Assembly: GCA_018402455.1 (NCBI GenBank)
Contig: JAGYIG010000016.1
Location: forward strand, 1-64,000
Reading direction: 5' to 3'
DNA length: 64,000 bases
Origin: Opitutaceae bacterium
GTDB taxonomy: Bacteria > Verrucomicrobiota > Verrucomicrobiia > Opitutales > Opitutaceae
Shown: positions 1-64,000 of the stretch, in pieces
How positions within the stretch are numbered: the first letter of the stretch is position 1
How the letters are laid out: every line of letters begins with the position of its first letter
Notes under the pieces: generated by a model
What the model was told of the DNA's origin: nothing
Databases searched by the model: none
What the model saw: only the letters and a program-made list of their open reading frames with translations
Made by a program: the position numbers and the translations under genes

Positions 1-659
1 GAGCTGGCGCGAACCCCGTAGAGCGACTGGCCGCCTAGGATGTCATCGGTTGCAACCGTGTCGATATCACTCACAAACGCGTTCATGACCGCACTGACCG
101 ATTGCCCGCTTTCGTCGGGATGATCGAGACCGAGCGCATGGCCCAATTCGTGGATCAACACCCGGCGCAAGTCGTCGACATCAAAGCGCCGGGGACCGCG
201 GTAGGAGTTCCAGTTAAGATCGGCTTGATTGTTAAAAACGATGTCGGCCTCGGTGCGGGGCAGCGGGCGCGAAAACCCACTGAAGCGGTTCAAGGTGATG
301 GCGAGGGTCGAACCGCCAAAGGAATCGCCGTAGACCGTGTCGGAGAAGAACAGATCATTGACTTGGTCATCATCATTCTGACCGTCCACCGCGGCTTCGA
401 CCATGTTGAGCTGCACATTCTGCAGGTGTTGGTTCCACTCATTCGCCGCCGCTTGGGCGACGGTGGTCCAACTGGTGGATCCGTCGATCAAGGTACCGCT
501 TGCGCTGCCACCCAACCGCACCTGATAGGTGATGGTTCCATCGGGCCACAGCCCCAGGTTTTCATCGGTGTTCACCACAAAAGCCGACCCACCGGATGCC
601 GCCACCAGCGCCGCGATCGCGACCCACCCTCGACGCGAGATTCGATTCCGGCCGATCAT
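1..659 (-). CDS. Matrixin-like zinc metalloprotease, secreted (C-terminus cut by window edge)
   Basis: The frame reads without stops from an ATG at 657-659 to the window edge, giving about 219 residues, so the C-terminus is missing. An N-terminal Arg-rich and hydrophobic stretch (about residues 5-27) looks like a signal peptide. The zinc site HELGHALGLDH lies at 120-152 and fits the HExxHxxGxxH pattern of matrixin/metzincin peptidases; a Met (VMNAF) follows about 12 residues later, as expected for a Met-turn. The protein probably cleaves proteins outside the cytoplasm. Its ATG overlaps the TGA of the upstream secreted protein (ATGA), so the two are probably translationally coupled. The substrate is unknown. 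Confidence 0.8.
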   Translation of the reverse strand, partial: MIGRNRISRRGWVAIAALVAASGGSAFVVNTDENLGLWPDGTITYQVRLGGSASGTLIDGSTSWTTVAQAAANEWNQHLQNVQLNMVEAAVDGQNDDDQVNDLFFSDTVYGDSFGGSTLAITLNRFSGFSRPLPRTEADIVFNNQADLNWNSYRGPRRFDVDDLRRVLIHELGHALGLDHPDESGQSVSAVMNAFVSDIDTVATDDILGGQSLYGVRAS

Positions 660-1276
660 CGGATTTGCCTCGAGGGTTCGATTTGCCGGCGCACCGAAAG
701 CCGGAACTGGTCCAGGGTCATGCCGGGAACTCCCGCGGCGCGCTGACTCAACGCGGCGGCCTCCGGAGCCGAGTCGATGGGGTGGGAAATTTGTTCCAGG
801 TGCTCCAACGCCAGACCGTTGGAGCGGCGCACCCGAGCCACGCCATCAGCCCCCGACCGATCGACTTGATACTTTCCGTGCCCCCAGCCCACCGTCGGAC
901 AAACGAAACGCCCTGCGGGGTGCAGAAATAGAATCACCTCCTTGCCCAACTCGAACGTGGGCATGGCGCCCACCTCCAGCCGAAGCCCGGGGATCTCTCC
1001 GCCCAGCAAGTGGATCTTCAGCCCCCCGGGTTGAACCTCCCCCGCCAATGTTTCCAGCACGTTGAGCGTGACCTCGGTGCGAACCAGCGCCTCGCCTTGA
1101 TAACTGTCGGCATACGGCCTGACCTGATCGATCCGGGCCCGGACAATGTTGCCGGACTGGGCGACGAGTTGCGCGAAATCCGGCGGTCGGATGGAGGTGC
1201 CGGTCAGCGGCACGGCCGCCAGCATGATTACCGTGAACAGACCGGAATACAGGCGGAGAAAGCGAAAACGATTCAT
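656..1276 (-). CDS. Secreted protein of unknown function, coupled to metalloprotease
   Basis: This is a 206-residue frame if started at the ATG at 1274-1276, which puts a clear signal-peptide-like segment (basic MNRFRFLR, then hydrophobic) at the N-terminus. A longer upstream frame exists but is low-complexity and lacks the signal. The mature part has beta-rich sequence with no motif I recognise. Its stop overlaps the start of the metalloprotease by 4 bases, so the two probably act together, for example as an exported partner or inhibitor. That role is only inferred from coupling. There is no obvious ribosome-binding site. Confidence 0.65.
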   Translation of the reverse strand: MNRFRFLRLYSGLFTVIMLAAVPLTGTSIRPPDFAQLVAQSGNIVRARIDQVRPYADSYQGEALVRTEVTLNVLETLAGEVQPGGLKIHLLGGEIPGLRLEVGAMPTFELGKEVILFLHPAGRFVCPTVGWGHGKYQVDRSGADGVARVRRSNGLALEHLEQISHPIDSAPEAAALSQRAAGVPGMTLDQFRLSVRRQIEPSRQIR

Positions 1277-1437
1277 GGGGCAAAGCGATGGGGCGTTAAC
1301 ACTCAACGAGTGTGGCGCAGCCTTTGCCTCATTTTCCGCCGGAGCAAGCCAGCAAGCGGCCCGCCCTGCCCTCGCCCGCTGGTGCCCGACCACGCCCCCT
1401 ACCCACCGTTCACCCGCTTGGTTTATTCCCGGCCCCC

Positions 1438-3204
1438 CTAGGCGGATCGCATGTGCTCGCGGAAAAACTGCACGCAGCGCGCTTCGATTTCAGCTCCGGA
1501 CGCCAGGGTGAGGGCCTCGCGGGCGAGTTCCTGTGCTTCGGTGAGCGACATGCTGCGGATCAAATACTTGGCCGCGGGCAAGAGCGGCGGCGTCATGCTC
1601 AGCTCATCGACCCCGAGACCGATAAGCAGGGGCACATAAAGCGGGTCTCCGGCCATTTCCCCGCAGACACTCACCTTGACCCCGGCGGTCCGCGCCTTTT
1701 CCACCACCTCGGCCAAGACCCGCAGGACCGCCGGGTGGGTGGGCTCGTAAAGGTGCGCGATCCGGTCGTTCACCCGATCAATGGCGATCAGGTATTGAAT
1801 CAAATCGTTGGTGCCGATGCTGAAAAACGCACACTCGGGGGCCAGCTGATCGGCGGTGAGCGCCGCACTTGGGATCTCGATCATGCTGCCAACCGGCATG
1901 TCCTCGTTGAACGGAATCCCCTCCGCCCTCAGCTCCTGCCGACACTCTTCCAACACGGCCTTGGCCTGCTGCAACTCCGCCACGCCACTGATCATCGGAA
2001 ACATGATGTGCACGTTGCCATGCGCACTCGCGCGCAGGATGGCCCGGAGTTGGTTTTTGAAAATATCGCGATGCTTCAGGCAAAACCGGATGGCCCGAAA
2101 CCCCAAAAACGGGTTGTCCTCCCGAGGAAAAAGATGGGGGGCGCCGGTCATGGGTTTATCCCCCCCGAGGTCGAGGGTGCGGATCACCACCGGTTCATCG
2201 CCGAACGCTTCGGCAACCGTGCGATAGGCCCGATACTGGGACTCCTCGTCGGGCACCTTGGGCACCGCCAAATAAAGGTATTCGGACCGAAACAACCCCA
2301 CGCCCTCACCGCAGTGGTCCTTCACCAACTGGCACTCATCCTCCTTTTCAATGTTGGCACGCAACGGCACCAAGTGGCCATCGGTGGTGACCGATCGTTC
2401 TCCCACCGCCTTGAGCAGACGCTGCTCCAGCGCCGCCTTTTCCTGCCGAATTTTCCCGTAGCGAAAGAGGGTTTCCTCGGAGGGGCGCAGGATCAACAGG
2501 CCGTCATAGCCGTCAATGATGACCTCCTCATCGGCTGCGATGGCATCCATCGCCTCGCGCACCCCCACGACTGCCGGGATGTTCATCGAGCGAGCGACGA
2601 TCACCGCATGACTGGTCTTGCCCCCACTGGCGGTTACCAGCCCCAACGCGGAGGAGCGGTCCAAGGACGCCGCATCGGAGGGGGCGATTTCATCCGCGAT
2701 GACAATGTGGCTGCCAAGGTGTTCGCTGAGCGACTCGGCCGTTTGCCCCAACAACGCATGCAGCACGCGCGACGCCACGTCGCGGATATCGCCCGCCCGC
2801 TCGCGCAGGTATTCATCATCAATCTCGGAAAAAGCCTGGATGTAACGCTGCGCCACCGTGTTGAAACAGGCCTCCACGTTTTTGCCGGTGGTTTCAACCT
2901 CGCGCTCGGTTTCCCCGATGAGGGCCTGATCCTCCAGCACCATGAGGTGGGCGTCAAAGATCCGGGCCTCGGCCTCGCCGAGGTTTTGTTTCACCTCGTC
3001 CCGAATCGCGCTGATCTGCCCGCGCGTCTGCATCAGCGCGTGGTTTAACCGCTCAAATTCGCCGGCGCGCTTGTCCAACGGCACTTGGTATTCCGGCACT
3101 TCCAATTCCGACTTTCGATAAATGAAGGCCCGGCCGTGAGCGATGCCCGGGGACGCAGAAATCCCCTCGAAAACGACTTCCGATTGTGAGGGGGACACAG
3201 GCAC
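1438..3204 (-). CDS. ptsI: Phosphoenolpyruvate-protein phosphotransferase (PTS enzyme I)
   Basis: The 588-residue protein has the usual length of enzyme I, which moves phosphate from PEP to HPr in the cytoplasm. The phospho-histidine motif GGKTSHAVIVAR puts the active His at residue 199. PEP-binding signatures follow: LFRSEYLYL, RTLDLGGDKP, the FPMIS block, the SIGTNDL motif and the CGEMAGD cysteine loop. It starts at a GTG at 3202-3204, just before the family-typical N-terminal block (FEGISASPGIAHG). No HPr or EII genes are in the window, so it may feed a regulatory or dispersed PTS. It lies 96 bases downstream of ispE on the same strand. Confidence 0.96.
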   Translation of the reverse strand: MPVSPSQSEVVFEGISASPGIAHGRAFIYRKSELEVPEYQVPLDKRAGEFERLNHALMQTRGQISAIRDEVKQNLGEAEARIFDAHLMVLEDQALIGETEREVETTGKNVEACFNTVAQRYIQAFSEIDDEYLRERAGDIRDVASRVLHALLGQTAESLSEHLGSHIVIADEIAPSDAASLDRSSALGLVTASGGKTSHAVIVARSMNIPAVVGVREAMDAIAADEEVIIDGYDGLLILRPSEETLFRYGKIRQEKAALEQRLLKAVGERSVTTDGHLVPLRANIEKEDECQLVKDHCGEGVGLFRSEYLYLAVPKVPDEESQYRAYRTVAEAFGDEPVVIRTLDLGGDKPMTGAPHLFPREDNPFLGFRAIRFCLKHRDIFKNQLRAILRASAHGNVHIMFPMISGVAELQQAKAVLEECRQELRAEGIPFNEDMPVGSMIEIPSAALTADQLAPECAFFSIGTNDLIQYLIAIDRVNDRIAHLYEPTHPAVLRVLAEVVEKARTAGVKVSVCGEMAGDPLYVPLLIGLGVDELSMTPPLLPAAKYLIRSMSLTEAQELAREALTLASGAEIEARCVQFFREHMRSA

Positions 3205-3300
3205 GGGCGGTGAAAGGGAAAGCAGGAGGGACGAAAAAAACGCGAAGACGAACCCGGTCGCGGGCCCCTAAGATAACCGGGGCGCGGCGGGGGGGGTCAA

Positions 3301-4197
3301 TCAGGATTTAGCGTTTGGCAGACAAGAAGCTCGGGCCAACCAGGTGCCGTCTCCCCAGCTTTGCCGCACAATTGCCTCCACTGCGGCGAGGTCGGTTTCC
3401 GGTTCGACCCAGCCGAAGCACGCACTGCCGCTGCCGCTGAGGTGGAGTTGCATCCCGCAGGCCTCCCGCAGCCGGCGAGCGAGCACCGGCAGCGCGGGAT
3501 ACTTCGCCGCCACGATGGGCCAAAAGGCATTAAACCCAACCCCCAAGGCCCCATCGTCTCGTCCGCACCACGTGGCGAGGTCCGCTTCCGCTTGAGCGGC
3601 GGTCTGATACGAGTGGGGGGCCCGCTGGGCCAACTGCGCATAGGCCCAGACCGTGCTGACGCCAAAACCGGGTTTCATCAGGACCAGCTCCCGGCCCGCG
3701 AGGCCACGGGAGAGCTGCTCGTCCCCTGCGAGGTGCTCGCCCCGCCCCCGCATGACCACCGGTTGTTCGCGCAGAAAGAGCGGACAATCGGAGCCCACCC
3801 GCGCCGCCGCTTCCTGCATTTCCGGGGGGCTTAGCCGACCACCGGAAATTCGATTCAGCGCCCGTAACGCGCCCACGGCGTCACTGCTCCCGCCGCCCAG
3901 GCCCGCGCCACTGGGCAGGGCCTTGCGCAAATGAAATTCCGCGCCGCCCGTCCACCCGGACAATTCGCGAAAGACGGTGGCCGCCTTGATCACGAGGTTG
4001 GCTCCATCCGTGGGGAGGTCCGCATCATCACAGGTCATCCGAAAGTCCGAGTCGGCTGCCCGGACCTCCAAGGTGTCGCCCACCGAGACGGGCGCGGCCA
4101 CTGAAATCAATTCGTGAAAGCCATCGTCCCGTTTCCCAGTCACGGCCAGGTAGGGGTTTATTTTTGCCGGACAAAACTCAGTTACCACATCCACCAC
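3301..4197 (-). CDS. ispE: 4-diphosphocytidyl-2-C-methyl-D-erythritol kinase
   Basis: This 298-residue GHMP-type kinase phosphorylates CDP-methylerythritol in the non-mevalonate (MEP) isoprenoid pathway. The N-terminal block (PAKINPYLAVTGKRDDGFHEL) contains the catalytic-site lysine region. The ATP loop LPSGAGLGGGSSDA is at about residues 94-107. A C-terminal LSGSGSACFG glycine motif matches the third GHMP motif. It is divergent from pyrF, with 134 bases between the two starts, and is followed by ptsI on the same strand. Confidence 0.96.
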   Translation of the reverse strand: MVDVVTEFCPAKINPYLAVTGKRDDGFHELISVAAPVSVGDTLEVRAADSDFRMTCDDADLPTDGANLVIKAATVFRELSGWTGGAEFHLRKALPSGAGLGGGSSDAVGALRALNRISGGRLSPPEMQEAAARVGSDCPLFLREQPVVMRGRGEHLAGDEQLSRGLAGRELVLMKPGFGVSTVWAYAQLAQRAPHSYQTAAQAEADLATWCGRDDGALGVGFNAFWPIVAAKYPALPVLARRLREACGMQLHLSGSGSACFGWVEPETDLAAVEAIVRQSWGDGTWLARASCLPNAKS

Positions 4198-4331
4198 CGC
4201 GCCATCTCACCCTATTTTCCGCAAATGAAAATCCCAAACGGTCCCCTTCCCCCTGGTGAATCCATCCGCGCATTGGCGGGGTCATTCATTTCAGTCTTTT
4301 AGCTTTTCCGATTTTCGGCTTTCAACCAGAC

Positions 4332-5030
4332 GTGCCTACCGAACTGATTCTCCCCCTCGATGTTCCCACCCGGGAAGCGGCCCGGCCTCTGTTGAAGCAA
4401 CTGCAGGGCACCGTGCCGTGGATGAAAGTCGGGCTCCAAATGTTCACGGCCTTTGGCTCGGATTGGGTGCAGGAGGTCGCTGACGCCGGCTACAAGGTCT
4501 TCCTTGATCTGAAGTTGCACGACATTCCCAATACGGTCGCCAAAACCATCGATTCCCTCGCCCCCCTGCCCATCTCGATGCTGACGCTGCACACCTCCGG
4601 CGGCAAAGTCATGATGACCAAGGCGCGCGAAGCTCAGGCGGCCGCCAATCCTCAATTACTCCTGCTCGGTGTGACCGTGCTGACATCCTTCGACGCGGTT
4701 GAACTCGCTCGCGTGGGCTGCCCGGACACCCCTGCCCAGCAGGTGTCACGACTGGCCAGGTTGGGCAGCGAAGCCGGGCTGCAAGGTTTTGTCTGCTCGC
4801 CGCTCGAGGTGGCCGATTTGCGCCGCGATTTGCCGACCGGAACTCAACTGGTGACCCCGGGGGTGCGGCCCGCTGGCGCCGACCACGGCGATCAATCACG
4901 GGTGATGACCCCGGCGGATGCGGCGCGAGCAGGCTCCACCCACATCGTGGTCGGGCGCCCCATTTATCAGGCCCCCGATCCCCTGTCCGCCGCTCAGGCC
5001 ATTCGCGCCGAACTCGAGTCCGTCCGCTAG
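4332..5030 (+). CDS. pyrF: Orotidine 5'-phosphate decarboxylase
   Basis: A 232-residue TIM-barrel enzyme that makes UMP in pyrimidine synthesis. The diagnostic active-site motif DLKLHDIPNT is at residues 59-68, with the catalytic Asp-Lys-x-x-Asp arrangement (D59, K61, D64), and an earlier Lys32 (WMKVG) in the expected place. The C-terminal phosphate-gripper region (TPGVRPAG and IVVGRPI) is intact. The start is a GTG at 4332; no in-frame ATG lies upstream. It is divergent from ispE and probably a single-gene transcript. Confidence 0.95.
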   Translation: MPTELILPLDVPTREAARPLLKQLQGTVPWMKVGLQMFTAFGSDWVQEVADAGYKVFLDLKLHDIPNTVAKTIDSLAPLPISMLTLHTSGGKVMMTKAREAQAAANPQLLLLGVTVLTSFDAVELARVGCPDTPAQQVSRLARLGSEAGLQGFVCSPLEVADLRRDLPTGTQLVTPGVRPAGADHGDQSRVMTPADAARAGSTHIVVGRPIYQAPDPLSAAQAIRAELESVR

Positions 5031-5077
5031 CATGGGTTTTGAAATGAGCGTTCCGATCGCTGCCCCCGGCCCAAGGT

Positions 5078-5128
5078 AGGGCGCGTCTCGTCGAGACCGC
5101 CGCTTCGGGCTGACGGCCCCGGACCGCC
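5078..5128. repeat. REP-like palindromic extragenic element
   Basis: The pyrF-tonB convergent gap holds a compact set of inverted repeats. GGCG/CGCC plus GTCTCG/CGAGAC form a bulged stem at about 5089-5102, followed by a second GACGG/CCGTC stem at about 5112-5128. There is no T-run on the plus side, so a simple terminator is less likely than a repeated palindrome, though it could still aid termination of the two convergent genes. Only one copy is seen here. Confidence 0.4.
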
Positions 5129-5139
5129 GTCGGACCGGA

Positions 5140-5955
5140 TTACCCCTCGGTCAGCCGGATGACCGTCGTGAACACTTCCGCTCGGCCGGTGGGCGGGGAG
5201 CCAATGGGCCGGATGGTTCGGAACGCCGCGATGATCGCGCGATCGAATTCAGCACTGCCCGAACTGCGGGTGATGCTGACATCGGAGATTGCCCCCTCGA
5301 CGCTGACGCTGAATTTCACCCCGGCTTCGCGGAGTTCATTGATGCCGGCCTGCTCCAGGGATTGCCGGATCCGCTGGATGATCATGGCGACGTAGCGCTT
5401 CGACAGGGACAATTCGTTGGACGTCATCGCCGTGCCGCCTGCTCCCGTGGTGATCACGTTGGTCGACGACATCACGCGATCCACGTTGATCTTGGTCGCC
5501 TTGATCGGAGGGGGCGCTTTGACGGTCTGCGTCTTGGGCGCGCCGTGGGTCTTGGTGAAATCGGAGAACGAGACCTTTTCCCGCGCCGGTTCGATGTTCA
5601 CCGGCGGCTTTTCGGGTGCCCGCTTGATCACCACGGGAGCCGGTTCGCGCTTGACCTCCTTGGGTTGAGGCGGGGGCACCGGTTGGGGCTCCGGTCGGGG
5701 CTGAACCTCAGGGCGCGGGGGGGGGGGCGGAATGTTCAGGGTGACCGTGGGGGTCGTCACCGCCGTGGTGGTAGGAGCGACCTCGGCCGCGTAGTTGTCG
5801 CCCGGTCCGGCCACCAGCTCGAACGGTGGGGGCGGAGTCTCGTCCAACCGCTGCGACCACCAAGCCGAGAAAATCATCAGTCCAAAAATCAAAAGGTGCA
5901 GGAAGGCGGATAAACCGGCCGACCGGGGCATGGGACTGGAAGTAGCGGTGCTCAC
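5140..5955 (-). CDS. tonB: TonB-family energy transducer
   Basis: The 271-residue protein has one N-terminal membrane span (about residues 13-33), a Pro/Glu/Lys-rich periplasmic linker (about 75-125), and a C-terminal domain of about 85 residues with the TonB/TolA fold signature (VSVEGAISDVSITRSSGSAEFDRA). It would span the periplasm and use the proton motive force through ExbB/ExbD to drive outer-membrane transporters. It is the last gene of an exbB-exbD-tonB set on the minus strand, with 27 bases to exbD. It could instead act as TolA; no Pal or TolB is nearby. Confidence 0.85.
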   Translation of the reverse strand: MSTATSSPMPRSAGLSAFLHLLIFGLMIFSAWWSQRLDETPPPPFELVAGPGDNYAAEVAPTTTAVTTPTVTLNIPPPPPRPEVQPRPEPQPVPPPQPKEVKREPAPVVIKRAPEKPPVNIEPAREKVSFSDFTKTHGAPKTQTVKAPPPIKATKINVDRVMSSTNVITTGAGGTAMTSNELSLSKRYVAMIIQRIRQSLEQAGINELREAGVKFSVSVEGAISDVSITRSSGSAEFDRAIIAAFRTIRPIGSPPTGRAEVFTTVIRLTEG

Positions 5956-5982
5956 GATAACAGGAACGAACGAAGCCCGAGT

Positions 5983-6414
5983 TTATTGGGTGGAAACCGT
6001 GGTATCAAACGTGATTTTGGAAAGGCGCTGGTTTTTCAGGGCGTCCATGACCGAGATGAACTGTTGGGCGGTGGAGTCCTGATCCATGCGAATGCGAAAC
6101 ACCGGCGGTTTCGGCATGGCGGCATATTCGGTCAAAGCTGCTTCCAACTGCGCCAAGGGCACTTCGTCTCCCGCCAACGAGACGGCACCGTTGGCGCGGA
6201 TGGTGATGGTTTCGAATCGGGTGTCGGGATCGGGTTTGTCCTGCGGGCGCTGGGACTCCGCCGGGAGTTCGATGGGGATCGTCTGCTCCTGATTGATCAA
6301 CGGAGTCGCGATCATAAAAATGATGAGCAGCGTGAACCCCAAATCAATGAGGTTGGTCACGTTGAGCTCCGAAATGGGAGCTGCCTTGCGGTCTCTTCTA
6401 AAGTTGCGAGCCAT
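5983..6414 (-). CDS. exbD: ExbD/TolR-family biopolymer transport protein
   Basis: A 143-residue protein with a short cytoplasmic N-terminus, one membrane span at about residues 22-40 that contains the conserved Asp in NLIDLGFTLLIIFM (proton path), and a periplasmic domain. This matches ExbD/TolR in length and layout. It sits between exbB (11 bases upstream) and tonB, so the three would form an inner-membrane energy-coupling complex. ExbD and TolR cannot be told apart with certainty from the sequence alone. Confidence 0.9.
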   Translation of the reverse strand: MARNFRRDRKAAPISELNVTNLIDLGFTLLIIFMIATPLINQEQTIPIELPAESQRPQDKPDPDTRFETITIRANGAVSLAGDEVPLAQLEAALTEYAAMPKPPVFRIRMDQDSTAQQFISVMDALKNQRLSKITFDTTVSTQ

Positions 6415-6425
6415 GGCCGCCGGGG

Positions 6426-7130
6426 TCAGAGGTCACCCGCTGAGGTGGATTCCAATTCGATGCGATCCGCCAGCGAGCTGGCGTAGTTTTCAATCTCGGT
6501 GATCAACCGCTTGGTGCTGGCGAACAGGTAATTGTAGCCAAAAACCGAGGGGATCGCGACCACCAGACCGGCCACCGTGGTGAGCAGGGCCGCCGAGACC
6601 CCGGGGGCGAGGGTCTGAATGCTGGCGGTCTGCTGCACCGACACCGCGCTGAACGCATCCATCACGCCCCAGACGGTGCCGAGCAGACCCATAAAGGGAG
6701 CGCCGGACACGATCGTGGCCAGGAACACCATATTGGACTCGTAGCGTAAAACCTGACGACCGAGGGCACGTTGCAGGGCATTTTCGGTGTGCTCGAGCCG
6801 AAAACGGGAGGTGTCGACCCCCTTCTCCCGTCCGATGGAGGCGGCGCGCCAGTAAGCCTCCATCGCGTCGGCAAACAAATCGCCGTAGGGAATCGACCGC
6901 CTCTCGCGGTAGGCCTCCGGCAGATCCAGCAGGGTGCGTTCGGTTCTGAGGCGGTGCTCGAAGCCCTGATTGAGCGAGCGCATTCGTTTCAGATCCATGT
7001 GCTTGTCGATCATGATCGACCACGCGATGAAGCTGAAGATGACGAGTCCAATGGTGATCGCCTGCCCGACGAGCGTCGAAGCGAGGAAGGAATCGATGAG
7101 GGTGGTTATGGCAAAGATGGGGGTAATCAC
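6426..7130 (-). CDS. exbB: ExbB/TolQ-family proton channel subunit
   Basis: A 234-residue MotA/TolQ/ExbB-family membrane protein. One span lies near the N-terminus (about residues 18-40). Two C-terminal spans flank the conserved block (GTVWGVMDAF, then LAPGVSAALLTTVAGLVVAIPSV) that lines the proton channel. It is the first gene of the exbB-exbD-tonB group. The frame begins at a GTG at 7128-7130; no better in-frame ATG precedes the first span. It is divergent from the PfkB kinase gene across 141 bases, where the promoters of both operons must lie. Confidence 0.92.
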   Translation of the reverse strand: MITPIFAITTLIDSFLASTLVGQAITIGLVIFSFIAWSIMIDKHMDLKRMRSLNQGFEHRLRTERTLLDLPEAYRERRSIPYGDLFADAMEAYWRAASIGREKGVDTSRFRLEHTENALQRALGRQVLRYESNMVFLATIVSGAPFMGLLGTVWGVMDAFSAVSVQQTASIQTLAPGVSAALLTTVAGLVVAIPSVFGYNYLFASTKRLITEIENYASSLADRIELESTSAGDL

Positions 7131-7271
7131 GATAGATTCGGCGGATCTTCAGCTGTGGGCATTTGCGGGCGGCGCTTCAATGGCAAATCGGACTTGTACG
7201 TTCATCTCCTTTCAGGTTGCCCGCGGGCTGATCCGTCGGTTCGGTCTCCGTTCCCTTATTCTCTACCGCCC

Positions 7272-8384
7272 ATGGACATTCCGACCCAGACCCTTGCCGA
7301 ACTCAAAGCCGCCGCCGCTCGCCCGAGTGATAAACGGGCCTTGGTCGGGCTTGATGGCTTCGTGGACACCATCGTGACTCCCGTCGGGTTGCGGCGAGGT
7401 CAAGGGACCGATTTTGATCCGATTTCCACCATCGCCGAATTCGGCCAGCGGATCCAACGGGCCGCGGGCAAGAGTGCCAACCTCGAGTTCTATCCCCAAA
7501 TGGACAAATTGGGCGGCAATGGTCCCATCATGGCCAACGCCCTCATGGCTCACGGGGTGGCAATGACCTACGTGGGAGCCCTCGGCTCCCCGACCGTGCA
7601 CCCCGTTTTTCAAGACTTTGCCGCTCGCGCCCGGGTGATTTCCATCACCGAGGCCGCCCACACCACCGCCGTCGAGTTCGACGACGGCAAGTTGATGCTC
7701 GGGCAAATGAAGAGTCTGGATGACGTGACCTTCGCCACCTTGGAGGGACACCTCGGCCGTGAGGGCCTCGTCCAACTGTTCGCCGAGGTCGATTTGGTCA
7801 GTCTGGTCAACTGGACCATGATTCCCAACATGACGGACGTTTTCCGCCAGCTGGTGAAACACATCTTCCCCCTCCTGCCCCCGGCGGAACGCCTCTTTTT
7901 CTTCGATCTGGCCGATCCGGAAAAACGCGCGCGGGCCGACCTGCTCGAGGTGCTGGAAGTGATCACCACCTTTGGCGACTTCGGCCGGGTTACGCTCGGT
8001 TTGAATTTGAAGGAAGCCCAGCAGGTGCACCTGGCCCTCGGCTTTTACGCGCTGACGGAGTCACCCGAGGATTTGCAACAAATGGCCGCGGACATCCGGC
8101 ACAAGCTGGAGCTGACCACCGTGGTGGTGCATCCCAAAGAGTCCGCGGCCTGCGCCCTGGCCGACGGCACTCACTGGGTCCCGGGGCCCTACGTCACCAA
8201 ACCCAAGATCACCACCGGAGCCGGTGATCACTTCAACGCGGGTTTTTCCCTCGGTCAGCTGCTGGGCCTTTCGCCCACCGCCTGTTTGACCACCGGAGTC
8301 ACCACCAGCGGTCACTACGTGCGCACCGCCCAAAGCCCGACGCTGGCCGACCTCGAAACGTTCCTCGCCAACTGGCCGGAATAG
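7272..8384 (+). CDS. PfkB-family carbohydrate/nucleoside kinase
   Basis: A 370-residue ribokinase-like protein from the ATG at 7272; a longer frame upstream overlaps exbB and is not credible. The signature TTGAGDHFNAGFSLG near the C-terminus is the PfkB motif with the catalytic Asp and anion hole. The N-terminal LVGLDGFVDTIV and the GGNGPIMANAL segment correspond to the sugar-binding side. Ribokinase-like kinases phosphorylate sugars or nucleosides; the substrate here cannot be read from sequence. It is followed by tmk after 15 bases and probably heads a kinase-tmk-holB operon. Confidence 0.85.
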   Translation: MDIPTQTLAELKAAAARPSDKRALVGLDGFVDTIVTPVGLRRGQGTDFDPISTIAEFGQRIQRAAGKSANLEFYPQMDKLGGNGPIMANALMAHGVAMTYVGALGSPTVHPVFQDFAARARVISITEAAHTTAVEFDDGKLMLGQMKSLDDVTFATLEGHLGREGLVQLFAEVDLVSLVNWTMIPNMTDVFRQLVKHIFPLLPPAERLFFFDLADPEKRARADLLEVLEVITTFGDFGRVTLGLNLKEAQQVHLALGFYALTESPEDLQQMAADIRHKLELTTVVVHPKESAACALADGTHWVPGPYVTKPKITTGAGDHFNAGFSLGQLLGLSPTACLTTGVTTSGHYVRTAQSPTLADLETFLANWPE

Positions 8385-8399
8385 GCTCAACTTAAACCC

Positions 8400-9047
8400 A
8401 TGCCTCTCACGGAAGACCCCCAAGGTGTCCTCATCTCCTTCGAAGGAGCTGAAGGCAGCGGTAAATCCACCCAAATGTCGCGTTTGGCCAAGCGCTTGGC
8501 CAAGCAAAAGCACCGGGTGCTCAGCGTCCGCGAACCCGGCGGCACGGAAATCGGCGAACAGATTCGCAACATCATCGTGCACAACTCCGATGGCGACGAG
8601 ATGTGCGCGGAGACCGAACTGCTGCTTTTCGCCGCCGCCCGCGCCCAGCTCGTCCGCGAGACGATTGCCCCGGCTTTGCGGGAAGGCTTCGTCGTGTTGA
8701 GCGACCGGTTCATGGATTCTTCGACTGTGTATCAGGGCATTGGACGTAATCTGGCCGCCGATCCGGTCAGCATGGTCAACCGTTTCGCGGTCGGCAATGT
8801 CATGCCCACCCTCACCATCGTTTATGATGTGCCCCCCGCCATTTCCAAGCGGCGGATTCGCCAGCGGGCCTCCGACGTGCCGGATCGCATGGAGCGCGAG
8901 AACATCGAATTTTATAAAAAGATCCGCCAGGGCTACCTGCTGCTGGCCGAGAGCATGCCGGAGCGCATCGTCGTGATCGATGGCACGCAATCCGAAGCCG
9001 AAATCGAGCGGCAGACTTGGAAGATCGTCAAAAAAGCCATCGCCTGA
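8400..9047 (+). CDS. tmk: Thymidylate kinase
   Basis: A 215-residue P-loop kinase that converts dTMP to dTDP. The P-loop GAEGSGKST is at residues 16-24, the DR(E/F) region appears as SVREPGGTEIGEQIR, and the LSDRFMDSSTVYQG block carries the DR motif and lid residues. Length and motif order are typical. It begins 15 bases after the PfkB kinase and is followed 5 bases later by the DNA polymerase delta-prime gene. The tmk-holB pair is common in bacteria. Confidence 0.96.
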   Translation: MPLTEDPQGVLISFEGAEGSGKSTQMSRLAKRLAKQKHRVLSVREPGGTEIGEQIRNIIVHNSDGDEMCAETELLLFAAARAQLVRETIAPALREGFVVLSDRFMDSSTVYQGIGRNLAADPVSMVNRFAVGNVMPTLTIVYDVPPAISKRRIRQRASDVPDRMERENIEFYKKIRQGYLLLAESMPERIVVIDGTQSEAEIERQTWKIVKKAIA

Positions 9048-9052
9048 GCCAG

Positions 9053-10042
9053 ATGCCCGCCGCTGCGCCTTCCTGGCCCGAATCCTTGCAGGGCACCGCC
9101 GCCGTGGCGGTCATCGAACGAGCCATCGATCGCCAGCGCCTGTCGCATTCTCTCCTCCTCACCGGAGACGAATACGAAACCTTGGTCGCCGTGGCGCAGG
9201 CCATCGCGGACCGGCTGCTCTACCCGGCCGGAAGCCCCGCCACCACCCGTTTCCATCCCAACGACCATCCCGACGCGTTCTCCCTGCGCCCGGCCGGAAA
9301 GATGCGCCAGATCAAGGCGGGCAAGTCGGCCGACGACCCCGGCACCATGCGGGAATTCATCCGCAAGATCGCCGTCTCCGCTTCGGTTGGCGACCACAAG
9401 GTCGGCTTCATCCATGAGGCCGATCGGATGAACACCGCGACGGCCAATATTTTCCTCAAAACTCTGGAGGAGCCACCCGCCCACACGACCCTGCTCGTGC
9501 TGACCACCCGCCCTTACGCCCTGCTGCCCACCATTCGCAGCCGGTGTTTGAATTTTCGCTTCCCCTCCGCGGAGGTGGGCTATCTGCCCGATGGTTGGCG
9601 GGCCTGGCTGGATGACTACCATCAGTGGCTCACCCGGCTTTCGTCGGGGGTCAGCGATCGAGCGGGCGTGGCGGAGGCGATTTTTGGCGCCTACGGCCTG
9701 ACCGCCCGATTTGGCGTGATCCTGGATGCGGCGGTCGGCGAGGCCTGGAAGGCCCAAAAAGCCAACCTGCCCGGGGATCTGGAGGACGACGAAAAGGTCG
9801 CCCTCGAAACCGGTTTGGCGAACGGCCTGCGGCTGAAATTGTTCGCGGGTATCGAGCACGCCACCCGTGACTTTGCGTTGGCCGGCATCAGCTCGGGCGA
9901 CGAGTCCTATCGCCGGGCCTTCACCACCGCGGTGGAGAAACTGGAGTCGTCCGTGGGGCTGCTGCGAGTGAACCTGAACGCTCAAGCCGCGCTGGAAAGC
10001 TTTCTGCTGGCTTCGTTGCGCATCTGGGCCGCCCGCAAATAG
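9053..10042 (+). CDS. holB: DNA polymerase III delta-prime subunit (clamp loader)
   Basis: A 329-residue protein from the ATG at 9053. The sensor-like block (KVGFIHEADRMNTATANIFLKTLEEPP) and the TIRSRC 'SRC' motif are hallmarks of clamp-loader subunits. The P-loop position reads LTGDEYETL, lacking the Gly-Lys-Thr core, which fits a non-hydrolysing delta-prime rather than tau/gamma. No zinc-finger cysteines are visible. The subunit loads the sliding clamp in replication. It follows tmk by 5 bases, supporting co-transcription. Confidence 0.85.
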   Translation: MPAAAPSWPESLQGTAAVAVIERAIDRQRLSHSLLLTGDEYETLVAVAQAIADRLLYPAGSPATTRFHPNDHPDAFSLRPAGKMRQIKAGKSADDPGTMREFIRKIAVSASVGDHKVGFIHEADRMNTATANIFLKTLEEPPAHTTLLVLTTRPYALLPTIRSRCLNFRFPSAEVGYLPDGWRAWLDDYHQWLTRLSSGVSDRAGVAEAIFGAYGLTARFGVILDAAVGEAWKAQKANLPGDLEDDEKVALETGLANGLRLKLFAGIEHATRDFALAGISSGDESYRRAFTTAVEKLESSVGLLRVNLNAQAALESFLLASLRIWAARK

Positions 10043-10062
10043 GCCTATCCATCGGCTTAGCC

Positions 10063-10116
10063 GTAGTGCCGTGCTTCAGCCGGCATTCTGAGTCGCCGGC
10101 TAAAGCACGGCGCTAC
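10063..10116. repeat. Long imperfect inverted repeat (REP-like hairpin)
   Basis: Two 22-base arms (10063-10084 and 10095-10116) are reverse complements at 20 of 22 positions, with a 10-base loop. It lies 20 bases after the holB stop and about 100 bases before the MATE gene. The length, symmetry and lack of a T-run suggest a repeated extragenic palindrome rather than an intrinsic terminator, though it would fold strongly in RNA. Confidence 0.6.
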
Positions 10117-10214
10117 GTTACTAAAAGACGAGCGCGTTGATCAACGACGAGCGGCGTGCCGCTTGAGCTCCCGCTCCCACCCTGCGGAGCTCCTCCCTTT
10201 CCGATCCTGCCACC

Positions 10215-11588
10215 ATGTCTTCGCCGGTCACGCCCACGCTTTTTCGTCTCGCGCTTCCCCTCTTCGTGGAAAACGCGATGCATGTGCTGACCAGCACCAT
10301 CGACGTGCTGATGGTGAGCACCATCAGCGATGACGCGGTCGCCGCCTTGGGGGTCGCCCATCAATACGTGGTGCTGGCGGTCATGGTGTTCAGTTTTGTC
10401 GGGATCGGCAGCAGCGTCGTGGTGACCCACAGCCTCGGCGGCAACGACGTGGTCGGTGCCCGGGAAACGGCCCGCACCGCCCTGGTGGTGAATTTGGGCC
10501 TGGGTTTGATCATCAGTGTGGTCGTGGTGGCATTGGTGCCCCAGTTGCTCGGCATCATGCAGATGCCGTCAGCCCTACTGGTCTACGCCGAACCCTACCT
10601 GCTAATTCTCGGAGCGACCCTCTGGCTGGAATCGCACAACGTGGCGGTGGGGGCAATTCTCCGGGCCTACGGCCACACCGCCGATGCGATGTGGGTGACC
10701 CTCGCGCAAAACATCCTCAACGCGATCGGTAACGCGGTGCTGCTGTTCGGCCTGTTGGGCGCGCCCAAAATGGGCATTGTGGGGGTGGCGCTCGCCACCG
10801 CCGGCAGCCGGGTGGTAGCGGCCGGAATGTTGGCCTACTTGCTGCACCGCCGCACGCAGGTGCGCCTGCGTCTCCGCGACCTTGCCCAGGTCCCTTGGTC
10901 GCGCCTGAAACGCATCATGCGCATCGGCCTGCCCGCGGCCGGCGAGCACCTGAGTTGGTGGATCGCCTTCATGACGGTGACGTCCTTCACCGCCCGCATG
11001 GGCCCGACCGAACTCGCGATCCAGTCCTACACCATGCAGGTGATGCATTTTGTGTTCTCCTTCAGCTTCGCCCTGGCCATCGCCAATGAGATTCTGGTGG
11101 GTCGAGCCGTCGGGGCGGGCGACTTCGACGCCGCTTTTCGGCGCCTGCTGCGCACCCTGCGCACCGGCCTGCCCATTGTGGCGCTGGCCATGCTCCCGGC
11201 CGCTATTTTCGGCGAGACGATTCTCCACTGGTTCACCGACAACCTCGCGGTCATCACCACGGGAGCGGTGCTGTTAAAAATGGCCCTGGCGATCGAGCCT
11301 GGCCGGCTTTTCAACATGATGTTGGTCTGCGGCCTGCGCGCCACCGGGGACGTCGGTTATCCCTTGAAGCTGGGGATCCTGGGTATGTGGGGCCTGTGGG
11401 TGCCGCTGTCCTGGGTTTTTGGCATCACCTTGGGCTGGGGATTGCCGGGATTGTGGGCGGCCATGATTGTGGACGAAATTTTCCGGGGCAGCCTCATGTT
11501 TCGACGCTGGATGAAACGGCAGTGGGTGCCCCACGCCCGGCGCAGTCGTGCAGGCGTCGAAGACTCGCTGGCCGAACTGGTGCCCTAA
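10215..11588 (+). CDS. MATE-family multidrug/metabolite efflux transporter
   Basis: A 457-residue inner-membrane protein with about 12 hydrophobic spans in two similar halves. It shows MATE-type sequences: ALPLFVENAMHVLTSTIDVLMVS in span 1, and RIGLPAAGEHLSWWIAF opening the second half. MATE proteins export drugs or metabolites in exchange for sodium or protons; the cargo is unknown. Its stop overlaps the stop of the convergent hydrolase gene by 4 bases. A palindromic repeat lies upstream. Confidence 0.9.
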   Translation: MSSPVTPTLFRLALPLFVENAMHVLTSTIDVLMVSTISDDAVAALGVAHQYVVLAVMVFSFVGIGSSVVVTHSLGGNDVVGARETARTALVVNLGLGLIISVVVVALVPQLLGIMQMPSALLVYAEPYLLILGATLWLESHNVAVGAILRAYGHTADAMWVTLAQNILNAIGNAVLLFGLLGAPKMGIVGVALATAGSRVVAAGMLAYLLHRRTQVRLRLRDLAQVPWSRLKRIMRIGLPAAGEHLSWWIAFMTVTSFTARMGPTELAIQSYTMQVMHFVFSFSFALAIANEILVGRAVGAGDFDAAFRRLLRTLRTGLPIVALAMLPAAIFGETILHWFTDNLAVITTGAVLLKMALAIEPGRLFNMMLVCGLRATGDVGYPLKLGILGMWGLWVPLSWVFGITLGWGLPGLWAAMIVDEIFRGSLMFRRWMKRQWVPHARRSRAGVEDSLAELVP

Positions 11589-12367
11589 CCGGTGCCGCGA
11601 AACCAGGCTTGGACACAGGCCCCGAAGGCCTCGCGACTTTGCATGTGCGGGTTATGCCCCGAGTCGACAATCACTTCGATGGCCGCCGCCGGGAAATGTC
11701 GGCGAATGAGGGCATGGTCTTCCGGACGCACGTAACGGGACTTGCCGCCCAGCACAAATAGAACCGGACCGGCAAAAACCGCGGAGTCCGCCAGCGGGTT
11801 AGATTCCAACTCCGGCAGGGCCGCCGTGATGGCCGGAAGATTGATCGACCAACGCCAGCCCCCGTCATCCGTTCGCTCCAAATTCGTGGTTAGAAATTTC
11901 CGCATGGCCCAATCCGGCACGCGGGATTCCATTTTCAGTTCCGCCTCGGTCCGGGATTTGAGTTCCGCCAGCCGAATCTCGTGCATCGCGGCAAACTCGG
12001 CCCGGCTGCCTGCGGAGTGGTAGGCCTTGGGGGCGATGTCCACCACGATGAGGCGGTTGAGGCGATCGGGGAACTCACTGGCCAACCGCATGCCGACTTT
12101 CCCGCCCATGCTGTGCCCCATCAGATCGACCCGCCCGAAGCCGTGAGCATCCATCCACGTCAAAACATCGCCCACCAAATCGTCGTAGCGCATGGCCTCG
12201 GCGTGAGGCGACTTGCCATGATTGCGCAAATCCAGGGCATGAACATGCCAGGACTCCGCCAGCATCGCCCCTGCCCCCAACCAATTGCGCGAAGAGCCCA
12301 ACAGGCCGTGCAATAAGATCAACGGGGGGTTTCCGGCGCCGCCCAAATCCCGGGAAAAGAGTTCCAT
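11585..12367 (-). CDS. Alpha/beta-hydrolase (YbfF-like esterase)
   Basis: A 260-residue alpha/beta-hydrolase from the ATG at 12365-12367 (a longer frame exists but lacks homology-like sequence). The oxyanion segment PLILLHGLLGSSRNW and the nucleophile elbow GHSMGGK (catalytic Ser) are clear. DLRNHGKSPH and the C-terminal VIVDSGHNPHMQ (catalytic His) complete the pattern. It resembles the YbfF/acyl-CoA esterase branch; the true substrate is not known. It ends convergently with the MATE gene. Confidence 0.88.
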   Translation of the reverse strand: MELFSRDLGGAGNPPLILLHGLLGSSRNWLGAGAMLAESWHVHALDLRNHGKSPHAEAMRYDDLVGDVLTWMDAHGFGRVDLMGHSMGGKVGMRLASEFPDRLNRLIVVDIAPKAYHSAGSRAEFAAMHEIRLAELKSRTEAELKMESRVPDWAMRKFLTTNLERTDDGGWRWSINLPAITAALPELESNPLADSAVFAGPVLFVLGGKSRYVRPEDHALIRRHFPAAAIEVIVDSGHNPHMQSREAFGACVQAWFRGTG

Positions 12368-12525
12368 TACCCGGTTACTAGTGCGGAGCGGGTGGCGCGT
12401 AGCGAGTAGATTTGAAATCGGTGACAAACCACCCCCCGACCACGCAAAAACTCTTGGCGCCCGGCGCCGCTTCCTCTGCATTTTTCCCCTCGCTACCCAC
12501 CACCACCTGCCCGCTACTCGTCCTC

Positions 12526-15081
12526 ATGTCCGCCGCTCCCAAGCTCACTCCGATGATGCAGCAATACTTCGAAGTGAAGCGAGGGTTGCCCCCCCGCACC
12601 CTGCTGCTCTTCCGATTGGGCGATTTTTATGAATTGTTTTATGAGGATGCTGAAGACGCGGCCCGGATTTGTGGGCTCACCCTGACCAAACGGCAGGACT
12701 ACCCCATGGCGGGCATTCCCCATCACGCCGCAAATAATTATGTGCCGAAGCTGTTGGCCGCGGGGCGCAAGGTCGCCTTCTGCGATCAGGCCGAAACCGC
12801 CAAACCCGGCAAATTGGTGCGGCGGGAATTGACCCGGATTCTCTCTCCCGGCACCACCCTCGCGGCCGACCAACTCGACGAATCACGGAACCATTACCTG
12901 TGCGCCCTGCATCGGGATAAAAAAGGGCTGCACGCCGCGTGGCTGGACCTGTCGACCGGCGAATTTCAATTGGCCTCCGACCCGGCTCCCGAGAATCTTT
13001 TGCCCATCCTGACCGCGCTGGAGCCGGCCGAACTCCTGCTCATTGAGGGCGATGCCGCAGCCTGGCGGGAGGCGCCTCACGACGACACCGCGGCCCACGC
13101 CCTGCGGGATTTTTGTGCCGACCGCATTGTCACGGAACTCCCCGGCTACCACTTTGAAGCGGCCAGCGGAGCCCGCACCGTCATTGACACCCTGAAGGTG
13201 CGCAACCTCGAGGGATTTGGCATCGCGGAAACCCACCCCGGGTTGGGGCCCGCGGGCGCCTTGGTTTACTACGCGACCGAGAACCTTTGTGCGAAGCCGG
13301 AAAACCTCCGGAGCCTGCGGGAGTATCGCAGCGCCACCACGTTGCTGATCGATCCCGCCACGCTGCGGAATCTGGAGATCTTCATGTCCAGCCGGGGCAC
13401 CCGCACGGGCTCGTTGTTGGCCGCGATCAACCGCACCGCGACGGCCGCCGGGGCCCGCTTGTTGGAGCGGTGGCTGGGGGCGCCGGAACTTGATCTGGCG
13501 GAGATCAAGCGACGCTCGGCCACCGTGGGCGAATTGCTGGCGCAACCCCTGCCCCTCGGCGAGTTGCGTGAAGTGCTGCGGCAGGTTCGGGACGTGCCAC
13601 GGATTTTGGGGCGGCTCCAAAATCGCCTGCGCAATCCCCGGGAACTCGGCGGCATTCGCGACACGCTCACCCAACTGCCCGAAATCAACCGGGTGCTCAC
13701 GACGCTGGGCGGACTGCTGGCCCGCCATTACCCGGCGCAAATCGCGGAACTGCCCGAATTGCGGGAGCTGCTGAACCGGGCGCTGGCCGATGAGATGCCG
13801 GCCGACGTCAATGACGGCGGCACCATCCGGGCCGGCTTCGATGCTGAGCTGGATCGGATCTACGCGCTGACCCGGGACAACAAAACCTGGCTCTCGGCCC
13901 TCGAATCGAGCGAACAGGCCCGGACCGGCATCAAGAGCCTGAAGGTCAAATACACCAACAACTTTGGCTACTACATCGATGTCACCAAAGCCAATCTCCA
14001 CCTGGTGCCGGAAGACTATATTCGGCGGCAGACCACGGTGAACAGCGAGCGCTACGTCACGAATGAGCTGAAGGAAAAGGAAAAGGAAATCCTGCACGCC
14101 GAGGAGAACGCATTGGCCCGTGAGAAGATCCTTTTCAACGACCTGATCACAGCCGTGCTCGACCAATCCGTCGCCCTGTTCAACTCCGCCACCAGTTTGG
14201 CGGAGCTGGATGTGTTGGCGGGTTGGGCCGTCCTGGCGCGGGAGTGGGACTACCACCAACCGGAGATTGATGATGGCGATCATTTGGAAATTACCGAAGG
14301 GCGGCACCCGGTGGTGGAGCAAATGCTGAAAGCCCCGGAGACCGCGGCCATGCGGGGGAGTCAGAGTTTCGTGCCCAACGACACGCGGCTCAGCACGACC
14401 GAAGATCAATTGGCGCTTATCACCGGTCCCAACATGGCCGGCAAATCCACCTACATTCGGCAAGTCGCCTTGATCACGCTCATGGCCGAAATCGGCTGCT
14501 GGGTGCCCGCCACGCAGTGTCGGATTGGTTTGGTGGACCGGATTTTTTCCCGCGTCGGTGCCAGCGACGATCTGGCGCGAGGCAACTCCACCTTCATGGT
14601 CGAGATGAATGAAACCGCCAACATCCTCAACAACGCGACCGATCGGTCCCTGATTATTCTGGATGAGATCGGCCGGGGCACCTCGACCTACGACGGCCTG
14701 AGTATAGCCTGGGCGGTGGTCGAGCACTTGCACGGGACCTCCGACCAAGGCCCGCGCACCCTGTTTGCCACCCACTATCAGGAGTTGACCCAATTGGACA
14801 AACACCTGCCGCGGCTCAAGAACTACAGCGTCGCGGTGAAGGAGTGGAACGACGACATCATCTTCGTTCACCGGATCCAGCCCGGAGCGGCCGATCGCAG
14901 TTACGGGATTCAAGTGGCCCGACTGGCCGGTCTGCCGGCCGCGGTCATCGACCGGGCCAAATCCATCCTCGGCAAACTCGAATCCGATGATACCGCGGTC
15001 GAGCTTAGCGCGCCGAAGGCCAGGCCCCGCAAAAAAATCTCGGTCAAGACCGAGGATGATGCGCAGCTGAACCTCCTCTAG
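12526..15081 (+). CDS. mutS: DNA mismatch repair protein MutS
   Basis: An 851-residue protein from the ATG at 12526; an upstream TTG gives a 38-residue extension with no family match. The mismatch-reading Phe-x-Glu is FYELF at residues 34-38, inside the conserved N-terminal block. The Walker A loop GPNMAGKST is at residues 634-642, followed by the LDEIGRGTSTYDG Walker B/signature region and the FATHYQELT motif. It binds mismatches and recruits MutL. mutL is not in the window. Confidence 0.97.
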   Translation: MSAAPKLTPMMQQYFEVKRGLPPRTLLLFRLGDFYELFYEDAEDAARICGLTLTKRQDYPMAGIPHHAANNYVPKLLAAGRKVAFCDQAETAKPGKLVRRELTRILSPGTTLAADQLDESRNHYLCALHRDKKGLHAAWLDLSTGEFQLASDPAPENLLPILTALEPAELLLIEGDAAAWREAPHDDTAAHALRDFCADRIVTELPGYHFEAASGARTVIDTLKVRNLEGFGIAETHPGLGPAGALVYYATENLCAKPENLRSLREYRSATTLLIDPATLRNLEIFMSSRGTRTGSLLAAINRTATAAGARLLERWLGAPELDLAEIKRRSATVGELLAQPLPLGELREVLRQVRDVPRILGRLQNRLRNPRELGGIRDTLTQLPEINRVLTTLGGLLARHYPAQIAELPELRELLNRALADEMPADVNDGGTIRAGFDAELDRIYALTRDNKTWLSALESSEQARTGIKSLKVKYTNNFGYYIDVTKANLHLVPEDYIRRQTTVNSERYVTNELKEKEKEILHAEENALAREKILFNDLITAVLDQSVALFNSATSLAELDVLAGWAVLAREWDYHQPEIDDGDHLEITEGRHPVVEQMLKAPETAAMRGSQSFVPNDTRLSTTEDQLALITGPNMAGKSTYIRQVALITLMAEIGCWVPATQCRIGLVDRIFSRVGASDDLARGNSTFMVEMNETANILNNATDRSLIILDEIGRGTSTYDGLSIAWAVVEHLHGTSDQGPRTLFATHYQELTQLDKHLPRLKNYSVAVKEWNDDIIFVHRIQPGAADRSYGIQVARLAGLPAAVIDRAKSILGKLESDDTAVELSAPKARPRKKISVKTEDDAQLNLL

Positions 15082-15136
15082 CCGCCCGACCACCCGCACG
15101 GGCGATGGCGAGCGAAGCGAGGCGCCCAACCCGCAC

Positions 15137-16186
15137 TTAAACGGTAGCGGGGATGGCGCCGCGGGTCAGGTTCCAGAGGGCCTTGGCTTGGCTGATGGTC
15201 TGGGCCAGCGCCGCGGGGTTCAGCGCCTGCTTGGGGTCATCGCCGATGCCCTTGATCGGCTCAACATGAGCCTCCATGCACAGACCGTCGGCACCGTAGG
15301 CGACGGCCGCCATGGCGCAGGCCGGCACGTAGGCCGCTCGTCCAACGGAGTGCGACGGGTCCACCACCACCGGCGCCCAGCTTTTTTCTTTTAACAACGG
15401 GGTGATGCTTTCATCCGGGTGATTCCGGTAGCCGTCCATCCCGGGCTTGGTTCCGCGCGGGCACAGCAGGATGTTGGGGTTGCCAAAACTCGCGATGTAT
15501 TCGGCTGCCGCGATGAACTCTTCGATCGGTCCCATGTGGATGCTGCGCTTGAGCAGCACCACCGTATCGCGCTCGGCAATGGCTTTGCCAATGGAGCTGA
15601 GCAAGGAGTAGTTCAAGGCGTTGCGGGCCCCGATCTGGAGCATGTGCACCCCGGCATCGAGGGCCATCTTGAGGTGCACCTCGTCCATCACCTCCGCGTC
15701 GACCGGTAGACCCGTGCGCCGGGAGGCCTCCATCAAAATATCGAGGGACTTGTGATCCCCTTGGAAGGAATAGGGATTGGTGCGGGGTTTCCAGACGCCG
15801 CCGCGAATCACCTGCCCACCGGCTTCCTTCACCGCCGCCGCCGTCTCGTAAAAGAAATGGGGATTTTGGGGATCAATGGTGCATTGGCCGGCGATCACGA
15901 ACAACTCCTCGCCCAAGGTGACCCCGCCCAGGGAGATTCGATGGGACGCGAGATCCGACCGTCGGTCCATCAACTTGAAGGGCGACTGAATCCGGTCCAC
16001 CCGATCGACGTAGGGGAGCCCCTCGATTCGGTTGATCATGAGCTTGTCCCGCTCGTCGCCGAGAATGGCGTAGATCGTGCGGACGGCGCCAATGATCGGT
16101 TGGATGCTGCAGCCAAACTCGCTCACTATGGCGGTGAGTTCGTTCACTTGGGCATCGGAGAGTCGATTGGTTTTAGGCAGAATCAT
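15137..16186 (-). CDS. aroF: 3-deoxy-7-phosphoheptulonate (DAHP) synthase, type I-beta with regulatory N-domain
   Basis: A 349-residue enzyme that joins PEP and erythrose-4-phosphate in the first step of aromatic amino-acid synthesis. About 90 N-terminal residues look like the ferredoxin-like regulatory domain of the Thermotoga-type enzymes, which senses Phe/Tyr. The barrel follows: IAGQCTIDP, the RGGVWKPRTNPYSFQG substrate loop, QIGARN, LLKRS, CPRGT, and VVDPSHSVGR near the C-terminus with the metal-binding His. A GC hairpin with a U-run ends 5 bases before the start, behind an aromatic-rich leader ORF, which points to attenuation. Confidence 0.95.
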   Translation of the reverse strand: MILPKTNRLSDAQVNELTAIVSEFGCSIQPIIGAVRTIYAILGDERDKLMINRIEGLPYVDRVDRIQSPFKLMDRRSDLASHRISLGGVTLGEELFVIAGQCTIDPQNPHFFYETAAAVKEAGGQVIRGGVWKPRTNPYSFQGDHKSLDILMEASRRTGLPVDAEVMDEVHLKMALDAGVHMLQIGARNALNYSLLSSIGKAIAERDTVVLLKRSIHMGPIEEFIAAAEYIASFGNPNILLCPRGTKPGMDGYRNHPDESITPLLKEKSWAPVVVDPSHSVGRAAYVPACAMAAVAYGADGLCMEAHVEPIKGIGDDPKQALNPAALAQTISQAKALWNLTRGAIPATV

Positions 16187-16191
16187 GGGAC

Positions 16192-16214
16192 AAAAAAACC
16201 GCCCCGGGGGGCGG
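16192..16214 (-). terminator. Intrinsic terminator abutting aroF start: proposed attenuator
   Basis: On the minus strand a 6-7 bp all-GC stem (arms at 16208-16214 and 16199-16205) is followed by seven T at 16192-16198, then 5 bases and the aroF ATG. There is no room for a promoter between the U-run and the start codon, so aroF transcription must cross this site. An upstream leader segment (16256-16261, GGCGGC) can pair with GCCGCC at 16210-16215, competing with the terminator arm. It could also terminate rluA transcripts. Confidence 0.65.
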
Positions 16215-16246
16215 CGATACGAGGGAGGGTTACCGAGGGGAAACGC

Positions 16247-16318
16247 CTACGCACAGCCGCCGGGGGTCCGGCCAAAGCCAAACCAAAAGCGAAACCGCGG
16301 ATAGGCACAGGAGAACAT
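16247..16318 (-). CDS. Aromatic-rich leader peptide of aroF (attenuation leader)
   Basis: A 23-codon ORF lies between rluA and aroF. It has five Phe, one Trp and one Tyr codons, with the run FRFWFGFG in the middle, then RTPGGCA and a TAG. Such enrichment matches leader peptides of phe/trp/aro operons, where ribosome stalling at scarce aminoacyl-tRNA prevents terminator folding. The GGC GGC codons near its end can pair with the 5' arm of the downstream terminator and would be covered when the ribosome reaches the stop. No clear Shine-Dalgarno is seen, as for many genes here. Confidence 0.6.
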   Translation of the reverse strand: MFSCAYPRFRFWFGFGRTPGGCA

Positions 16319-16343
16319 GGCGGAGGATCACGGCCCACCCGCT

Positions 16344-17105
16344 TCACGTTGTCAACGCCACGTTAAACTCATCGGGCAACGGAGCCTCCGCCAAAAAGCG
16401 GTGGCTGCGTCCGGCCCAATCATAGGTGAACGCGGTGCGAAAGGAGTGCAGAAACAGCCGCGGAGACCCGCCCAGTTTGGCGAACCCTCGATTCCGGCGG
16501 AAATCTCCGTAGGTGGCATCGCCCACGATGGGCAGTCCGCGGTGCGCGCACTGAACCCGCAATTGGTGGCTGCGCCCCGTCTTGGGTTCGAGCTGTACCA
16601 GGGTCAGGGTGCCAAAATTCCCCGTCACGCTCTTCACCTGCTGCAGGGTGGTTTCAGCCGGAACATGGCCCCGGGCGGAGGTGCGCAGGCGCCCGCCTTT
16701 TTTGGCGGTGCTGAGCCGATCCCGCCAATCCGCCCGAAGGGACCCGGGGCGGCCAAACACCAAGGCAGCGTAGATTTTCTGAACCTGACGCTGCTTGAAT
16801 TGCTGGCGAATGTGCTGCGCCAGCTCGGCCGAGCGGGCGAGCAGCATGACCCCGGAAGTCGCACTGTCCAAGCGGTTCAACAGCCACGCCTGGCCAGTCC
16901 CCCCCTCGCCTTCGGGCTGTGGCCACTCATAGCACTCGGCATCCATCGCGTAGCGGCAGGTCAGCAACGAGCGCGATTCATCGCCGGGAGCGTTGGGGTG
17001 CGACAGCAGGCCGGCGGGTTTGGCTACCGCCACCAATCCCGTCGGCGATTCGCTTAGCACGGTGACCCCGGCATGGAGCGGGGCATGGGCGGCAAAGGAG
17101 TTCAT
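16344..17105 (-). CDS. RluA-family pseudouridine synthase
   Basis: A 253-residue protein from the ATG at 17103-17105. The catalytic motif LLNRLDSATSG contains the essential Asp of the RluA family, and GRSHQLRVQCAHRGLPIVGD is the second family motif. It isomerises uridine in rRNA or tRNA; the exact target is not readable. No N-terminal S4 domain is present. It starts 4 bases after the stop of the TonB-like gene, so the two are likely co-transcribed. Confidence 0.9.
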   Translation of the reverse strand: MNSFAAHAPLHAGVTVLSESPTGLVAVAKPAGLLSHPNAPGDESRSLLTCRYAMDAECYEWPQPEGEGGTGQAWLLNRLDSATSGVMLLARSAELAQHIRQQFKQRQVQKIYAALVFGRPGSLRADWRDRLSTAKKGGRLRTSARGHVPAETTLQQVKSVTGNFGTLTLVQLEPKTGRSHQLRVQCAHRGLPIVGDATYGDFRRNRGFAKLGGSPRLFLHSFRTAFTYDWAGRSHRFLAEAPLPDEFNVALTT

Positions 17106-17109
17106 GGAT

Positions 17110-18240
17110 TCACTGGTAGTAGAAGGCCAAGCGAATCGGGGTTTGGTCCCCCAGAATGGTGACCATTTCCTGTTCCCATTCGCCGTAACCATCGGACAGC
17201 CGCGCGGGGGCCGCCACCGCCTCAACCGCGACTCCGTTCCACAACGGGCCAGCGTTTCCCTCCACCTTGTCGATTGTCACCGTGCCATCCTGATGGAGGG
17301 TGAACCACACCAGCACCCGACTGCCGTCCAACGGAAAACCCAGTCGGCGTTCGATCTTGGATCGGATATCGTGACTCCAGCCCAGTCGAATCACCTCCAA
17401 CATGCGGGCGAAATAGTCCCCGAAGGTGGTGCGCAGCGCCTCGTGGGCGACCACCCCGATGTTGTCGGTGCCCGTCACTCGATTCGAAAAGATGGCCGGC
17501 TTGGTTTGCGAGCGAGCGAGATTGGGGCGAGGGGCGGGCCGATCCGGATTCGGCCGATAGTAGATGCCCCGCCCGGTCTCCGAGGCCTGCTCCGGGTCGG
17601 TGACGCCCTCGATCGGTTCGTCGATGTCCGCTTGCGGGTTTTCGGGCAGCTCGACCACATTGGTGCCGATGCCCTCTTCCGCTTCGCCGCTGATGGCCTC
17701 GAAACCACTGAGGGGATCTTGCGCCAGCGCCGGGAGTTCCTCCGGGGCTTCATCCGTGGCGGTGGCATCCGGCGCCGGGGGGATCAACACGGCTGGCGGA
17801 GTGGGCGCGGCATCGTCACCCGAGACGATGGAAGTCGATTCAATGTCGTCCTCCCCTTCCGTCGACGGCATGTCCCCCAGTTCTTCCGCCGCCACTTCCT
17901 GCGCGAGTTGTTGGTTGCGGTCGGAAAACTTGTCGGTCTCGTCGGGCGGATTGTCGGGGGCGTCGGGATTGGCGTCGACGTAGGTGTCCGGGGGCGGCGG
18001 GGGCAAGGTGGCGATTTCAATATCAAACTCTTGGACCCGCGGAGCGTCGTCAGGGCGGAGGGCCAGTTCCCCGTGCCGGAAGGCCCCGCCCATCCTGGGC
18101 GCCAACCACATCAGGAGTAGGTGCACAATGATCGTGCCCGCCAGGCCGGCTCGCCAGGCTGAGCTTTCCCGCGGTCCGGTCACCCACCCGCCCGGAGGAC
18201 GGCGGCGGGGTTTGCGGTGGGATGGCAACGGAGTGGGCAT
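17110..18240 (-). CDS. TonB/TolA-like membrane-anchored protein
   Basis: A 376-residue protein with a basic, Pro-rich N-terminus, one membrane span at about residues 30-48, then an acidic Pro/Glu/Asp-rich linker (about 75-230). A C-terminal domain of about 100 residues carries the sequence GSRVLVWFTLHQDGTVTIDKVEG, resembling a TonB/TolA C-domain. It has no exbBD beside it and is distinct from the tonB at 5.1 kb. The linker is acidic rather than Lys-rich. It is linked to rluA and maf on the same strand; the role is inferred only from architecture. Confidence 0.65.
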   Translation of the reverse strand: MPTPLPSHRKPRRRPPGGWVTGPRESSAWRAGLAGTIIVHLLLMWLAPRMGGAFRHGELALRPDDAPRVQEFDIEIATLPPPPPDTYVDANPDAPDNPPDETDKFSDRNQQLAQEVAAEELGDMPSTEGEDDIESTSIVSGDDAAPTPPAVLIPPAPDATATDEAPEELPALAQDPLSGFEAISGEAEEGIGTNVVELPENPQADIDEPIEGVTDPEQASETGRGIYYRPNPDRPAPRPNLARSQTKPAIFSNRVTGTDNIGVVAHEALRTTFGDYFARMLEVIRLGWSHDIRSKIERRLGFPLDGSRVLVWFTLHQDGTVTIDKVEGNAGPLWNGVAVEAVAAPARLSDGYGEWEQEMVTILGDQTPIRLAFYYQ

Positions 18241-18252
18241 GGACGAGGCGAA

Positions 18253-18837
18253 TCAGAAGCAGAGACCTCCGGCGGTCAAAATTTGTTTCGTTTCATCCAG
18301 GGGCAGACCAATGATGTTGCTGAGGGACCCTTCGTAGCGTTCCACGATCAAATCGCCGTGTTCCTGAATCGCATACCCCCCGGCTTTATCGAGCGGATGG
18401 ACCCGGGAAAGGTAGGTTTCGATTACCTCCTCGGTTAAGGTGCGGAACACCACCCGACTCTCCACGCCCCGATCCAAACGCACGCCTTGGCTCCGGTGAC
18501 GGAGGGCCAGCCCGGTGAACACCGTGTGAGTCCGACCGCTGAGGCGCCGCAACATGGCTTTGGCCTCGGCCAGGTCCGCCGGTTTGTTCAGCACCGTCTC
18601 GTCGACGCACACGGTGGTGTCCGCCCCCAAAACCCAGGCATGGGGATGACCTTGTGAGATCGCATCGGCTTTGAGGGCGGCGTTTTCCAAGACCAGCTCC
18701 CGGGGATCGTGGTCCGGCGCTTCGTTTTCCTGCACCGCCGCCACCTCAACGGTGAACGGAATACCGATTTGGCGAAGCAATTCCCGGCGCCGCGGTGAAG
18801 CGGAGGCCAGAATAAGCGGGGCGGTGGCAAGGTTCAT
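18253..18837 (-). CDS. maf: Maf-like nucleotide pyrophosphatase
   Basis: A 194-residue protein from the ATG at 18835-18837. The start SASPRR motif ([14 protein letters not shown]) is the nucleotide-binding signature of the Maf/YhdE house-cleaning pyrophosphatases that hydrolyse dTTP/UTP and modified nucleotides. GADTTV and GGYAIQEHG complete the family pattern. A longer upstream frame adds an unlikely N-terminus. It is followed 12 bases later by the TonB-like gene and is divergent from nadE (95 bases). Confidence 0.92.
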
Positions 18838-18932
18838 GGGCCCCCCAGCAAATTCGAGTCCCCGGCGAGCACAAGGGCGGGGTTGCGAGTTGTCAGTCAC
18901 CGCGGAATGGGCCTACTTGGGACTTTTCGCCT

Positions 18933-20573
18933 ATGCGCATTGGCTTAGCACAAATCAAACCGACCGTCGGAGACCTTGCCGGCAACCGCGACCTGGTGGT
19001 GTCCGCCTACCAGAATCTGGTGGCCCAGGGCGCTGAACTGATCGTGTTCCCTGAATTGGTGAGCGTGGGCTATCCGCCCCGCGACCTGCTGTTGCGGCGA
19101 CGTTTTGGCGACGATGCCGAGGGCGCCCTTTTGGAAATAGCCGCGGCCACCGGCAGCGTTCCGGCGTTGGTCGGGACCATCGAACGCAATCCGGCCCGCC
19201 ACGGCCGGATGTTTTACAACGCCGTGGCCTGGTGTCAGCACGGTAAAATTCAGCAGTTCGCGCGCAAGATGCTGCTGCCCACCTACGATGTTTTTGACGA
19301 GGACCGCTATTTCGAACCCGCCTCCGCGCCGACCGTATTCGCGATGGAGGGACGGCGCATCGCGGTCACGGTATGTGAGGATATTTGGACTCACTCCCCG
19401 CAGCTGCCCCGTCCCTTTTACCGCCGGGATCCGGTGGAGGAGTTGGTCGGGGACAACCTGGACCTGATGGTCAACCTTTCGGCGAGTCCGTGGCATCATG
19501 GCAAGAATAAGGCGAGGCAGGACTGCGTTATCGCCGCCGCGCGCCGCCTTTCCTGTCCCGTGGTTTATGTGAACGCGGTGGGCGGAAATGATGAATTGGT
19601 CTTCGACGGGCGCTCCATGGTGGTGGACGCCACGGGCCAAGTGGTGGCGGGGCTGAGTTCCTTCGCGGTGGAGCACCGCACCGTGGACATCGCGTCTGCG
19701 ACCACTTCGATCGCGCCGTCGTTCGCCCAAGCGGACATGGCCGATATCCACGACGCCCTGGTGCTCGGTCTTCGCGACTACGCCCACAAAACCGGATTCA
19801 AGCGCGGCCTTGTGGCGTTGAGCGGCGGCATCGATTCCGCCGTGGTCGCGGTGCTGGCCGCCGAAGCCCTGGGGGCGGAAAACCTGCTGGGGGTATCGCT
19901 GCCCTCCGCCATCTCGTCCGGCCATTCGCGCGACGATGCCCGCCAACTCGCGCACAATCTGGGCATCGCCTTCGACACCATTGAAATCGCCGCCGCGGTG
20001 ACCGCCTGCGAAACCGCCCTCCAACCCGCCTTCGGTGACCGCCCCGTCGATGTGACGGAGGAGAACATCCAGGCCCGCATCCGCGGGGTCATGATGATGG
20101 CCCTGTCCAACAAACTCGGTTCTCTTCTGCTCACCACCGGAAACAAAAGCGAAATCGCGGTCGGCTACTGCACCCTCTACGGCGACATGTGCGGAGGCTT
20201 GGCGGTGATATCGGACCTGTTGAAAACTCAGGTGTTTGCCCTGGCCCGCTGGATGAATCGCGACCGCGAAGTGATTCCCTGGCACACCATCCGGAAACCG
20301 CCCAGTGCCGAACTCCGTCCCGACCAAAAGGACGAAGACAGCCTCCCGCCCTACGACCAACTCGATGCCATCCTGCGAGCCTATGTGGAAGAAGGTCTGT
20401 CCCGGCGCGATACGGTCAACCTCGGCCACGACGCCGGAATCGTTGATGACATCGCCCGCAAGGTCGACTGCAACGAATACAAACGGAAGCAGGCCGCCCC
20501 CGGGCTTAAAATCACGCCGTTGGCCTTTGGCGTGGGCCGCCGGATCCCGATTGTGCAACGCTACGTCAACTAA
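18933..20573 (+). CDS. nadE: Glutamine-dependent NAD+ synthase
   Basis: A 546-residue fusion of an N-terminal nitrilase-type glutaminase and a C-terminal synthetase. The amidase triad is visible as E41 ([13 protein letters not shown]), K112 ([14 protein letters not shown]) and C148 (VTVCEDIW). The ATP pyrophosphatase loop SGGIDS is at residues 297-302. It converts deamido-NAD to NAD using glutamine. hemL follows after 18 bases, so nadE may lead an operon of four genes. Confidence 0.97.
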
Positions 20574-20591
20574 TCCCCTTTCGCTAAGACC

Positions 20592-21877
20592 ATGACCTCA
20601 TCCGAATCCCTGTTCGAACGCGCCAAAAGACTCATCCCCGGCGGGGTGAATTCTCCCGTGCGGGCCTTTCGCTCGGTCGGGGGCGCTCCCTTTTTTGTGA
20701 AGTCCGCCAACGGAGCGACGCTCACCACCGCAGATGATCGGGAGCTGATCGATTTTGTGTGCACCTGGGGGCCGGCGATTCACGGGCACAACCACCCGGT
20801 GATTCGCGAAGCGATCGCCGAGGCTCTCGCCGCCGGCACGTCATTCGGCACGCCCAATCCCTATGAAGTCGAAATGGCGGAACTGATCACCCGCCTGGTC
20901 CCGTCCATTAAAAAAGTTCGCATGTGCAACAGTGGCACCGAAGCGACGATGACCGCCATCCGCTTGGCGCGGGGGTTCACCGGCCGCGACAAGATCATCA
21001 AATTCGCCGGATGCTACCACGGGCACGCCGATTCCTTGTTGATCAAGGCCGGATCGGGGGCGCTCACCCATGGCCACCCCGACAGTGCCGGCGTGCCGGC
21101 GGCCTTCGCCCGCGAGACCATCGTGCTGCCCTACAACGATCCCGCGGCCGTCACCGCGGCGTTTGCGGCCAATCCCGGCGGCATTGCGGGGATCATCCTC
21201 GAGCCCTACCCGGCCAACGTGGGGCTCATCCGCCCGGATGCGGGCTACCTGGACTTCTTGCGCGCCATCACCGCCCGGGAAGGCGCCCTCTTGATTTTTG
21301 ATGAAGTCATGACGGGGTTCCGGCTGGCCCGGGGCGGGGTGCAGGAAATCGAACAGCACATCCACTTCGCCCGGGTTGACCTCACTGCCCTGGGCAAGAT
21401 CATCGGCGGGGGCTGCCGGTGGGGGCGCTGGGCGGGCAGGCCGCATCATGGACTTCCTCGCGCCCGAGGCCGGTTTACCAAGCCGGAACGCTCAGTGGCA
21501 ATCCGTTGGCGATGGCGGCGGGAATCGCCGCGCTCAAACTGCTCGACGACGATGCGGTTTACACCCGACTGGCCCGCTTGGGCGATCAGCTTCAGCAAGC
21601 CGTGACCACTGCCCTCGCGCACAAGGGCCTTCCCGCCCAGGTCCCCCAGAGCGGTTCCATGTGGTGCACCTACTTCACCGCCACTCCCGTGCGGGACCTC
21701 ACCACCGCGCAGACCACCGACGCCCAGCTGTTTGGCCGCTACTTCCAAGCCGCGCTGAACCGCGGGGTGTATTTGCCTCCCAGTGCTTTCGAGGCGTGTT
21801 TTATCAGCACCGCCCATGAGGGAACCGCCATTGACCAAGCCTGTGAAATCCTGACCGACGTGATCACCTCCCTGTAA
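20592..21877 (+). pseudogene. hemL: Glutamate-1-semialdehyde 2,1-aminomutase, broken by clustered frameshifts
   Basis: The sequence clearly encodes this PLP enzyme of the C5 haem pathway: an intact frame from 20592 runs through FDEVMTGFR and LGKIIGGG (PLP Lys269), and a second frame carries [15 protein letters not shown] to the stop at 21877. Between about 21413 and 21470 three indels are needed to restore the usual sequence (one base before the GALGG segment, one near 21453, two near 21469), all in G/C runs. Total length suits a protein of about 428 residues. Because the gene is normally essential, sequence error is likelier than true loss; hemC elsewhere in the window is intact. Confidence 0.85.
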
Positions 21878-23664
21878 TGCCTTTCCCTTTTCTGCGACCT
21901 TTTCTCGGGCTGGCGGGCGGCCTGCGCGCGGCGCTCGCGCTAGGGGGCACCGCATTGCTGGGTGTCGCCGCTCCTCTGCCTCCGGCCCATCCGGATCCGC
22001 TGCCGCTGAGCGAACTGAAACCGGGGATGGCGGGACAGGTTTGGACCGTCTTTGCCGGCACCTCACCCGAGCCCTTTGACGTCGTGGTGACCGGCGTGAT
22101 CGAGAACGCCTTGGGCCCGAGCAAGTCGATGATTCTGGCGGAACTCACCGATGAGCGGGTCCAGCACATGGGCGCGGTCGCGGGCATGAGCGGCAGCCCC
22201 CTCTATATCAACGGACGCTTTGCCGGGGCCCTGTCCTATCAGGTCCAGCGCTTCGAAACCGTCCGGTTTGCCGGCTTCACTCCGGCGGAAGACCTCATCG
22301 AAGTTCAACACATCGCGTTGAACGCACCACCCGGATCCAATCGAACGCCGAGCGAACCGGTTCCGGCATTCTCCGGGCCGGATCAAGACCACCTGACGCC
22401 CATGGCCCCGGTGTTCGGATTTGGCGGACTTAACCCTTGGGTGAGGCAATGGGCGGCTCAACCGCTGGCCGCCTTGGGCATCGTCACCACGGGGCTGAGT
22501 GGTTCCGCCTCCGCCGCGGCCCAAGACACCTCAACGTTGCCGCTTCGCCAGTTGACGGCGGGGCAAGCGGTCGGGGCCGCCTTGGCCGTGGGCGACATCA
22601 CCCTGGCGGGCACCGGCACCGTTTCTCAAGTTCAGGGCAATCGGGTCCTGGCCTTCGGCCATCCCCTGTTGGGTCTGGGCGAGGTGGAGATGCCGATGAT
22701 GGAAGCGGAAATCGTCACCATTCTGCCCTCCAACCTGAGTTCGGTCAAAATCGCGAACACGGGCCGGGTGATCGGCACCGTGCGCCAGGATCGCCTGTCC
22801 GCCATTTATGGCGAGATCGGGGTCTTCCCGGAGATGATTCCCGTCACCGTCAGCACCCCCCAGCGGACGCTGGAGTTTTCCACCGTGCGGCACCCCCGCA
22901 TCACTCCCATGATCACGGCCATCGGCCTCGCCCAAGCCATCATGGGGTCGAACGACGCCGGTTTGAATGAAGGCTTCGTCATTGCCACCACGGTCGATTT
23001 TGCCGCGGGCGAGCAGTTGCACATGAATCAGCTCTATGGTGGACCCAAGAGTTTTCAGCAGGGCATCAATGCCTTGGTGTCCGATCTGACCACCTGGCTG
23101 CAAAACCCGGTCGAGCAGGCCTTTCCCGAACGGGTGGCGTTGGTGGTCACGGCCCTGCCCCAAAATCCTTCCACGAGCCTGGACAATGTGCGCCTGTCCC
23201 ACCGCACCCTCTCCTTGGAGGAATCCCTGCAGGCCGTGGTGAGCCTGCGGGATTTTCAATCCGCCCCTTTCCTCGAAACCGTTTCCGTGCCCCTCCAATC
23301 GGACTGGGTGGGCCAAGAACTCGAAGTGGTGGTCACCAACGGATCCACCCTTGATCTCATCAGCGGTGGACAACGCACCTATCCGGTCAGCCAGATCCGG
23401 GAACTCAGCGCCTATCTCGATGTGCTGCGCAGCCAGCGCCGTCCGGACGGGGCCTACGTCGCCGTCGTGACCACCAGTGAGGCATTTCTGGATCAAACCG
23501 CGCTGACCACCGGAATGCCCGGATCCCTGACGCGCATCGCCCGGCATGCCGACGAAACCCGGTTCACGGAACGCAAGGTTCGTGAAGTGCTTTGGGAGAC
23601 ACACATCCTGCCGGATCGGTTGGTGCCGGGCGCCATCAGCCAACGGTTCCGAGTCGTTCCCTGA
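21877..23664 (+). CDS. SpoIVB-like (S55) peptidase-domain protein, exported
   Basis: A 595-residue protein whose ATG overlaps the hemL stop (TAATG). A hydrophobic segment at about residues 8-32 is a likely signal peptide or anchor. The motif AGMSGSPLYINGRFAGAL places a chymotrypsin-like catalytic Ser at residue 105, as in SpoIVB/S55 peptidases. A later block (VLAFGHPLLGLGEVEMPM) is also typical of this family. It is followed by a secreted propeller-like protein after 26 bases, suggesting joint work in the envelope. The substrate is unknown. Confidence 0.75.
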   Translation: MPFPFLRPFLGLAGGLRAALALGGTALLGVAAPLPPAHPDPLPLSELKPGMAGQVWTVFAGTSPEPFDVVVTGVIENALGPSKSMILAELTDERVQHMGAVAGMSGSPLYINGRFAGALSYQVQRFETVRFAGFTPAEDLIEVQHIALNAPPGSNRTPSEPVPAFSGPDQDHLTPMAPVFGFGGLNPWVRQWAAQPLAALGIVTTGLSGSASAAAQDTSTLPLRQLTAGQAVGAALAVGDITLAGTGTVSQVQGNRVLAFGHPLLGLGEVEMPMMEAEIVTILPSNLSSVKIANTGRVIGTVRQDRLSAIYGEIGVFPEMIPVTVSTPQRTLEFSTVRHPRITPMITAIGLAQAIMGSNDAGLNEGFVIATTVDFAAGEQLHMNQLYGGPKSFQQGINALVSDLTTWLQNPVEQAFPERVALVVTALPQNPSTSLDNVRLSHRTLSLEESLQAVVSLRDFQSAPFLETVSVPLQSDWVGQELEVVVTNGSTLDLISGGQRTYPVSQIRELSAYLDVLRSQRRPDGAYVAVVTTSEAFLDQTALTTGMPGSLTRIARHADETRFTERKVREVLWETHILPDRLVPGAISQRFRVVP

Positions 23665-23690
23665 CCGCTTTCCCCCACCCGCTCTCCGGC

Positions 23691-25973
23691 ATGAAAAAAT
23701 CTCTCCGCGCGTTTCTCTTTCCCCTCGTTTTGGTGAGCTTGTATCCGGGCCCCCTCAGTTCCGCGCCGTTTTCGCAGAGCAAGACCATCAATTTTTATCG
23801 GGAAGTGGTGCCGCGAGACATTGCCGGCCTGGGACTGCGGTCCGACGGCCGGTTGATGGCTGGTCCGGTTCTCCGGGAATTGGCTGGCATCCCCCGTGCC
23901 GATCTGTGGTGGGATCTGGAGAGTTTTGCGACTGATAGTTGGCTGGTCGGCACGGGCCCCGGGGGCCAGGTCCTGCAAATCGAAATCGATCCGAACGGCC
24001 AGACCTACACCGCCACCCCGTGGGCCGATGCCGGATCCAATCATGTCCTGGTGGTTAAAAAGCTGCACCAGAACCTTGTTGCCGGTGGCACCAACCCGGG
24101 GGCTCAGGTGATCCTCTGGGACGCGACGGGCCGCGAGGTGGCGCGGGTGGCCCTTCCGGCCGACTCGGTGCTCGACCTGTTGTGGGAGCACGAGACCGAC
24201 ACCCTGTGGGTCGCCACGGGCAATCCGGGCGCCCTCTATCGCATGGATGTGGCGCGCGTGCAGGCAACCCCGGGCGAACAGACCTTGGCGGAGCGAGGCG
24301 TGACCCTGCGGGCTAAAATCCGGGACCGCAATCTACGGCGACTGCACGCCGCGCCCGCCGGGGCGATTTTGGGAGGCTCGGCCCCGGGCGGAAATCTCTA
24401 TCGCTTCGACGCCGACGGTTCCGATCCGCTGATCCTGATGGATCAAGAGTCGGGCGAGGTCACCGACCTTCAGGTGGATGAGGCCGGGAATATTTTTGCC
24501 ACCCTGGTCGTGGCCACCGGAAACACCCGGCGGCGCGTCATGCAGGCGGCCAACGTCCAGGCGCCGACCGAGTCGGAGGCCGCCAAGGAATCCGCGGAGT
24601 CCGCCCCCGCGACGCCGACTATTTTTGAAGCGCCGCCCATCGATGCCTTCACCGGTCGAAGTGAACTGGTCAAAATCCCGGCGGGGCGCGGCATTCCGGA
24701 AACCCTTTCCTCCCGCCAAAATGTCGCGATGTATCGGATGGCCCAATACCAGGACCTGATGCTGATCGGCGGGGGCGATGACGGTGAAATCATCGGCTAC
24801 CACGCGACGGATCGACGGGCGCTCTCTTTCCCGGGCAGCAACTCCGCGCAGATAAATGACATCGAAGCGCTGCCGACCCCCGGCGACTTTCTGCTGTTGA
24901 CCAACAATCCCGTCGGGTTGATCCAACTGAGCTTTACGCAAGCCGGACGGCGCGTGGCCCGCACCGGAGGCGTGAATTTGTCGACCCCCAGCGAGATCGG
25001 TTCACTCCGGTTCAACCGGATTCGGGATATTGCCCCGGATGCGATCGAAGTGCGCATGCGAGCCAATCGGGGACGTGATCCGGTCGAAGGATGGACCCCC
25101 TGGCAAACCGCCGCATTTGGGTCCGATACGTGGCGGGTGGAGGACATGGTGGGGACGCAGGTCCAAATCGAAGTGCGGTTGCCCGAAGCGCTAGCGGCCG
25201 ACGCACAATTGGATCAAGCCGAGCTGTTCTATCTGCCGCAGAATCGCCGACCGGTTCTGCGGAGCTTTCGCGTCATCAGCCCCAATTTTGCGCTTTCCCC
25301 CCGCCCCGTTGCCTCGTCGGCAACTGGCAATCTGACCTTGGGGCAAGTCATCGGATCCTCCCCCAACCCCAATGACAACCCGGATGAAAAGGCCCGTCAG
25401 GCACTGCTGTCGAGCAGCCTGATTCCGCAACCGGGGGCCCAGGTCATCACCTGGAGTGTTTCCGATGCGGATGGCGACCAATTGAGCGCGACCTTCTCCG
25501 TGCGGGCGACGGAGAACGACGCTTGGATTGATTTGGGGGTCGGGCTCACCGAGGAATGGTTTCAGTTCGACCGTCGAGGGCTCCCGGAGGGCACCTACTT
25601 CACCCGCCTGTCTATCCAAGAAGAAGCCCCTCGGGCGATTGCCGACCGCCACACCATCGGGTTCGCGACGGATGATCTGGTGATTGATTTATCCGCCCCC
25701 AAAATCCAACGGGTGGACGTTTCGTCAACCGACCAAACGACCACCCTCGCCGTCGATGCCGAGGATGCGCTGTCCCGGATCGCGAGCCTGCGCTTGGTCT
25801 TCAACAATGGCCACACCCTCGAATTGCAGTCCCCCACGGACGGACTGCTGGACGCGCGGACTGAATCGTTTGTCGCCGAAATCGAAAATCGGCTGATCGG
25901 GAAGGCCACCGCCGTCGAAGTCTATGTCGAGGACGTGGTCGGCAACATCGCCATCAAGCGAATTCAGCTGTGA
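23691..25973 (+). CDS. Secreted beta-propeller-like protein of unknown function
   Basis: A 760-residue protein from the ATG at 23691, where MKKSLRAFLFPLVLV begins a clear signal peptide. Repeating blocks of about 40-60 residues with Gly-rich turns (DSWLVGTGPGGQVLQI, HETDTLWVATGNPGALYRM, GAILGGSAPGGNLYRF) suggest a beta-propeller across about residues 50-430. The C-terminal third resembles fibronectin/cadherin-like beta domains. No catalytic motif is recognised. It sits directly after the S55 protein and is probably co-expressed with it. Confidence 0.7.
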   Translation: MKKSLRAFLFPLVLVSLYPGPLSSAPFSQSKTINFYREVVPRDIAGLGLRSDGRLMAGPVLRELAGIPRADLWWDLESFATDSWLVGTGPGGQVLQIEIDPNGQTYTATPWADAGSNHVLVVKKLHQNLVAGGTNPGAQVILWDATGREVARVALPADSVLDLLWEHETDTLWVATGNPGALYRMDVARVQATPGEQTLAERGVTLRAKIRDRNLRRLHAAPAGAILGGSAPGGNLYRFDADGSDPLILMDQESGEVTDLQVDEAGNIFATLVVATGNTRRRVMQAANVQAPTESEAAKESAESAPATPTIFEAPPIDAFTGRSELVKIPAGRGIPETLSSRQNVAMYRMAQYQDLMLIGGGDDGEIIGYHATDRRALSFPGSNSAQINDIEALPTPGDFLLLTNNPVGLIQLSFTQAGRRVARTGGVNLSTPSEIGSLRFNRIRDIAPDAIEVRMRANRGRDPVEGWTPWQTAAFGSDTWRVEDMVGTQVQIEVRLPEALAADAQLDQAELFYLPQNRRPVLRSFRVISPNFALSPRPVASSATGNLTLGQVIGSSPNPNDNPDEKARQALLSSSLIPQPGAQVITWSVSDADGDQLSATFSVRATENDAWIDLGVGLTEEWFQFDRRGLPEGTYFTRLSIQEEAPRAIADRHTIGFATDDLVIDLSAPKIQRVDVSSTDQTTTLAVDAEDALSRIASLRLVFNNGHTLELQSPTDGLLDARTESFVAEIENRLIGKATAVEVYVEDVVGNIAIKRIQL

Positions 25974-26122
25974 CGCCCCTGGCGCGGGTTTATGAATCGG
26001 CGATCGGCGGGCGGAAAACACCGGGCGGTTCCATCTTGTCGTCCCCCCCACGCGACGGCCGTAGTCCCGGTTCTGCAGCCGCAGATAGCGTGCCCCGGCG
26101 CCAATAATCTCCCCCATCCTCG

Positions 26123-27085
26123 CTAAGCCCGGGGATGGGCCTGCCGGTGGACCTCCTTCAATCGCGCCACGCTTACGTGCGTATACACCTGGGTGGTCGA
26201 GAGGTTGGCGTGACCCAGCAACTCCTGCACCAACCGCAGGTCGGCCCCGGCGTTGAGCAAGTGGGTCGCATAGCTGTGGCGCAATTTATGGGGGGTGATA
26301 TCCGCGGGCAGGTCGGCCAGCGCGAGGTAGCGCTTGAGCAGGAGCTGAACCTCGCGGGGCTTGATCGGACCACCGCCCTTTTTGATCAGGATGTAGGAGG
26401 AAGGCGTGTCCTCCTTCGCATACTCCTGCCGCCAGCGCCGTAAAACCGCGACACCCACCTCCCCCAAGGGGCACAGGCGCTCCTTCCCGCCCTTGCCCAA
26501 AACGCGGACCGTTCGCCCCGAGTGGTCGAGGTTGCCATACCGCAGATTACAGAGCTCGCTGACCCGAAGGCCCGCGCCGTAGAGCAGCTCCATGACGAGC
26601 CGGTCCCGCCATGCTTGCGCCGGCTCGATGGTCTCGTTTTCGACCAACCGCTGCGGTCCGAGCAGCAGTAATTTCATCTGTGACTCGGTGAGGAATTTCG
26701 GCAGCCGTTTGGGCAAGCGGGGCAACGGGATGCCGGTGAGCGGATTGCGCAACATGCGTTTGCGCGTGACCCAGTAACGAAAGAAGGCCCGCAACCCGGA
26801 CACGTGCAGGTGCAGGGTGCGGCGGTCAAAGCGGCGCTGGGCCTCCACCACGTAGTCCCGCATCTCGCGGCGAGTGAGTTCATCAAACGGCTTGGCCGCC
26901 AACTCGGAGTTCACCAACCAACCAAAGAAGTCCACAAACGCATGGCGGTAGTTTCTCACCGTGTGGACCGAGTAGCGGCGTTCGTTGGCCAGCCATTGCA
27001 AAAACGGATCCAACCAGGCTGCGGCCATCTCCGGGGGCAGTGGGTCCGGCTCGGTGCGGGGATTAACGGTGGAGGGCTTCGACAT
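26123..27085 (-). CDS. xerC: Tyrosine site-specific recombinase XerC/XerD type
   Basis: A 320-residue recombinase from the ATG at 27083-27085. The N-terminal SAM-like core-binding domain is followed by the catalytic domain with Arg174 (GAGLRVSEL), Lys198 (GKGGKER), His266/Arg269 (HKLRHSYATH), His292 (LLGHANLSTTQ) and Tyr301 (VYTHV). All six catalytic residues are present, so it should resolve chromosome dimers at dif with a partner. XerC and XerD cannot be separated by sequence reading alone. It overlaps the end of mazG by 23 bases. Confidence 0.93.
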   Translation of the reverse strand: MSKPSTVNPRTEPDPLPPEMAAAWLDPFLQWLANERRYSVHTVRNYRHAFVDFFGWLVNSELAAKPFDELTRREMRDYVVEAQRRFDRRTLHLHVSGLRAFFRYWVTRKRMLRNPLTGIPLPRLPKRLPKFLTESQMKLLLLGPQRLVENETIEPAQAWRDRLVMELLYGAGLRVSELCNLRYGNLDHSGRTVRVLGKGGKERLCPLGEVGVAVLRRWRQEYAKEDTPSSYILIKKGGGPIKPREVQLLLKRYLALADLPADITPHKLRHSYATHLLNAGADLRLVQELLGHANLSTTQVYTHVSVARLKEVHRQAHPRA

Positions 27086-27722
27086 CGTTGACCACGCGTT
27101 GCGCCTGCTGACGTAAGGCCCCCTCAGGGTCCAATCCGCAATTCCGGGCCGCGGCCACAAGCACCCACAATTGCTCGCCCAAGGTGGTGGCATCGAGCCC
27201 CTTTTCACACGCCGCAATCCGATCCGCCTGCGCCGAGGAAGGTTGTGGCAGTTGTTTTTTGAGCAGCTGTTTCCAGACCGATTCCGCAAACATGGTGGCC
27301 GGCAAAACCGGCGGCTGCGGTTTGAACAGCCCGGATTGAGGGGGGCCATGTTTGGTCTCCTGGGCTTTGATTTCCTCCCATTTCGTGATGACCTGACCGG
27401 CGGTATCCAATTTCCCGTGATCGCCGAAAACATGCGGATGCCGGCGGATCAGTTTTTCGTTCACGTCGCGGGCCACGTCCTCCAAATCGAAATGGCCGCC
27501 CTCCGCGGCGATCTGGGCGTGAAAGAAAACCTGAATCAACACGTCACCGAGTTCTTCCCGCATGTGCGCCAGGTCGTTGCAATCGATCGTCTCGATCAGT
27601 TCGGAAACCTCATCGATCAAACATCGGACCAACGAGGCATGGGTTTGCTCCTGATCCCAGGGGCAACCTCCCGGCCCCCGGAGTCGAGCCATGGTTTCAC
27701 GTAACGCCGACAAAGCACTCAT
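27063..27722 (-). CDS. mazG: Nucleoside triphosphate pyrophosphohydrolase MazG
   Basis: A 219-residue protein; the ATG at 27720-27722 is chosen because a GGTGAT precedes it, though a TTG 12 bases upstream is also open. The MazG fold signature is clear: CPWDQEQTHASL, then the acidic metal motifs LIDEVSELIE and EELGDVLIQV, and KLIRRHPHVFGD. It hydrolyses non-canonical or excess NTPs. The last 23 bases overlap the Xer recombinase gene, so the two are co-transcribed. Confidence 0.94.
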   Translation of the reverse strand: MSALSALRETMARLRGPGGCPWDQEQTHASLVRCLIDEVSELIETIDCNDLAHMREELGDVLIQVFFHAQIAAEGGHFDLEDVARDVNEKLIRRHPHVFGDHGKLDTAGQVITKWEEIKAQETKHGPPQSGLFKPQPPVLPATMFAESVWKQLLKKQLPQPSSAQADRIAACEKGLDATTLGEQLWVLVAAARNCGLDPEGALRQQAQRVVNDVEALHR

Positions 27723-27856
27723 ATCACCAACCAATACAGATGTGCCCCGGAATACACCTTAAAGTTTGAGGCGGGGCCATCAAACGGCTGGACCCACCAG
27801 GAAACCGAAAATACGTTCTGGTTTATCCTCACGGGCTGTGTTTCGTGGGGAACGTT

Positions 27857-28651
27857 ATGGCAGACAAGCTCACCGAAATCATGGACTGGAAGCGGCAAGA
27901 GATCGCGGACCGCGTTCGTCCCGTTGAGTTGGGGGAACTCGCTGAACTGCATCGCACCCTCCCGCCGGTGCCCTCCTTTGCCCGGGCCCTGCAGCGGACG
28001 GACGAGACCCTCGCCGTCATTGCCGAGATCAAGCGCCAGTCGCCCTCGGCCGGCACTATCGCCACCATCCCCGACGCGCCGTCCCAAGCCCGCCGGTATG
28101 TCCAGGCGCAGGCGGACGGCATGTCGATTCTCACGGATACCAAATACTTCGGCGGAACCCTGGCGGACTTGGAGCAGGTGACCCAACTCCTGCGGGAAAG
28201 CCCTCCGCTGGTGCCCTGTCTGCGCAAGGACTTCATGGTGCATCCGATCCAAGTCAGGGAAGCGCGCGAAGCCGGGGCCAGTGCCATCCTGATCATCGTG
28301 CGGGCGCTGACGGATGACGAGATCCGCAGTCTGCACGCCGCGGCCGTCGCCGCCGGGCTCGATGCCCTGTATGAAATCCACTCCCGCGCTGAATTGGATC
28401 GAGCGGTCGCTCACGGGGCGACGATCATTGGAGTGAACAACCGGGACCTCGCGGTGTTCCGCACGGACTTGGCCTTGAGCGAGACCCTGATTCCGCAGTT
28501 CCCCGCGGGGGTGATCGCCGTCAGTGAGAGTGGAATCCACACCGCCGCCGACGCCGCCCGGGCGAAACACTGTGGCGCCCACGCCGTGCTGGTGGGCGAG
28601 GCCCTGATGAAGGCCCCCGACCCCGCCGAACTGTTGGCGAGTTTCCGTTAA
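27857..28651 (+). CDS. trpC: Indole-3-glycerol phosphate synthase
   Basis: A 264-residue TIM-barrel enzyme of tryptophan synthesis. The start is the ATG at 27857, preceded by GGGGAA at about 7 bases. The substrate motif IAEIKRQSPSAG has the catalytic Lys59; later blocks CLRKDFMV, YEIHSRAEL, IGVNNRDL and VSESGI complete the family pattern. No other trp genes adjoin it here. Its stop codon lies within the U-tract complement of the convergent mscS terminator. Confidence 0.96.
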   Translation: MADKLTEIMDWKRQEIADRVRPVELGELAELHRTLPPVPSFARALQRTDETLAVIAEIKRQSPSAGTIATIPDAPSQARRYVQAQADGMSILTDTKYFGGTLADLEQVTQLLRESPPLVPCLRKDFMVHPIQVREAREAGASAILIIVRALTDDEIRSLHAAAVAAGLDALYEIHSRAELDRAVAHGATIIGVNNRDLAVFRTDLALSETLIPQFPAGVIAVSESGIHTAADAARAKHCGAHAVLVGEALMKAPDPAELLASFR

Positions 28652-28678
28652 AAAAAAAGACGCCCCATGGAGGGCGTC
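28650..28678 (-). terminator. Rho-independent terminator of mscS
   Basis: On the minus strand a 7-bp GC stem (28672-28678 with 28659-28665, 6-base loop) is followed by nine T (28650-28658). It lies 34 bases after the mscS stop. The T-run is the complement of the last bases of the convergent trpC, including part of its stop codon. Confidence 0.85.
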
Positions 28679-28711
28679 TCAGGCAATAATCACTGAACCA
28701 AAGCGGATCGC

Positions 28712-29545
28712 TCAGCTCTTTTCGTTGAAGAGGTGCAGGTCGCGTTGGGGATAAGGGATCGAGCAGCCCGCGGCTTCAAGCTCTCCCTTCAACCGTTCCG
28801 TCAGGTCGAGTTTGGTCATTAAAAAGTCGGGAGATTTGACCCAGAACCACACGACGATGTCCACGCTGCTCTCGCCCAGATTCATCACGCCCACAATGGC
28901 CTCAGGATCCTTCAGGACACGTTCATCGGAATTCAGCACGTTCCAAATGGTCTCCTTCGCCACCTTCAAATCGTCGTTGTAGCTGACGCCCATCGTGAGG
29001 TCGATCCGCCGGGTATCCTTCACCGAGTAATTGACGATGGTGCCCCCGGTGATTTGGCCGTTCGGGACAATCACCACCTGATTCTGTGGGGTGCGCATAT
29101 TGGTGTTAAAGATGCTGATCTCTTCGACAATGCCCGTGGTCCCACCGGCCTCGATGAAGTCACCCACCTTGTAGGGGCGGAAGAAAATGATCATCACCCC
29201 CGAAGCAAAGTTCCCCAATGAACCCTGCAACGCCAAACCAACGGCCAGACCCGCGGCACCGAGCACCGCGACAAACGAGGTCGTGTTGATCCCCAGCTTG
29301 TTGAGCGCGGCCATGACGACGATGAGCACCATGAGGATGTTGGCGATTTTGCAGAGGAACCCGGAGAGCGTGGGATCCATTTTGGCCCGGTCAAAGGCCT
29401 TGCGCAGCATCCCGGTGAGGGCGTTGGCGACCATGCGACCCAAAACGAAGATCGCGAGAGCGAGCCCGATGTTGATAGCCCACTGCACCCCTTGGGTCAT
29501 GAGCCACTCTTGAATACCGTTTGTTTGTTGAAGGGAATCTTCCAT
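28712..29545 (-). CDS. mscS: Small-conductance mechanosensitive channel (MscS family)
   Basis: A 277-residue inner-membrane protein from the ATG at 29543-29545 (a TTG 36 bases upstream is possible). Three hydrophobic spans are followed by the pore-lining helix with Gly/Ala packing (GAAGLAVGLALQGSLGNFASGV), then the beta domain (FRPYKVGDFIEAGGTTGIVEEI) and the cytoplasmic cage domain. It opens under membrane tension to release solutes in osmotic downshock. A good intrinsic terminator follows. It is divergent from rsmA. Confidence 0.94.
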   Translation of the reverse strand: MEDSLQQTNGIQEWLMTQGVQWAINIGLALAIFVLGRMVANALTGMLRKAFDRAKMDPTLSGFLCKIANILMVLIVVMAALNKLGINTTSFVAVLGAAGLAVGLALQGSLGNFASGVMIIFFRPYKVGDFIEAGGTTGIVEEISIFNTNMRTPQNQVVIVPNGQITGGTIVNYSVKDTRRIDLTMGVSYNDDLKVAKETIWNVLNSDERVLKDPEAIVGVMNLGESSVDIVVWFWVKSPDFLMTKLDLTERLKGELEAAGCSIPYPQRDLHLFNEKS

Positions 29546-29640
29546 GACGGACGAGAAAGACAAAAATTTCTCTAGGGTCAATTGCCTATATACGAAGAGC
29601 CAATTGACGTTTCACGCCCCTTGAATTCGACTCGCACCGC

Positions 29641-30483
29641 ATGCCGCTTACCCGCCGTCAGACCCTTGAAGAATTGGCCAAGATCGGGCATCGCCCCCGC
29701 AAACTGCTGGGTCAAAACTACCTCATTGACGGCAATATCGTGACCAAATCACTGACGTTGGCCGAGGTTCAGGCCGGCGACGTCGTGGTGGAGGTGGGAC
29801 CTGGTTTGGGCACGCTCACTCGGAGTCTCCTCGAGATCGGAGCCCGGGTTTGGGCCATCGAATACGACCCGGAAATGGTGCATTACCTGAGGTCTGAGGT
29901 GGTGCCGGATTTTCCGGACCAACTGCACCTGGTTCACGGCGATGCCGTGAAGACGCCCCGCGCCGGATTACCGGATAGGCTGGCGGCGCAGCCCTTCAAA
30001 GTCGTGGCCAATCTCCCTTATGCCATATCGACCCCGTGGATGGATGCGATGCTATCGGGACCCCTGCCCGAGCGCATGGTGTTGATGCTGCAACGGGAAA
30101 CCGCCGACCGCTTTGCCGCCGCTTCCGGCAGTAAAAAATTTGGGGCCATTTCAATTTTTCTGCAGTCGGCTTTCGATGTGCTGAAAGGTCACGCCGTGCC
30201 GCGTTCGTGTTTTCATCCGGCCCCGGAGGTCGACTCGTTCCTGCTCAATCTTCGTCGCAAGGCCGAACCTTTCCGATTCGATGATGAGACCCGCCAGACG
30301 ATTCGGTCCTTGTTCCAACACCGACGCAAGCAGATGGGCAGTCTGATCAAACGTTCCGGGTCAGCCGTGACCACCGGGTGGATCGAAGAGATCGAAGCGG
30401 CCGGTTTCACGGCGCAGTCCCGGCCCGAAGATCTCCCCGTCGAGCTTTGGCAAAAGCTGCAACGGCGGACCGCGTCCGGTTGA
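29641..30483 (+). CDS. rsmA: 16S rRNA (adenine 1518/1519-N6) dimethyltransferase
   Basis: A 280-residue KsgA-type enzyme. The opening GQNYLIDGNI, the SAM-binding loop VVEVGPGLGTLT, the catalytic motif NLPYAIST and the C-terminal RRKQMGSLIK block match the family in order and spacing. It dimethylates two adenines of the small-subunit rRNA during ribosome maturation. It starts with an ATG 95 bases from the divergent mscS start and ends before a hairpin in a convergent gap. Confidence 0.96.
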   Translation: MPLTRRQTLEELAKIGHRPRKLLGQNYLIDGNIVTKSLTLAEVQAGDVVVEVGPGLGTLTRSLLEIGARVWAIEYDPEMVHYLRSEVVPDFPDQLHLVHGDAVKTPRAGLPDRLAAQPFKVVANLPYAISTPWMDAMLSGPLPERMVLMLQRETADRFAAASGSKKFGAISIFLQSAFDVLKGHAVPRSCFHPAPEVDSFLLNLRRKAEPFRFDDETRQTIRSLFQHRRKQMGSLIKRSGSAVTTGWIEEIEAAGFTAQSRPEDLPVELWQKLQRRTASG

Positions 30484-30502
30484 GGCGTTTTTTGGAATTG
30501 GT

Positions 30503-30523
30503 GGGCGTCGCTTGACGACGCCC
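30503..30523. terminator. Hairpin in convergent gap after rsmA
   Basis: Perfect 8-bp GC arms (30503-30510 and 30516-30523) with a 5-base loop lie 20 bases past the rsmA stop, between two convergent genes. There is no T-run on either side, so it may be a palindromic repeat or a transcript-end stabiliser rather than a classical terminator. Confidence 0.45.
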
Positions 30524-30616
30524 GGTTTCATCTGGTCGGTCACCACCACGCGACCGCCGCAGGCGCTGAGCGTCGATCCTCACCCCGCTCACCCGCTTCG
30601 TTAATTCCGAGACCTC

Positions 30617-31315
30617 TTAAGAGAGGTCCAATGTAACTCGCGTCGGCACGTCCCCCTGCTGCCGACCTCCGGTCAGCAATTGCCGAGCCCCTTCGAGAAA
30701 GACCAACACCCCCGCCATCTCCATAAATTCTTCGAGGGCAGTCCACAGGTTGTAGGGCAAGGTGTTGAGCTCGTCATTCTCCAGGTAGGGCTCGGTCAGA
30801 GTCTCCACCCCCAAAGCGCCGCCCAAAAAAATCACTCCCCCCAAGACAAACCGAAGAGCCACTCGACGCGGCAGTCTTAGCAGAAACGGCAAAAACAGTC
30901 CGCCGGCGAACGCCGCCAGAATGGCCCCGGGAACGGTCCAGGGAAATGGCAGATCCATACTGTTGAGCGTCTCATGCATGCCGGCAATCTCGTCGATGGA
31001 GAGGAGCAGAAACCCGATGCCAAGTGCCGTCCACGACGCGGCATTTGCCTCATTGGAGGTTGATTCGCGGCGGGCATTCAGCCCGCACGTCACCGCGGTC
31101 AGAAGCAGGATGAAGGAGGAGAACCACGTCGGAAAACTGTCCTCCTCATCCACGTCGAAAATCTGTCGCAGCAACCAGGGCAAATCATAGATCAAGTAAT
31201 GGAACAGATTCAGCACGAGGTGAATGCCGACCAGACCCAGCGTGCAGGCCCACAGAACCAACAGGAACTGACGGGTGTTCCAACCGAATGATATCTGGGC
31301 CCTTGATTCACTCAT
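30617..31315 (-). CDS. Polytopic membrane protein with conserved acidic/His motifs
   Basis: A 232-residue protein from the ATG at 31313-31315, with about six hydrophobic spans. Charged residues lie within or beside spans: LLSIDEIAGMHE (D108, E109, H114, E115), VETLTEPY (E171) and TALEEFMEMAG (E195, E196, E199). Such buried acidic and His residues recall membrane metal-hydrolase families or proton/ion handling, but I cannot assign one. The position just downstream of the Ig-repeat gene, beyond its terminator, implies separate transcription. Confidence 0.7.
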   Translation of the reverse strand: MSESRAQISFGWNTRQFLLVLWACTLGLVGIHLVLNLFHYLIYDLPWLLRQIFDVDEEDSFPTWFSSFILLLTAVTCGLNARRESTSNEANAASWTALGIGFLLLSIDEIAGMHETLNSMDLPFPWTVPGAILAAFAGGLFLPFLLRLPRRVALRFVLGGVIFLGGALGVETLTEPYLENDELNTLPYNLWTALEEFMEMAGVLVFLEGARQLLTGGRQQGDVPTRVTLDLS

Positions 31316-31354
31316 CGTTGCACTGTGGTTAAAGTCGGGTCGGGTTTGAATCAT

Positions 31355-31383
31355 AAAAAAGAGGGCTCCACTCCGGAGCCCTC
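31355..31383 (-). terminator. Rho-independent terminator of the Ig-repeat protein gene
   Basis: On the minus strand a perfect 9-bp stem (31375-31383 with 31361-31369, 5-base loop) is followed by six T (31355-31360). It lies 24 bases after the stop at 31408-31410 and so ends that transcript before the downstream membrane-protein gene. Confidence 0.9.
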
Positions 31384-31407
31384 GAAATTAAAACCGCGAT
31401 TCAGGGT

Positions 31408-34400
31408 CTACCAACCCCAACTCCACCAGCCCCACCAAGACCAAGAGCCCGAGTAGGATTTGCTTCTCTTACCGGACTTACCGGATTTACCGGATTTGCC
31501 GGATTTGGAGGACATCTTGGAGGATTTATCTGACTTATCGCTCTTCCCCCACTTGGAGGACTTACCGCTCTTGTCCGATTTTCCCCACTTGGAGGATTTG
31601 TCCGATTTATCCGACTTCCCCCATTTGGAGGATTTGTCGCTCTTGTCGGACTTGTCCGATTTGCCCCACTTGGAGGATTTGTCCGATTTATCCGACTTCC
31701 CCCATTTGGAGGACTTGTCGCTCTTGTCAGACTTGTCTGACTTGTAGGACTTGCCAGATTTGTCCGACTTTCCGCTCTTGTCGGACTTGCCGGATTTACC
31801 GCTCTTGTCCGATTTACCCTTTTTCTCGGTGCGCACGAGCTTGGAACCGAGCGATACCACGGTCTCCGAACCGGGTGAAACAGGGCGGAAGATCTCTACG
31901 CGATACTGCTTGGCGCTAGAGCCGTCGGTGCGGAAATTCTTACAGTAGAGGTCTCCGTTGATCACGTAGGTGTCGCCATTAGCGGAATGGCCCGCGCTGA
32001 ACAACGTGACCTCACCGTCGGGTTCTTCACTGACTGCGATCACCACCTCCGGGTCGGAGATGTATTCGCAACTGTCCTTGCAATAAAGCTTGAACTTGAT
32101 GGGCAGAATATCCCCGCAGGTAATGACCTTACCCTGGCTGATTGGCTTGAGCCAAATGACGTCGGCAATGCAATTTTCATTCGCGGGCGGATCCGCACTT
32201 TCGACCACGTTAACCGTGATTTGATCGAAGGCGGAGGTGCCTTGGTTTGAAGTGGCGGTGGCCACGATCGTGAAAGACTCCGTGTCGGTCGAGGTCAGGA
32301 GTCCGGATCCCGCCACGGTGGCGGTGCCCACTCCACTGATGGAGGCGGTGACCGGAGAGCCGTTTACGGTCACGCTGACCGCTTCGATGGTGCCGAGGGC
32401 AATCGAGGACTCAAAGGTGTAGGCGATCTCGGAAGCCGGGTCGCTTTCGAAGCGGTTCACGGTAAATCCATCGTCTGGCGTCAGAATCGTGATCAGGGGG
32501 GTTGCCACCTCTGCGACCGTAAAGTTCGTGGAGGCGATCGCCTGACCATAAGCCGTCGTAGCGGTCGCGGTGATCGTGAAGGAACCAGCCGTGGCGAGGG
32601 TGAGCTCACTCGAACCGGTTGCGGCCACCGTGCCCAGACCAACGAGGTCAATGTCCAAAGCCGTCGCGGGGACGGTGTTGAGGGTGGCTGTGAGGGAGTC
32701 GATCACCCCAAAATCGGTGGCGGAAGTGAACTCAACCGGAATGGTGACGCCACTGGAGCCGGACTCAAAGGTGTAGCTGTTGCCGTTGGGCAAGCTCACC
32801 CCGACGGTCGGCGGCTCCGCGGTGACTTCACTCACCATGATCGCCACACTGTCCGACGCGGAATTTCCTCGGTCGCTTACGGCCGTGACTGAAATCGTGT
32901 AGGAATCAGAATCCGCGGAAGTGATGCTGCCTTCCACGGCAATGTTGGCGGAACCCTCGCCCGAGACGTTGGCCACGTAGCTGACGGTATTGCCCGAACC
33001 GGCCGTTACCGTGACGGTCACCGATTCGATGGTTCCGAAAGTGATTCCGCCCTCGATGGTGAAAGGAATGATCGTGGCCGCATCCCCGGCGATTCGCTGG
33101 AAACTGGCCCCATCCTGCGGTGAAGTGATTTCAACCGTTGGGTCCGGGTAAATGGCTTCGACCGAAAACGTGACGGAATCGCTGGCGGAACCGTGCACCG
33201 TGGAGGTTTCGGCGGTCAGCGTGTAGGTGCCTTCACCGGCAAACCACTCCGCCGTTCCGGTCGGGTTGAGTGACCCCACGGTCCAACCCGTCAACGGGAT
33301 GCTGGAGCCGCCGATGGTGGCCGTGAGGGTTTGGATGCCTTCCGTGGCTCCGCCATCGGACAAGGTATCCGCCGTCACACTTACGGGAATGGTGGCCCCG
33401 GTCGCTTGACCCGCTTCGTAGGTGAGCACTTCCCCCTGAGTCGGGGTGTTGATGGTGATCGTGGGCGGAGGCACCACCCGGACGACTTCAAACGGAACCG
33501 AGGTGGAGGCCGTGCCCACCGAGTTGGTGGCCGTCACGGTGAGGTCATACAACCCCCCACTGCTCAACAGGGTGTCATAGAAGCCACCAAAGGTGTATTC
33601 CATGTCCGCCATGCCTAAAACCGATCCGGTATTGAGGCCATCGACGACCACTTGATCAGTGATGTCCAATCCGTTGATTTCCACTACAAAATCAGTCACG
33701 GGGTAGTCCGCCGCAGCATCGGCACCCACGATGGCCGGAATCAACAACGTGTCATCTCCGACCGTGTAAGTGAAGACTTGGTTTTCCGAGGGGCTCGAGA
33801 TCCCGGGGACCGGAGGCGTGGGGGTGTTGACGGGGTCTCCCAGCGTCGCGTTAATGAAGGTTCCCGGGTTGCGGATGATCCCTTCGTCTTCCCGCGGCCA
33901 GCTCTCAATAAAAAGGCGAAATCCGTAATCGCCCGAAACGGCATCGGCTGAACCGCGGAACACAATGCCAATGGTTCGGACCTGGCTGGGCTGAGTGTAG
34001 AACAGTGAAGCCGGTGCACCGGTAAGGGAATCCAGCCAGGGCTGCACAATGGATTCGTCGTAGTCATAACCCAGATCTTTCCAGCTCACCATATTCCCCA
34101 TTCCGTCATCGACCAAGGGGGGCACCGTTCCATCGGGCAGCATGATAAGAGGCTCAATGAACGTAAGCGCTTCGGCATCGGTCACCCCCGCGGGCTTCGA
34201 CTCGACCACCCAACGCGCAGTGGGAGCGAACACCGCATCGGGAATCACCGTGCTGGGCGCCCTGACATCAACCACGTGGAAATGGTAAACGGGGGAATCC
34301 CCTTCCACTCGCTCGGTGGCCGGAGTGTAACTGACGGAGGTGATCGGACGTTGGGCGAGACCTACACTGGCTACGGTTAAAGCGAGCAGGCTGGCGAAGA

Positions 34401-34419
34401 GTCGGTTGGGAAAACGCAT
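31408..34419 (-). CDS. Secreted Ig-repeat surface protein with Lys/Ser/Asp/Gly repeat tail and Trp-rich C-terminus
   Basis: A 1003-residue protein with a signal peptide (about residues 1-22, cleavage near GLA). After an N-terminal domain (about 25-200) come five Ig-like repeats of about 105 residues (about 205-314, 316-423, 426-533, 536-637, 640-740), each opening with a Pro and a T-x-G/P-turn pattern and ending in SVTF/NFTV-type strands. A Cys-containing domain (C750, C768, C780, C784, C826) follows at 745-862. Residues 864-987 are almost only K, S, D and G with regular KWG units, and the protein ends SYSGSWSWWGWWSWGW. It is probably displayed or released as an adhesin or matrix/mineral/polysaccharide binder; this is inference. 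Not matched to a known family. Confidence 0.85.
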   Translation of the reverse strand: MRFPNRLFASLLALTVASVGLAQRPITSVSYTPATERVEGDSPVYHFHVVDVRAPSTVIPDAVFAPTARWVVESKPAGVTDAEALTFIEPLIMLPDGTVPPLVDDGMGNMVSWKDLGYDYDESIVQPWLDSLTGAPASLFYTQPSQVRTIGIVFRGSADAVSGDYGFRLFIESWPREDEGIIRNPGTFINATLGDPVNTPTPPVPGISSPSENQVFTYTVGDDTLLIPAIVGADAAADYPVTDFVVEINGLDITDQVVVDGLNTGSVLGMADMEYTFGGFYDTLLSSGGLYDLTVTATNSVGTASTSVPFEVVRVVPPPTITINTPTQGEVLTYEAGQATGATIPVSVTADTLSDGGATEGIQTLTATIGGSSIPLTGWTVGSLNPTGTAEWFAGEGTYTLTAETSTVHGSASDSVTFSVEAIYPDPTVEITSPQDGASFQRIAGDAATIIPFTIEGGITFGTIESVTVTVTAGSGNTVSYVANVSGEGSANIAVEGSITSADSDSYTISVTAVSDRGNSASDSVAIMVSEVTAEPPTVGVSLPNGNSYTFESGSSGVTIPVEFTSATDFGVIDSLTATLNTVPATALDIDLVGLGTVAATGSSELTLATAGSFTITATATTAYGQAIASTNFTVAEVATPLITILTPDDGFTVNRFESDPASEIAYTFESSIALGTIEAVSVTVNGSPVTASISGVGTATVAGSGLLTSTDTESFTIVATATSNQGTSAFDQITVNVVESADPPANENCIADVIWLKPISQGKVITCGDILPIKFKLYCKDSCEYISDPEVVIAVSEEPDGEVTLFSAGHSANGDTYVINGDLYCKNFRTDGSSAKQYRVEIFRPVSPGSETVVSLGSKLVRTEKKGKSDKSGKSGKSDKSGKSDKSGKSYKSDKSDKSDKSSKWGKSDKSDKSSKWGKSDKSDKSDKSSKWGKSDKSDKSSKWGKSDKSGKSSKWGKSDKSDKSSKMSSKSGKSGKSGKSGKRSKSYSGSWSWWGWWSWGW
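31411..31830 (-). repeat. Tandem repeat encoding KSDKSDKSSKWG units and aromatic tail
   Basis: This DNA encodes the repeat tail. Units of 27-39 bases recur with synonymous and small length changes, each coding SSKWGKSDKSD-like blocks; five KWG units are countable at residues 905-958. Codon variation between copies shows the repeat is under protein-level constraint or old, not a fresh slippage tract. It ends in a 16-residue Ser/Gly/Trp/Tyr cluster with seven Trp. Confidence 0.8.
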
Positions 34420-34535
34420 AGTTGGGTGGGCTTGTTGAAAACGAAAAGCGTTTACCCCCTCTCTGTCTAGGTAATAAACCCTATTTACGCAGAAATACTG
34501 ATAAAATTCCGGTGAAATTTCAAAAAAAACGCCGC

Positions 34536-35393
34536 TTATATTGCAAAACCCATGCGTTTTAATGCCAACTCAGCGGTATTTTGCGGCGAGCGTTTTTCTT
34601 TTTCGGTGAGGGGGAAGCTGCGTAAACCGATCTGATCATGGAAGAACCACAAGGTGTCGCTGGCCACGTGCACGCCTAGAGCGGTGTGGCAGCCCCCACC
34701 GAGCAATGACTGGAAGGCCCGTTCCAACGAGACGGCGACATACGTGTTCTCATCCCAGCCCGTTTTGAGCTCATCGGCGCAATCGACTCTGGTTTGAACC
34801 GCAATGGCGGCCTGGCCGACCGCGGGCACCATGGTTTCAAAGCCCAAAACTCGAAACTCCGTCCCCTCCCACGACCCAATGCCCAATCGCGCCAACCCCG
34901 CCGCGGCCAAGACGGTCGCATCCGCGACCTGATCCTGCGCAATTTTGCGCAGTCGCGTATCGACGTTGCCGCGAATTTCACAGAATTCGGCATCCGGGTA
35001 ATACATTCCCAATTGGAGTCGGCGGCGGGGACTTCCGGTCGCCACGGTGGCGGGCCGATCAATCCCCTGACGCACGACCAGAACGTCACGCGGGTCCACG
35101 CGCGGCAGGTATCCCGGGACGATGAGTCCCTCCGGCTGATCACCGGGCAGATCCTTGGCGCTGTGCACCGCCAAATCCGCCCGCCCCTCCAACAGGGCCT
35201 CCTCCAGCTCTTTGGTGAACAGCCCCTTGCCCCCCCGCTTTTCGAGCGACCATGCCGTCTGTTGATCCCCGGTCGTCGTCAGGGTGAGCAGTTCGATCTC
35301 TGCGCCGGTGACTTTATGCAGGTGGGCGGCCACCTGATGGGTCTGAGCCAGCGCCAGCGGGCTTTTACGGGTGGCGATGGTGATTTTTTTCAT
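34536..35393 (-). CDS. hemC: Hydroxymethylbilane synthase (porphobilinogen deaminase)
   Basis: A 285-residue haem-pathway enzyme that polymerises four porphobilinogens. The N-terminal ATRKSPLALAQ, the VHSAKDLP block with its catalytic Asp, the GSPRRRLQL arginines and the dipyrromethane-cofactor Cys235 in GGGCHTALG are all present. The protein is slightly shorter than the usual 300-310, ending soon after the cofactor domain. It lies 105 bases downstream of ilvC on the same strand. Confidence 0.95.
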   Translation of the reverse strand: MKKITIATRKSPLALAQTHQVAAHLHKVTGAEIELLTLTTTGDQQTAWSLEKRGGKGLFTKELEEALLEGRADLAVHSAKDLPGDQPEGLIVPGYLPRVDPRDVLVVRQGIDRPATVATGSPRRRLQLGMYYPDAEFCEIRGNVDTRLRKIAQDQVADATVLAAAGLARLGIGSWEGTEFRVLGFETMVPAVGQAAIAVQTRVDCADELKTGWDENTYVAVSLERAFQSLLGGGCHTALGVHVASDTLWFFHDQIGLRSFPLTEKEKRSPQNTAELALKRMGFAI

Positions 35394-35498
35394 GGGATCG
35401 GCGGGTTAAACATGCCCAGAAAACAGGAGGCCACGACCCCGGCAAGTCTCCTCGCCGATGCGTCGTGGCCCGAAAGCAACGGAATGCGTTTGCGGCGC

Positions 35499-36524
35499 TC
35501 AGTAGCTGGCGGACACGCCCTTGATGTTCTTCTTGGCCATCCAAGGCATCATGGAGCGGAGCCGGGCTCCCGTCTTCTCGATCTGATGCTTTTCACCCGC
35601 CTTGAGCAGCTTGTGGTAGTTCTTGAGCCCACCCTTGTGCTCCTTGACCCATTCCTTGGTAAACTTGCCGGTCTGGATCTCCTTCAGGATCTTCTTCATT
35701 TCCACCTTGGTCTTGGCGTTGATGACGCGCGGGCCCCGGGTGATGTCGCCATATTTGGCGGTCTCCGAGATGGAAAAACGCATGCCGGCGATGCCGGACT
35801 CATACATGAGGTCGCAGATGAGCTTCAACTCATGCAAGCACTCAAAGTAGGCCATCTCGGGCTGATAACCGGCTTCCACCAAGGTTTCGAAACCCGCCTG
35901 CACGAGGGCGGAGGCTCCACCGCAAAGCACGGCTTGTTCGCCGAACAGGTCGGTTTCGGTCTCTTCCTTGAAGGTGGTTTGCAGCACACCGGCCCGGGTG
36001 GAACCGATTCCCTTGGCCCAAGCCAGAGCGGTCTGCTTGGCCTTGCGGGACTTGTTTTGTTGCACCGCAATGAGGGCCGGCATGCCTTTGCCCTCCTGAT
36101 AGAGGCGCCGCACCATGTGCCCGGGGCCCTTCGGCGCGACCATGATGCAGTCCACCTCCTCGGGCAGCTGAATCAGATCGAAGTGCACGGCCAGCCCGTG
36201 GGAAAAGAGGAGGGTCTTGCCCTTGGTCAGGTGCGGCGCGATCTCGTTCTTGTAAACCTCGGCCTGCACCATGTCGGGCAACGCCACCATGATGACATCC
36301 GCCCGCTTCACCGCCTCGGCGGTGACATAGACTTTGAAGCCTTGCTTCTTCGCCACGGCGGCGGACTTCGAACCCTGATAGAGACCGATGATTACGTTTA
36401 CGCCCGAGTCCTTGAGGTTCAGCGCGTGAGCGTGGCCTTGGGAACCGTAGCCGATTACGGCGATGGTCTTGTCTTTCAGCACGCCCAAATCGGCGTCTTT
36501 GTCGGTATATACTTTGGCTGGCAT
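35499..36524 (-). CDS. ilvC: Ketol-acid reductoisomerase (class I)
   Basis: A 341-residue class I enzyme of valine, leucine and isoleucine synthesis. The NADPH loop [17 protein letters not shown], the VAPKGPGH block and the C-terminal metal sites ([37 protein letters not shown]) are as expected. It starts 29 bases after the ilvN stop and is likely co-transcribed with ilvN and perhaps tRNA-Val. Confidence 0.97.
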
Positions 36525-36553
36525 TTTTTTGTAGGTGGGGGGTTGGATTAAAG

Positions 36554-37024
36554 TTAGCGGGTCAAGGCCAGTTGACCGGTGCGGGCGAGCTCTAAGATAC
36601 CGAACGGCTCGATCAAATTGAGGAAGGCCGACACTTTGTTTTTGTTGCCGGTCATTTCCACGATCACCTCCTGCGCGGCCACGTTGACGATCTTGGCCCG
36701 GAAAATATCGCAGATCTGGATGATCTCCGCCCGCGTTTGGGCGTTGGCTTTGACTTTGATCAACAGCAACTCCCGCAGGACCGCTTGTCCCTGCTCGAAG
36801 TCGGTCACCGCCACGACATTGACCAGTTTGCGCAGTTGCTTGATCGCGAGATCGAGCGCGGAGTCATTGCCCTTCAGGACCACGGTGATGCGCGAGAAGG
36901 CCTTGTCATGGGTCGGAGCCACATTGAGGGAATCAATGTTGAACCCCCGGCCGGAGAACATGCCGGCCACGCGAGCCAGCACTCCAAATTGGTTTTCGAC
37001 GAGAATGGAAATCGTATGGCGCAT
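36554..37024 (-). CDS. ilvN: Acetolactate synthase small (regulatory) subunit
   Basis: A 156-residue protein from the ATG at 37022-37024 (the preceding TTG codon is also open). The N-terminal ACT domain ([31 protein letters not shown]) binds valine for feedback control; the C-terminal part matches the ALS small-subunit domain. The catalytic large subunit (ilvB) is not adjacent, unlike most ilvBNC clusters; instead the upstream neighbour is tRNA-Val. Confidence 0.95.
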
Positions 37025-37111
37025 CAAAAGGGATCTACGGTTCGGAGGAGACGATAAGCAGGAGGACGAGAACGGTCACCAGATCACATCCCGCCAGAGC
37101 AACATGTGGAC

Positions 37112-37188
37112 TGGTGGACGCCGAGGGACTCGAACCCCCGACCCTCTCGGTGTAAACGAGATGCTCTAACCAACTGAGCTAGGCGTCC
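37112..37188 (-). tRNA. tRNA-Val (anticodon UAC), CCA encoded
   Basis: A full cloverleaf: 7-bp acceptor GGACGCC/GGCGTCC, D-arm GCTCAGTTGGTTAGAGC, anticodon stem TCTCG/CGAGA with loop TTTACAC (anticodon TAC), 5-base variable loop, and T-arm with TTCGAGT. Discriminator A and CCA are encoded at 37112-37115. It lies 87 bases upstream of ilvN on the same strand. Confidence 0.95.
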
Positions 37189-37201
37189 GGACCAAAGGTC
37201 G

Positions 37202-37231
37202 AAATAAGCTAAGAGGTGCACCGGCTGACAA
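37202..37231 (-). promoter_or_regulatory. Possible promoter for tRNA-Val/ilvN
   Basis: On the minus strand a TTGTCA (37226-37231, one mismatch to the -35 consensus) is followed after 18 bases by TTATTT (37202-37207). The -10 lies 13 bases before the tRNA 5' end, a sensible spacing for a tRNA start. The -10 match is weak. Confidence 0.35.
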
Positions 37232-37249
37232 GGGTTATTTGCGGTCGAC

Positions 37250-38267
37250 TCACCACGTCGGGGCCGGCCGGGTCGGCTTCAGCCAACCCCGGCATCATCA
37301 ATCCTCGGCGTTTTGCACCGCGTTGAGCGCAGCTCCTCACAGGTTGTCGCCGCTGACCCAAAAGCTCAGGCCATTGTCCAGCGCGGTGTCCACCCGATGC
37401 GCCCCACCGCACTTCACCTTTTCCGAAGTCCAACGGTGTCGGCCATACTTGTCGGCTCGGGTCATCCACCAGTTCGGCGTCTGCAAATGCCCGGAATCAC
37501 TTCGCGTGCTCGGATCGACGGGCCGCTCGAACTCCGCGTTCACGGCAATCGAATGCGCGCGCACCACCGGGACCGGACACAGGTGGCGGAGACGCGCAGG
37601 TCCGGCAGTCCCATGATTTTACGCGACTCCTCCGCCATTTCTTCGCCGGTGTAGCCGTCGGCGCCGAAGGTGTCCTACTGCGGGATGCAGTTAAACGCGA
37701 TCAAGCAGGATAAACCTTGGCCACCATCGGTTCCCGTGGGTGGAGGCCAGGATCTGGAGCCCCAATCCCTGGAGAGCTTCGGCCCCGTGCCGGAGACCGA
37801 CTGGTAGTGGACACAAAATCCGCCGCAGACTGAATTCTCCTGGTGCAACGGGCCACAGTCCCATCAGCATCACCGCGGTGGGAGCAATTGGGGTTGGCAA
37901 TGATACCGCCATGGGCCCGCAGTTCTTCCGGGTTGATTTTCGGGGATCACCAACGGCACGTCGTCGCGCATGCGCAGGGGCGGAGCTTTTGTCGATCACG
38001 ACACAGCCTGAGTTCACCGCGTCCCGCGCCAGCGCCGGGTGACTTCGCCAGCGGCAAAACGCCAAATCCACGCCCCGCAACCTCCCAGCGCGGCCTCTCG
38101 ACCACCAAGCGGTGCTGGCTCATTGCGAAGCTCTTGCCGCCGAAAGGCCGAGGCGAACAGTCGTAACTGCGCCAACGGAAATCACGCTCGTGCAGCAAAC
38201 GCACCAGCTCTTGACCGACCGCACCCGTGGCGCCGACGATACCAACTACGTAACTCGATTTATTCAC
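37250..38267 (-). pseudogene. asd: Aspartate-semialdehyde dehydrogenase, riddled with indels
   Basis: Pieces of the enzyme occur in order across three frames: the N-terminal YVVGIVGATGAVGQELVRLL (NADP loop) after a GTG at 38265-38267, NSGCVVIDKSSA in the middle, a GPMAVSLPTP/PTAVMLMGLWP segment where the active-site PNC motif should lie, and the C-terminal DTALDNGLSFWVSGDNL. The span of about 1018 bases equals a normal asd of about 339 codons. The enzyme feeds lysine, methionine, threonine and diaminopimelate synthesis, so real loss would be surprising; consensus errors are more likely. The stop is taken as the TGA at 37250-37252. Confidence 0.8.
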
Positions 38268-38268
38268 G

Positions 38269-38798
38269 ATGAATTCTCCTTGGGAATTGGCCATGCAAAG
38301 TGGCGAAGCGCTGGCATCAAGCCCAGCAGAACGGCTGTTGCACGTCAGTCGTCGCACCAGACCCTGCGGTTGTTCGCCAGCGAGGAGATCGTGGCTGACC
38401 ACGCGGTTTCACCAGTTCACGACCGCCCTCCAACCAACGCGATTCATTGGGCACCCCCGCGGACTGCACCACATCGTCGAACGTATCGGGCCGGATAGCC
38501 ACTGGGATGGTGTTCCGCGCCTGCGTGCCCAATGGCCATCACTTCCGGGAATTGTCCGCCGCGGAAAACGAACGCAACCTGATCACTTCCCCATCCTCTG
38601 GTTGCAGGGGTTGGAGCTGGCTACAACGCCGGCGGCGACCGTGACTCCTACGAGCGTTACATCTACATCCACGGCACCAACCACGAAGACCGGATCGGGC
38701 GCCCGGCCAGCGGGCGGCTGCGTCCAGCTGCGTAATTTGAGATGCTCGACCTGTTCGACGCGTGCGCGTGGGCGACTGGGCTAATATTGTGGAACTGA
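38269..38798 (+). pseudogene. L,D-transpeptidase (YkuD domain), frameshifted
   Basis: On the plus strand the sequence resolves into a YkuD-type L,D-transpeptidase if several single-base indels are allowed: LLHVS and QTLRLFASEEIVADHAVS near the start, GLHHIVERIG, NERNLIT, then ERYIYIHGTNHEDRIGRPASGGCVQLRN carrying the catalytic His and Cys, and NLEMLDLFD. The stop is at 38796-38798. Candidate starts are the ATGs at 38269 and 38293. It would cross-link peptidoglycan or anchor lipoproteins in the periplasm. The last 18 bases overlap the convergent lipoprotein gene. Confidence 0.75.
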
Positions 38799-39400
38799 TT
38801 CGGGCCGGTTCGTCCTGCTCATACCACGCCGGTTGCCGCGCTCATCCCGCGTGTCCGCCCCCGTCACCATGGACACCCGGGTGACGCCGGAACCGACGGC
38901 CACATTCACCCGGTCGCCCTCCATGAACACGCCTTGTTGAGCCTCCTGCACCACTGATGATCTTGCCGTCATCGAGCCGGATCGTGACGCGTTGGCCTGG
39001 CTGACGGGTCACCCGCTCCTCCACGGCTTTGCTCACCACTGACCCGCCACGGCGCCCACGGCACTCTCGCGACGATGGCTTCCGGGCCGCCGCCGCCGGC
39101 TGCCGCCACTGCTCCGGTTCGCCTCCACCTTCGGCCCCTCCCATCGTGCCGATGCCGGAATTGTCCTCTCGATGGTGACAGGCACCGATTGAATCACCGT
39201 GCCTTTGGCTTAACTCGCGGCCACTCCCCACATGGGGCTCGCGGCACCATCGGTTCAACCGACGGGGCGGTGCATCCCACGAGCACCGCACCAGCGCCCC
39301 GGCCTGCAAACCCGAAACCGGAGGTCCGGTTTCGGCGCCGGGCGGGCTGCATTCGAAGGTCGGCGATCCTGCGCTGGAGGGGGACTATCAAATCAAGCAT
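38781..39400 (-). pseudogene. Glycine-zipper lipoprotein-like gene, frameshifted (copy 2)
   Basis: Fragments read GAVLVGCTAPSVEPM (lipobox-like), then AVGAVAGSVVSKAVEE (glycine-zipper-like) and PGQRVTIRLDDGKIISVVQEAQQGVFMEGDRVNVAVGSG. The order and the terminal beta segment match the neighbouring copy at 39.4-39.9 kb, so the two are tandem paralogs. Several indels interrupt the frame. Such proteins are outer-membrane lipoproteins of the 17-kDa/SlyB type. The start is uncertain. Confidence 0.55.
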
Positions 39401-39415
39401 GGGGGGTTGGGGGAA

Positions 39416-39896
39416 TTAGTTCAGGGGCCACAAGGACCTGGGCACCGCCGGGACCGTGATGACCTGCACCCGGTCGCCTTGTTGAAACAACCCATCCGGG
39501 GTTTCCCGGGTGATCATGACGGTGCGGCCACCGTCGAGTTGAATGGTGATTTCCTCGGCTTCTGCCCTGCGCGTCGCCACCCTCGATGGCTTGACCTGCG
39601 ACCGCTCCGGCCACCCTCCGGCGGCGGAAGCCAGTCGCTCCGGTGCCGTAGCGACCATCACGGGGCGATGCCGCCGCCGCTCCCACCGCCGCCCCTCCCC
39701 ATCCTCCGAGCCCCGTTCTTTCGCCCTCCACCACGACGTTTTTCACCGTTACGACGGTGCCGAGTTCGAGCGTCTGCATGACTTGGGTCTGCGAGCGCGG
39801 GACCACCGTTCCCGCCGACGGAAACGTGCATCCGGTCAGCCCCGCGCCCAAGGCCCACAGGCATGCCCATCCAAGGAGAGAATTTCGCGCGATCAT
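39416..39896 (-). pseudogene. Glycine-zipper lipoprotein-like gene, frameshifted (copy 1)
   Basis: From the ATG at 39894-39896 a signal peptide with a lipobox (LGAGLTGC) is followed by VVPRSQTQVMQTLELGTVVTVKNVVVEGERTG, an Ala/Gly-rich zipper (GGAAVGAAA, VAGAVAGQAIE) and a C-terminal EEITIQLDGGRTVMITRETPDGLFQQGDRVQVI. At least two frame changes in the Gly-rich part split it. The layout matches SlyB/17-kDa outer-membrane lipoproteins. The downstream paralog starts 15 bases later. Confidence 0.65.
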
Positions 39897-39949
39897 AAGC
39901 AGAGGGAACCGCCCCGATCCATCGACCCTTTGCCCCACCCCAATGTTCC

Positions 39950-42199
39950 CTAAGTTTGGTCCCCCCAGAGCAACCGGAGTGAATTAAGACACACCACCAC
40001 CGTGCTGCCTTCGTGGGCCGCGACGCCCAAACCCAGCGGCACCACCCCAAACAAGGAGGCCACCGCCATAATCGCCACCACCCCCATCGCGATGCTGAGG
40101 TTTTGCACGATAACCCGCTTGGCGCGCCGACTCAGCCGCATCGCCGCGAGCACGTTTTCGATGCGGTCCTCCATTAAAATCACTTCCGCCTGCTCAAGGG
40201 CCGCGTCGCTGCCGCGGGCTCCCATCGCGATACTGACATCGGCCGCCGCCAGACTGGGGGCATCGTTCACCCCATCCCCCACCATCGCCACCGAACCGAA
40301 ACGACGGCGCAGCTCCGTTACCGCGTCGACCTTGTCTTCCGGAGTCAGCCCCGCCCTCACCTCGTCCAGACCCAGCTCACTGGCGACTTTTTCCGCGGTT
40401 TGGCGCCGGTCTCCGGTCAGCATGACGGTGTGCAGCCCAAGCTGCTTGAGTGCCGCCAACACCCCCGGCGATTTTTCGCGAATTTGATCCCGCAACAACA
40501 CGCGGCCCACCAAGTCATCGCTCACCAACCAGATTTCCGCCATTTCCGGCGCCGCCGGGGGCAAGGCCTCTGCCCAGGCGCCCAAGGGGCCCTCGGCCAA
40601 TAGCTCCCGCCGCCCCAACAGAATGCGTGTCTCCCCCACCCGGCCCCGCACCCCCTGCCCGGTCAGCGATTCAAATTCCGCCGTGCTCTGCTCCACCGCT
40701 CCCCGGGCGCGGGCATCCCGCACGATCGCACGCGCGATGGGGTGCGTGGAATTGGCTTCCACGGCGAGGGCCAGGCTCATCACGTCATCCTCCCGGCCTT
40801 GGGGCAGACTTTCGTAGCTGAGGACTTCCAGTTCACCGGTCGTCAGGGTGCCGGTCTTGTCCATGGCCACCGCCTTGACCCCGGCCAGTTTCTCAATGGC
40901 CGCGCCGCCGCGAAAAAGCACCCCGTGCCGTGCCCCCCAGGCGATCGCCGCCAGAATCGCCGAGGGAATCGACAGGACCAACGCGCAGGGACTCATCACC
41001 ACCAACAGGGTCATGGCCCGATAAAAGGCCGAGGTGGTCTCGGCGGTGTTGGTGAACGGCGACAAACCCAACCCCAGCCACCACACCAAAAACATCGCCC
41101 CACACGCGCCCAAAACCAACACGGTGTAACGGGCGCCAAACTTATCCGTGAACCGCTCACTGGGCGCCCGGAGTTTTTGCGCGGTCTGAATCAGGCGGAT
41201 GATTTTCTGCAACGTGCTCTCGGCCGGAAGTCGCTGCACGGCAAACACCACGGCTCCCCATAGGTTCAGGGTGCCACTGTAAACATCGTCGCCCGGCGAT
41301 TTTTCCACCGGCACGGATTCCCCGGTCAGCGCCGACTCGTCGCTGGCACTCGTGCCGCGCTCGACGGTGCCATCCGCGGGGTAAGCCTCCCCGGCCTTCA
41401 CCGCCACGCGATCCCCCACCAACAAAGACTCCACCGGCACCTCCTCCTCCCCGCCTTTATCGTTCAGCCGCCATGCCCGTTTCGGGGCCGATTGGAGCAG
41501 CGAATCAACCGCCCGATGCGTGCGATCCAGCGCATAGGCTTCCATGGCGCCGGAGGCACTGAAAAGGAACAGCAACAAAATGGCCTCATGCCACGCCCCA
41601 ATACTCACCGCCCCCACCGCGACGGCCAGCATCAGAAAATGGATGTCCAGTTTTCGCTTCTTCAGATTCGCCCACGAATCCACGGCCGCATCCCAGCCCC
41701 CCGCCACCAGCGCGCCCAAGCTCAACCCTTCGGCCAACCACCCCGGGCCGCCCGCATACCCGGTCAGCCAACCGGCCACCCCCAGAGCTCCGCACAGCGA
41801 GGCCAGTCCGGCCAAAAACCGCCACTCGTGCTCTTCGTGATCATGAGAGTCCTCCTCCGCATCCGGATCCGGCCAGGCGAACTCGCGCCAGGTCCAGAAT
41901 TTGGGGGCCGTTTCACAGCTCGGACTGGCCACCTCCGTCCGCGAACCGCGCCGGCGCACCGTAAACCCTTCCCGGCCCTCCAGCCCCTCGCTCTCCGCCG
42001 CCTTAGCCAATTGGGCCTCGACGGTCTTCAACGTGTCGCGCAGCCGCCGCCGCAACGCCGCCTCGTCGACTTCCCCCAAGGTCGCCACCTGCACTTTGCG
42101 GGTGTGCGAGTCCAGCCGGACGGCTTCCAGCCCCGGCTCCGAACGCAAAAACGCCACCAAGGTTTCCGTCCATTCCGGGCTGCGTGAATCGTCTGACAT
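39950..42199 (-). CDS. P1B-type heavy-metal-translocating ATPase (Zn/Cd/Co type)
   Basis: A 749-residue transporter from the ATG at 42197-42199. An N-terminal HMA-like domain lacking the CxxC pair is followed by a His/Asp/Glu-rich segment (DSHDHEEHEW), membrane spans, the TGES actuator motif, the SPCALVLSIPSA metal-site span, phosphorylation motif DKTGTLT and GDGVNDAP. The SPC and HD-rich patch suggest export of zinc, cadmium or a similar ion. It is divergent from the DinG-like gene (102 bases). Confidence 0.92.
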   Translation of the reverse strand: MSDDSRSPEWTETLVAFLRSEPGLEAVRLDSHTRKVQVATLGEVDEAALRRRLRDTLKTVEAQLAKAAESEGLEGREGFTVRRRGSRTEVASPSCETAPKFWTWREFAWPDPDAEEDSHDHEEHEWRFLAGLASLCGALGVAGWLTGYAGGPGWLAEGLSLGALVAGGWDAAVDSWANLKKRKLDIHFLMLAVAVGAVSIGAWHEAILLLFLFSASGAMEAYALDRTHRAVDSLLQSAPKRAWRLNDKGGEEEVPVESLLVGDRVAVKAGEAYPADGTVERGTSASDESALTGESVPVEKSPGDDVYSGTLNLWGAVVFAVQRLPAESTLQKIIRLIQTAQKLRAPSERFTDKFGARYTVLVLGACGAMFLVWWLGLGLSPFTNTAETTSAFYRAMTLLVVMSPCALVLSIPSAILAAIAWGARHGVLFRGGAAIEKLAGVKAVAMDKTGTLTTGELEVLSYESLPQGREDDVMSLALAVEANSTHPIARAIVRDARARGAVEQSTAEFESLTGQGVRGRVGETRILLGRRELLAEGPLGAWAEALPPAAPEMAEIWLVSDDLVGRVLLRDQIREKSPGVLAALKQLGLHTVMLTGDRRQTAEKVASELGLDEVRAGLTPEDKVDAVTELRRRFGSVAMVGDGVNDAPSLAAADVSIAMGARGSDAALEQAEVILMEDRIENVLAAMRLSRRAKRVIVQNLSIAMGVVAIMAVASLFGVVPLGLGVAAHEGSTVVVCLNSLRLLWGDQT

Positions 42200-42301
42200 C
42201 CCGCAAGGCTCTATATTCCCGACCGGCGCGGGTAAATCCGAATTGCACCGCGCCGTTTCCATCCGAACCTTGGACCGTTCCGCACCTCGCAATTTGACTT
42301 A

Positions 42302-44374
42302 ATGATTGGTCTGTCCACCCCCTCCGACGCCCTGCCCGAACCGCCGCCTGCGTCTCGTGCCCCGGAGCTCACGCCCGCGTTGTTCGCGGACGATGGAATT
42401 CTCGCCGCCGACCTGCGACTCGAATACCGGCCGCAGCAGGAGGCCATGGCCCGAGCGGTCGCGGCCGCCCAATCGGCCGATGACCCTTTGCTTTTTGAGG
42501 CGGGCACGGGCGTCGGCAAGTCGCTCGCCTACCTGCTCCCGGGCATCATTCAGGCCGTCGATCAATCCCGCCAACTCATTGTATCGACGCATACCATCGC
42601 CCTGCAGGAGCAGTTGGACCGCAAGGACCTGCCCCTGTGTCGCAAGGTCTTTTCCGCCCACCCTTCGCTCGCCGCCTACCCCGACTTCCGCTCCACCGTG
42701 CTGGTCGGCAAAGGCAATTACCTCTGCACCACCCGACTCGCCCAGGCGCTCCGGGACAAACAGGAGCTCATCCCCACCAGTGAACATACGGAACTCCAAC
42801 GCATCGCGCAGTGGGCGAGCCAATCCGAACACGGTTTGCGCCATGAGCTTTCCCCGCCGCCCCCGTTCGAGGTGTGGGATTTGGTCAACGCCGACTCCTC
42901 CTCCTGCTCGCGCAAATACTGCCACCACGAGTCCTGCTTCTACCAAAAGGCCCGCGCCCGCGTTAACGATGCGCATGTCATCATCGTCAACCACTCCCTC
43001 CTCTTCGCGTTGATCGCAGCCGGAGCCGGCGAAAACAGCGGCGCCCGCGGTGTGCTGTGGCCCGATGATTTTCTGGTCCTCGACGAGGCGCACACCGTGC
43101 CCGCCGTGGCGACGGAACACTGTGGGTTGCATCTGAGCTCCTACGGCACGGACCGCATGCTGAAGTATCTTTACAACCCACGCACCAAGCGCGGGCTGCT
43201 GGTCAAACACGGTGGCCCCGGCGACCGGCAGTTGGTCGAGGATGCCCTGGATGCGGCCCAACTGTTCTTCTCGTTTTTGCATGATCGGCTGCTCACCAAA
43301 CAGGCCGTGGTGCGGGTGCGCGCCGCCGGATTTGCCGAGCCCCTCATGGATGAGCCGCTGGAGGCCTTGCACCAAGCCGTGCGCCAGCGCGCCGATCAAC
43401 TCGACGAGGGCCGCGAACGCGATGAACTCCTCCAGCAGGCCCAGCGCCTCGCCACCTGCCGACGGTCCATCGCCCAGTTCCTGGCGGTCGCCGAACCCGA
43501 CCAGCAGGTTTACTGGCTCGAACGGTCCGGCCGCCGTCAACAACTGGTGACGCTACGGACCGCCCCCATCGACATCTCCAAGTTCATCCGCCAGGAGTTG
43601 CTCGAATGCGGCACCTCGGTCGTCTGCACCAGCGCGACCCTCGCCCTCGCGGGGCGCATGGATGCCTTTCAAGCGCGCATCGGAGCCGAGCAGGTCACCA
43701 GCGCCATCGAGGAGTCCCCCTTTGATTTCGGCCGCAACTTTCGCGCCTACGTGGCGACCGACATCCCCGCCCCCACCCGCGATCAGGCCCGCCTGGATTT
43801 GGACGCCCTCGTGGACTATGTCCGGTTTTGCACCCTCGCCACCGAGGGCGGCTCCTTGGTGCTCTTTACCAGCTATCAGGACCTCCGGCACGTAGCCGGG
43901 GCCTTGGCGGCCGACTTCCAAGCCGCAGGACGGCCCCTGCTCCGCCAGGGCGGCGAACTCTCACGCACCGCCCTGGCCGATAAAATGCGGGAGACCGGCA
44001 ACGCCGTCCTGTTCGGGACCGACAGTTTTTGGACCGGAATCGACGTCCCCGGGGACGCCCTCTCGCAGGTCATCATTACACGACTGCCGTTCGAAGTGCC
44101 GACTCACCCCATTCCGGAAGCCCGCACGGAATGGATTCGCAAGCGCGGCGGCAATCCCTTCAACGAGCTCACCCTGCCCGATGCTTTGGTGAAATTCCGC
44201 CAGGGTGTCGGTCGCCTCATCCGCACCCACGCCGATCAGGGCGTCGTCACCATCCTCGATTCCCGCATCGTGCAGAAACCCTACGGCCGCTGGTTCCTCG
44301 CCAGCTTGCCGGATCCCGACATCGTGCGTCTCAACCGTCAGAATCGCGAAGCGCGCTTCGAGCCCTTCGTCTAA
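42302..44374 (+). CDS. dinG: DinG/XPD-like ATP-dependent DNA helicase
   Basis: A 690-residue superfamily 2 helicase. The Walker A FEAGTGVGKSLAYLLP, DEAH box (LVLDEAHT) and C-terminal helicase motifs (TDSFWTGIDVPG, RQGVGRLIRT) are present. Four cysteines, one at YLCTTRL and three in CSRKYCHHESCFYQ, make a likely 4Fe-4S site as in DinG/XPD. It probably unwinds DNA damage or R-loop structures. The motifs fit DinG/YoaA rather than the exonuclease fusion. Confidence 0.9.
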   Translation: MIGLSTPSDALPEPPPASRAPELTPALFADDGILAADLRLEYRPQQEAMARAVAAAQSADDPLLFEAGTGVGKSLAYLLPGIIQAVDQSRQLIVSTHTIALQEQLDRKDLPLCRKVFSAHPSLAAYPDFRSTVLVGKGNYLCTTRLAQALRDKQELIPTSEHTELQRIAQWASQSEHGLRHELSPPPPFEVWDLVNADSSSCSRKYCHHESCFYQKARARVNDAHVIIVNHSLLFALIAAGAGENSGARGVLWPDDFLVLDEAHTVPAVATEHCGLHLSSYGTDRMLKYLYNPRTKRGLLVKHGGPGDRQLVEDALDAAQLFFSFLHDRLLTKQAVVRVRAAGFAEPLMDEPLEALHQAVRQRADQLDEGRERDELLQQAQRLATCRRSIAQFLAVAEPDQQVYWLERSGRRQQLVTLRTAPIDISKFIRQELLECGTSVVCTSATLALAGRMDAFQARIGAEQVTSAIEESPFDFGRNFRAYVATDIPAPTRDQARLDLDALVDYVRFCTLATEGGSLVLFTSYQDLRHVAGALAADFQAAGRPLLRQGGELSRTALADKMRETGNAVLFGTDSFWTGIDVPGDALSQVIITRLPFEVPTHPIPEARTEWIRKRGGNPFNELTLPDALVKFRQGVGRLIRTHADQGVVTILDSRIVQKPYGRWFLASLPDPDIVRLNRQNREARFEPFV

Positions 44375-44421
44375 CCTCCACTCGATCTTGCCGCCGGCCG
44401 ACCGCCCGCTATCGTCCTCCC

Positions 44422-45150
44422 GTGCCGACCCGTCTCTCCTTTCGCGCCACCGCCATCACCGACCTGGGATTGGCGCGCCGTCAGAATGAAGATCGGTTCC
44501 TCTGCGATGAGACCCAAGCCCTCTTCGGCGTGGCCGATGGCGTCGGTGGGTTGCCGGCCGGAGCCCACGCCGCCCAGACCGCCGTCCAAGCAGTACAGTC
44601 CCAGTTTCCCGCGGCAGGGCTCGCCGGGGCGCGGGATTGGCAGCCGCTCATCGTGGCGGCAAACGCCGCGGTCGTGGCCAAAGGCAAGGAAGTCGGCGGA
44701 CCGTATGGCATCGCCAGCACGCTTACGGTGGGAACCCTCGCCGGGGAAAACCTTCTGTTGGCTCACATCGGTGACTCCCGTTGCCTCTGGATGCGCGACG
44801 GCATCGCCACCTGCCTGACCACCGACCACTCCGCCGAAAACGAGGCCAAACTGGACCCGACCAAACCACCCCCACCCGAAAAATGGCGCCTGGCCCTCGC
44901 CCGTTGCCTCGGTCAGCCGGATGCGCTCAATCCGGATTTCTCAACCCATCCCGTCCGCCCGGGAGATCAGGTGGTGTTTGCCACCGACGGCATCACCCGG
45001 GTGGTGAGCGAATCCGAATTGGTAGCCGTCCTGGCCGGCGAAAAACCGCCGGCTGATCGGCTCGCGGATTTGATTGACCTGACCTATTCCCGCGGGGCGC
45101 CGGACAACGCCACCGCCGTGTTACTGGAAATTCTGCCCTCCCATGACTGA
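44422..45150 (+). CDS. PP2C-family serine/threonine phosphatase
   Basis: A 242-residue protein from the GTG at 44422; a longer frame would overlap dinG and is rejected. Metal-binding motifs are DLGLARRQNEDR, VADGVGGLPAGAHAAQ, HIGDSRCLWMR, FATDGITR and the terminal APDNATAVLLE, all PP2C. It would remove phosphate from Ser/Thr proteins, perhaps opposing a Hanks-type kinase not present in the window. The stop overlaps the TPR gene start by 8 bases, so they are coupled. Confidence 0.92.
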   Translation: MPTRLSFRATAITDLGLARRQNEDRFLCDETQALFGVADGVGGLPAGAHAAQTAVQAVQSQFPAAGLAGARDWQPLIVAANAAVVAKGKEVGGPYGIASTLTVGTLAGENLLLAHIGDSRCLWMRDGIATCLTTDHSAENEAKLDPTKPPPPEKWRLALARCLGQPDALNPDFSTHPVRPGDQVVFATDGITRVVSESELVAVLAGEKPPADRLADLIDLTYSRGAPDNATAVLLEILPSHD

Positions 45151-45457
45151 TCCCCGCGTCGCCCGATTCTCCGCCTTATTGGCCCAGCAGCCCGACAACG
45201 AACTGTTTCGGTTCAGTCTGGCCCAAGCCCTGGAGGCCACCGGCCAAACCGACGAAGCCGAATCTCACTACCGCGCGTGCGTGGAAGCCAGGGCCGACTG
45301 GATGCTGCCGCGGATCCTGCTGGGCAAGTTGCTGCTCCACACCCAACGCCCCGATCAGGCCAAACCGCTGCTGCAGGAAGCGTTGCAGCTGGCGATCGCA
45401 CAAGACCACGACGACCCCCGGGAGGAATTGGAGAGTATGCTGGACAGCCTTGATTAG
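45143..45457 (+). CDS. Small TPR-repeat protein
   Basis: A 104-residue protein with about two tetratricopeptide-like helical repeats (NELFRFSLAQALEATGQTDEAESHYRACVE, then LPRILLGKLLLHTQRPDQAKPLLQEALQ). The spacing of small and large hydrophobic residues fits TPR. It begins inside the phosphatase gene and so is translationally coupled to it, suggesting a scaffold or partner role. There is no signal peptide. Confidence 0.8.
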   Translation: MTDPRVARFSALLAQQPDNELFRFSLAQALEATGQTDEAESHYRACVEARADWMLPRILLGKLLLHTQRPDQAKPLLQEALQLAIAQDHDDPREELESMLDSLD

Positions 45458-45511
45458 AACAGTCGTTCTCCGGGCTTACCCCCTGCCTGTTGTTACCGCG
45501 CTTGCTCCGCC

Positions 45512-46930
45512 ATGACCTCCTCTGCCCCTCCGCAAACCTGCGGAAAATACCTTTACCGTGAAATGCTCGCCCTCGGCGCCGGCGACTTTGCCGCCGTCCT
45601 CTACTGGACGACCTTCATGCGGTTTCTGCCGATTTTTTATACCGATGTATTTGGTCTCACGGCCGCCATCGCCGGCAGTATTCTGCTCTGGAGCCGCCTC
45701 GGCGACGGCGTCACCGATGTGATCATCGGCGTGTGGGCCGACCGCACCGAGTCCCGCTGGGGCAAGTTTCGTCCGTTCATCATCTTCGGCTGCGTGCCCT
45801 TTGCCGTCGCCGGCGTGTTGACCTTCACCACCCCGGACCTCGGCGACACCGGGAAAATCATCTGGGCCGCGGTGACCTACAACCTGCTGATGATCCTCTA
45901 CACCACGTTCAACATTCCCCAGACCTCCCTATTGGGCGTGTTGACCAACGACCCCCGGGAGCGGGCCCGTCTGTCGTCAGCCAAATTCTTTTTCGCCTTT
46001 TCGGCCGGCTTTGTCATCTCCGTGACCCTGCTCCCCACCGTCGACCTGCTCGGCGGCACGGACAACCCCCAACTCGGTTGGCAACTCGCCTACACCCTCA
46101 TCGGCGTGATTGCCGTGGTCCTGCTGCTGCTGAATGCCTTCGGCGTCACCGAGCGGATCAAACCGACCCCGGACCCGGAGGCCTCCCTGCGGAAGGACCT
46201 CGGTTTTCTCGTGCGCAACCGGGCCTGGTTGGTGGTGCTGGGCACGACCTTGTTGTGGATTCTCTTCATCGCGCTGCGCAGTTCGGTTTCCTCCCATTAT
46301 TTCAAATACTACATCTTCGACGGCGATTTGGTGAAAACCATCCCGTTCCTCGGATTTGAGTTCAACTTCACCTCCCTGACCTCAGCGTTTTTCGGGGTCG
46401 GACAGGCCACGGCGGTGCTCACGGTTCTGGTGATGATGGTTTTCGCCGATCGCTTTGCCAAAAAGCCCCTCTTCATCGTGTTGCTGGGTATCCAAATTGC
46501 CGCGACCGCCGCCTACTACGTCCTGGAGCCGGGCCAACTGGGCGCGATCTTCCTGTTGGAAATCCTCGGCAACGTCGGGGGGGCCGCCGCCCCGGTGCTG
46601 CTCTGGGCGATGTATGCCGAGGCCGCCGATTACGGCGAATGGAAGTTTGGGCGGCGCACGACCGCCCTGGTGTTCTCCGCGTCCACCATGAGCCAAAAAT
46701 TTGGTTGGGGCATCGCCGCTTGGCTGGGCCTGCAAACCCTGGCCTGGGCGGGATTCGTGGCGAATGAAACCCCCAACGATGACGTTCGTCAAAGCCTGGT
46801 GGCGCTCATGAGCATTGTGCCGTCCATCTTCGGAATTCTCGCCATCGTCGTCTTCCTGTTTTATCCCCTGAACGAAGCCCGGATGCTCCAGATCAACGCC
46901 GAAATTGCGGCCCGCAAAAACCCAACCTAA
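45512..46930 (+). CDS. GPH-family sugar:cation symporter (MelB-like)
   Basis: A 472-residue inner-membrane protein with about 12 spans. The loop DRTESRWGKFRPFI after the second span is the hallmark of glycoside-pentoside-hexuronide symporters. Cation-site Asp residues appear in span 2 (RLGDGVTDVIIGVWAD). It would import an oligosaccharide with sodium or protons. Neither a glycosidase nor a regulator is adjacent to define the sugar. Confidence 0.9.
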   Translation: MTSSAPPQTCGKYLYREMLALGAGDFAAVLYWTTFMRFLPIFYTDVFGLTAAIAGSILLWSRLGDGVTDVIIGVWADRTESRWGKFRPFIIFGCVPFAVAGVLTFTTPDLGDTGKIIWAAVTYNLLMILYTTFNIPQTSLLGVLTNDPRERARLSSAKFFFAFSAGFVISVTLLPTVDLLGGTDNPQLGWQLAYTLIGVIAVVLLLLNAFGVTERIKPTPDPEASLRKDLGFLVRNRAWLVVLGTTLLWILFIALRSSVSSHYFKYYIFDGDLVKTIPFLGFEFNFTSLTSAFFGVGQATAVLTVLVMMVFADRFAKKPLFIVLLGIQIAATAAYYVLEPGQLGAIFLLEILGNVGGAAAPVLLWAMYAEAADYGEWKFGRRTTALVFSASTMSQKFGWGIAAWLGLQTLAWAGFVANETPNDDVRQSLVALMSIVPSIFGILAIVVFLFYPLNEARMLQINAEIAARKNPT

Positions 46931-47123
46931 CGCAGCCTCCGGGCACGATCGTAGGACCGTCGCTCCCCGGGCCCGTCATGCCTCCCCCCACGCCGATCTT
47001 CGCCCCCTGGGCACGACGAAATCGCCGAAAAGGCATCAGCCCTACACCGATGATTTGAGCCGAGTCCCGTTCCGACGCTTGACAAGGGGTGCTGGTATTT
47101 CTTCGCTCCGCCCTCCCACTCAC

Positions 47124-47198
<75 letters not shown>

Positions 47199-47267
47199 CC
47201 TTCGGACCCGGATCAGGAAACCTGCCCCCCTGCCCCCCGCCTTCCCGATTTTTGACGGGGATCCTGA

Positions 47268-48017
47268 CTAATCCGCCGCGGCCGGTTCCGTTTGGAACAA
47301 CTGCTCCCGCACCACCCGCAGGCGGAGGTCCGCCCCCGGTCGGAAGGGCGGCAGAACGACCAGCAGCACCCGTTCGCTTTCCCCGATTTGAAGCGACTGA
47401 TCGAAGAACACGGTCGGCACGCCGCCTCGATCATACGCCGCCCCGATCCGCACCCTCTCCCCGACCCGTTGCGCTGGCAAAACCGATTGCGCCGGGCTGG
47501 TGGTAAAGGAGGTAGCGTCGATGCGCCCCTCCACCCGGTCGTCACTCAAGTTAACCACCTTGAGGTGGCGCGCCGGAAACCCCGCGGCGGTGTCATCGAG
47601 CAGGATCACGTCCCAGTTGTCCGCTGACACCGGATCAGGTCGAAGCAGCAACAACGCCCGCGGCGGCACTCGCGGGCCCGACAGCACCCCCAGCGTGCGA
47701 ACGGCCCGGAGCCCGGAGCCCTCCAGCTGGGGAGCGGTCTCCACGATCCGCAGGGGCAACGGACCGGGGTAGGTGTGCAGGTCGCTGCGCCCTTGTGAGG
47801 AAATCCGTAACGGAACAATTTCGAAGTCCGCCGCGACGGGCCGCGCTTTGCTGCGGGCCTCCGGTTTGAGCCGGGCAAAACCCACCGCTGGCATCCGGGC
47901 CGAGGCCATCACGGAAAACTCAAATTCGGTCGGGCCCGCCGACGGCGATTGTGCGCCCAAGCCACCCCCACCGGTGCCCACCAACAGCCAGAGAAGGATT
48001 TGCCGAGGGATCGCCAT
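47268..48017 (-). CDS. Secreted protein at the end of the pilin operon
   Basis: A 249-residue protein from the ATG at 48015-48017, where a signal peptide (IPRQILLWLLVGTGGGGLGAQ) begins. The mature part is beta-rich with many VVxL segments and no recognised motif. It starts 2 bases after the stop of the large pilin-like gene, so it is translated with the pilin operon and may be exported or bound with it. Function is unknown. Confidence 0.65.
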   Translation of the reverse strand: MAIPRQILLWLLVGTGGGGLGAQSPSAGPTEFEFSVMASARMPAVGFARLKPEARSKARPVAADFEIVPLRISSQGRSDLHTYPGPLPLRIVETAPQLEGSGLRAVRTLGVLSGPRVPPRALLLLRPDPVSADNWDVILLDDTAAGFPARHLKVVNLSDDRVEGRIDATSFTTSPAQSVLPAQRVGERVRIGAAYDRGGVPTVFFDQSLQIGESERVLLVVLPPFRPGADLRLRVVREQLFQTEPAAAD

Positions 48018-48019
48018 GA

Positions 48020-50890
48020 TCACAGATCCTCCTCGCGCAGCCAGCGCAGTGCAACCACCCGAAACCGCCGACCCCACGTTTCCTCTGCCATCGGGGTTCG
48101 CCAATCCGAGTCATCAGCCTGCGCGTAGTCCGAAGCAGTCACTCCGTCCGGATAACGTTGCACCACCGCTTCGACCCATGCACGCCCCACCGGCTCGCTG
48201 GTGGCGAATGCCTCCGGACGGGTTTCCGGCACCGTTTCACCGTAAGCTCGAATGATGAACGTATCCGACCGGGCCGACAGTTGAGGGGCCAATGGGGTCA
48301 TAAAATCGGCCGAGGTCAGAAAGGACGGCGCCGCCTCGTCGATGGGAATCGGGGCATCGGGGAAATACTGATCCCAGTTGATCCGATCCGCTGCCACCAC
48401 CCCTTCATCGTGGGTGAAAATCGCATGCTCGATCACGTTTCGACCCGCAAACCGGGTCATATCAGGAGCCAAAAAATCGGCCATACTCCGATAGGGTCCC
48501 ACCTGCGAAGTCCTTGCCCGAATGGAATCCGCCAGCACCTGCGCGAGTCCCTGCACCTGCGGTTCGGTGAGCGAACGAGCGCCCCGCCGGTAGGTCCGCA
48601 AGACCGCCTGAAAATTTTCGGGATTGGGTGAGATCTCCCAAGTCTCCCCCGCTGATTGGGCGAATCGGGCCAGCGGTCGCGGCAGCGTTGCCGTGCTGAC
48701 CCCATTCACCAATCCGGTGTCAGCCGCGTGGGTGGGGTAAGCCAGGGTCAGATCACCGCGTCCGGTGCCGAGTCCTCGCAACACCGCGGCCCACGCCGCC
48801 GGGCGCACACTGTTGATGTTAAAAGCGCCTCGCACCCACCACTGCTGACCCGAACGGGCGTCGATCAGGGACTCCGAGGCATCCACGCGTTCCAACACCG
48901 GACTGAGGGTCGTTTCATTCCCGAGCGCACCGGCCGTCCGACCCGAAAAGAAAAAAGCATCGAACCAGTCGTTCCGTTCACTCCACGAATTGCCGACATT
49001 GTAGATCGGCCCCTCCCCAAACGGCAGATGCTGCAAGGCGCCCACGGATAGCCACGGCTGACGCGGTAATTCAAACAAAGCCACATCACTGTTGTAGCCG
49101 GGTTGATAGTAGCTCAAATACGACCGATCAACGGGGTCGCGGTTGAACAACTGACGGGCCTCCACCCCGGAATTGGGCGCGGCAAACGCGACATTATAAC
49201 TGGCCGTCTCCAAATCCACTTTGGGCACCCACCAGTCTTCGCCATAAACCCGGCGACGCAGGTCACCGGCCAACTCCTCCCGCAACCAGGGCGAATCTCC
49301 GCTCGCGCTCACCCTTCCACTGCGATCCACCAGTCGCGCCTCCATCCCAAAATCCGGCAGCGTTGAGTTCGCATCCAACCAAGCCGTCTCCACCGGGAAA
49401 AACACCGGGAGCGAGCCCGACACCAGTTCATCCCCATTCCCGCGTCGCAAGGAGAACCCCACCTGCCAGTCGTCCGTGCCGGTAAAGCGCAGTTCGCTGG
49501 ACGCCACCAATGCATCCGGTCCGTCGAGGGCTGAGCCGGGCCGCTCACGCCAAAAACTGGTGCGGGTGCTGGCATCGTAAACCAGTTCACGATTGGCGGC
49601 TTCCCCCATCGTGTCGCCCGCCGGCAAGCGCCAGGTCAGGGTTCGCCCCGGTTCCCAGCGGCTCGCGTCAAATGGCAAATCAAACTCGATGGCGGGTCGG
49701 CCCGCGGCATCGGTATGACGCGCATAGAGCGACTCGAGATTCACCGTTGCTCCCCCGTGGTCCCGCGCCGTGCCAACGGTGCGGGCCTCGATCGCCACGT
49801 CCCGCGGCAGTCCGCTCACCACCAACCGCAGGTCCTCCGCCTCCAGCGCGGCGGCATAGGGATTGGTCAACTCCACAAAAAAACGCAGGCGGGTTTCCAG
49901 CGTGCGGGAGGTGCTGCTGATGGTGTGCACACTGAACTGCATTCCGATCTGCGTAATGATGGGATGGATACCGTCATACAAGTCGCCGGTGCCACCACCC
50001 GCCGGCCGCATGGGATAGGTCGGGCTGAGTTCGATCTGCCGGTCAGGAGTCGCCAACGAGGTGAAGGCGGCGAGTCCCGGGATCGCGGTTGCGCCCGCCA
50101 GGGAGAGATCGGTCTTGAGCCCGCCGTTCGCGGGGTTGACCAACAGCCCGCGACTCCAGCCGGCGTAGTCGTGCCAGCGCGACTGAATCACGGCGGCGTT
50201 CTCCGGTTCCAGAGCGGTCAACTGGGCATGATGCTTCAGGTTGGCCAACCCCGCCTGAAAACTCGAACGGGCCGCGTCCACCGCCCCATCATCGCCAAAC
50301 CCCAGGGCTCGACTCCCGCCCATGAGGAGGCGCCGTTGCCCAAAAAAGTCATCCTGCGCGGGCGCAGGCGCGGCCGCCGTCAGGGACGCTTTGAGACCCT
50401 GATCCGCGACAAAATATGCCAAACCTCCGTTCACGCTCTCCCGGTCATTGCTCGTCCGCAGGAGTTCCAGCGGCGCCGTCACCCTCAGGTTCGCCGCCGA
50501 ACCATCGCCCCGCACCAGAGTCACGTGCTGCCGACTTGGCGCGGCCGCATTCCGCGGATCCGGCTCCCCTCCGCTCACCAGCCATGTCTCCGGCTCCGGG
50601 CCAACCGTATCCGTCCGCCAGACGCCGACCCAGTGCGGCTGATTGGTTGGGCCGGTGCTTCCCGCGGTCGCGGTCACGCGTCGATCGGGGCCGGCCGCCT
50701 CCTGCAATCGGCCCAGCGCCGTGCGCAGTCCCAGCAGCGCGTTGTCCCGCGCGCGCGCCTGCTCCGCTCGCGCCCCGCCCACCCGCGTTTCGATCCGGGT
50801 GATGACCGCCAGGCTCACCACCATCAGCGTCACCAGGGCCATGAGCGAAACCACCAACAGCAGCGCCAATCCCCGTTCATTCGTTCTCAT
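48020..50890 (-). CDS. Verru_Chthon cassette protein A-like (large pilin-like protein)
   Basis: A 956-residue protein with a type IV pilin-like N-terminus: basic NERG, then a hydrophobic LALLLVVSLMALVTLMVVSLAVI, cleavable after Gly. The long remainder with the C-terminal SARSDTFIIRAYGE block matches the Verru_Chthon A (GspK-like) family. It is the fourth member of the B/C/D/A set, so the cassette is complete. It overlaps the C-like gene by 4 bases. The role is presumably assembly of a pseudopilus or secretion fibre; no secretion ATPase or secretin is in the window. Confidence 0.85.
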   Translation of the reverse strand: MRTNERGLALLLVVSLMALVTLMVVSLAVITRIETRVGGARAEQARARDNALLGLRTALGRLQEAAGPDRRVTATAGSTGPTNQPHWVGVWRTDTVGPEPETWLVSGGEPDPRNAAAPSRQHVTLVRGDGSAANLRVTAPLELLRTSNDRESVNGGLAYFVADQGLKASLTAAAPAPAQDDFFGQRRLLMGGSRALGFGDDGAVDAARSSFQAGLANLKHHAQLTALEPENAAVIQSRWHDYAGWSRGLLVNPANGGLKTDLSLAGATAIPGLAAFTSLATPDRQIELSPTYPMRPAGGGTGDLYDGIHPIITQIGMQFSVHTISSTSRTLETRLRFFVELTNPYAAALEAEDLRLVVSGLPRDVAIEARTVGTARDHGGATVNLESLYARHTDAAGRPAIEFDLPFDASRWEPGRTLTWRLPAGDTMGEAANRELVYDASTRTSFWRERPGSALDGPDALVASSELRFTGTDDWQVGFSLRRGNGDELVSGSLPVFFPVETAWLDANSTLPDFGMEARLVDRSGRVSASGDSPWLREELAGDLRRRVYGEDWWVPKVDLETASYNVAFAAPNSGVEARQLFNRDPVDRSYLSYYQPGYNSDVALFELPRQPWLSVGALQHLPFGEGPIYNVGNSWSERNDWFDAFFFSGRTAGALGNETTLSPVLERVDASESLIDARSGQQWWVRGAFNINSVRPAAWAAVLRGLGTGRGDLTLAYPTHAADTGLVNGVSTATLPRPLARFAQSAGETWEISPNPENFQAVLRTYRRGARSLTEPQVQGLAQVLADSIRARTSQVGPYRSMADFLAPDMTRFAGRNVIEHAIFTHDEGVVAADRINWDQYFPDAPIPIDEAAPSFLTSADFMTPLAPQLSARSDTFIIRAYGETVPETRPEAFATSEPVGRAWVEAVVQRYPDGVTASDYAQADDSDWRTPMAEETWGRRFRVVALRWLREEDL

Positions 50891-51594
50891 GGTTCACCCC
50901 CTTTCAGGGCCACCCAGCGCACAAAGTTCCGACTCGTTTCCGCGCGCACCTGTTCGAGGGGCTCGTTGCTGCGCCCTTGCTCGATGGCCCGCATCCGCGC
51001 GCCTCCATCCGGCGACAGCAGGGTCAACTCGATCCGCGCCAAGGCCGGCCAGGCCCCCGCGCCCACCGTCGCAATCGGGTCGCGACCGTCATCCCAAAAC
51101 GTCACCGCGAGTTGCTCGACGCGCTCAGCCAATAAAAATTCCGCCGCGGGCTCTTCCGGCCAGAGCTGCCAGGCATATCCGGACGTCAGGGCATCGAGCG
51201 CCGTTCCCTCGAGCCGAAACAGTTCGCCGCTCCGCGCGCCGCTTCCCCTTTCATAGGTGACCTCCCGCAGCGTATTGGGGGAACTCGCCCCCCCCGCGGT
51301 CGAGGGCGCGAGCACCATCAAACGGAGCGAAGCAAACCGTCCCCCAGGCGCACGGTATGCGATCCAATCCGCCTCCGCCGGGGTCGCGCTCCGATAAGCG
51401 GTCTCCAAATCGGTCACCAGGTGATCCAGCACCACGCTCGCTTCATTCTCCAACATCAGCGCGCTCGCCGAACGTTCCCACAGCGACACGGTTCGCGCGA
51501 CCAACCCCAGTAACACGGCGGCCAGTATCGCCGTCATCCCCAGCGCCACGAGGAGCTCAACCAGCGTGAAGGCGAAGTGCGGTTTCCCCTTCAT
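50887..51594 (-). CDS. Verru_Chthon cassette protein C-like prepilin
   Basis: A 235-residue protein with a prepilin signal (MKGKPHFA then FTLVELLVALGMTAILAAVLLGLV) and a GspJ-like body (VLDHLVTDLETAYRSA). The residue before the processing Phe is Ala, not Gly, unlike its neighbours. It matches the cassette-C family in length and place. Overlaps of 4 bases (ATGA) exist with both neighbours, implying coupled translation. Confidence 0.82.
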   Translation of the reverse strand: MKGKPHFAFTLVELLVALGMTAILAAVLLGLVARTVSLWERSASALMLENEASVVLDHLVTDLETAYRSATPAEADWIAYRAPGGRFASLRLMVLAPSTAGGASSPNTLREVTYERGSGARSGELFRLEGTALDALTSGYAWQLWPEEPAAEFLLAERVEQLAVTFWDDGRDPIATVGAGAWPALARIELTLLSPDGGARMRAIEQGRSNEPLEQVRAETSRNFVRWVALKGGEP

Positions 51595-52055
51595 CGCAAC
51601 AGCACCACGCGGGTCCTCAAGGTCTCCCGGTTCTCGACCGCGACCACCGCTCCGCGCCCGCTCTGCACCGGCCAGCTGGTCCGAATCCAGAGCTCGGCCT
51701 GAGCGGCGGAGCCCTCCGCCCCGTCCGTAAATCGCTCCCCATCGCGCTCCATCACCACTTCAAAAAAACGGTCCTCCGCAGCCACGGGGTCGACCAAGTC
51801 AATCCGCGCCCCGGTTCGATCCGCATACCAGGATTCCCCCCCTTCCAGCCGCGCCATGATGACTTCCCAGTTCACGGTATCCAGCAGCGCGGCCACCGAA
51901 CCATTCACCCGGGCGGCCGCGCCGCGCTCGAGGCGATCGCTGGCGCTGCGGGTGGTTTGGGCCAGCAGGGCGACCGCCGCGACCACCCCGGCGACAAATA
52001 CGCCCACCGCCACCACCACCTCCACCAAGGAGAATCCGCGCGGCCTCCGGTTCAT
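51591..52055 (-). CDS. Verru_Chthon cassette protein B-like prepilin
   Basis: A 154-residue protein with a GspI-like prepilin start (RPRG, then FSLVEVVVAVGVFVAGVVAAVALLAQT). It matches the cassette-B family. It overlaps the D-like gene by one base (TAATG) and the C-like gene by four. Processing by a prepilin peptidase is expected; none is seen here. Confidence 0.82.
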   Translation of the reverse strand: MNRRPRGFSLVEVVVAVGVFVAGVVAAVALLAQTTRSASDRLERGAAARVNGSVAALLDTVNWEVIMARLEGGESWYADRTGARIDLVDPVAAEDRFFEVVMERDGERFTDGAEGSAAQAELWIRTSWPVQSGRGAVVAVENRETLRTRVVLLR

Positions 52056-52670
52056 TATTCGACGCCCCCAAATTCATCCACCCGTTGCAGGGCCCCATAG
52101 CGGCTCAACCGGAGGCCCCGCCGGGCCCCATCCGCGGTCGGCCGCCAACCGGCCGGTCCCGTCTCGCCCAGACTCAACCAAACCACGCCTCCCCCCGCCT
52201 GGGTTAAAGAACCATCCGCCTCAAACTCGATCGCCCGGCAGGAAATCGTGCGGTCGTCCAAATCAAACGCCACGGGGAGCGCCGTGCGCCAAGGATCCGG
52301 CCCCTCCCCGCTCTCCCCAATGCCAACGCCCCCGGGTAACCGCACCGGATCGGCCACCAACCGCCAGAGCCCCGCATCCACCACCGCCACCCCCACCACC
52401 CTCTCTTCGGACTGCAATCCCACTCGCCCGGAGAATCACCACCACCAACGCGGCGGATTCACCGCTTAAGGCCGCCTGCGCCCGGGCGGCCGCGATCTGA
52501 CTCATCACCATGTTCTGGGCCGCCGCCAGGGCCGCCCCTTCCCCGCCCCGGTTCAACCCGACGCCGATCATCGTCGCCACCACCGCCATCACCCCGATGA
52601 CCACCAACAACTCCACCAGCGTGAAACCACGCCGGGGCCTCGTTTTCGGGAACGGCCAGGGCGGACTCAT
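52055..52670 (-). CDS. Verru_Chthon cassette protein D-like prepilin, one frameshift
   Basis: From the ATG at 52668-52670 a prepilin signal (RRG, then FTLVELLVVIGVMAVVATMIGVGL) leads into AARAQAALSGESAALVV. The frame then fails, and the sequence continues in the +1 frame (FSGRVGLQSEERVVGVAVVDAGLWRLV) to the stop at 52055-52057. Removing one base near 52435 joins them into one protein of about 204 residues, the usual cassette-D size. It is a GspH-like member of the set. The frameshift is likely an error, since all neighbours are intact. Confidence 0.7.
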
Positions 52671-53272
52671 CGCCAACTGAGCACGAGGTCCGACTCCTCC
52701 CGGCCTCTTCCCGCCGAATAAAACACCACTCCCGCGCGCACCCCCGTCGCCGGGATGGCTTCGGGGAGCGCGGTGGGCAGGAGTCCTGCGCGCTCGGCTC
52801 CCGCCACGGCGGACCAGCTGCCTGAATCGGCCGCGTCGATCCGCCCGTCCCGGTTGGAATCCACCCGCACGGCGATGTCGCGGTTACCAAAGGCATCGAC
52901 CAACGCCGTGCCGGTTTCGTCCAGATCACTGCTGGCGAGAACGTAGAAGGACAAGCCTTGCCGGTTGCCCCATGCCGAGCTGCCCCGGACCGAATTGCCC
53001 CCCACCAGAGTCCGCCCGGTCAGCTCGGCCGCGAAGCGCTCGGCGTCGATTTTGCCCTCCACCGCGATGTCCGGGTAAAACCCGTATTCCTGCCGATACA
53101 GCTCCATCGCCGCCGCCCATTGATTGAATTGGGCCTTGGTCGTCGCCCGGTTGGTGGAGTCGCGGGCCCGGCTGACCGTCGGAATGATGATCGCCGCCAA
53201 TATCCCCAGCACGGCCACCACGGTCAGCAATTCGATCAGGGTGAAGCCACGAGGCGCACGAGCCGTTTTCAT
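52667..53272 (-). CDS. Type II secretion-like major pseudopilin
   Basis: A 201-residue protein with a GspG-type start (APRG, then FTLIELLTVVAVLGILAAIIIP) and the following RDSTNRATTKAQFNQWAAAMELYRQEYGFYPD pattern of major pseudopilins. The C-terminal part has a DSNRDGRIDAADSG segment resembling a calcium-binding dockerin/EF-hand-like loop. It overlaps the D-like gene by 4 bases and follows another pseudopilin by 10. Confidence 0.8.
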   Translation of the reverse strand: MKTARAPRGFTLIELLTVVAVLGILAAIIIPTVSRARDSTNRATTKAQFNQWAAAMELYRQEYGFYPDIAVEGKIDAERFAAELTGRTLVGGNSVRGSSAWGNRQGLSFYVLASSDLDETGTALVDAFGNRDIAVRVDSNRDGRIDAADSGSWSAVAGAERAGLLPTALPEAIPATGVRAGVVFYSAGRGREESDLVLSWR

Positions 53273-53282
53273 CAGGGGCGAT

Positions 53283-53837
53283 CTATCGGGTCAGGCTGAC
53301 GTTGTCCAAATTTTCGTCGGCGTTTTCATCATACGCCCCGCCCGGAGCCGGGGACACATGAACGCCGTCCCGTCCCCGTGAATAAAGCCAATAGCCCTCG
53401 CGGGGACCCGCGCGATAGGATTGATAGTGGTAAGGCATGCCCCAGGGATCGACGAGTTGGCCCGTGCGCTCATCCACCGCCAGTCCCTCCAAGGTGATAA
53501 AGGGCCGGCGGTTGTCGGGCTCGCCCGTGGGGGTCAGCCGACCGGTCAGGGCATCGTAAAAGTCGGAGGGATCAGCCGAGACATCGGGATACGACCCATA
53601 AACGGAGCGGTAGCTCTCCAGCGCCGTCGCCAGCACCGCCAGCTCAGCCTGCGCGCGGTCGAGCGAGGCCCGCTCCCGGGCTCCGGAGGAGAGGCTCAGG
53701 GTCAGTGCGGCGAGAATGCCGACCACCCCGATCACCACCAGCAACTCGATCAGGGTGAACCCGCGCCCCGACCCGCGCCGCCGCCGCCGACGGGAACGGG
53801 GAGGCGCGATCGGGGGGACGGACGCGAGGATTGGCAT
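53283..53837 (-). CDS. Type II secretion-like major pseudopilin (first gene of operon)
   Basis: A 184-residue protein with a long Arg-rich leader (residues about 14-25) before the prepilin site (GRG, then FTLIELLVVIGVVGILAALTL). The body has the ALESYRSVYGSYPDVSADPSDFYDALTG and DPWGMPYHYQS sequences typical of GspG. It opens the tightly packed pilin operon, 43 bases after acs on the same strand. Confidence 0.82.
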   Translation of the reverse strand: MPILASVPPIAPPRSRRRRRRGSGRGFTLIELLVVIGVVGILAALTLSLSSGARERASLDRAQAELAVLATALESYRSVYGSYPDVSADPSDFYDALTGRLTPTGEPDNRRPFITLEGLAVDERTGQLVDPWGMPYHYQSYRAGPREGYWLYSRGRDGVHVSPAPGGAYDENADENLDNVSLTR

Positions 53838-53880
53838 GCTCGTCGCGGGTGTGGTGGTTCGCCCCCAACCGATCGGCGAC

Positions 53881-55833
53881 TCAATCCTCGTCGGCCTGCA
53901 AGGCGGCGACGACCGAGAAGTCTTCGAGGGTGGTCGTATCGCCTTTGACCTTACCGCCCCCGGCGATCTCTTTCAGAATCCGTCGCATGATCTTCCCCGA
54001 GCGCGTCTTGGGCAGGCCGGTGGCAAACCGCACCACGTCGGGCTTCGCGATCGCACCGATCTCTTTGCCCACGTGATTGCGCAGTTCCTCCTTCAGCTCA
54101 TCAGAGGGCTCGTTGCCACTTTTGAGGGTCACAAAAACCACCAGCGACTGTCCCTTGAGCTCGTCGGGACGACCGATGGCGGCGGCCTCGGCCACCTTGG
54201 GATGCGAGACCATCGCACTCTCCACCTCCGCGGTGCCGAGGCGATGACCGGAAATGTTCAAAACATCATCGATGCGACCGACGATCCAGAAGTAGCCATC
54301 CTTGTCCTGCCGGGCGCCGTCACCGGTGAAATACACGCCGGGGTATTCGCTGAAATAGGTTTCCTGAAAACGCTTATCATCCCCCCACAGCGTGCGCAGC
54401 ATCGAGGGCCACGGCTTCGCGATGATGAGCTTGCCGCCCGAGCCCTTGGGCACCTCCTTGCCGTGTTCATCCACGACCTTGGGCACCACGCCGAAGAAAG
54501 GCAGGGTCGCTGAACCGGGTTTGCAGGGCGTCACCCCCGGCAACGGTGAAATCATGATCGAGCCGGTTTCGGTCTGCCACCAGGTGTCCACGATCGGACA
54601 TCGTTTTTTGCCGATCATGCGGTGATACCACATCCAGGCCTCGGGGTTGATGGGTTCGCCCACCGAGCCCAGCAGTCGCAGTGACTTCAGGTGATGGCTC
54701 AGCACGTAGTTGTCGCCCCACCGCATGAACGCACGAATCGCCGTCGGCGCGGTGTAGAAAATGGTGAGACCGTGGCGATCGATCATGCGCCAGAAGCGAT
54801 CCGGACCGGGTTCATTCGGAGCGCCCTCGTAGAGGAACACGGTCGCACCGTTGGACAACAAGCCGTAGACCACATAGCTGTGACCGGTGATCCAGCCGAT
54901 GTCGGCGGAACAGAAATACCGGTCGTTTTCCTTGAGATCAAAAACGTATTTGGAGGAGAGCTTGGCCCCGAGCAGGTAACCGGCGCTCGTGTGCAACACC
55001 CCCTTGGGTTTGCCCGTGCTGCCGGAGGTGTAGAGGATGAACAGGGGATGCTCCGAAGGGAAGGCCTTGGCCTTGTGTTCGTTGGGCGCGCCCTCCCAGG
55101 CGTCGTGCCACCAGATGTCGCGGCCGTCCCGCATTTTGATCTTGTTGCCGCAGCGTTTGAGCACGAGCACGGTCTGCACCGACGGGGTGTTCTCGATGGC
55201 TTCATCCACCGTCTTTTTGAGTTCGACGACCTTGCCGCGACGCCAGCCCCCATCCGCCGTGATGACCAACTTGGCGCCGCAATCGTTGATCCGATCCTTG
55301 ATGGATTCAGCACTGAACCCGCCGAAAATCACCGTGTGAATGGCGCCGACCCGCGCACAGGCCAGCATCGCGACCACCGCTTCGGGCACCATGGGCATGT
55401 AGATGGCCACCCGGTCGCCCCGCCCCACCCCGAGATTCTCAAAAACATGGGCCAAACGGCAAATGTGGAAATGGAGCTGTTTGTAAGTGATGGTGCGCAC
55501 GTCACCCGGCTCCCCTTCAAAAATCATCGCCGCTTTGTTTTCGCGCGCCGTGCCCAAGTGCCGATCCACACAATTTTCGGCCACATTGAGGGCCCCGCCG
55601 TTGAACCACTTCGCGTGGGGGGCCTGCCACTGCAGCACCGATTTGAAGGGCCGACGCCACTCCAGTAACTCCTTGGCCTGACGCCCCCAGAATTTTTCTG
55701 GGGAGTTGACAGACTCCCGGTAGAGTTTCTTATAGGAGTTCATGTCGCCAAGCTCGGCTTGGTTCTGGAATTCGGTCGAAGGCCGAAAAACCCGCTTCTC
55801 ACGGGACACTGAGGTAATCGTTTGGTCCGTCAC
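53881..55833 (-). CDS. acs: Acetyl-CoA synthetase
   Basis: A 650-residue AMP-forming ligase. The nucleotide loop [11 protein letters not shown] is at residues 268-278, TWWQTETG and the [23 protein letters not shown] block follow, and the acetylation-regulated lysine motif [11 protein letters not shown] is near the C-terminus. It activates acetate to acetyl-CoA. The pilin operon lies 43 bases downstream. It is divergent from rho, with a short palindrome (GGTAACTTACC) in the 132-base gap. Confidence 0.96.
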
Positions 55834-55965
55834 ATTCTGAATGGTTGGGTGTTTAGGTAGGTAACTTACCGCGGCACATCAGCCGGGCCCGCGTTTTATC
55901 CTGTCGACCGCCTTAAGCGTCAAGCATGGCCGTCCTCATTTCACTTTCAACCCCTCCTAAATTTC

Positions 55966-57249
55966 ATGGCTAAATCCAAATCCACGGCGAAAAAATCCGT
56001 CGCAGTATCTCCTGATAACGAAGCCCCCGTCGCCGAGGCAGCCGCCGCGACTGAAACCGTCGTCGCCGCTCCGGAGCCGTCCTCCACCCCGGAGCCAGCC
56101 GAACAGCCGTCGCCGCCGCCGGAAAAAGAATCCAATCTCGTCGAGGTCTCCGGCGTGCTGGACATCGACAAACAAAAGGGAGGCAACGGGGTGCTGCTGG
56201 ATTTGAAGCGCTACGGCAAACGGCGTCCCGATGACACCTTCGTCCCCAAGGAACTGATTCGCCGATTCAAGCTGCGCCAAGGCAGCCTCATCACCGGCAC
56301 GGCCTTCCCGGCCGAGGGCCGTTTTCCCAACCCCAAAATGAAGTTCATCGAAACGGTCGACGGACTCTCCATCGATGACCGCAAATCGAAATGGGACTTT
56401 CTCGATTTCACCACCCTCTCTCCGGAAGAACGGCTCACCCTGGAAACCAAGGACGGCCGCCTCACCACCCGGGCCGTCGATTTGTTTTGTCCGGTCGGCA
56501 AAGGCACCCGCGGCCTGATCGTCGCGCCGCCGCGCACCGGCAAGACCACCATTCTCCGCGACATGGCTCTCGGGGTACTCGACAATCACCCCGAATGCCA
56601 CGTCATGATTTTGCTCGTGGACGAGCGCCCGGAAGAGGTCACCGACTTCAAACGCAGCGTCGAAGGCGCCGAGGTCTGGGCTTCGTCCAATGACGAGCAG
56701 GTGCAAAGCCACATCCGCATCGCCGACATCGCCATCGAACGCGCCAAACGCCTCGTGGAGACCGGCCGCGACGTTGTGCTCTTCCTCGATTCCCTCACCC
56801 GCCTCGCCCGGGCCCACAACACGCAACGCAACTCCGGCCGCACCGGTTCCGGTGGGTTGGACGTTCGCGCGCTCGAAAAACCCCGCCAGCTGTTTGCCTC
56901 CGCCCGCAACACCGAAGAGGCCGGATCCCTGACCATCGTCGCTTCAATTCTCGTCGAAACCGGCAGCCGGATGGATGACGTGATCTTCCAGGAATTCAAA
57001 GGCACCGGCAACAGTGACCTCGTGCTCGACCGCAAATGCGCCGAAATGCGCCTCTGGCCGGCGATCAACATCCAATGCTCCGGCACCCGCAAGGAAGAGG
57101 CCCTGCTCGATCCCAAAGAACTCGACAGCATCCACTTCTTCCGCCGTGCACTGGTACAGCAAAAAATTGAGGAGGCGACCGAGACCATGATCTCGCGACT
57201 TTCCAAAACGAAAACCAATCAAGAATTTATTAAGCTCATCTCCCGCTGA
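55966..57249 (+). CDS. rho: Transcription termination factor Rho with altered N-terminal region
   Basis: A 427-residue RNA helicase. The Walker A APPRTGKTT is at about residues 187-195, followed by LLVDERPEEVTD, SLTRLARAHNT and GSLTIVASILVETGSRMDD, all Rho hallmarks. Residues 1-57 are Ala/Pro/Glu/Lys-rich and probably disordered, in place of the normal N-terminal helix bundle. The usual aromatic RNA-binding motif GFGFLR is absent; the matching place reads KGGNGVLLDL. Such a change should alter primary-site RNA binding. An intrinsic terminator follows. Confidence 0.93.
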   Translation: MAKSKSTAKKSVAVSPDNEAPVAEAAAATETVVAAPEPSSTPEPAEQPSPPPEKESNLVEVSGVLDIDKQKGGNGVLLDLKRYGKRRPDDTFVPKELIRRFKLRQGSLITGTAFPAEGRFPNPKMKFIETVDGLSIDDRKSKWDFLDFTTLSPEERLTLETKDGRLTTRAVDLFCPVGKGTRGLIVAPPRTGKTTILRDMALGVLDNHPECHVMILLVDERPEEVTDFKRSVEGAEVWASSNDEQVQSHIRIADIAIERAKRLVETGRDVVLFLDSLTRLARAHNTQRNSGRTGSGGLDVRALEKPRQLFASARNTEEAGSLTIVASILVETGSRMDDVIFQEFKGTGNSDLVLDRKCAEMRLWPAINIQCSGTRKEEALLDPKELDSIHFFRRALVQQKIEEATETMISRLSKTKTNQEFIKLISR

Positions 57250-57264
57250 CCCGGTCAGTCCCCA

Positions 57265-57295
57265 CCCCGTTAGGCCTCGGTCGACGGGGTTTTTT
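57265..57295 (+). terminator. Intrinsic terminator of rho
   Basis: A 6-bp stem (57265-57270 with 57284-57289, 13-base loop with internal pairing possible) is followed by six T (57290-57295). It lies 15 bases after the rho stop. Confidence 0.75.
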
Positions 57296-57412
57296 ACTTT
57301 CACCTCCCTCTCCACCCTTTTCCCTCTTGCGCAGGACTCGAAAACCCTGAAGAAACTTCCTTTCCGCTGCTCGCGTCTGAGTCAGTGATGTCCACGCCGT
57401 AACTCCCACCGT

Positions 57413-59173
57413 ATGCACAGTTTTTCCGAGCAGTGTCTCGATATGGCCCGTTCTATTCTGGGTCATAATCTAGCCTCCATTCAGCCTAACGGCACGATCA
57501 CGCCATTTGCGGGCGAAAATTCCCGTGCCGATGAACCGGGGCACGCCGCCTATGCGCTGGGGGAATACTTTCGCGCCACCGGAGAAACCACCCTCGAGGG
57601 CCACGACCTGATTGATCTGACCGCCCGCACCGTTACCGCACAGGTCTTCACCGAGCCCGCCGAAGAAAACGGCCTCGCCTACGCCTCCCTCGGCCTGCTC
57701 AGTTTTGGTCCCTCCAAGGAGCGCAATCCCGTATGGGAACGGCTGGTGGAGGAGACACAGGAGCGCATCGACAAGTCCCTCCTCCATCGCTCGGACTACG
57801 ACAACCACTGGCAGGCTTTCAACGTCGCCAAAGCCGTCGCCCGTTTTTCCTTCGGCCTGTCGAAAAAAGACGAAACCTCCCGGCTGATCGAGCGCTACGT
57901 CGATCGCATCAATCAAACCAGCTCCAATGGTTTCATCGATGACTCCACCGAGGGTTTCGGCGGCAATTTTAATCTCTACGGGGTGATGTCGTTGGTCTTT
58001 ATCCGCTCCGCCCTGCAACTGCACGCCAACAGCGGGGTGCGGGATCGCAAGCTGCCCACCCTGCGCACCTACGCCGAGAAATACATCAAGATGATGCCGG
58101 ACCTCGTCCGCGCGGATGGACTCGGTTGGGCCTTCGGGCGCGCGGCCGGCGCTTACGGGCAGATGCACTGCATCAGCCTGATCCTCCAGGGCCTGCGCGA
58201 CGGCTGGATCAGCGACGATCAAAAATCCCGCTACTTCGACATCCTCCGCCGCCTGTTCCTCTTTTTCTACCAAACCTATTTGGATCAGGATCAGGGCGAC
58301 CTCGATATTCGGGACGCCGAACGCACGGCCTACGAACCGCATACGACGCGGATGGCCAATTTCGATGCCGCCCGCTACCTGTGCCAATGGTCTCGTCTGG
58401 CCAAGACGGTGCATATGCCGGCGGGACAAGTCACTCCGGAAGCCCCCCGCACCACCGGTCGCTTTGTCATTTTCGATAAATCCAACCGCAAGGAACAAGG
58501 CGTGTTTCTCTACCGCGATGCCGGCAGCGGACTGCACGCGCAGATTCCGCTCAGCGCGGCGGCGGGTTCGGCCACTTCCGACACCCTCGCGTTCCCGCAC
58601 TCCCCCGGGATCTTCGATTGGCCCAACAATGTCTACGCGCCGATCATGGTGCCCGAGCTTACCTTCGGCGATAAAGTCACCGTGCCGTCCTTCTACGGCA
58701 AAAATTGCGTCACGGGCCTCGGCCTGCGCCGCAGCTTTTTCTTCCGTTACGATCAACCGGACCTCATCACCGTCGATCAGGAAGTGTTGAAAGGGCTCGG
58801 CTCCGTCAAGGTGCAGTGGAATTTCGCCGGTCCCCAAATCAGCGCGGAATTCTCCTACTCGGTGCGTCAACAGATCACGTTGGACAAGTTCCGCTTCATG
58901 CTGGCTATCGCCGCGCCTCACTCCATCTACCACGTAGGCGGATCGCTGGCGCTCGGCCCCGAGGGGCATCGCTGCACCGTGACCAAGGATGATTTTCAAG
59001 GTATCTGGCAAGAAACCGAAGTCGTCACGTCTGACCCCACCTACCGCACCAACTACGGCAAGGTGCACTACCTCCAAACGCTGGAACGGGACCATCCCTT
59101 GATCATGCGACCGGGCAATGTTTACCGCCTGGCCGTCAGCTACCAGCCGGATGTGACCACCCTCGATGGTTGA
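57413..59173 (+). CDS. Uncharacterised 586-residue protein (helical N-part, beta-rich C-part)
   Basis: The ATG at 57411-57413 region opens a 586-residue frame with no signal peptide. The N-terminal about 340 residues are helical and Trp/Tyr-rich (DYDNHWQAFNVAKAVARFSFGLSK, YGQMHCISLILQGLRDGWIS), like alpha/alpha-toroid enzymes. The rest (about 345-586) is beta-rich. This layout recalls polysaccharide lyases or glycoside hydrolases, but no catalytic motif is certain. It lies between rho and hisF and seems separately transcribed. Confidence 0.75.
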   Translation: MHSFSEQCLDMARSILGHNLASIQPNGTITPFAGENSRADEPGHAAYALGEYFRATGETTLEGHDLIDLTARTVTAQVFTEPAEENGLAYASLGLLSFGPSKERNPVWERLVEETQERIDKSLLHRSDYDNHWQAFNVAKAVARFSFGLSKKDETSRLIERYVDRINQTSSNGFIDDSTEGFGGNFNLYGVMSLVFIRSALQLHANSGVRDRKLPTLRTYAEKYIKMMPDLVRADGLGWAFGRAAGAYGQMHCISLILQGLRDGWISDDQKSRYFDILRRLFLFFYQTYLDQDQGDLDIRDAERTAYEPHTTRMANFDAARYLCQWSRLAKTVHMPAGQVTPEAPRTTGRFVIFDKSNRKEQGVFLYRDAGSGLHAQIPLSAAAGSATSDTLAFPHSPGIFDWPNNVYAPIMVPELTFGDKVTVPSFYGKNCVTGLGLRRSFFFRYDQPDLITVDQEVLKGLGSVKVQWNFAGPQISAEFSYSVRQQITLDKFRFMLAIAAPHSIYHVGGSLALGPEGHRCTVTKDDFQGIWQETEVVTSDPTYRTNYGKVHYLQTLERDHPLIMRPGNVYRLAVSYQPDVTTLDG

Positions 59174-59258
59174 GGTCAGCGGTTTGATCGGTGACCATTC
59201 CCGGGCGGCTGTCGACCGCGCCACCGGTTAAATTCTCCCCAGAAACCGTCTGTTTCGT

Positions 59259-60023
59259 ATGCTCTCCCGGCGCATCATTCCCTGTCTCGACGTGACCGCG
59301 GGCCGCGTCGTCAAGGGCATCAAATTTCAGGAACTGCGCGATGCCGGCGACCCGGTCGAATGCGCCAAGGCGTATGACGCGCAGGGCGCCGACGAGTTGG
59401 TGTTCCTCGACATCACGGCTTCGAGCGATGGGCGTTCGATCATGCACGAAGTGGTGGCCGCGACCGCCGAACAGTGCTTCATGCCCCTTACCGTGGGCGG
59501 CGGCTTACGCACCGTCGATGACATCGAGGCCATGCTCAAAGCCGGAGCCGACAAGGTATCGTTGAATACGGCCGCCATCAAAAACCCCGATTTGATCCGC
59601 GCCGCGGCAGAACGGTTTGGCGCGCAGTGCATCGTGGTGGCGATCGACGCCCAACGCGAACCCGATGGCAAATCCTGGCGGGTCTACACCCACGGCGGGC
59701 GCCACCCAACCGAACTCGATGCGGTGGCCTGGGCCGAGCGCGCCGTGCAATTGGGGGCCGGAGAAATCCTCCTCACCAGTATGGACTGCGACGGCATGAA
59801 AACCGGCTACGATGTCGCCCTCACCCGGGCGATCAGCGACGCCGTGTCGGTCCCGGTCATCGCCAGCGGCGGGGCCGGCGAACTCCCCCACTTTGCGGAA
59901 GCCTTGGACGCCGGTCGCGCGAGCGCCGTGCTAGCAGCCAGCCTGTTTCACTTTGGTGAACTCACGGTTCCACAGGTGAAAGCTTATCTGGCTGAGCACC
60001 ACGTGCCCGTCCGTCTCACGTAA
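59259..60023 (+). CDS. hisF: Imidazole glycerol phosphate synthase cyclase subunit HisF
   Basis: A 254-residue TIM barrel. RRIIPCLDV at the start holds the catalytic Asp11, and the second catalytic Asp lies in [23 protein letters not shown] and IASGGAGEL are phosphate-binding loops. It makes imidazole glycerol phosphate with HisH in histidine synthesis. No other his genes are here. It is convergent with cysI. Confidence 0.96.
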
Positions 60024-60086
60024 GCGGCGACCACCCGGGGGCACGCCACGGGAAGAAAACATTCCCCGCGGCCCCGGCAAAACAGG

Positions 60087-61857
60087 TCAGACGCGCAGGC
60101 CGGAACCGACACTGTGGAACGTCGCATCTTCGGGCAGCACGGCCCGATGACAGAAGTCGCCGAACCCTTCGCCTGCGGTCCGCTCCAGTAGCATATTTTT
60201 TGATCACCAGCCGCAGCGTATCCACCGCTAAATCAATGGTGCATTTGGGTGAGACCAAACGAAGTTGAGCCAGGAGCCGTTGTATTTCGCCCCAATGTAG
60301 AGCGCATATTTTGCCGGTGCCTTGCCCGCAAATCCGATCTCGGCGAGATACGGTCGCGCGCAACCGTTGGGGCAGACCGGTCATGCGCAGGCTGATGGCG
60401 TCGTCAGGACAGCGGCTTCTTCAAAGGCATCGCGTCAAACTTTTCGATCACCTCGGGCAACCTCCCGCTCGCTTTCAGCCAACGCCAACCCACAGGTCAG
60501 CAGCGCCACGCGGGGACAGCGCATTGAGTCGAAGAGCCAGGGTGTTGATTTTCACTCGCTTGAGTCCGTGCTTCGCCAGATCCGCGTCAATCTGCGTCTT
60601 CGCCTCCGCAGTCACTCCGGAAATCGTCAGGTTCTGCGACAGGGTGAGGCGGAAGTCTCCCAGGTGAATTTGGGCGACTTGCGCAAGGCGGTTTCATCGA
60701 TCAACCCTCGCGGTCGCCAGTACGGCCACTCCAGGAGATGTACGGTCAATGAACCCGGGTCCGTCGGTGCACTCCTGCCAGCCATGCGGATCTTCGATCG
60801 TCGTGAAGGTGATACTCGCGCGAGACTCCTGAGAACAATGCCGGACCGGCTCTCCACTTCCCCGCGGAACCAGGCCAAACCTCGGTCCTCGAGGGTGTAT
60901 TTCAAGCGCGCATGTTTGCCCGGTTGGTGCAGTCCCCGTAGTCGCGTTGGAGTGGCGATGACCGCCACGCCCCCGATCCCCGCGTTGACCTGATCCACAG
61001 CGTGATGAAACCCATCGCTTCGGCCAACCCGCGGAAAGGTCCTCGTTGCCGTGGCTCATGCCGAGTCCACCTCCGACCGTGACGTGTAGCCAACGAAAGG
61101 TTCGCCGTGCTCAATCACCCCAATGGAAGCCGAGGTCACAAAGGAATAAACATCGACGTCATTGGACGGCGGGATGGCGAAACCGACTTTGAATTTCCGC
61201 GGGAGATGGGTGGAGCCGTGAGGGGGTTCCACTTCGGGCTCGCCTCCCGCCACTGTTCGCCATCCAGCCAAAATCTCGTGGTGGCCCGGGTCTTGGGCAG
61301 CGCGTGCTCGGAGAGCGAATTTGGCATGCTCATACATCGCAGCGTGAGCAGGGCTGCGCGCTCGGGATTGGGCGGCGCATGATGTTGCAGTTCACGTCAC
61401 GCCGCAAAAAGCCGCGATCGAATCAAAAACCGGAGCTTCATCCATGCCCTTAGATCAACGGCTTCAGATTGCCCTTCAAAATCCCGGCGTGAAATTGGAA
61501 GGTCTGTCCCCTTCGCGTCCGTAAGCCGGAGACCCGTGGCTCGTTCATCCGCCAGCTGGTCGAGCATGAGCCACTGAGCCGAAGGTCACACCCGCGCCCC
61601 GGGCAGACGCACCCGCAGCATGAAGGAAAACGCCCAGCCTTCTCAACTTAGCCGCCGACGCTCAGCCCATGAGTCATATAGCAGTCGTCCTGCTGATACA
61701 AAGACCATGAAACTTCGTTGGTTGCTGATTATCAGCATTTATTGCCCCGATGGAATCGTCGCGCAGTTCCTCCGCGATGGTGCCGCGCAGAAAGTCGACG
61801 CAGGTTGATACCTTCGTTGGCGGCCAGTGGCTTGGTTGCTTCTTGTTCAGAACTCAT
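60087..61857 (-). pseudogene. cysI: Assimilatory sulfite reductase hemoprotein (CysI/Sir), riddled with indels
   Basis: Ordered fragments match the sulfite reductase beta subunit: an N-terminal MSSEQEATKPLAAN start, TKFHGLYQQDD, KLRRLGVF, IRSRLFAA, DQVNAGIGGVAVIATPTRLRG, YTLEDRGLAWFRGEVE, EDPHGWQEC, KINTLALRLNA, TCGLALAESER, LRMTG followed by a CPNGC cluster motif (one-base shift) and the C-terminal GEGFGDFCHRAVLPED to a stop at 60087-60089. The span of about 590 codons suits CysI, which reduces sulfite to sulfide with siroheme and 4Fe-4S. Many single-base indels break it; sequence error is likely. Confidence 0.8.
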
Positions 61858-61953
61858 GTGAGCGAAGGCCTACAAAACTGTGCAAGCGTCACTCAGGGCA
61901 TCAAGTCGTTTTTGCGAAAGTAATTTAGGTAGTTAGTAAGGATAATGAAGATT

Positions 61954-63481
61954 CTACTCAGTCGGCGCGCCAGTTTTTGCCAAAGCGCGTTCCAACGCTC
62001 GTTTCAGTCGCGGCGCAGGGTGGACAGGTCGATACCGGGTGTCGGGGACAAACTGTCAGTCCCAATGGGTGTGTTTCACGCGGCACTCCCTCCCCGGTCC
62101 GACCAAGGCTTAACAGCCAAACCCCGCCAGATGGAGGCGGCGCCGAGCGCGGTGGTTTCCGAGGCTTTGGGCCGCTTGACCGGACAATTGAGCAGGTCGG
62201 CCTGAATTTGCATCAGGGGATCAAAAGCTGGCCACCCAGCACCTCCGTCCACACCCGCAGCTCTTGGGCGATGCCCGCTTCCATCCTTTTCCATCGCCGA
62301 GATCGAATTGATTGCTCTGTAGCGCGATGCTCTCCAATATGGCCAACCCGAAGTGCGCTCCAGTTGGTGCCGCAGGTCATGCCCGCAAAGGCCCCGCGGG
62401 CGTAAGGATCCCAAATGGGAGCGCCCAGCCCAGTGAAGGCAGGCACGCACACCACGCCGTTCGCATTGCTGACCGTCCCCGCCGAGACGCTCCAGCTCAT
62501 CGGCAGGATTCGACCGGGCGAAGTTCATCCCAGCGCGCCCACTGCACCGCCGCACCAGCGACAAACACCGCCCCCTCCAACGTAACTGCGCACGCCGTCA
62601 ATCTGCCAAACCACCGTGGTCAACAGGTCGTGATGCGAGAGAGCCACCCGGTGGCCTTCCGTTTGCATGAGCAAAGGCAACCGGTGCCATGTGTTTTTGG
62701 CCATTCCGGCGTAAAAGAACAACTGCCCAAACAACGCCGCCTGTTGGTCGCCCGCGATGCCGGCGATGGGAACGCCCGCCGCGGGCTGTCCGGTGGCCAC
62801 CCGGCCGAAAATTCCGGCAGAGTCCCTCACTTCCGGCAACATCGCCCGGGGCACGCCAAAGATTTTCAGCAACTCGTCGTCCCAGTCGCCAGTGTCCAGA
62901 TTGTAGAGCAACGTCCGCGATGCGTTGCTCGCGTCGGTGGCATGAACCCTCCCGGCGGTCAGGTTCCATAACAGCCAGCTGTCGATCGTGCCCGCCAACA
63001 CCTCGCCGGCTTCGGCCCGCCCGCGCAAACCCGACTGACTCCCCAACAACCAAGCCAGCTTCGTCCCGGTAAAATAGGGATCCAGCCGCAAACCGGTCTT
63101 CGCAGTGATCAGCGGTCCCATGCCCGCGAATTCCAACCGGGTGCAATCCTGCGCCGTGCGCCGATCCTGCCAGACGATCGCCGGCCCCACCGGACGGCCC
63201 GTCGCCCGCTCCCACCCGACCAGGGTTTCCCGCTGATTGGTGATCCCAATGGCCGCGAGGTCCGCCGCCGCCACTTTCGCCTGGGCCATCGCCTCCCGCA
63301 GGGTCGCCAATTGGCCTTCCCAAATTTCCATGGGGTCGTGCTCGACCCAGCCCGACCGCGGATAATGTTGGGTAAACTCCCGCTGGGCCTTCGCCACCAC
63401 CTGCCCCGAGTGGTCGTAGATGAGGGTGCGCGAACTGGTGGTTCCCTGGTCCAGCGCGGCAATGAAAAGGGGTGAACTCAT
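61954..63481 (-). pseudogene. glpK: Glycerol kinase, 5' part intact, 3' part frameshifted
   Basis: From the ATG at 63479-63481 the frame runs cleanly for about 260 residues: ALDQGTTSSRTLIYD (phosphate loop), GWVEHDPMEIW, ITNQRETLVGWERATG, IVWQDRRT, GTIDSWLLWNL and IAGDQQAALFGQ. Beyond about 62700 the rest occurs in other frames: [51 protein letters not shown], then a last segment ending at the TAG at 61954-61956. The total of about 509 codons is normal. The protein phosphorylates glycerol. Frameshifts lie only in the 3' half, next to cysI. Confidence 0.8.
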
Positions 63482-63743
63482 GACGATGAAACACGCTGAT
63501 CCTACGCCCCTTCGCCGGAATGGCAGCATCAATTATGCGGTCGGGACCAGCCGTTCCGATTTTGGGATTTAAAGTTCCCGCTGCCGCAGTTTTGCCGACT
63601 CATTATCCCCCACCCAAAAAAACCATGATATTTTAATTCATTGGTTTTAATATTCTTATGAAACTGAACTTCGCGTTGGCACGGGTGCTGCAAAGAGAGA
63701 GGCAAGTTCTAAATCAACCCTTATCTTCAACTTAAATTCGATC

Positions 63744-64000
63744 ATGAAATTCAAAATGGCTTACATCACCCTCCTGTCCGTTGGAGGAATCCTCACCGCC
63801 GCCGCCGCCGAAACCGTCGGCTTCACCGCCTCTTCACTGGCTTACGCCCTGCCGTTCAGTGCGTTCATCATCTCGCTCGTGCTCCTCATGTTGAGTCATG
63901 ACTACGGTCACTCCCTGCGTCGGCTTCCCCTCGCGGCGGAACGCCCCCGGCTCGCTCCGGCGGAGGCGGCGTTTGCCGCTCCCCTTCACCTCGGTGGCCG
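63744..64000 (+). CDS. Start of a small membrane protein (cut by window edge)
   Basis: From the ATG at 63744 the frame stays open to the edge (85 residues). A signal-like segment (about residues 5-22) precedes a second hydrophobic stretch (about 32-48), then basic, Pro/Ala-rich sequence. Function is not recognised. The upstream 262 bases to the divergent glpK contain an AT-rich block (63615-63660) that may hold its promoter, and a 25-codon ORF at 63658-63735 that may or may not be expressed. Confidence 0.55.
   Translation, partial: MKFKMAYITLLSVGGILTAAAAETVGFTASSLAYALPFSAFIISLVLLMLSHDYGHSLRRLPLAAERPRLAPAEAAFAAPLHLGG

What the first reader, a model, noticed from the sequence alone, without database searches (positions are those of the whole stretch)
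16187..16318. Leader-peptide attenuator controlling DAHP synthase
A 23-codon leader ORF with five Phe, one Trp and one Tyr codons (core FRFWFGFG) precedes a GC hairpin plus U7 that ends 5 bases before the aro ATG. GGCGGC at 16256-16261, within the last leader codons, can pair with GCCGCC at 16210-16215, part of the terminator 5' arm. This gives an alternative fold whose choice would depend on where the ribosome stalls. Promoter space between hairpin and ATG is absent, so readthrough is required. Such a leader is known for phe/trp operons in other phyla; here it would sit on a type I-beta DAHP synthase in a Verrucomicrobiota-like genome.
Basis: partly seen in the sequence, partly recalled or inferred. 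Interest (0 to 1): 0.78.

Follow-up and report, generated by a model that had tools for sequence, protein, structure and literature searches.

The report
Phe/Tyr leader-peptide attenuator before DAHP synthase
In one family of bacteria a tiny gene rich in phenylalanine and tyrosine codons sits just before the first gene of aromatic amino-acid synthesis, next to two competing RNA hairpins, and most likely lets that gene be read only when phenylalanine or tyrosine runs short.

Summary
On the minus strand a 23-codon leader (5 Phe, 1 Tyr, 1 Trp) is followed by GGCGGC, an intrinsic terminator and the ATG of a DAHP synthase. A covariance model built from 21 relatives and run on 252 family genomes hits 57 at E<=1e-4. 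I read 50 of these 57: all 50, in 12 genera, lie before DAHP synthase with an aromatic leader, a terminator and a competing antiterminator. Leader codons are 29.6% F/W/Y against 7.6% in reference ORFs. Phe and Tyr codons swap at the same columns, and the last aromatic codon starts 18-19 nt before the antiterminator arm in 43 of 50. Corrections: Trp is absent in 26 of 50 leaders, so Phe and Tyr are the likely signals; TTGACA lies 35-38 nt before the leader start in 49 of 50, suggesting a leaderless transcript; a third hairpin lies inside the leader codons. The kind is known: C. glutamicum aroR-aroF is closest in function. No Rfam family matches, and my searches found no report in Verrucomicrobiota. 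The mechanism is inferred; no expression data were available.

The parts
16350..16355 (-). TTGACA box, candidate -35 element, 37 nt before the leader start codon; overlaps the 3' end of the upstream pseudouridine synthase ORF
   Evidence: TTGACA in 50 of 50 element loci, 35-38 nt before the leader start in 49 and 41 in one. The script asked for TTGAC and tried only distances 35-38 and 41; no locus given to it failed. TTGACA is rare: 31 on both strands of 464 kb. Promoter function is inferred.
16327..16332 (-). weak -10-like position (CGTGAT here; family tendency CACNNN) 17 nt after TTGACA
   Evidence: C at this column in 50 of 50, A next in 43 of 50, not in the window itself; not TATAAT-like; inferred
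16247..16318 (-). leader ORF, 23 codons, MFSCAYPRFRFWFGFGRTPGGCA, control codons Phe/Tyr
16265..16284 (-). P1 hairpin inside the leader codons (8 bp), candidate pause or anti-antiterminator hairpin
   Evidence: across 49 loci the region folds better than synonymous-codon randomisations, mean z -1.77, 41 of 49 below -1; above 0 in L004, L006, L126
16256..16261 (-). region 2 (GGCGGC), 5' arm of the antiterminator, within the last leader codons
16210..16261 (-). antiterminator hairpin: GGCGGC pairs with GCCGCC (16215..16210), inner stem GTGCG/CGTAT
   Evidence: -24.1 kcal/mol here; pair counts
16192..16215 (-). intrinsic terminator, GCCGCCC/GGGCGGU stem and U-run
   Evidence: -13.7 kcal/mol; conserved in 50 of 50 loci
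15137..16186 (-). DAHP synthase, type I-beta-like, with N-terminal ferredoxin-like regulatory domain (349 aa); the regulated gene

Best explanation
This is a ribosome-mediated transcription attenuator of DAHP synthase, the entry enzyme of aromatic amino-acid synthesis. Shown from sequence: a short aromatic-codon leader, an RNA arm (region 2) just after the aromatic codons, and two hairpins, antiterminator and terminator, that share an arm and so cannot form together. Inferred: RNA polymerase starts at or within a base or two of the leader start codon, and a hairpin in the leader (P1) may slow it so that a ribosome can load. If Phe-tRNA and Tyr-tRNA are charged, the ribosome runs to the stop codon, covers region 2, the terminator forms and transcription ends before the gene. 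If Phe or Tyr is scarce, the ribosome stalls about 19 nt upstream of region 2, region 2 pairs with the terminator's 5' arm, and the gene is transcribed. Trp codons are optional.
For: Element before DAHP synthase in 50 of 50 hits read, of 57 family genomes hit at E<=1e-4 among 252 searched. Aromatic codons 378 of 1276 (29.6%) against 7.6% in 180 reference ORFs. Among 22 leaders of 28 aa, Phe/Tyr swap at columns 8, 16 and 17, and column 11 is Phe in 21 with TTT 14, TTC 7, so the residue and not only the RNA is kept. Last aromatic codon 18-19 nt before region 2 in 43 of 50; the leader's stop codon ends 0-26 nt past the start of region 2 in 49 of 50, the other row being misassigned. Antiterminator covariation score 0.141 against 0.069 in shuffles (0 of 500 as high) and above all six slid versions. 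The upstream gene is not constant: no homologue of the pseudouridine synthase in 4 of 23 loci with long flanks, two of these with a divergent neighbour. In the genus no class II DAHP synthase was found (0 of 8); the only other match to the protein in the window's genome is a KDO-8-phosphate synthase, so the gene looks like the sole DAHP synthase there.
Against: No transcript, ribosome-profiling or reporter data. In one search two measures do not beat shuffling (pairs with double change 5 against 3.4, 58 of 500 as high; further pair types 6 against 7.3, 483 of 500), the shuffles ignore relatedness, the structure was set by hand from one member, and the outer stem hardly varies. RNAalifold on the unguided alignments did not find the antiterminator. 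The antiterminator is predicted more stable than the terminator in 37 of 50 loci, so without translation the default might be readthrough. The element is patchy in the family, so it is dispensable.
Confidence: 0.88

Rival explanations
1. The hairpin is the ordinary terminator of the upstream pseudouridine synthase gene, and the aromatic ORF is a chance frame.
For: In the window and 18 of the other 22 loci with long flanks a homologous pseudouridine synthase gene lies upstream on the same strand.
Against: The element is kept in L003, L004, L015 and L131, where the neighbour is a different gene (deiminase, nitronate monooxygenase, EamA transporter, FAD oxidoreductase), divergent in L004 and L015. 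An aromatic ORF lies between TTGACA and the hairpin in 50 of 50. Several relatives without the element show what looks like the end of the same upstream gene close to DAHP synthase, with no terminator found by script (that gene was not confirmed there by a homology search).
Confidence: 0.02
2. The leader peptide is a nascent-chain sensor (TnaC-like, recalled): the peptide itself arrests the ribosome in response to a small molecule, rather than codon-by-codon stalling on uncharged tRNA.
For: The core has recurring patterns (such as FxF[WR]GYF and FAGYF) at a fixed distance from region 2.
Against: Phe/Tyr interchange, a column that is W in 10 and R in 10 of 22, and variable N-termini fit codon control better than a specific arrest peptide. 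TTT and TAT are used more than in reference ORFs, which a peptide-only model does not explain, though RNA folding might.
Confidence: 0.06
3. A metabolite- or protein-binding RNA (riboswitch, T-box or RNA-binding protein site) controls the terminator and translation is not involved.
For: Conserved RNA sequence and structure around region 2.
Against: No Rfam family matches in window 14000-19000 even at E<=5; aromatic columns of the leader change synonymously or between Phe and Tyr, which only translation explains.
Confidence: 0.03

Closest known systems
aroR leader peptide upstream of aroF (DAHP synthase), Corynebacterium glutamicum (Neshat et al. 2014, not read; known from passages of PMC11802643 and PMC4046766)
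   Same: Leader peptide with Phe-Tyr-Phe before a DAHP synthase gene; [quoted passage not shown] same biological logic.
   Different: Different phylum; here the leaders have 4 to 9 aromatic codons. I did not compare the RNA sequences or the enzymes, so homology is untested.
ilvBNC attenuator of C. glutamicum (PMC11857589, passages; Morbach 2000, title seen in a reference list)
   Same: Leader peptide reported to be made without a ribosome binding site; three hairpins described as anti-antiterminator (also linked to pausing), antiterminator and terminator.
   Different: Branched-chain amino-acid codons, another operon and phylum. The leaderless start is only inferred here.
trp and pheA leaders of Escherichia coli (passage of PMC11802643; details recalled)
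   Same: Leader peptide, control codons, terminator and antiterminator.
   Different: There the leader controls the trp operon or pheA; here the script found no aromatic leader with terminator before trpE (7 of 8 genus genomes looked at) or pheA (7 loci), and DAHP synthase is the target. In E. coli repressors that bind aromatic amino acids control DAHP synthase genes (same passage).

Membership tests
Ribosome-mediated (leader-peptide) transcription attenuators | Short ORF enriched in codons for an end product of the pathway controlled | tested here: met
   378 of 1276 codons F/W/Y in 50 loci against 7.6% in 180 reference ORFs
Ribosome-mediated (leader-peptide) transcription attenuators | Intrinsic terminator between leader and gene | tested here: met
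   50 of 50 loci; such a hairpin was a condition of the collecting script, but no locus given to it failed
Ribosome-mediated (leader-peptide) transcription attenuators | Antiterminator that shares the terminator's 5' arm | tested here: met
   49 of 50 by script, the fiftieth with region 2 placed correctly; covariation, not on every measure
Ribosome-mediated (leader-peptide) transcription attenuators | Control codons and stop codon placed so that stalled and terminating ribosomes have opposite effects | tested here: met
   18-19 nt from last aromatic codon to region 2 in 43 of 50; stop ends 0-26 nt past its start in 49 of 50. Ribosome footprint size is recalled.
Ribosome-mediated (leader-peptide) transcription attenuators | Response to amino-acid supply that depends on leader translation | not testable with these tools
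   needs reporter or RNA-seq
Rfam release 15 families | Match to a curated covariance model | tested here: not met
   0 matches in window 14000-19000 at E<=5
C. glutamicum aroR-aroF attenuator | Homologous RNA or leader | not tested
   sequence not fetched
Leaderless leader ORF | Transcript begins at the start codon | tested here: inconclusive
   35-38 nt from TTGACA in 49 of 50, but no transcript ends and a non-canonical -10. An SD-like 4-mer before 1 of 50 leaders says little, because it is no commoner before ordinary genes than in a control window (19 and 18 of 206)

The most novel reading that the evidence does not exclude
A leaderless, dual Phe/Tyr attenuator of the entry step to aromatic amino acids, found across an Opitutaceae-like family. 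Transcription begins at the leader's own start codon from a rare TTGACA-anchored promoter, a hairpin written into the control codons times the ribosome, and in part of the family the Trp codon has been traded (TGG to CGG) for a stronger stem.
Probability: 0.5. Interest if true: 0.6.

Novelty: new member of a known kind. Interest (0 to 1): 0.5.

Why it matters
The papers that I saw on leader-peptide attenuation concern mainly Proteobacteria and Actinobacteria. Searches joining it with Verrucomicrobi* or Opitut* gave no report of it there: none held all terms, and the three papers that hold 'leader peptide', 'attenuation' and 'Verrucomicrobia' use the words for other things. This gives a covariance model and fifty examples read. 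They show natural swaps of Phe, Tyr and Trp control codons on one RNA scaffold, a natural experiment on which amino acids the switch listens to. If the transcript is leaderless, it is also a case of a ribosome loading at the 5' end in step with RNA polymerase in this phylum.

Tried and rejected
Rfam at a loose threshold: nothing. RNAalifold on raw alignments gave 7 and 6 pairs without compensatory change. I then set the structure by hand from L064 and counted pairs; such a structure leans towards its source, and the slid controls answer that only in part. Two of the five measures, and one (further pair types, 451 of 500 as high), do not beat shuffling.

Model hits outside the family (L132, L134) and two weak in-family hits (L128, L129) were read: no DAHP synthase start or leader with terminator was seen. 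Twelve places between E 0.0018 and 0.0099 were not read. Of the 57 good hits seven were not read (G177, G160, G165, G078, G151, G080, G072); for G177 only the 80 nt before DAHP synthase on another contig were seen, with a terminator (L066). The model misses divergent copies (L178, L183), so 57 is a lower bound.

trpE (7 of 8 genus genomes; L142 left out) and pheA (7 loci): no aromatic leader with terminator within about 1.5 kb of the matched stretch; two aromatic or Trp-rich short frames far upstream (L137, L153) and two short frames without enrichment at 36 nt from TTGAC (L143, which is a weaker relative of trpE, and L150) have no terminator by the script (for pheA the match may start inside the gene).

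TTGACA 41-47 nt before DAHP synthase in loci without the element looked like the same promoter; by eye it coincides with a stop codon of the upstream gene and I dropped the idea. On the tree L012 and L052 count as 'no' although only 84 and 184 nt of flank were seen, and L042, L090 and L091 fell out for want of a clean reading. One search failed to find starts and was replaced. In one search region 2 of L125 was misassigned. The collecting script demanded TTGAC at 35-38 or 41 nt (41 was added after seeing L126), at least 4 aromatic codons and a GCCGCC..GGCGG hairpin; all 50 loci given to it passed, but its counts cannot show that such features are universal. P1 randomisations used leader codon weights.

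Full report
What is there. All features are on the minus strand. A leader ORF (16318..16247) encodes MFSCAYPRFRFWFGFGRTPGGCA. Its last codons contain GGCGGC (16261..16256). About 45 nt on comes GCCGCC (16215..16210), the 5' arm of an intrinsic terminator whose U-run ends 5 bases before the ATG at 16186. That ATG starts a 349-aa protein with the DAHP synthase domain and the ferredoxin-like regulatory domain, both over Pfam's cut-offs (PF00793, PF18152). Its nearest solved relatives by sequence include 1rzm and 3pg9. Its best NCBIfam models are DAHP synthases, though it stays below their curated cut-offs, so it is a divergent member.

Relatives. Strong matches to the enzyme (E<=1e-130) were found in 25 of 38 relatives and matches at E<=1e-100 in 200 of 252 genomes of the family. 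The family is named from one relative's public record, titled Opitutaceae bacterium. Upstream DNA showed the same arrangement in 21 loci of seven genera. A covariance model from these (A4, R1) hit 70 of 252 family genomes at E<=0.01 and 57 at E<=1e-4. I read 50 of those 57. All 50, in 12 genera, carry TTGACA, an aromatic leader, region 2 and a terminator, and a DAHP synthase start lies downstream in all 50, 552 nt or less from TTGACA. One further hit at E 0.0016 was also real (L181). In a draw from the order, 9 of 223 genomes matched at E<=0.001; seven are of the family, and the two others were read and are not real. Of 13 DAHP synthase loci of other families fetched, 12 could be analysed, three of them with 206 to 443 nt of flank: none has a terminator or an aromatic-rich leader by script. 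Three more (L023-L025) have no TTGACA; L025 has one 16-codon aromatic frame 313 nt upstream. The element is thus known here only from this family. Within it, presence is patchy: six changes on a 58-row gene tree as drawn, of which well-supported branches force two (quick tree).

Codons are selected. F, W and Y make 378 of 1276 leader codons (29.6%) against 7.6% in 180 long ORFs of the window and of one same-genus genome. In 22 leaders of 28 aa, column 11 is Phe in 21 with TTT 14 and TTC 7, and columns 8, 16 and 17 interchange Phe and Tyr. Trp is absent in 26 of 50 leaders. In the 28-aa set one column is W in 10 and R in 10 of 22 (TGG or CGG), and CGG extends the leader hairpin (folds, read by eye). 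So the likely signal is Phe and Tyr together, which fits the entry enzyme of the pathway. Leaders use TTT 167 to TTC 80 and TAT 71 to TAC 36, whereas the reference ORFs prefer TTC and TAC; the reference covers only one genus, and RNA folding may be the cause.

RNA structure. In the first 21 loci the leader region folds on its own (P1), region 2 pairs with the terminator's 5' arm, and the terminator folds. For the window the energies are -15.6, -24.1 and -13.7 kcal/mol. On A4 the antiterminator pairs in 83.0% of cells. Its covariation score is 0.141 against 0.069 in shuffles (0 of 500 as high) and 0.036 to 0.091 in slid versions; cells with a double change are 16 against 6.7 (0 of 500). Five of six inner pairs have changes on both sides, the outer stem has none. 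Against this, pairs with a double change (5 against 3.4, 58 of 500 as high) and further pair types (6 against 7.3, 483 of 500) do not beat shuffling. With P1 added the score is 0.183 against 0.108. The shuffles ignore relatedness. P1 is more stable than synonymous-codon randomisations in most loci: mean z -1.77, 41 of 49 below -1, above 0 in L004, L006 and L126.

Geometry. The last aromatic codon before region 2 starts 18-19 nt upstream of it in 43 of 50 loci. The leader's stop codon ends 0 to 26 nt after the start of region 2 in 49 of 50; the other row, L125, was misassigned and shows the same pairing when corrected. From the general size of a ribosome footprint (recalled), a ribosome stalled at that codon leaves region 2 free, and one waiting at the stop codon covers it. 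This is the core of the mechanism, and it is inferred. The antiterminator is predicted more stable than the terminator in 37 of 50 loci, so what happens without translation is open; in the window's full leader fold region 2 is paired upstream and the terminator forms.

Promoter. TTGACA lies 35-38 nt before the leader start codon in 49 of 50 and 41 nt in one (only these distances were tried, and every locus fitted). The A that completes the hexamer was not asked for and is present in 50 of 50; a C 23 nt on is in 50 of 50. The hexamer occurs 31 times on both strands of 464 kb. With a usual -35 to start distance (recalled), transcription would begin at the leader's start codon. The -10 region is not TATAAT-like, no transcript data were available, and SD-like motifs are no commoner before ordinary genes here than in a control window (19 and 18 of 206), so their absence proves nothing. 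Of two divergent copies outside the 50, L178 has the leader 41 nt from TTGAC and L183 has none at that distance.

Context. In 19 of 23 loci with long flanks, the window among them, a pseudouridine synthase homologue lies upstream; in L003, L004, L015 and L131 it is another gene, divergent in L004 and L015. The element therefore goes with DAHP synthase and not with its neighbour. No class II DAHP synthase was found in the 8 genus genomes, and the second match in the window's genome is a KDO-8-phosphate synthase. trpE (7 of 8 genus genomes looked at) and pheA (7 loci) show no aromatic leader with terminator by script.

Compared with what is known. DAHP synthase attenuation by a leader peptide is described in Corynebacterium glutamicum: aroR, with Phe-Tyr-Phe, before aroF (passages of PMC11802643 and PMC4046766; Neshat et al. 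2014 itself not read). The ilvBNC leader of that species is made without a ribosome binding site (title of Morbach 2000 in a reference list), and its attenuator is modelled with three hairpins in roles like those proposed here (passages of PMC11857589). The main text of a genome-wide study of premature terminators (PMC2965389) holds none of Verrucomicrob*, Opitut*, aroF, DAHP, aromatic* or phenylalanine. Three papers hold 'leader peptide', 'attenuation' and 'Verrucomicrobia'; their passages concern other matters. Most subscription papers are not in that library. I file it as a new member of a known kind.

Noticed in passing
L178 (G060) and L183 (G059), upstream of DAHP synthase: Divergent copies that the model missed: L183 keeps the terminator and an aromatic frame but no leader start at the usual distance from TTGACA; in L178 region 2 reads GGGCTGCC and the terminator arm GGCCGCCC, still partly complementary by eye.
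   Followed up: partly
L037, L038, L050, L059, L072, L074, L077: In these relatives without the element TTGAC lies 41-47 nt before DAHP synthase, apparently overlapping the stop codon of the upstream gene; a bare promoter or a coding coincidence.
   Followed up: partly
G003 stretches L154-L173: SD-like motifs are no commoner before genes of 200 aa or more than in a control window (19 and 18 of 206), so this genus may initiate translation mostly without Shine-Dalgarno pairing; gene starts were predicted simply.
   Followed up: partly
L025, just upstream of DAHP synthase: A DAHP synthase of another family is preceded by a 14-codon frame with several aromatic codons (MLFIENYYISIGFD, read by eye); no terminator was noticed; possibly chance.
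   Followed up: no
L110, L111, L112, L116 (genus g52): Here the whole element is kept but DAHP synthase starts 384 to 552 nt after TTGACA, so a few hundred bases lie between terminator and gene.
   Followed up: no
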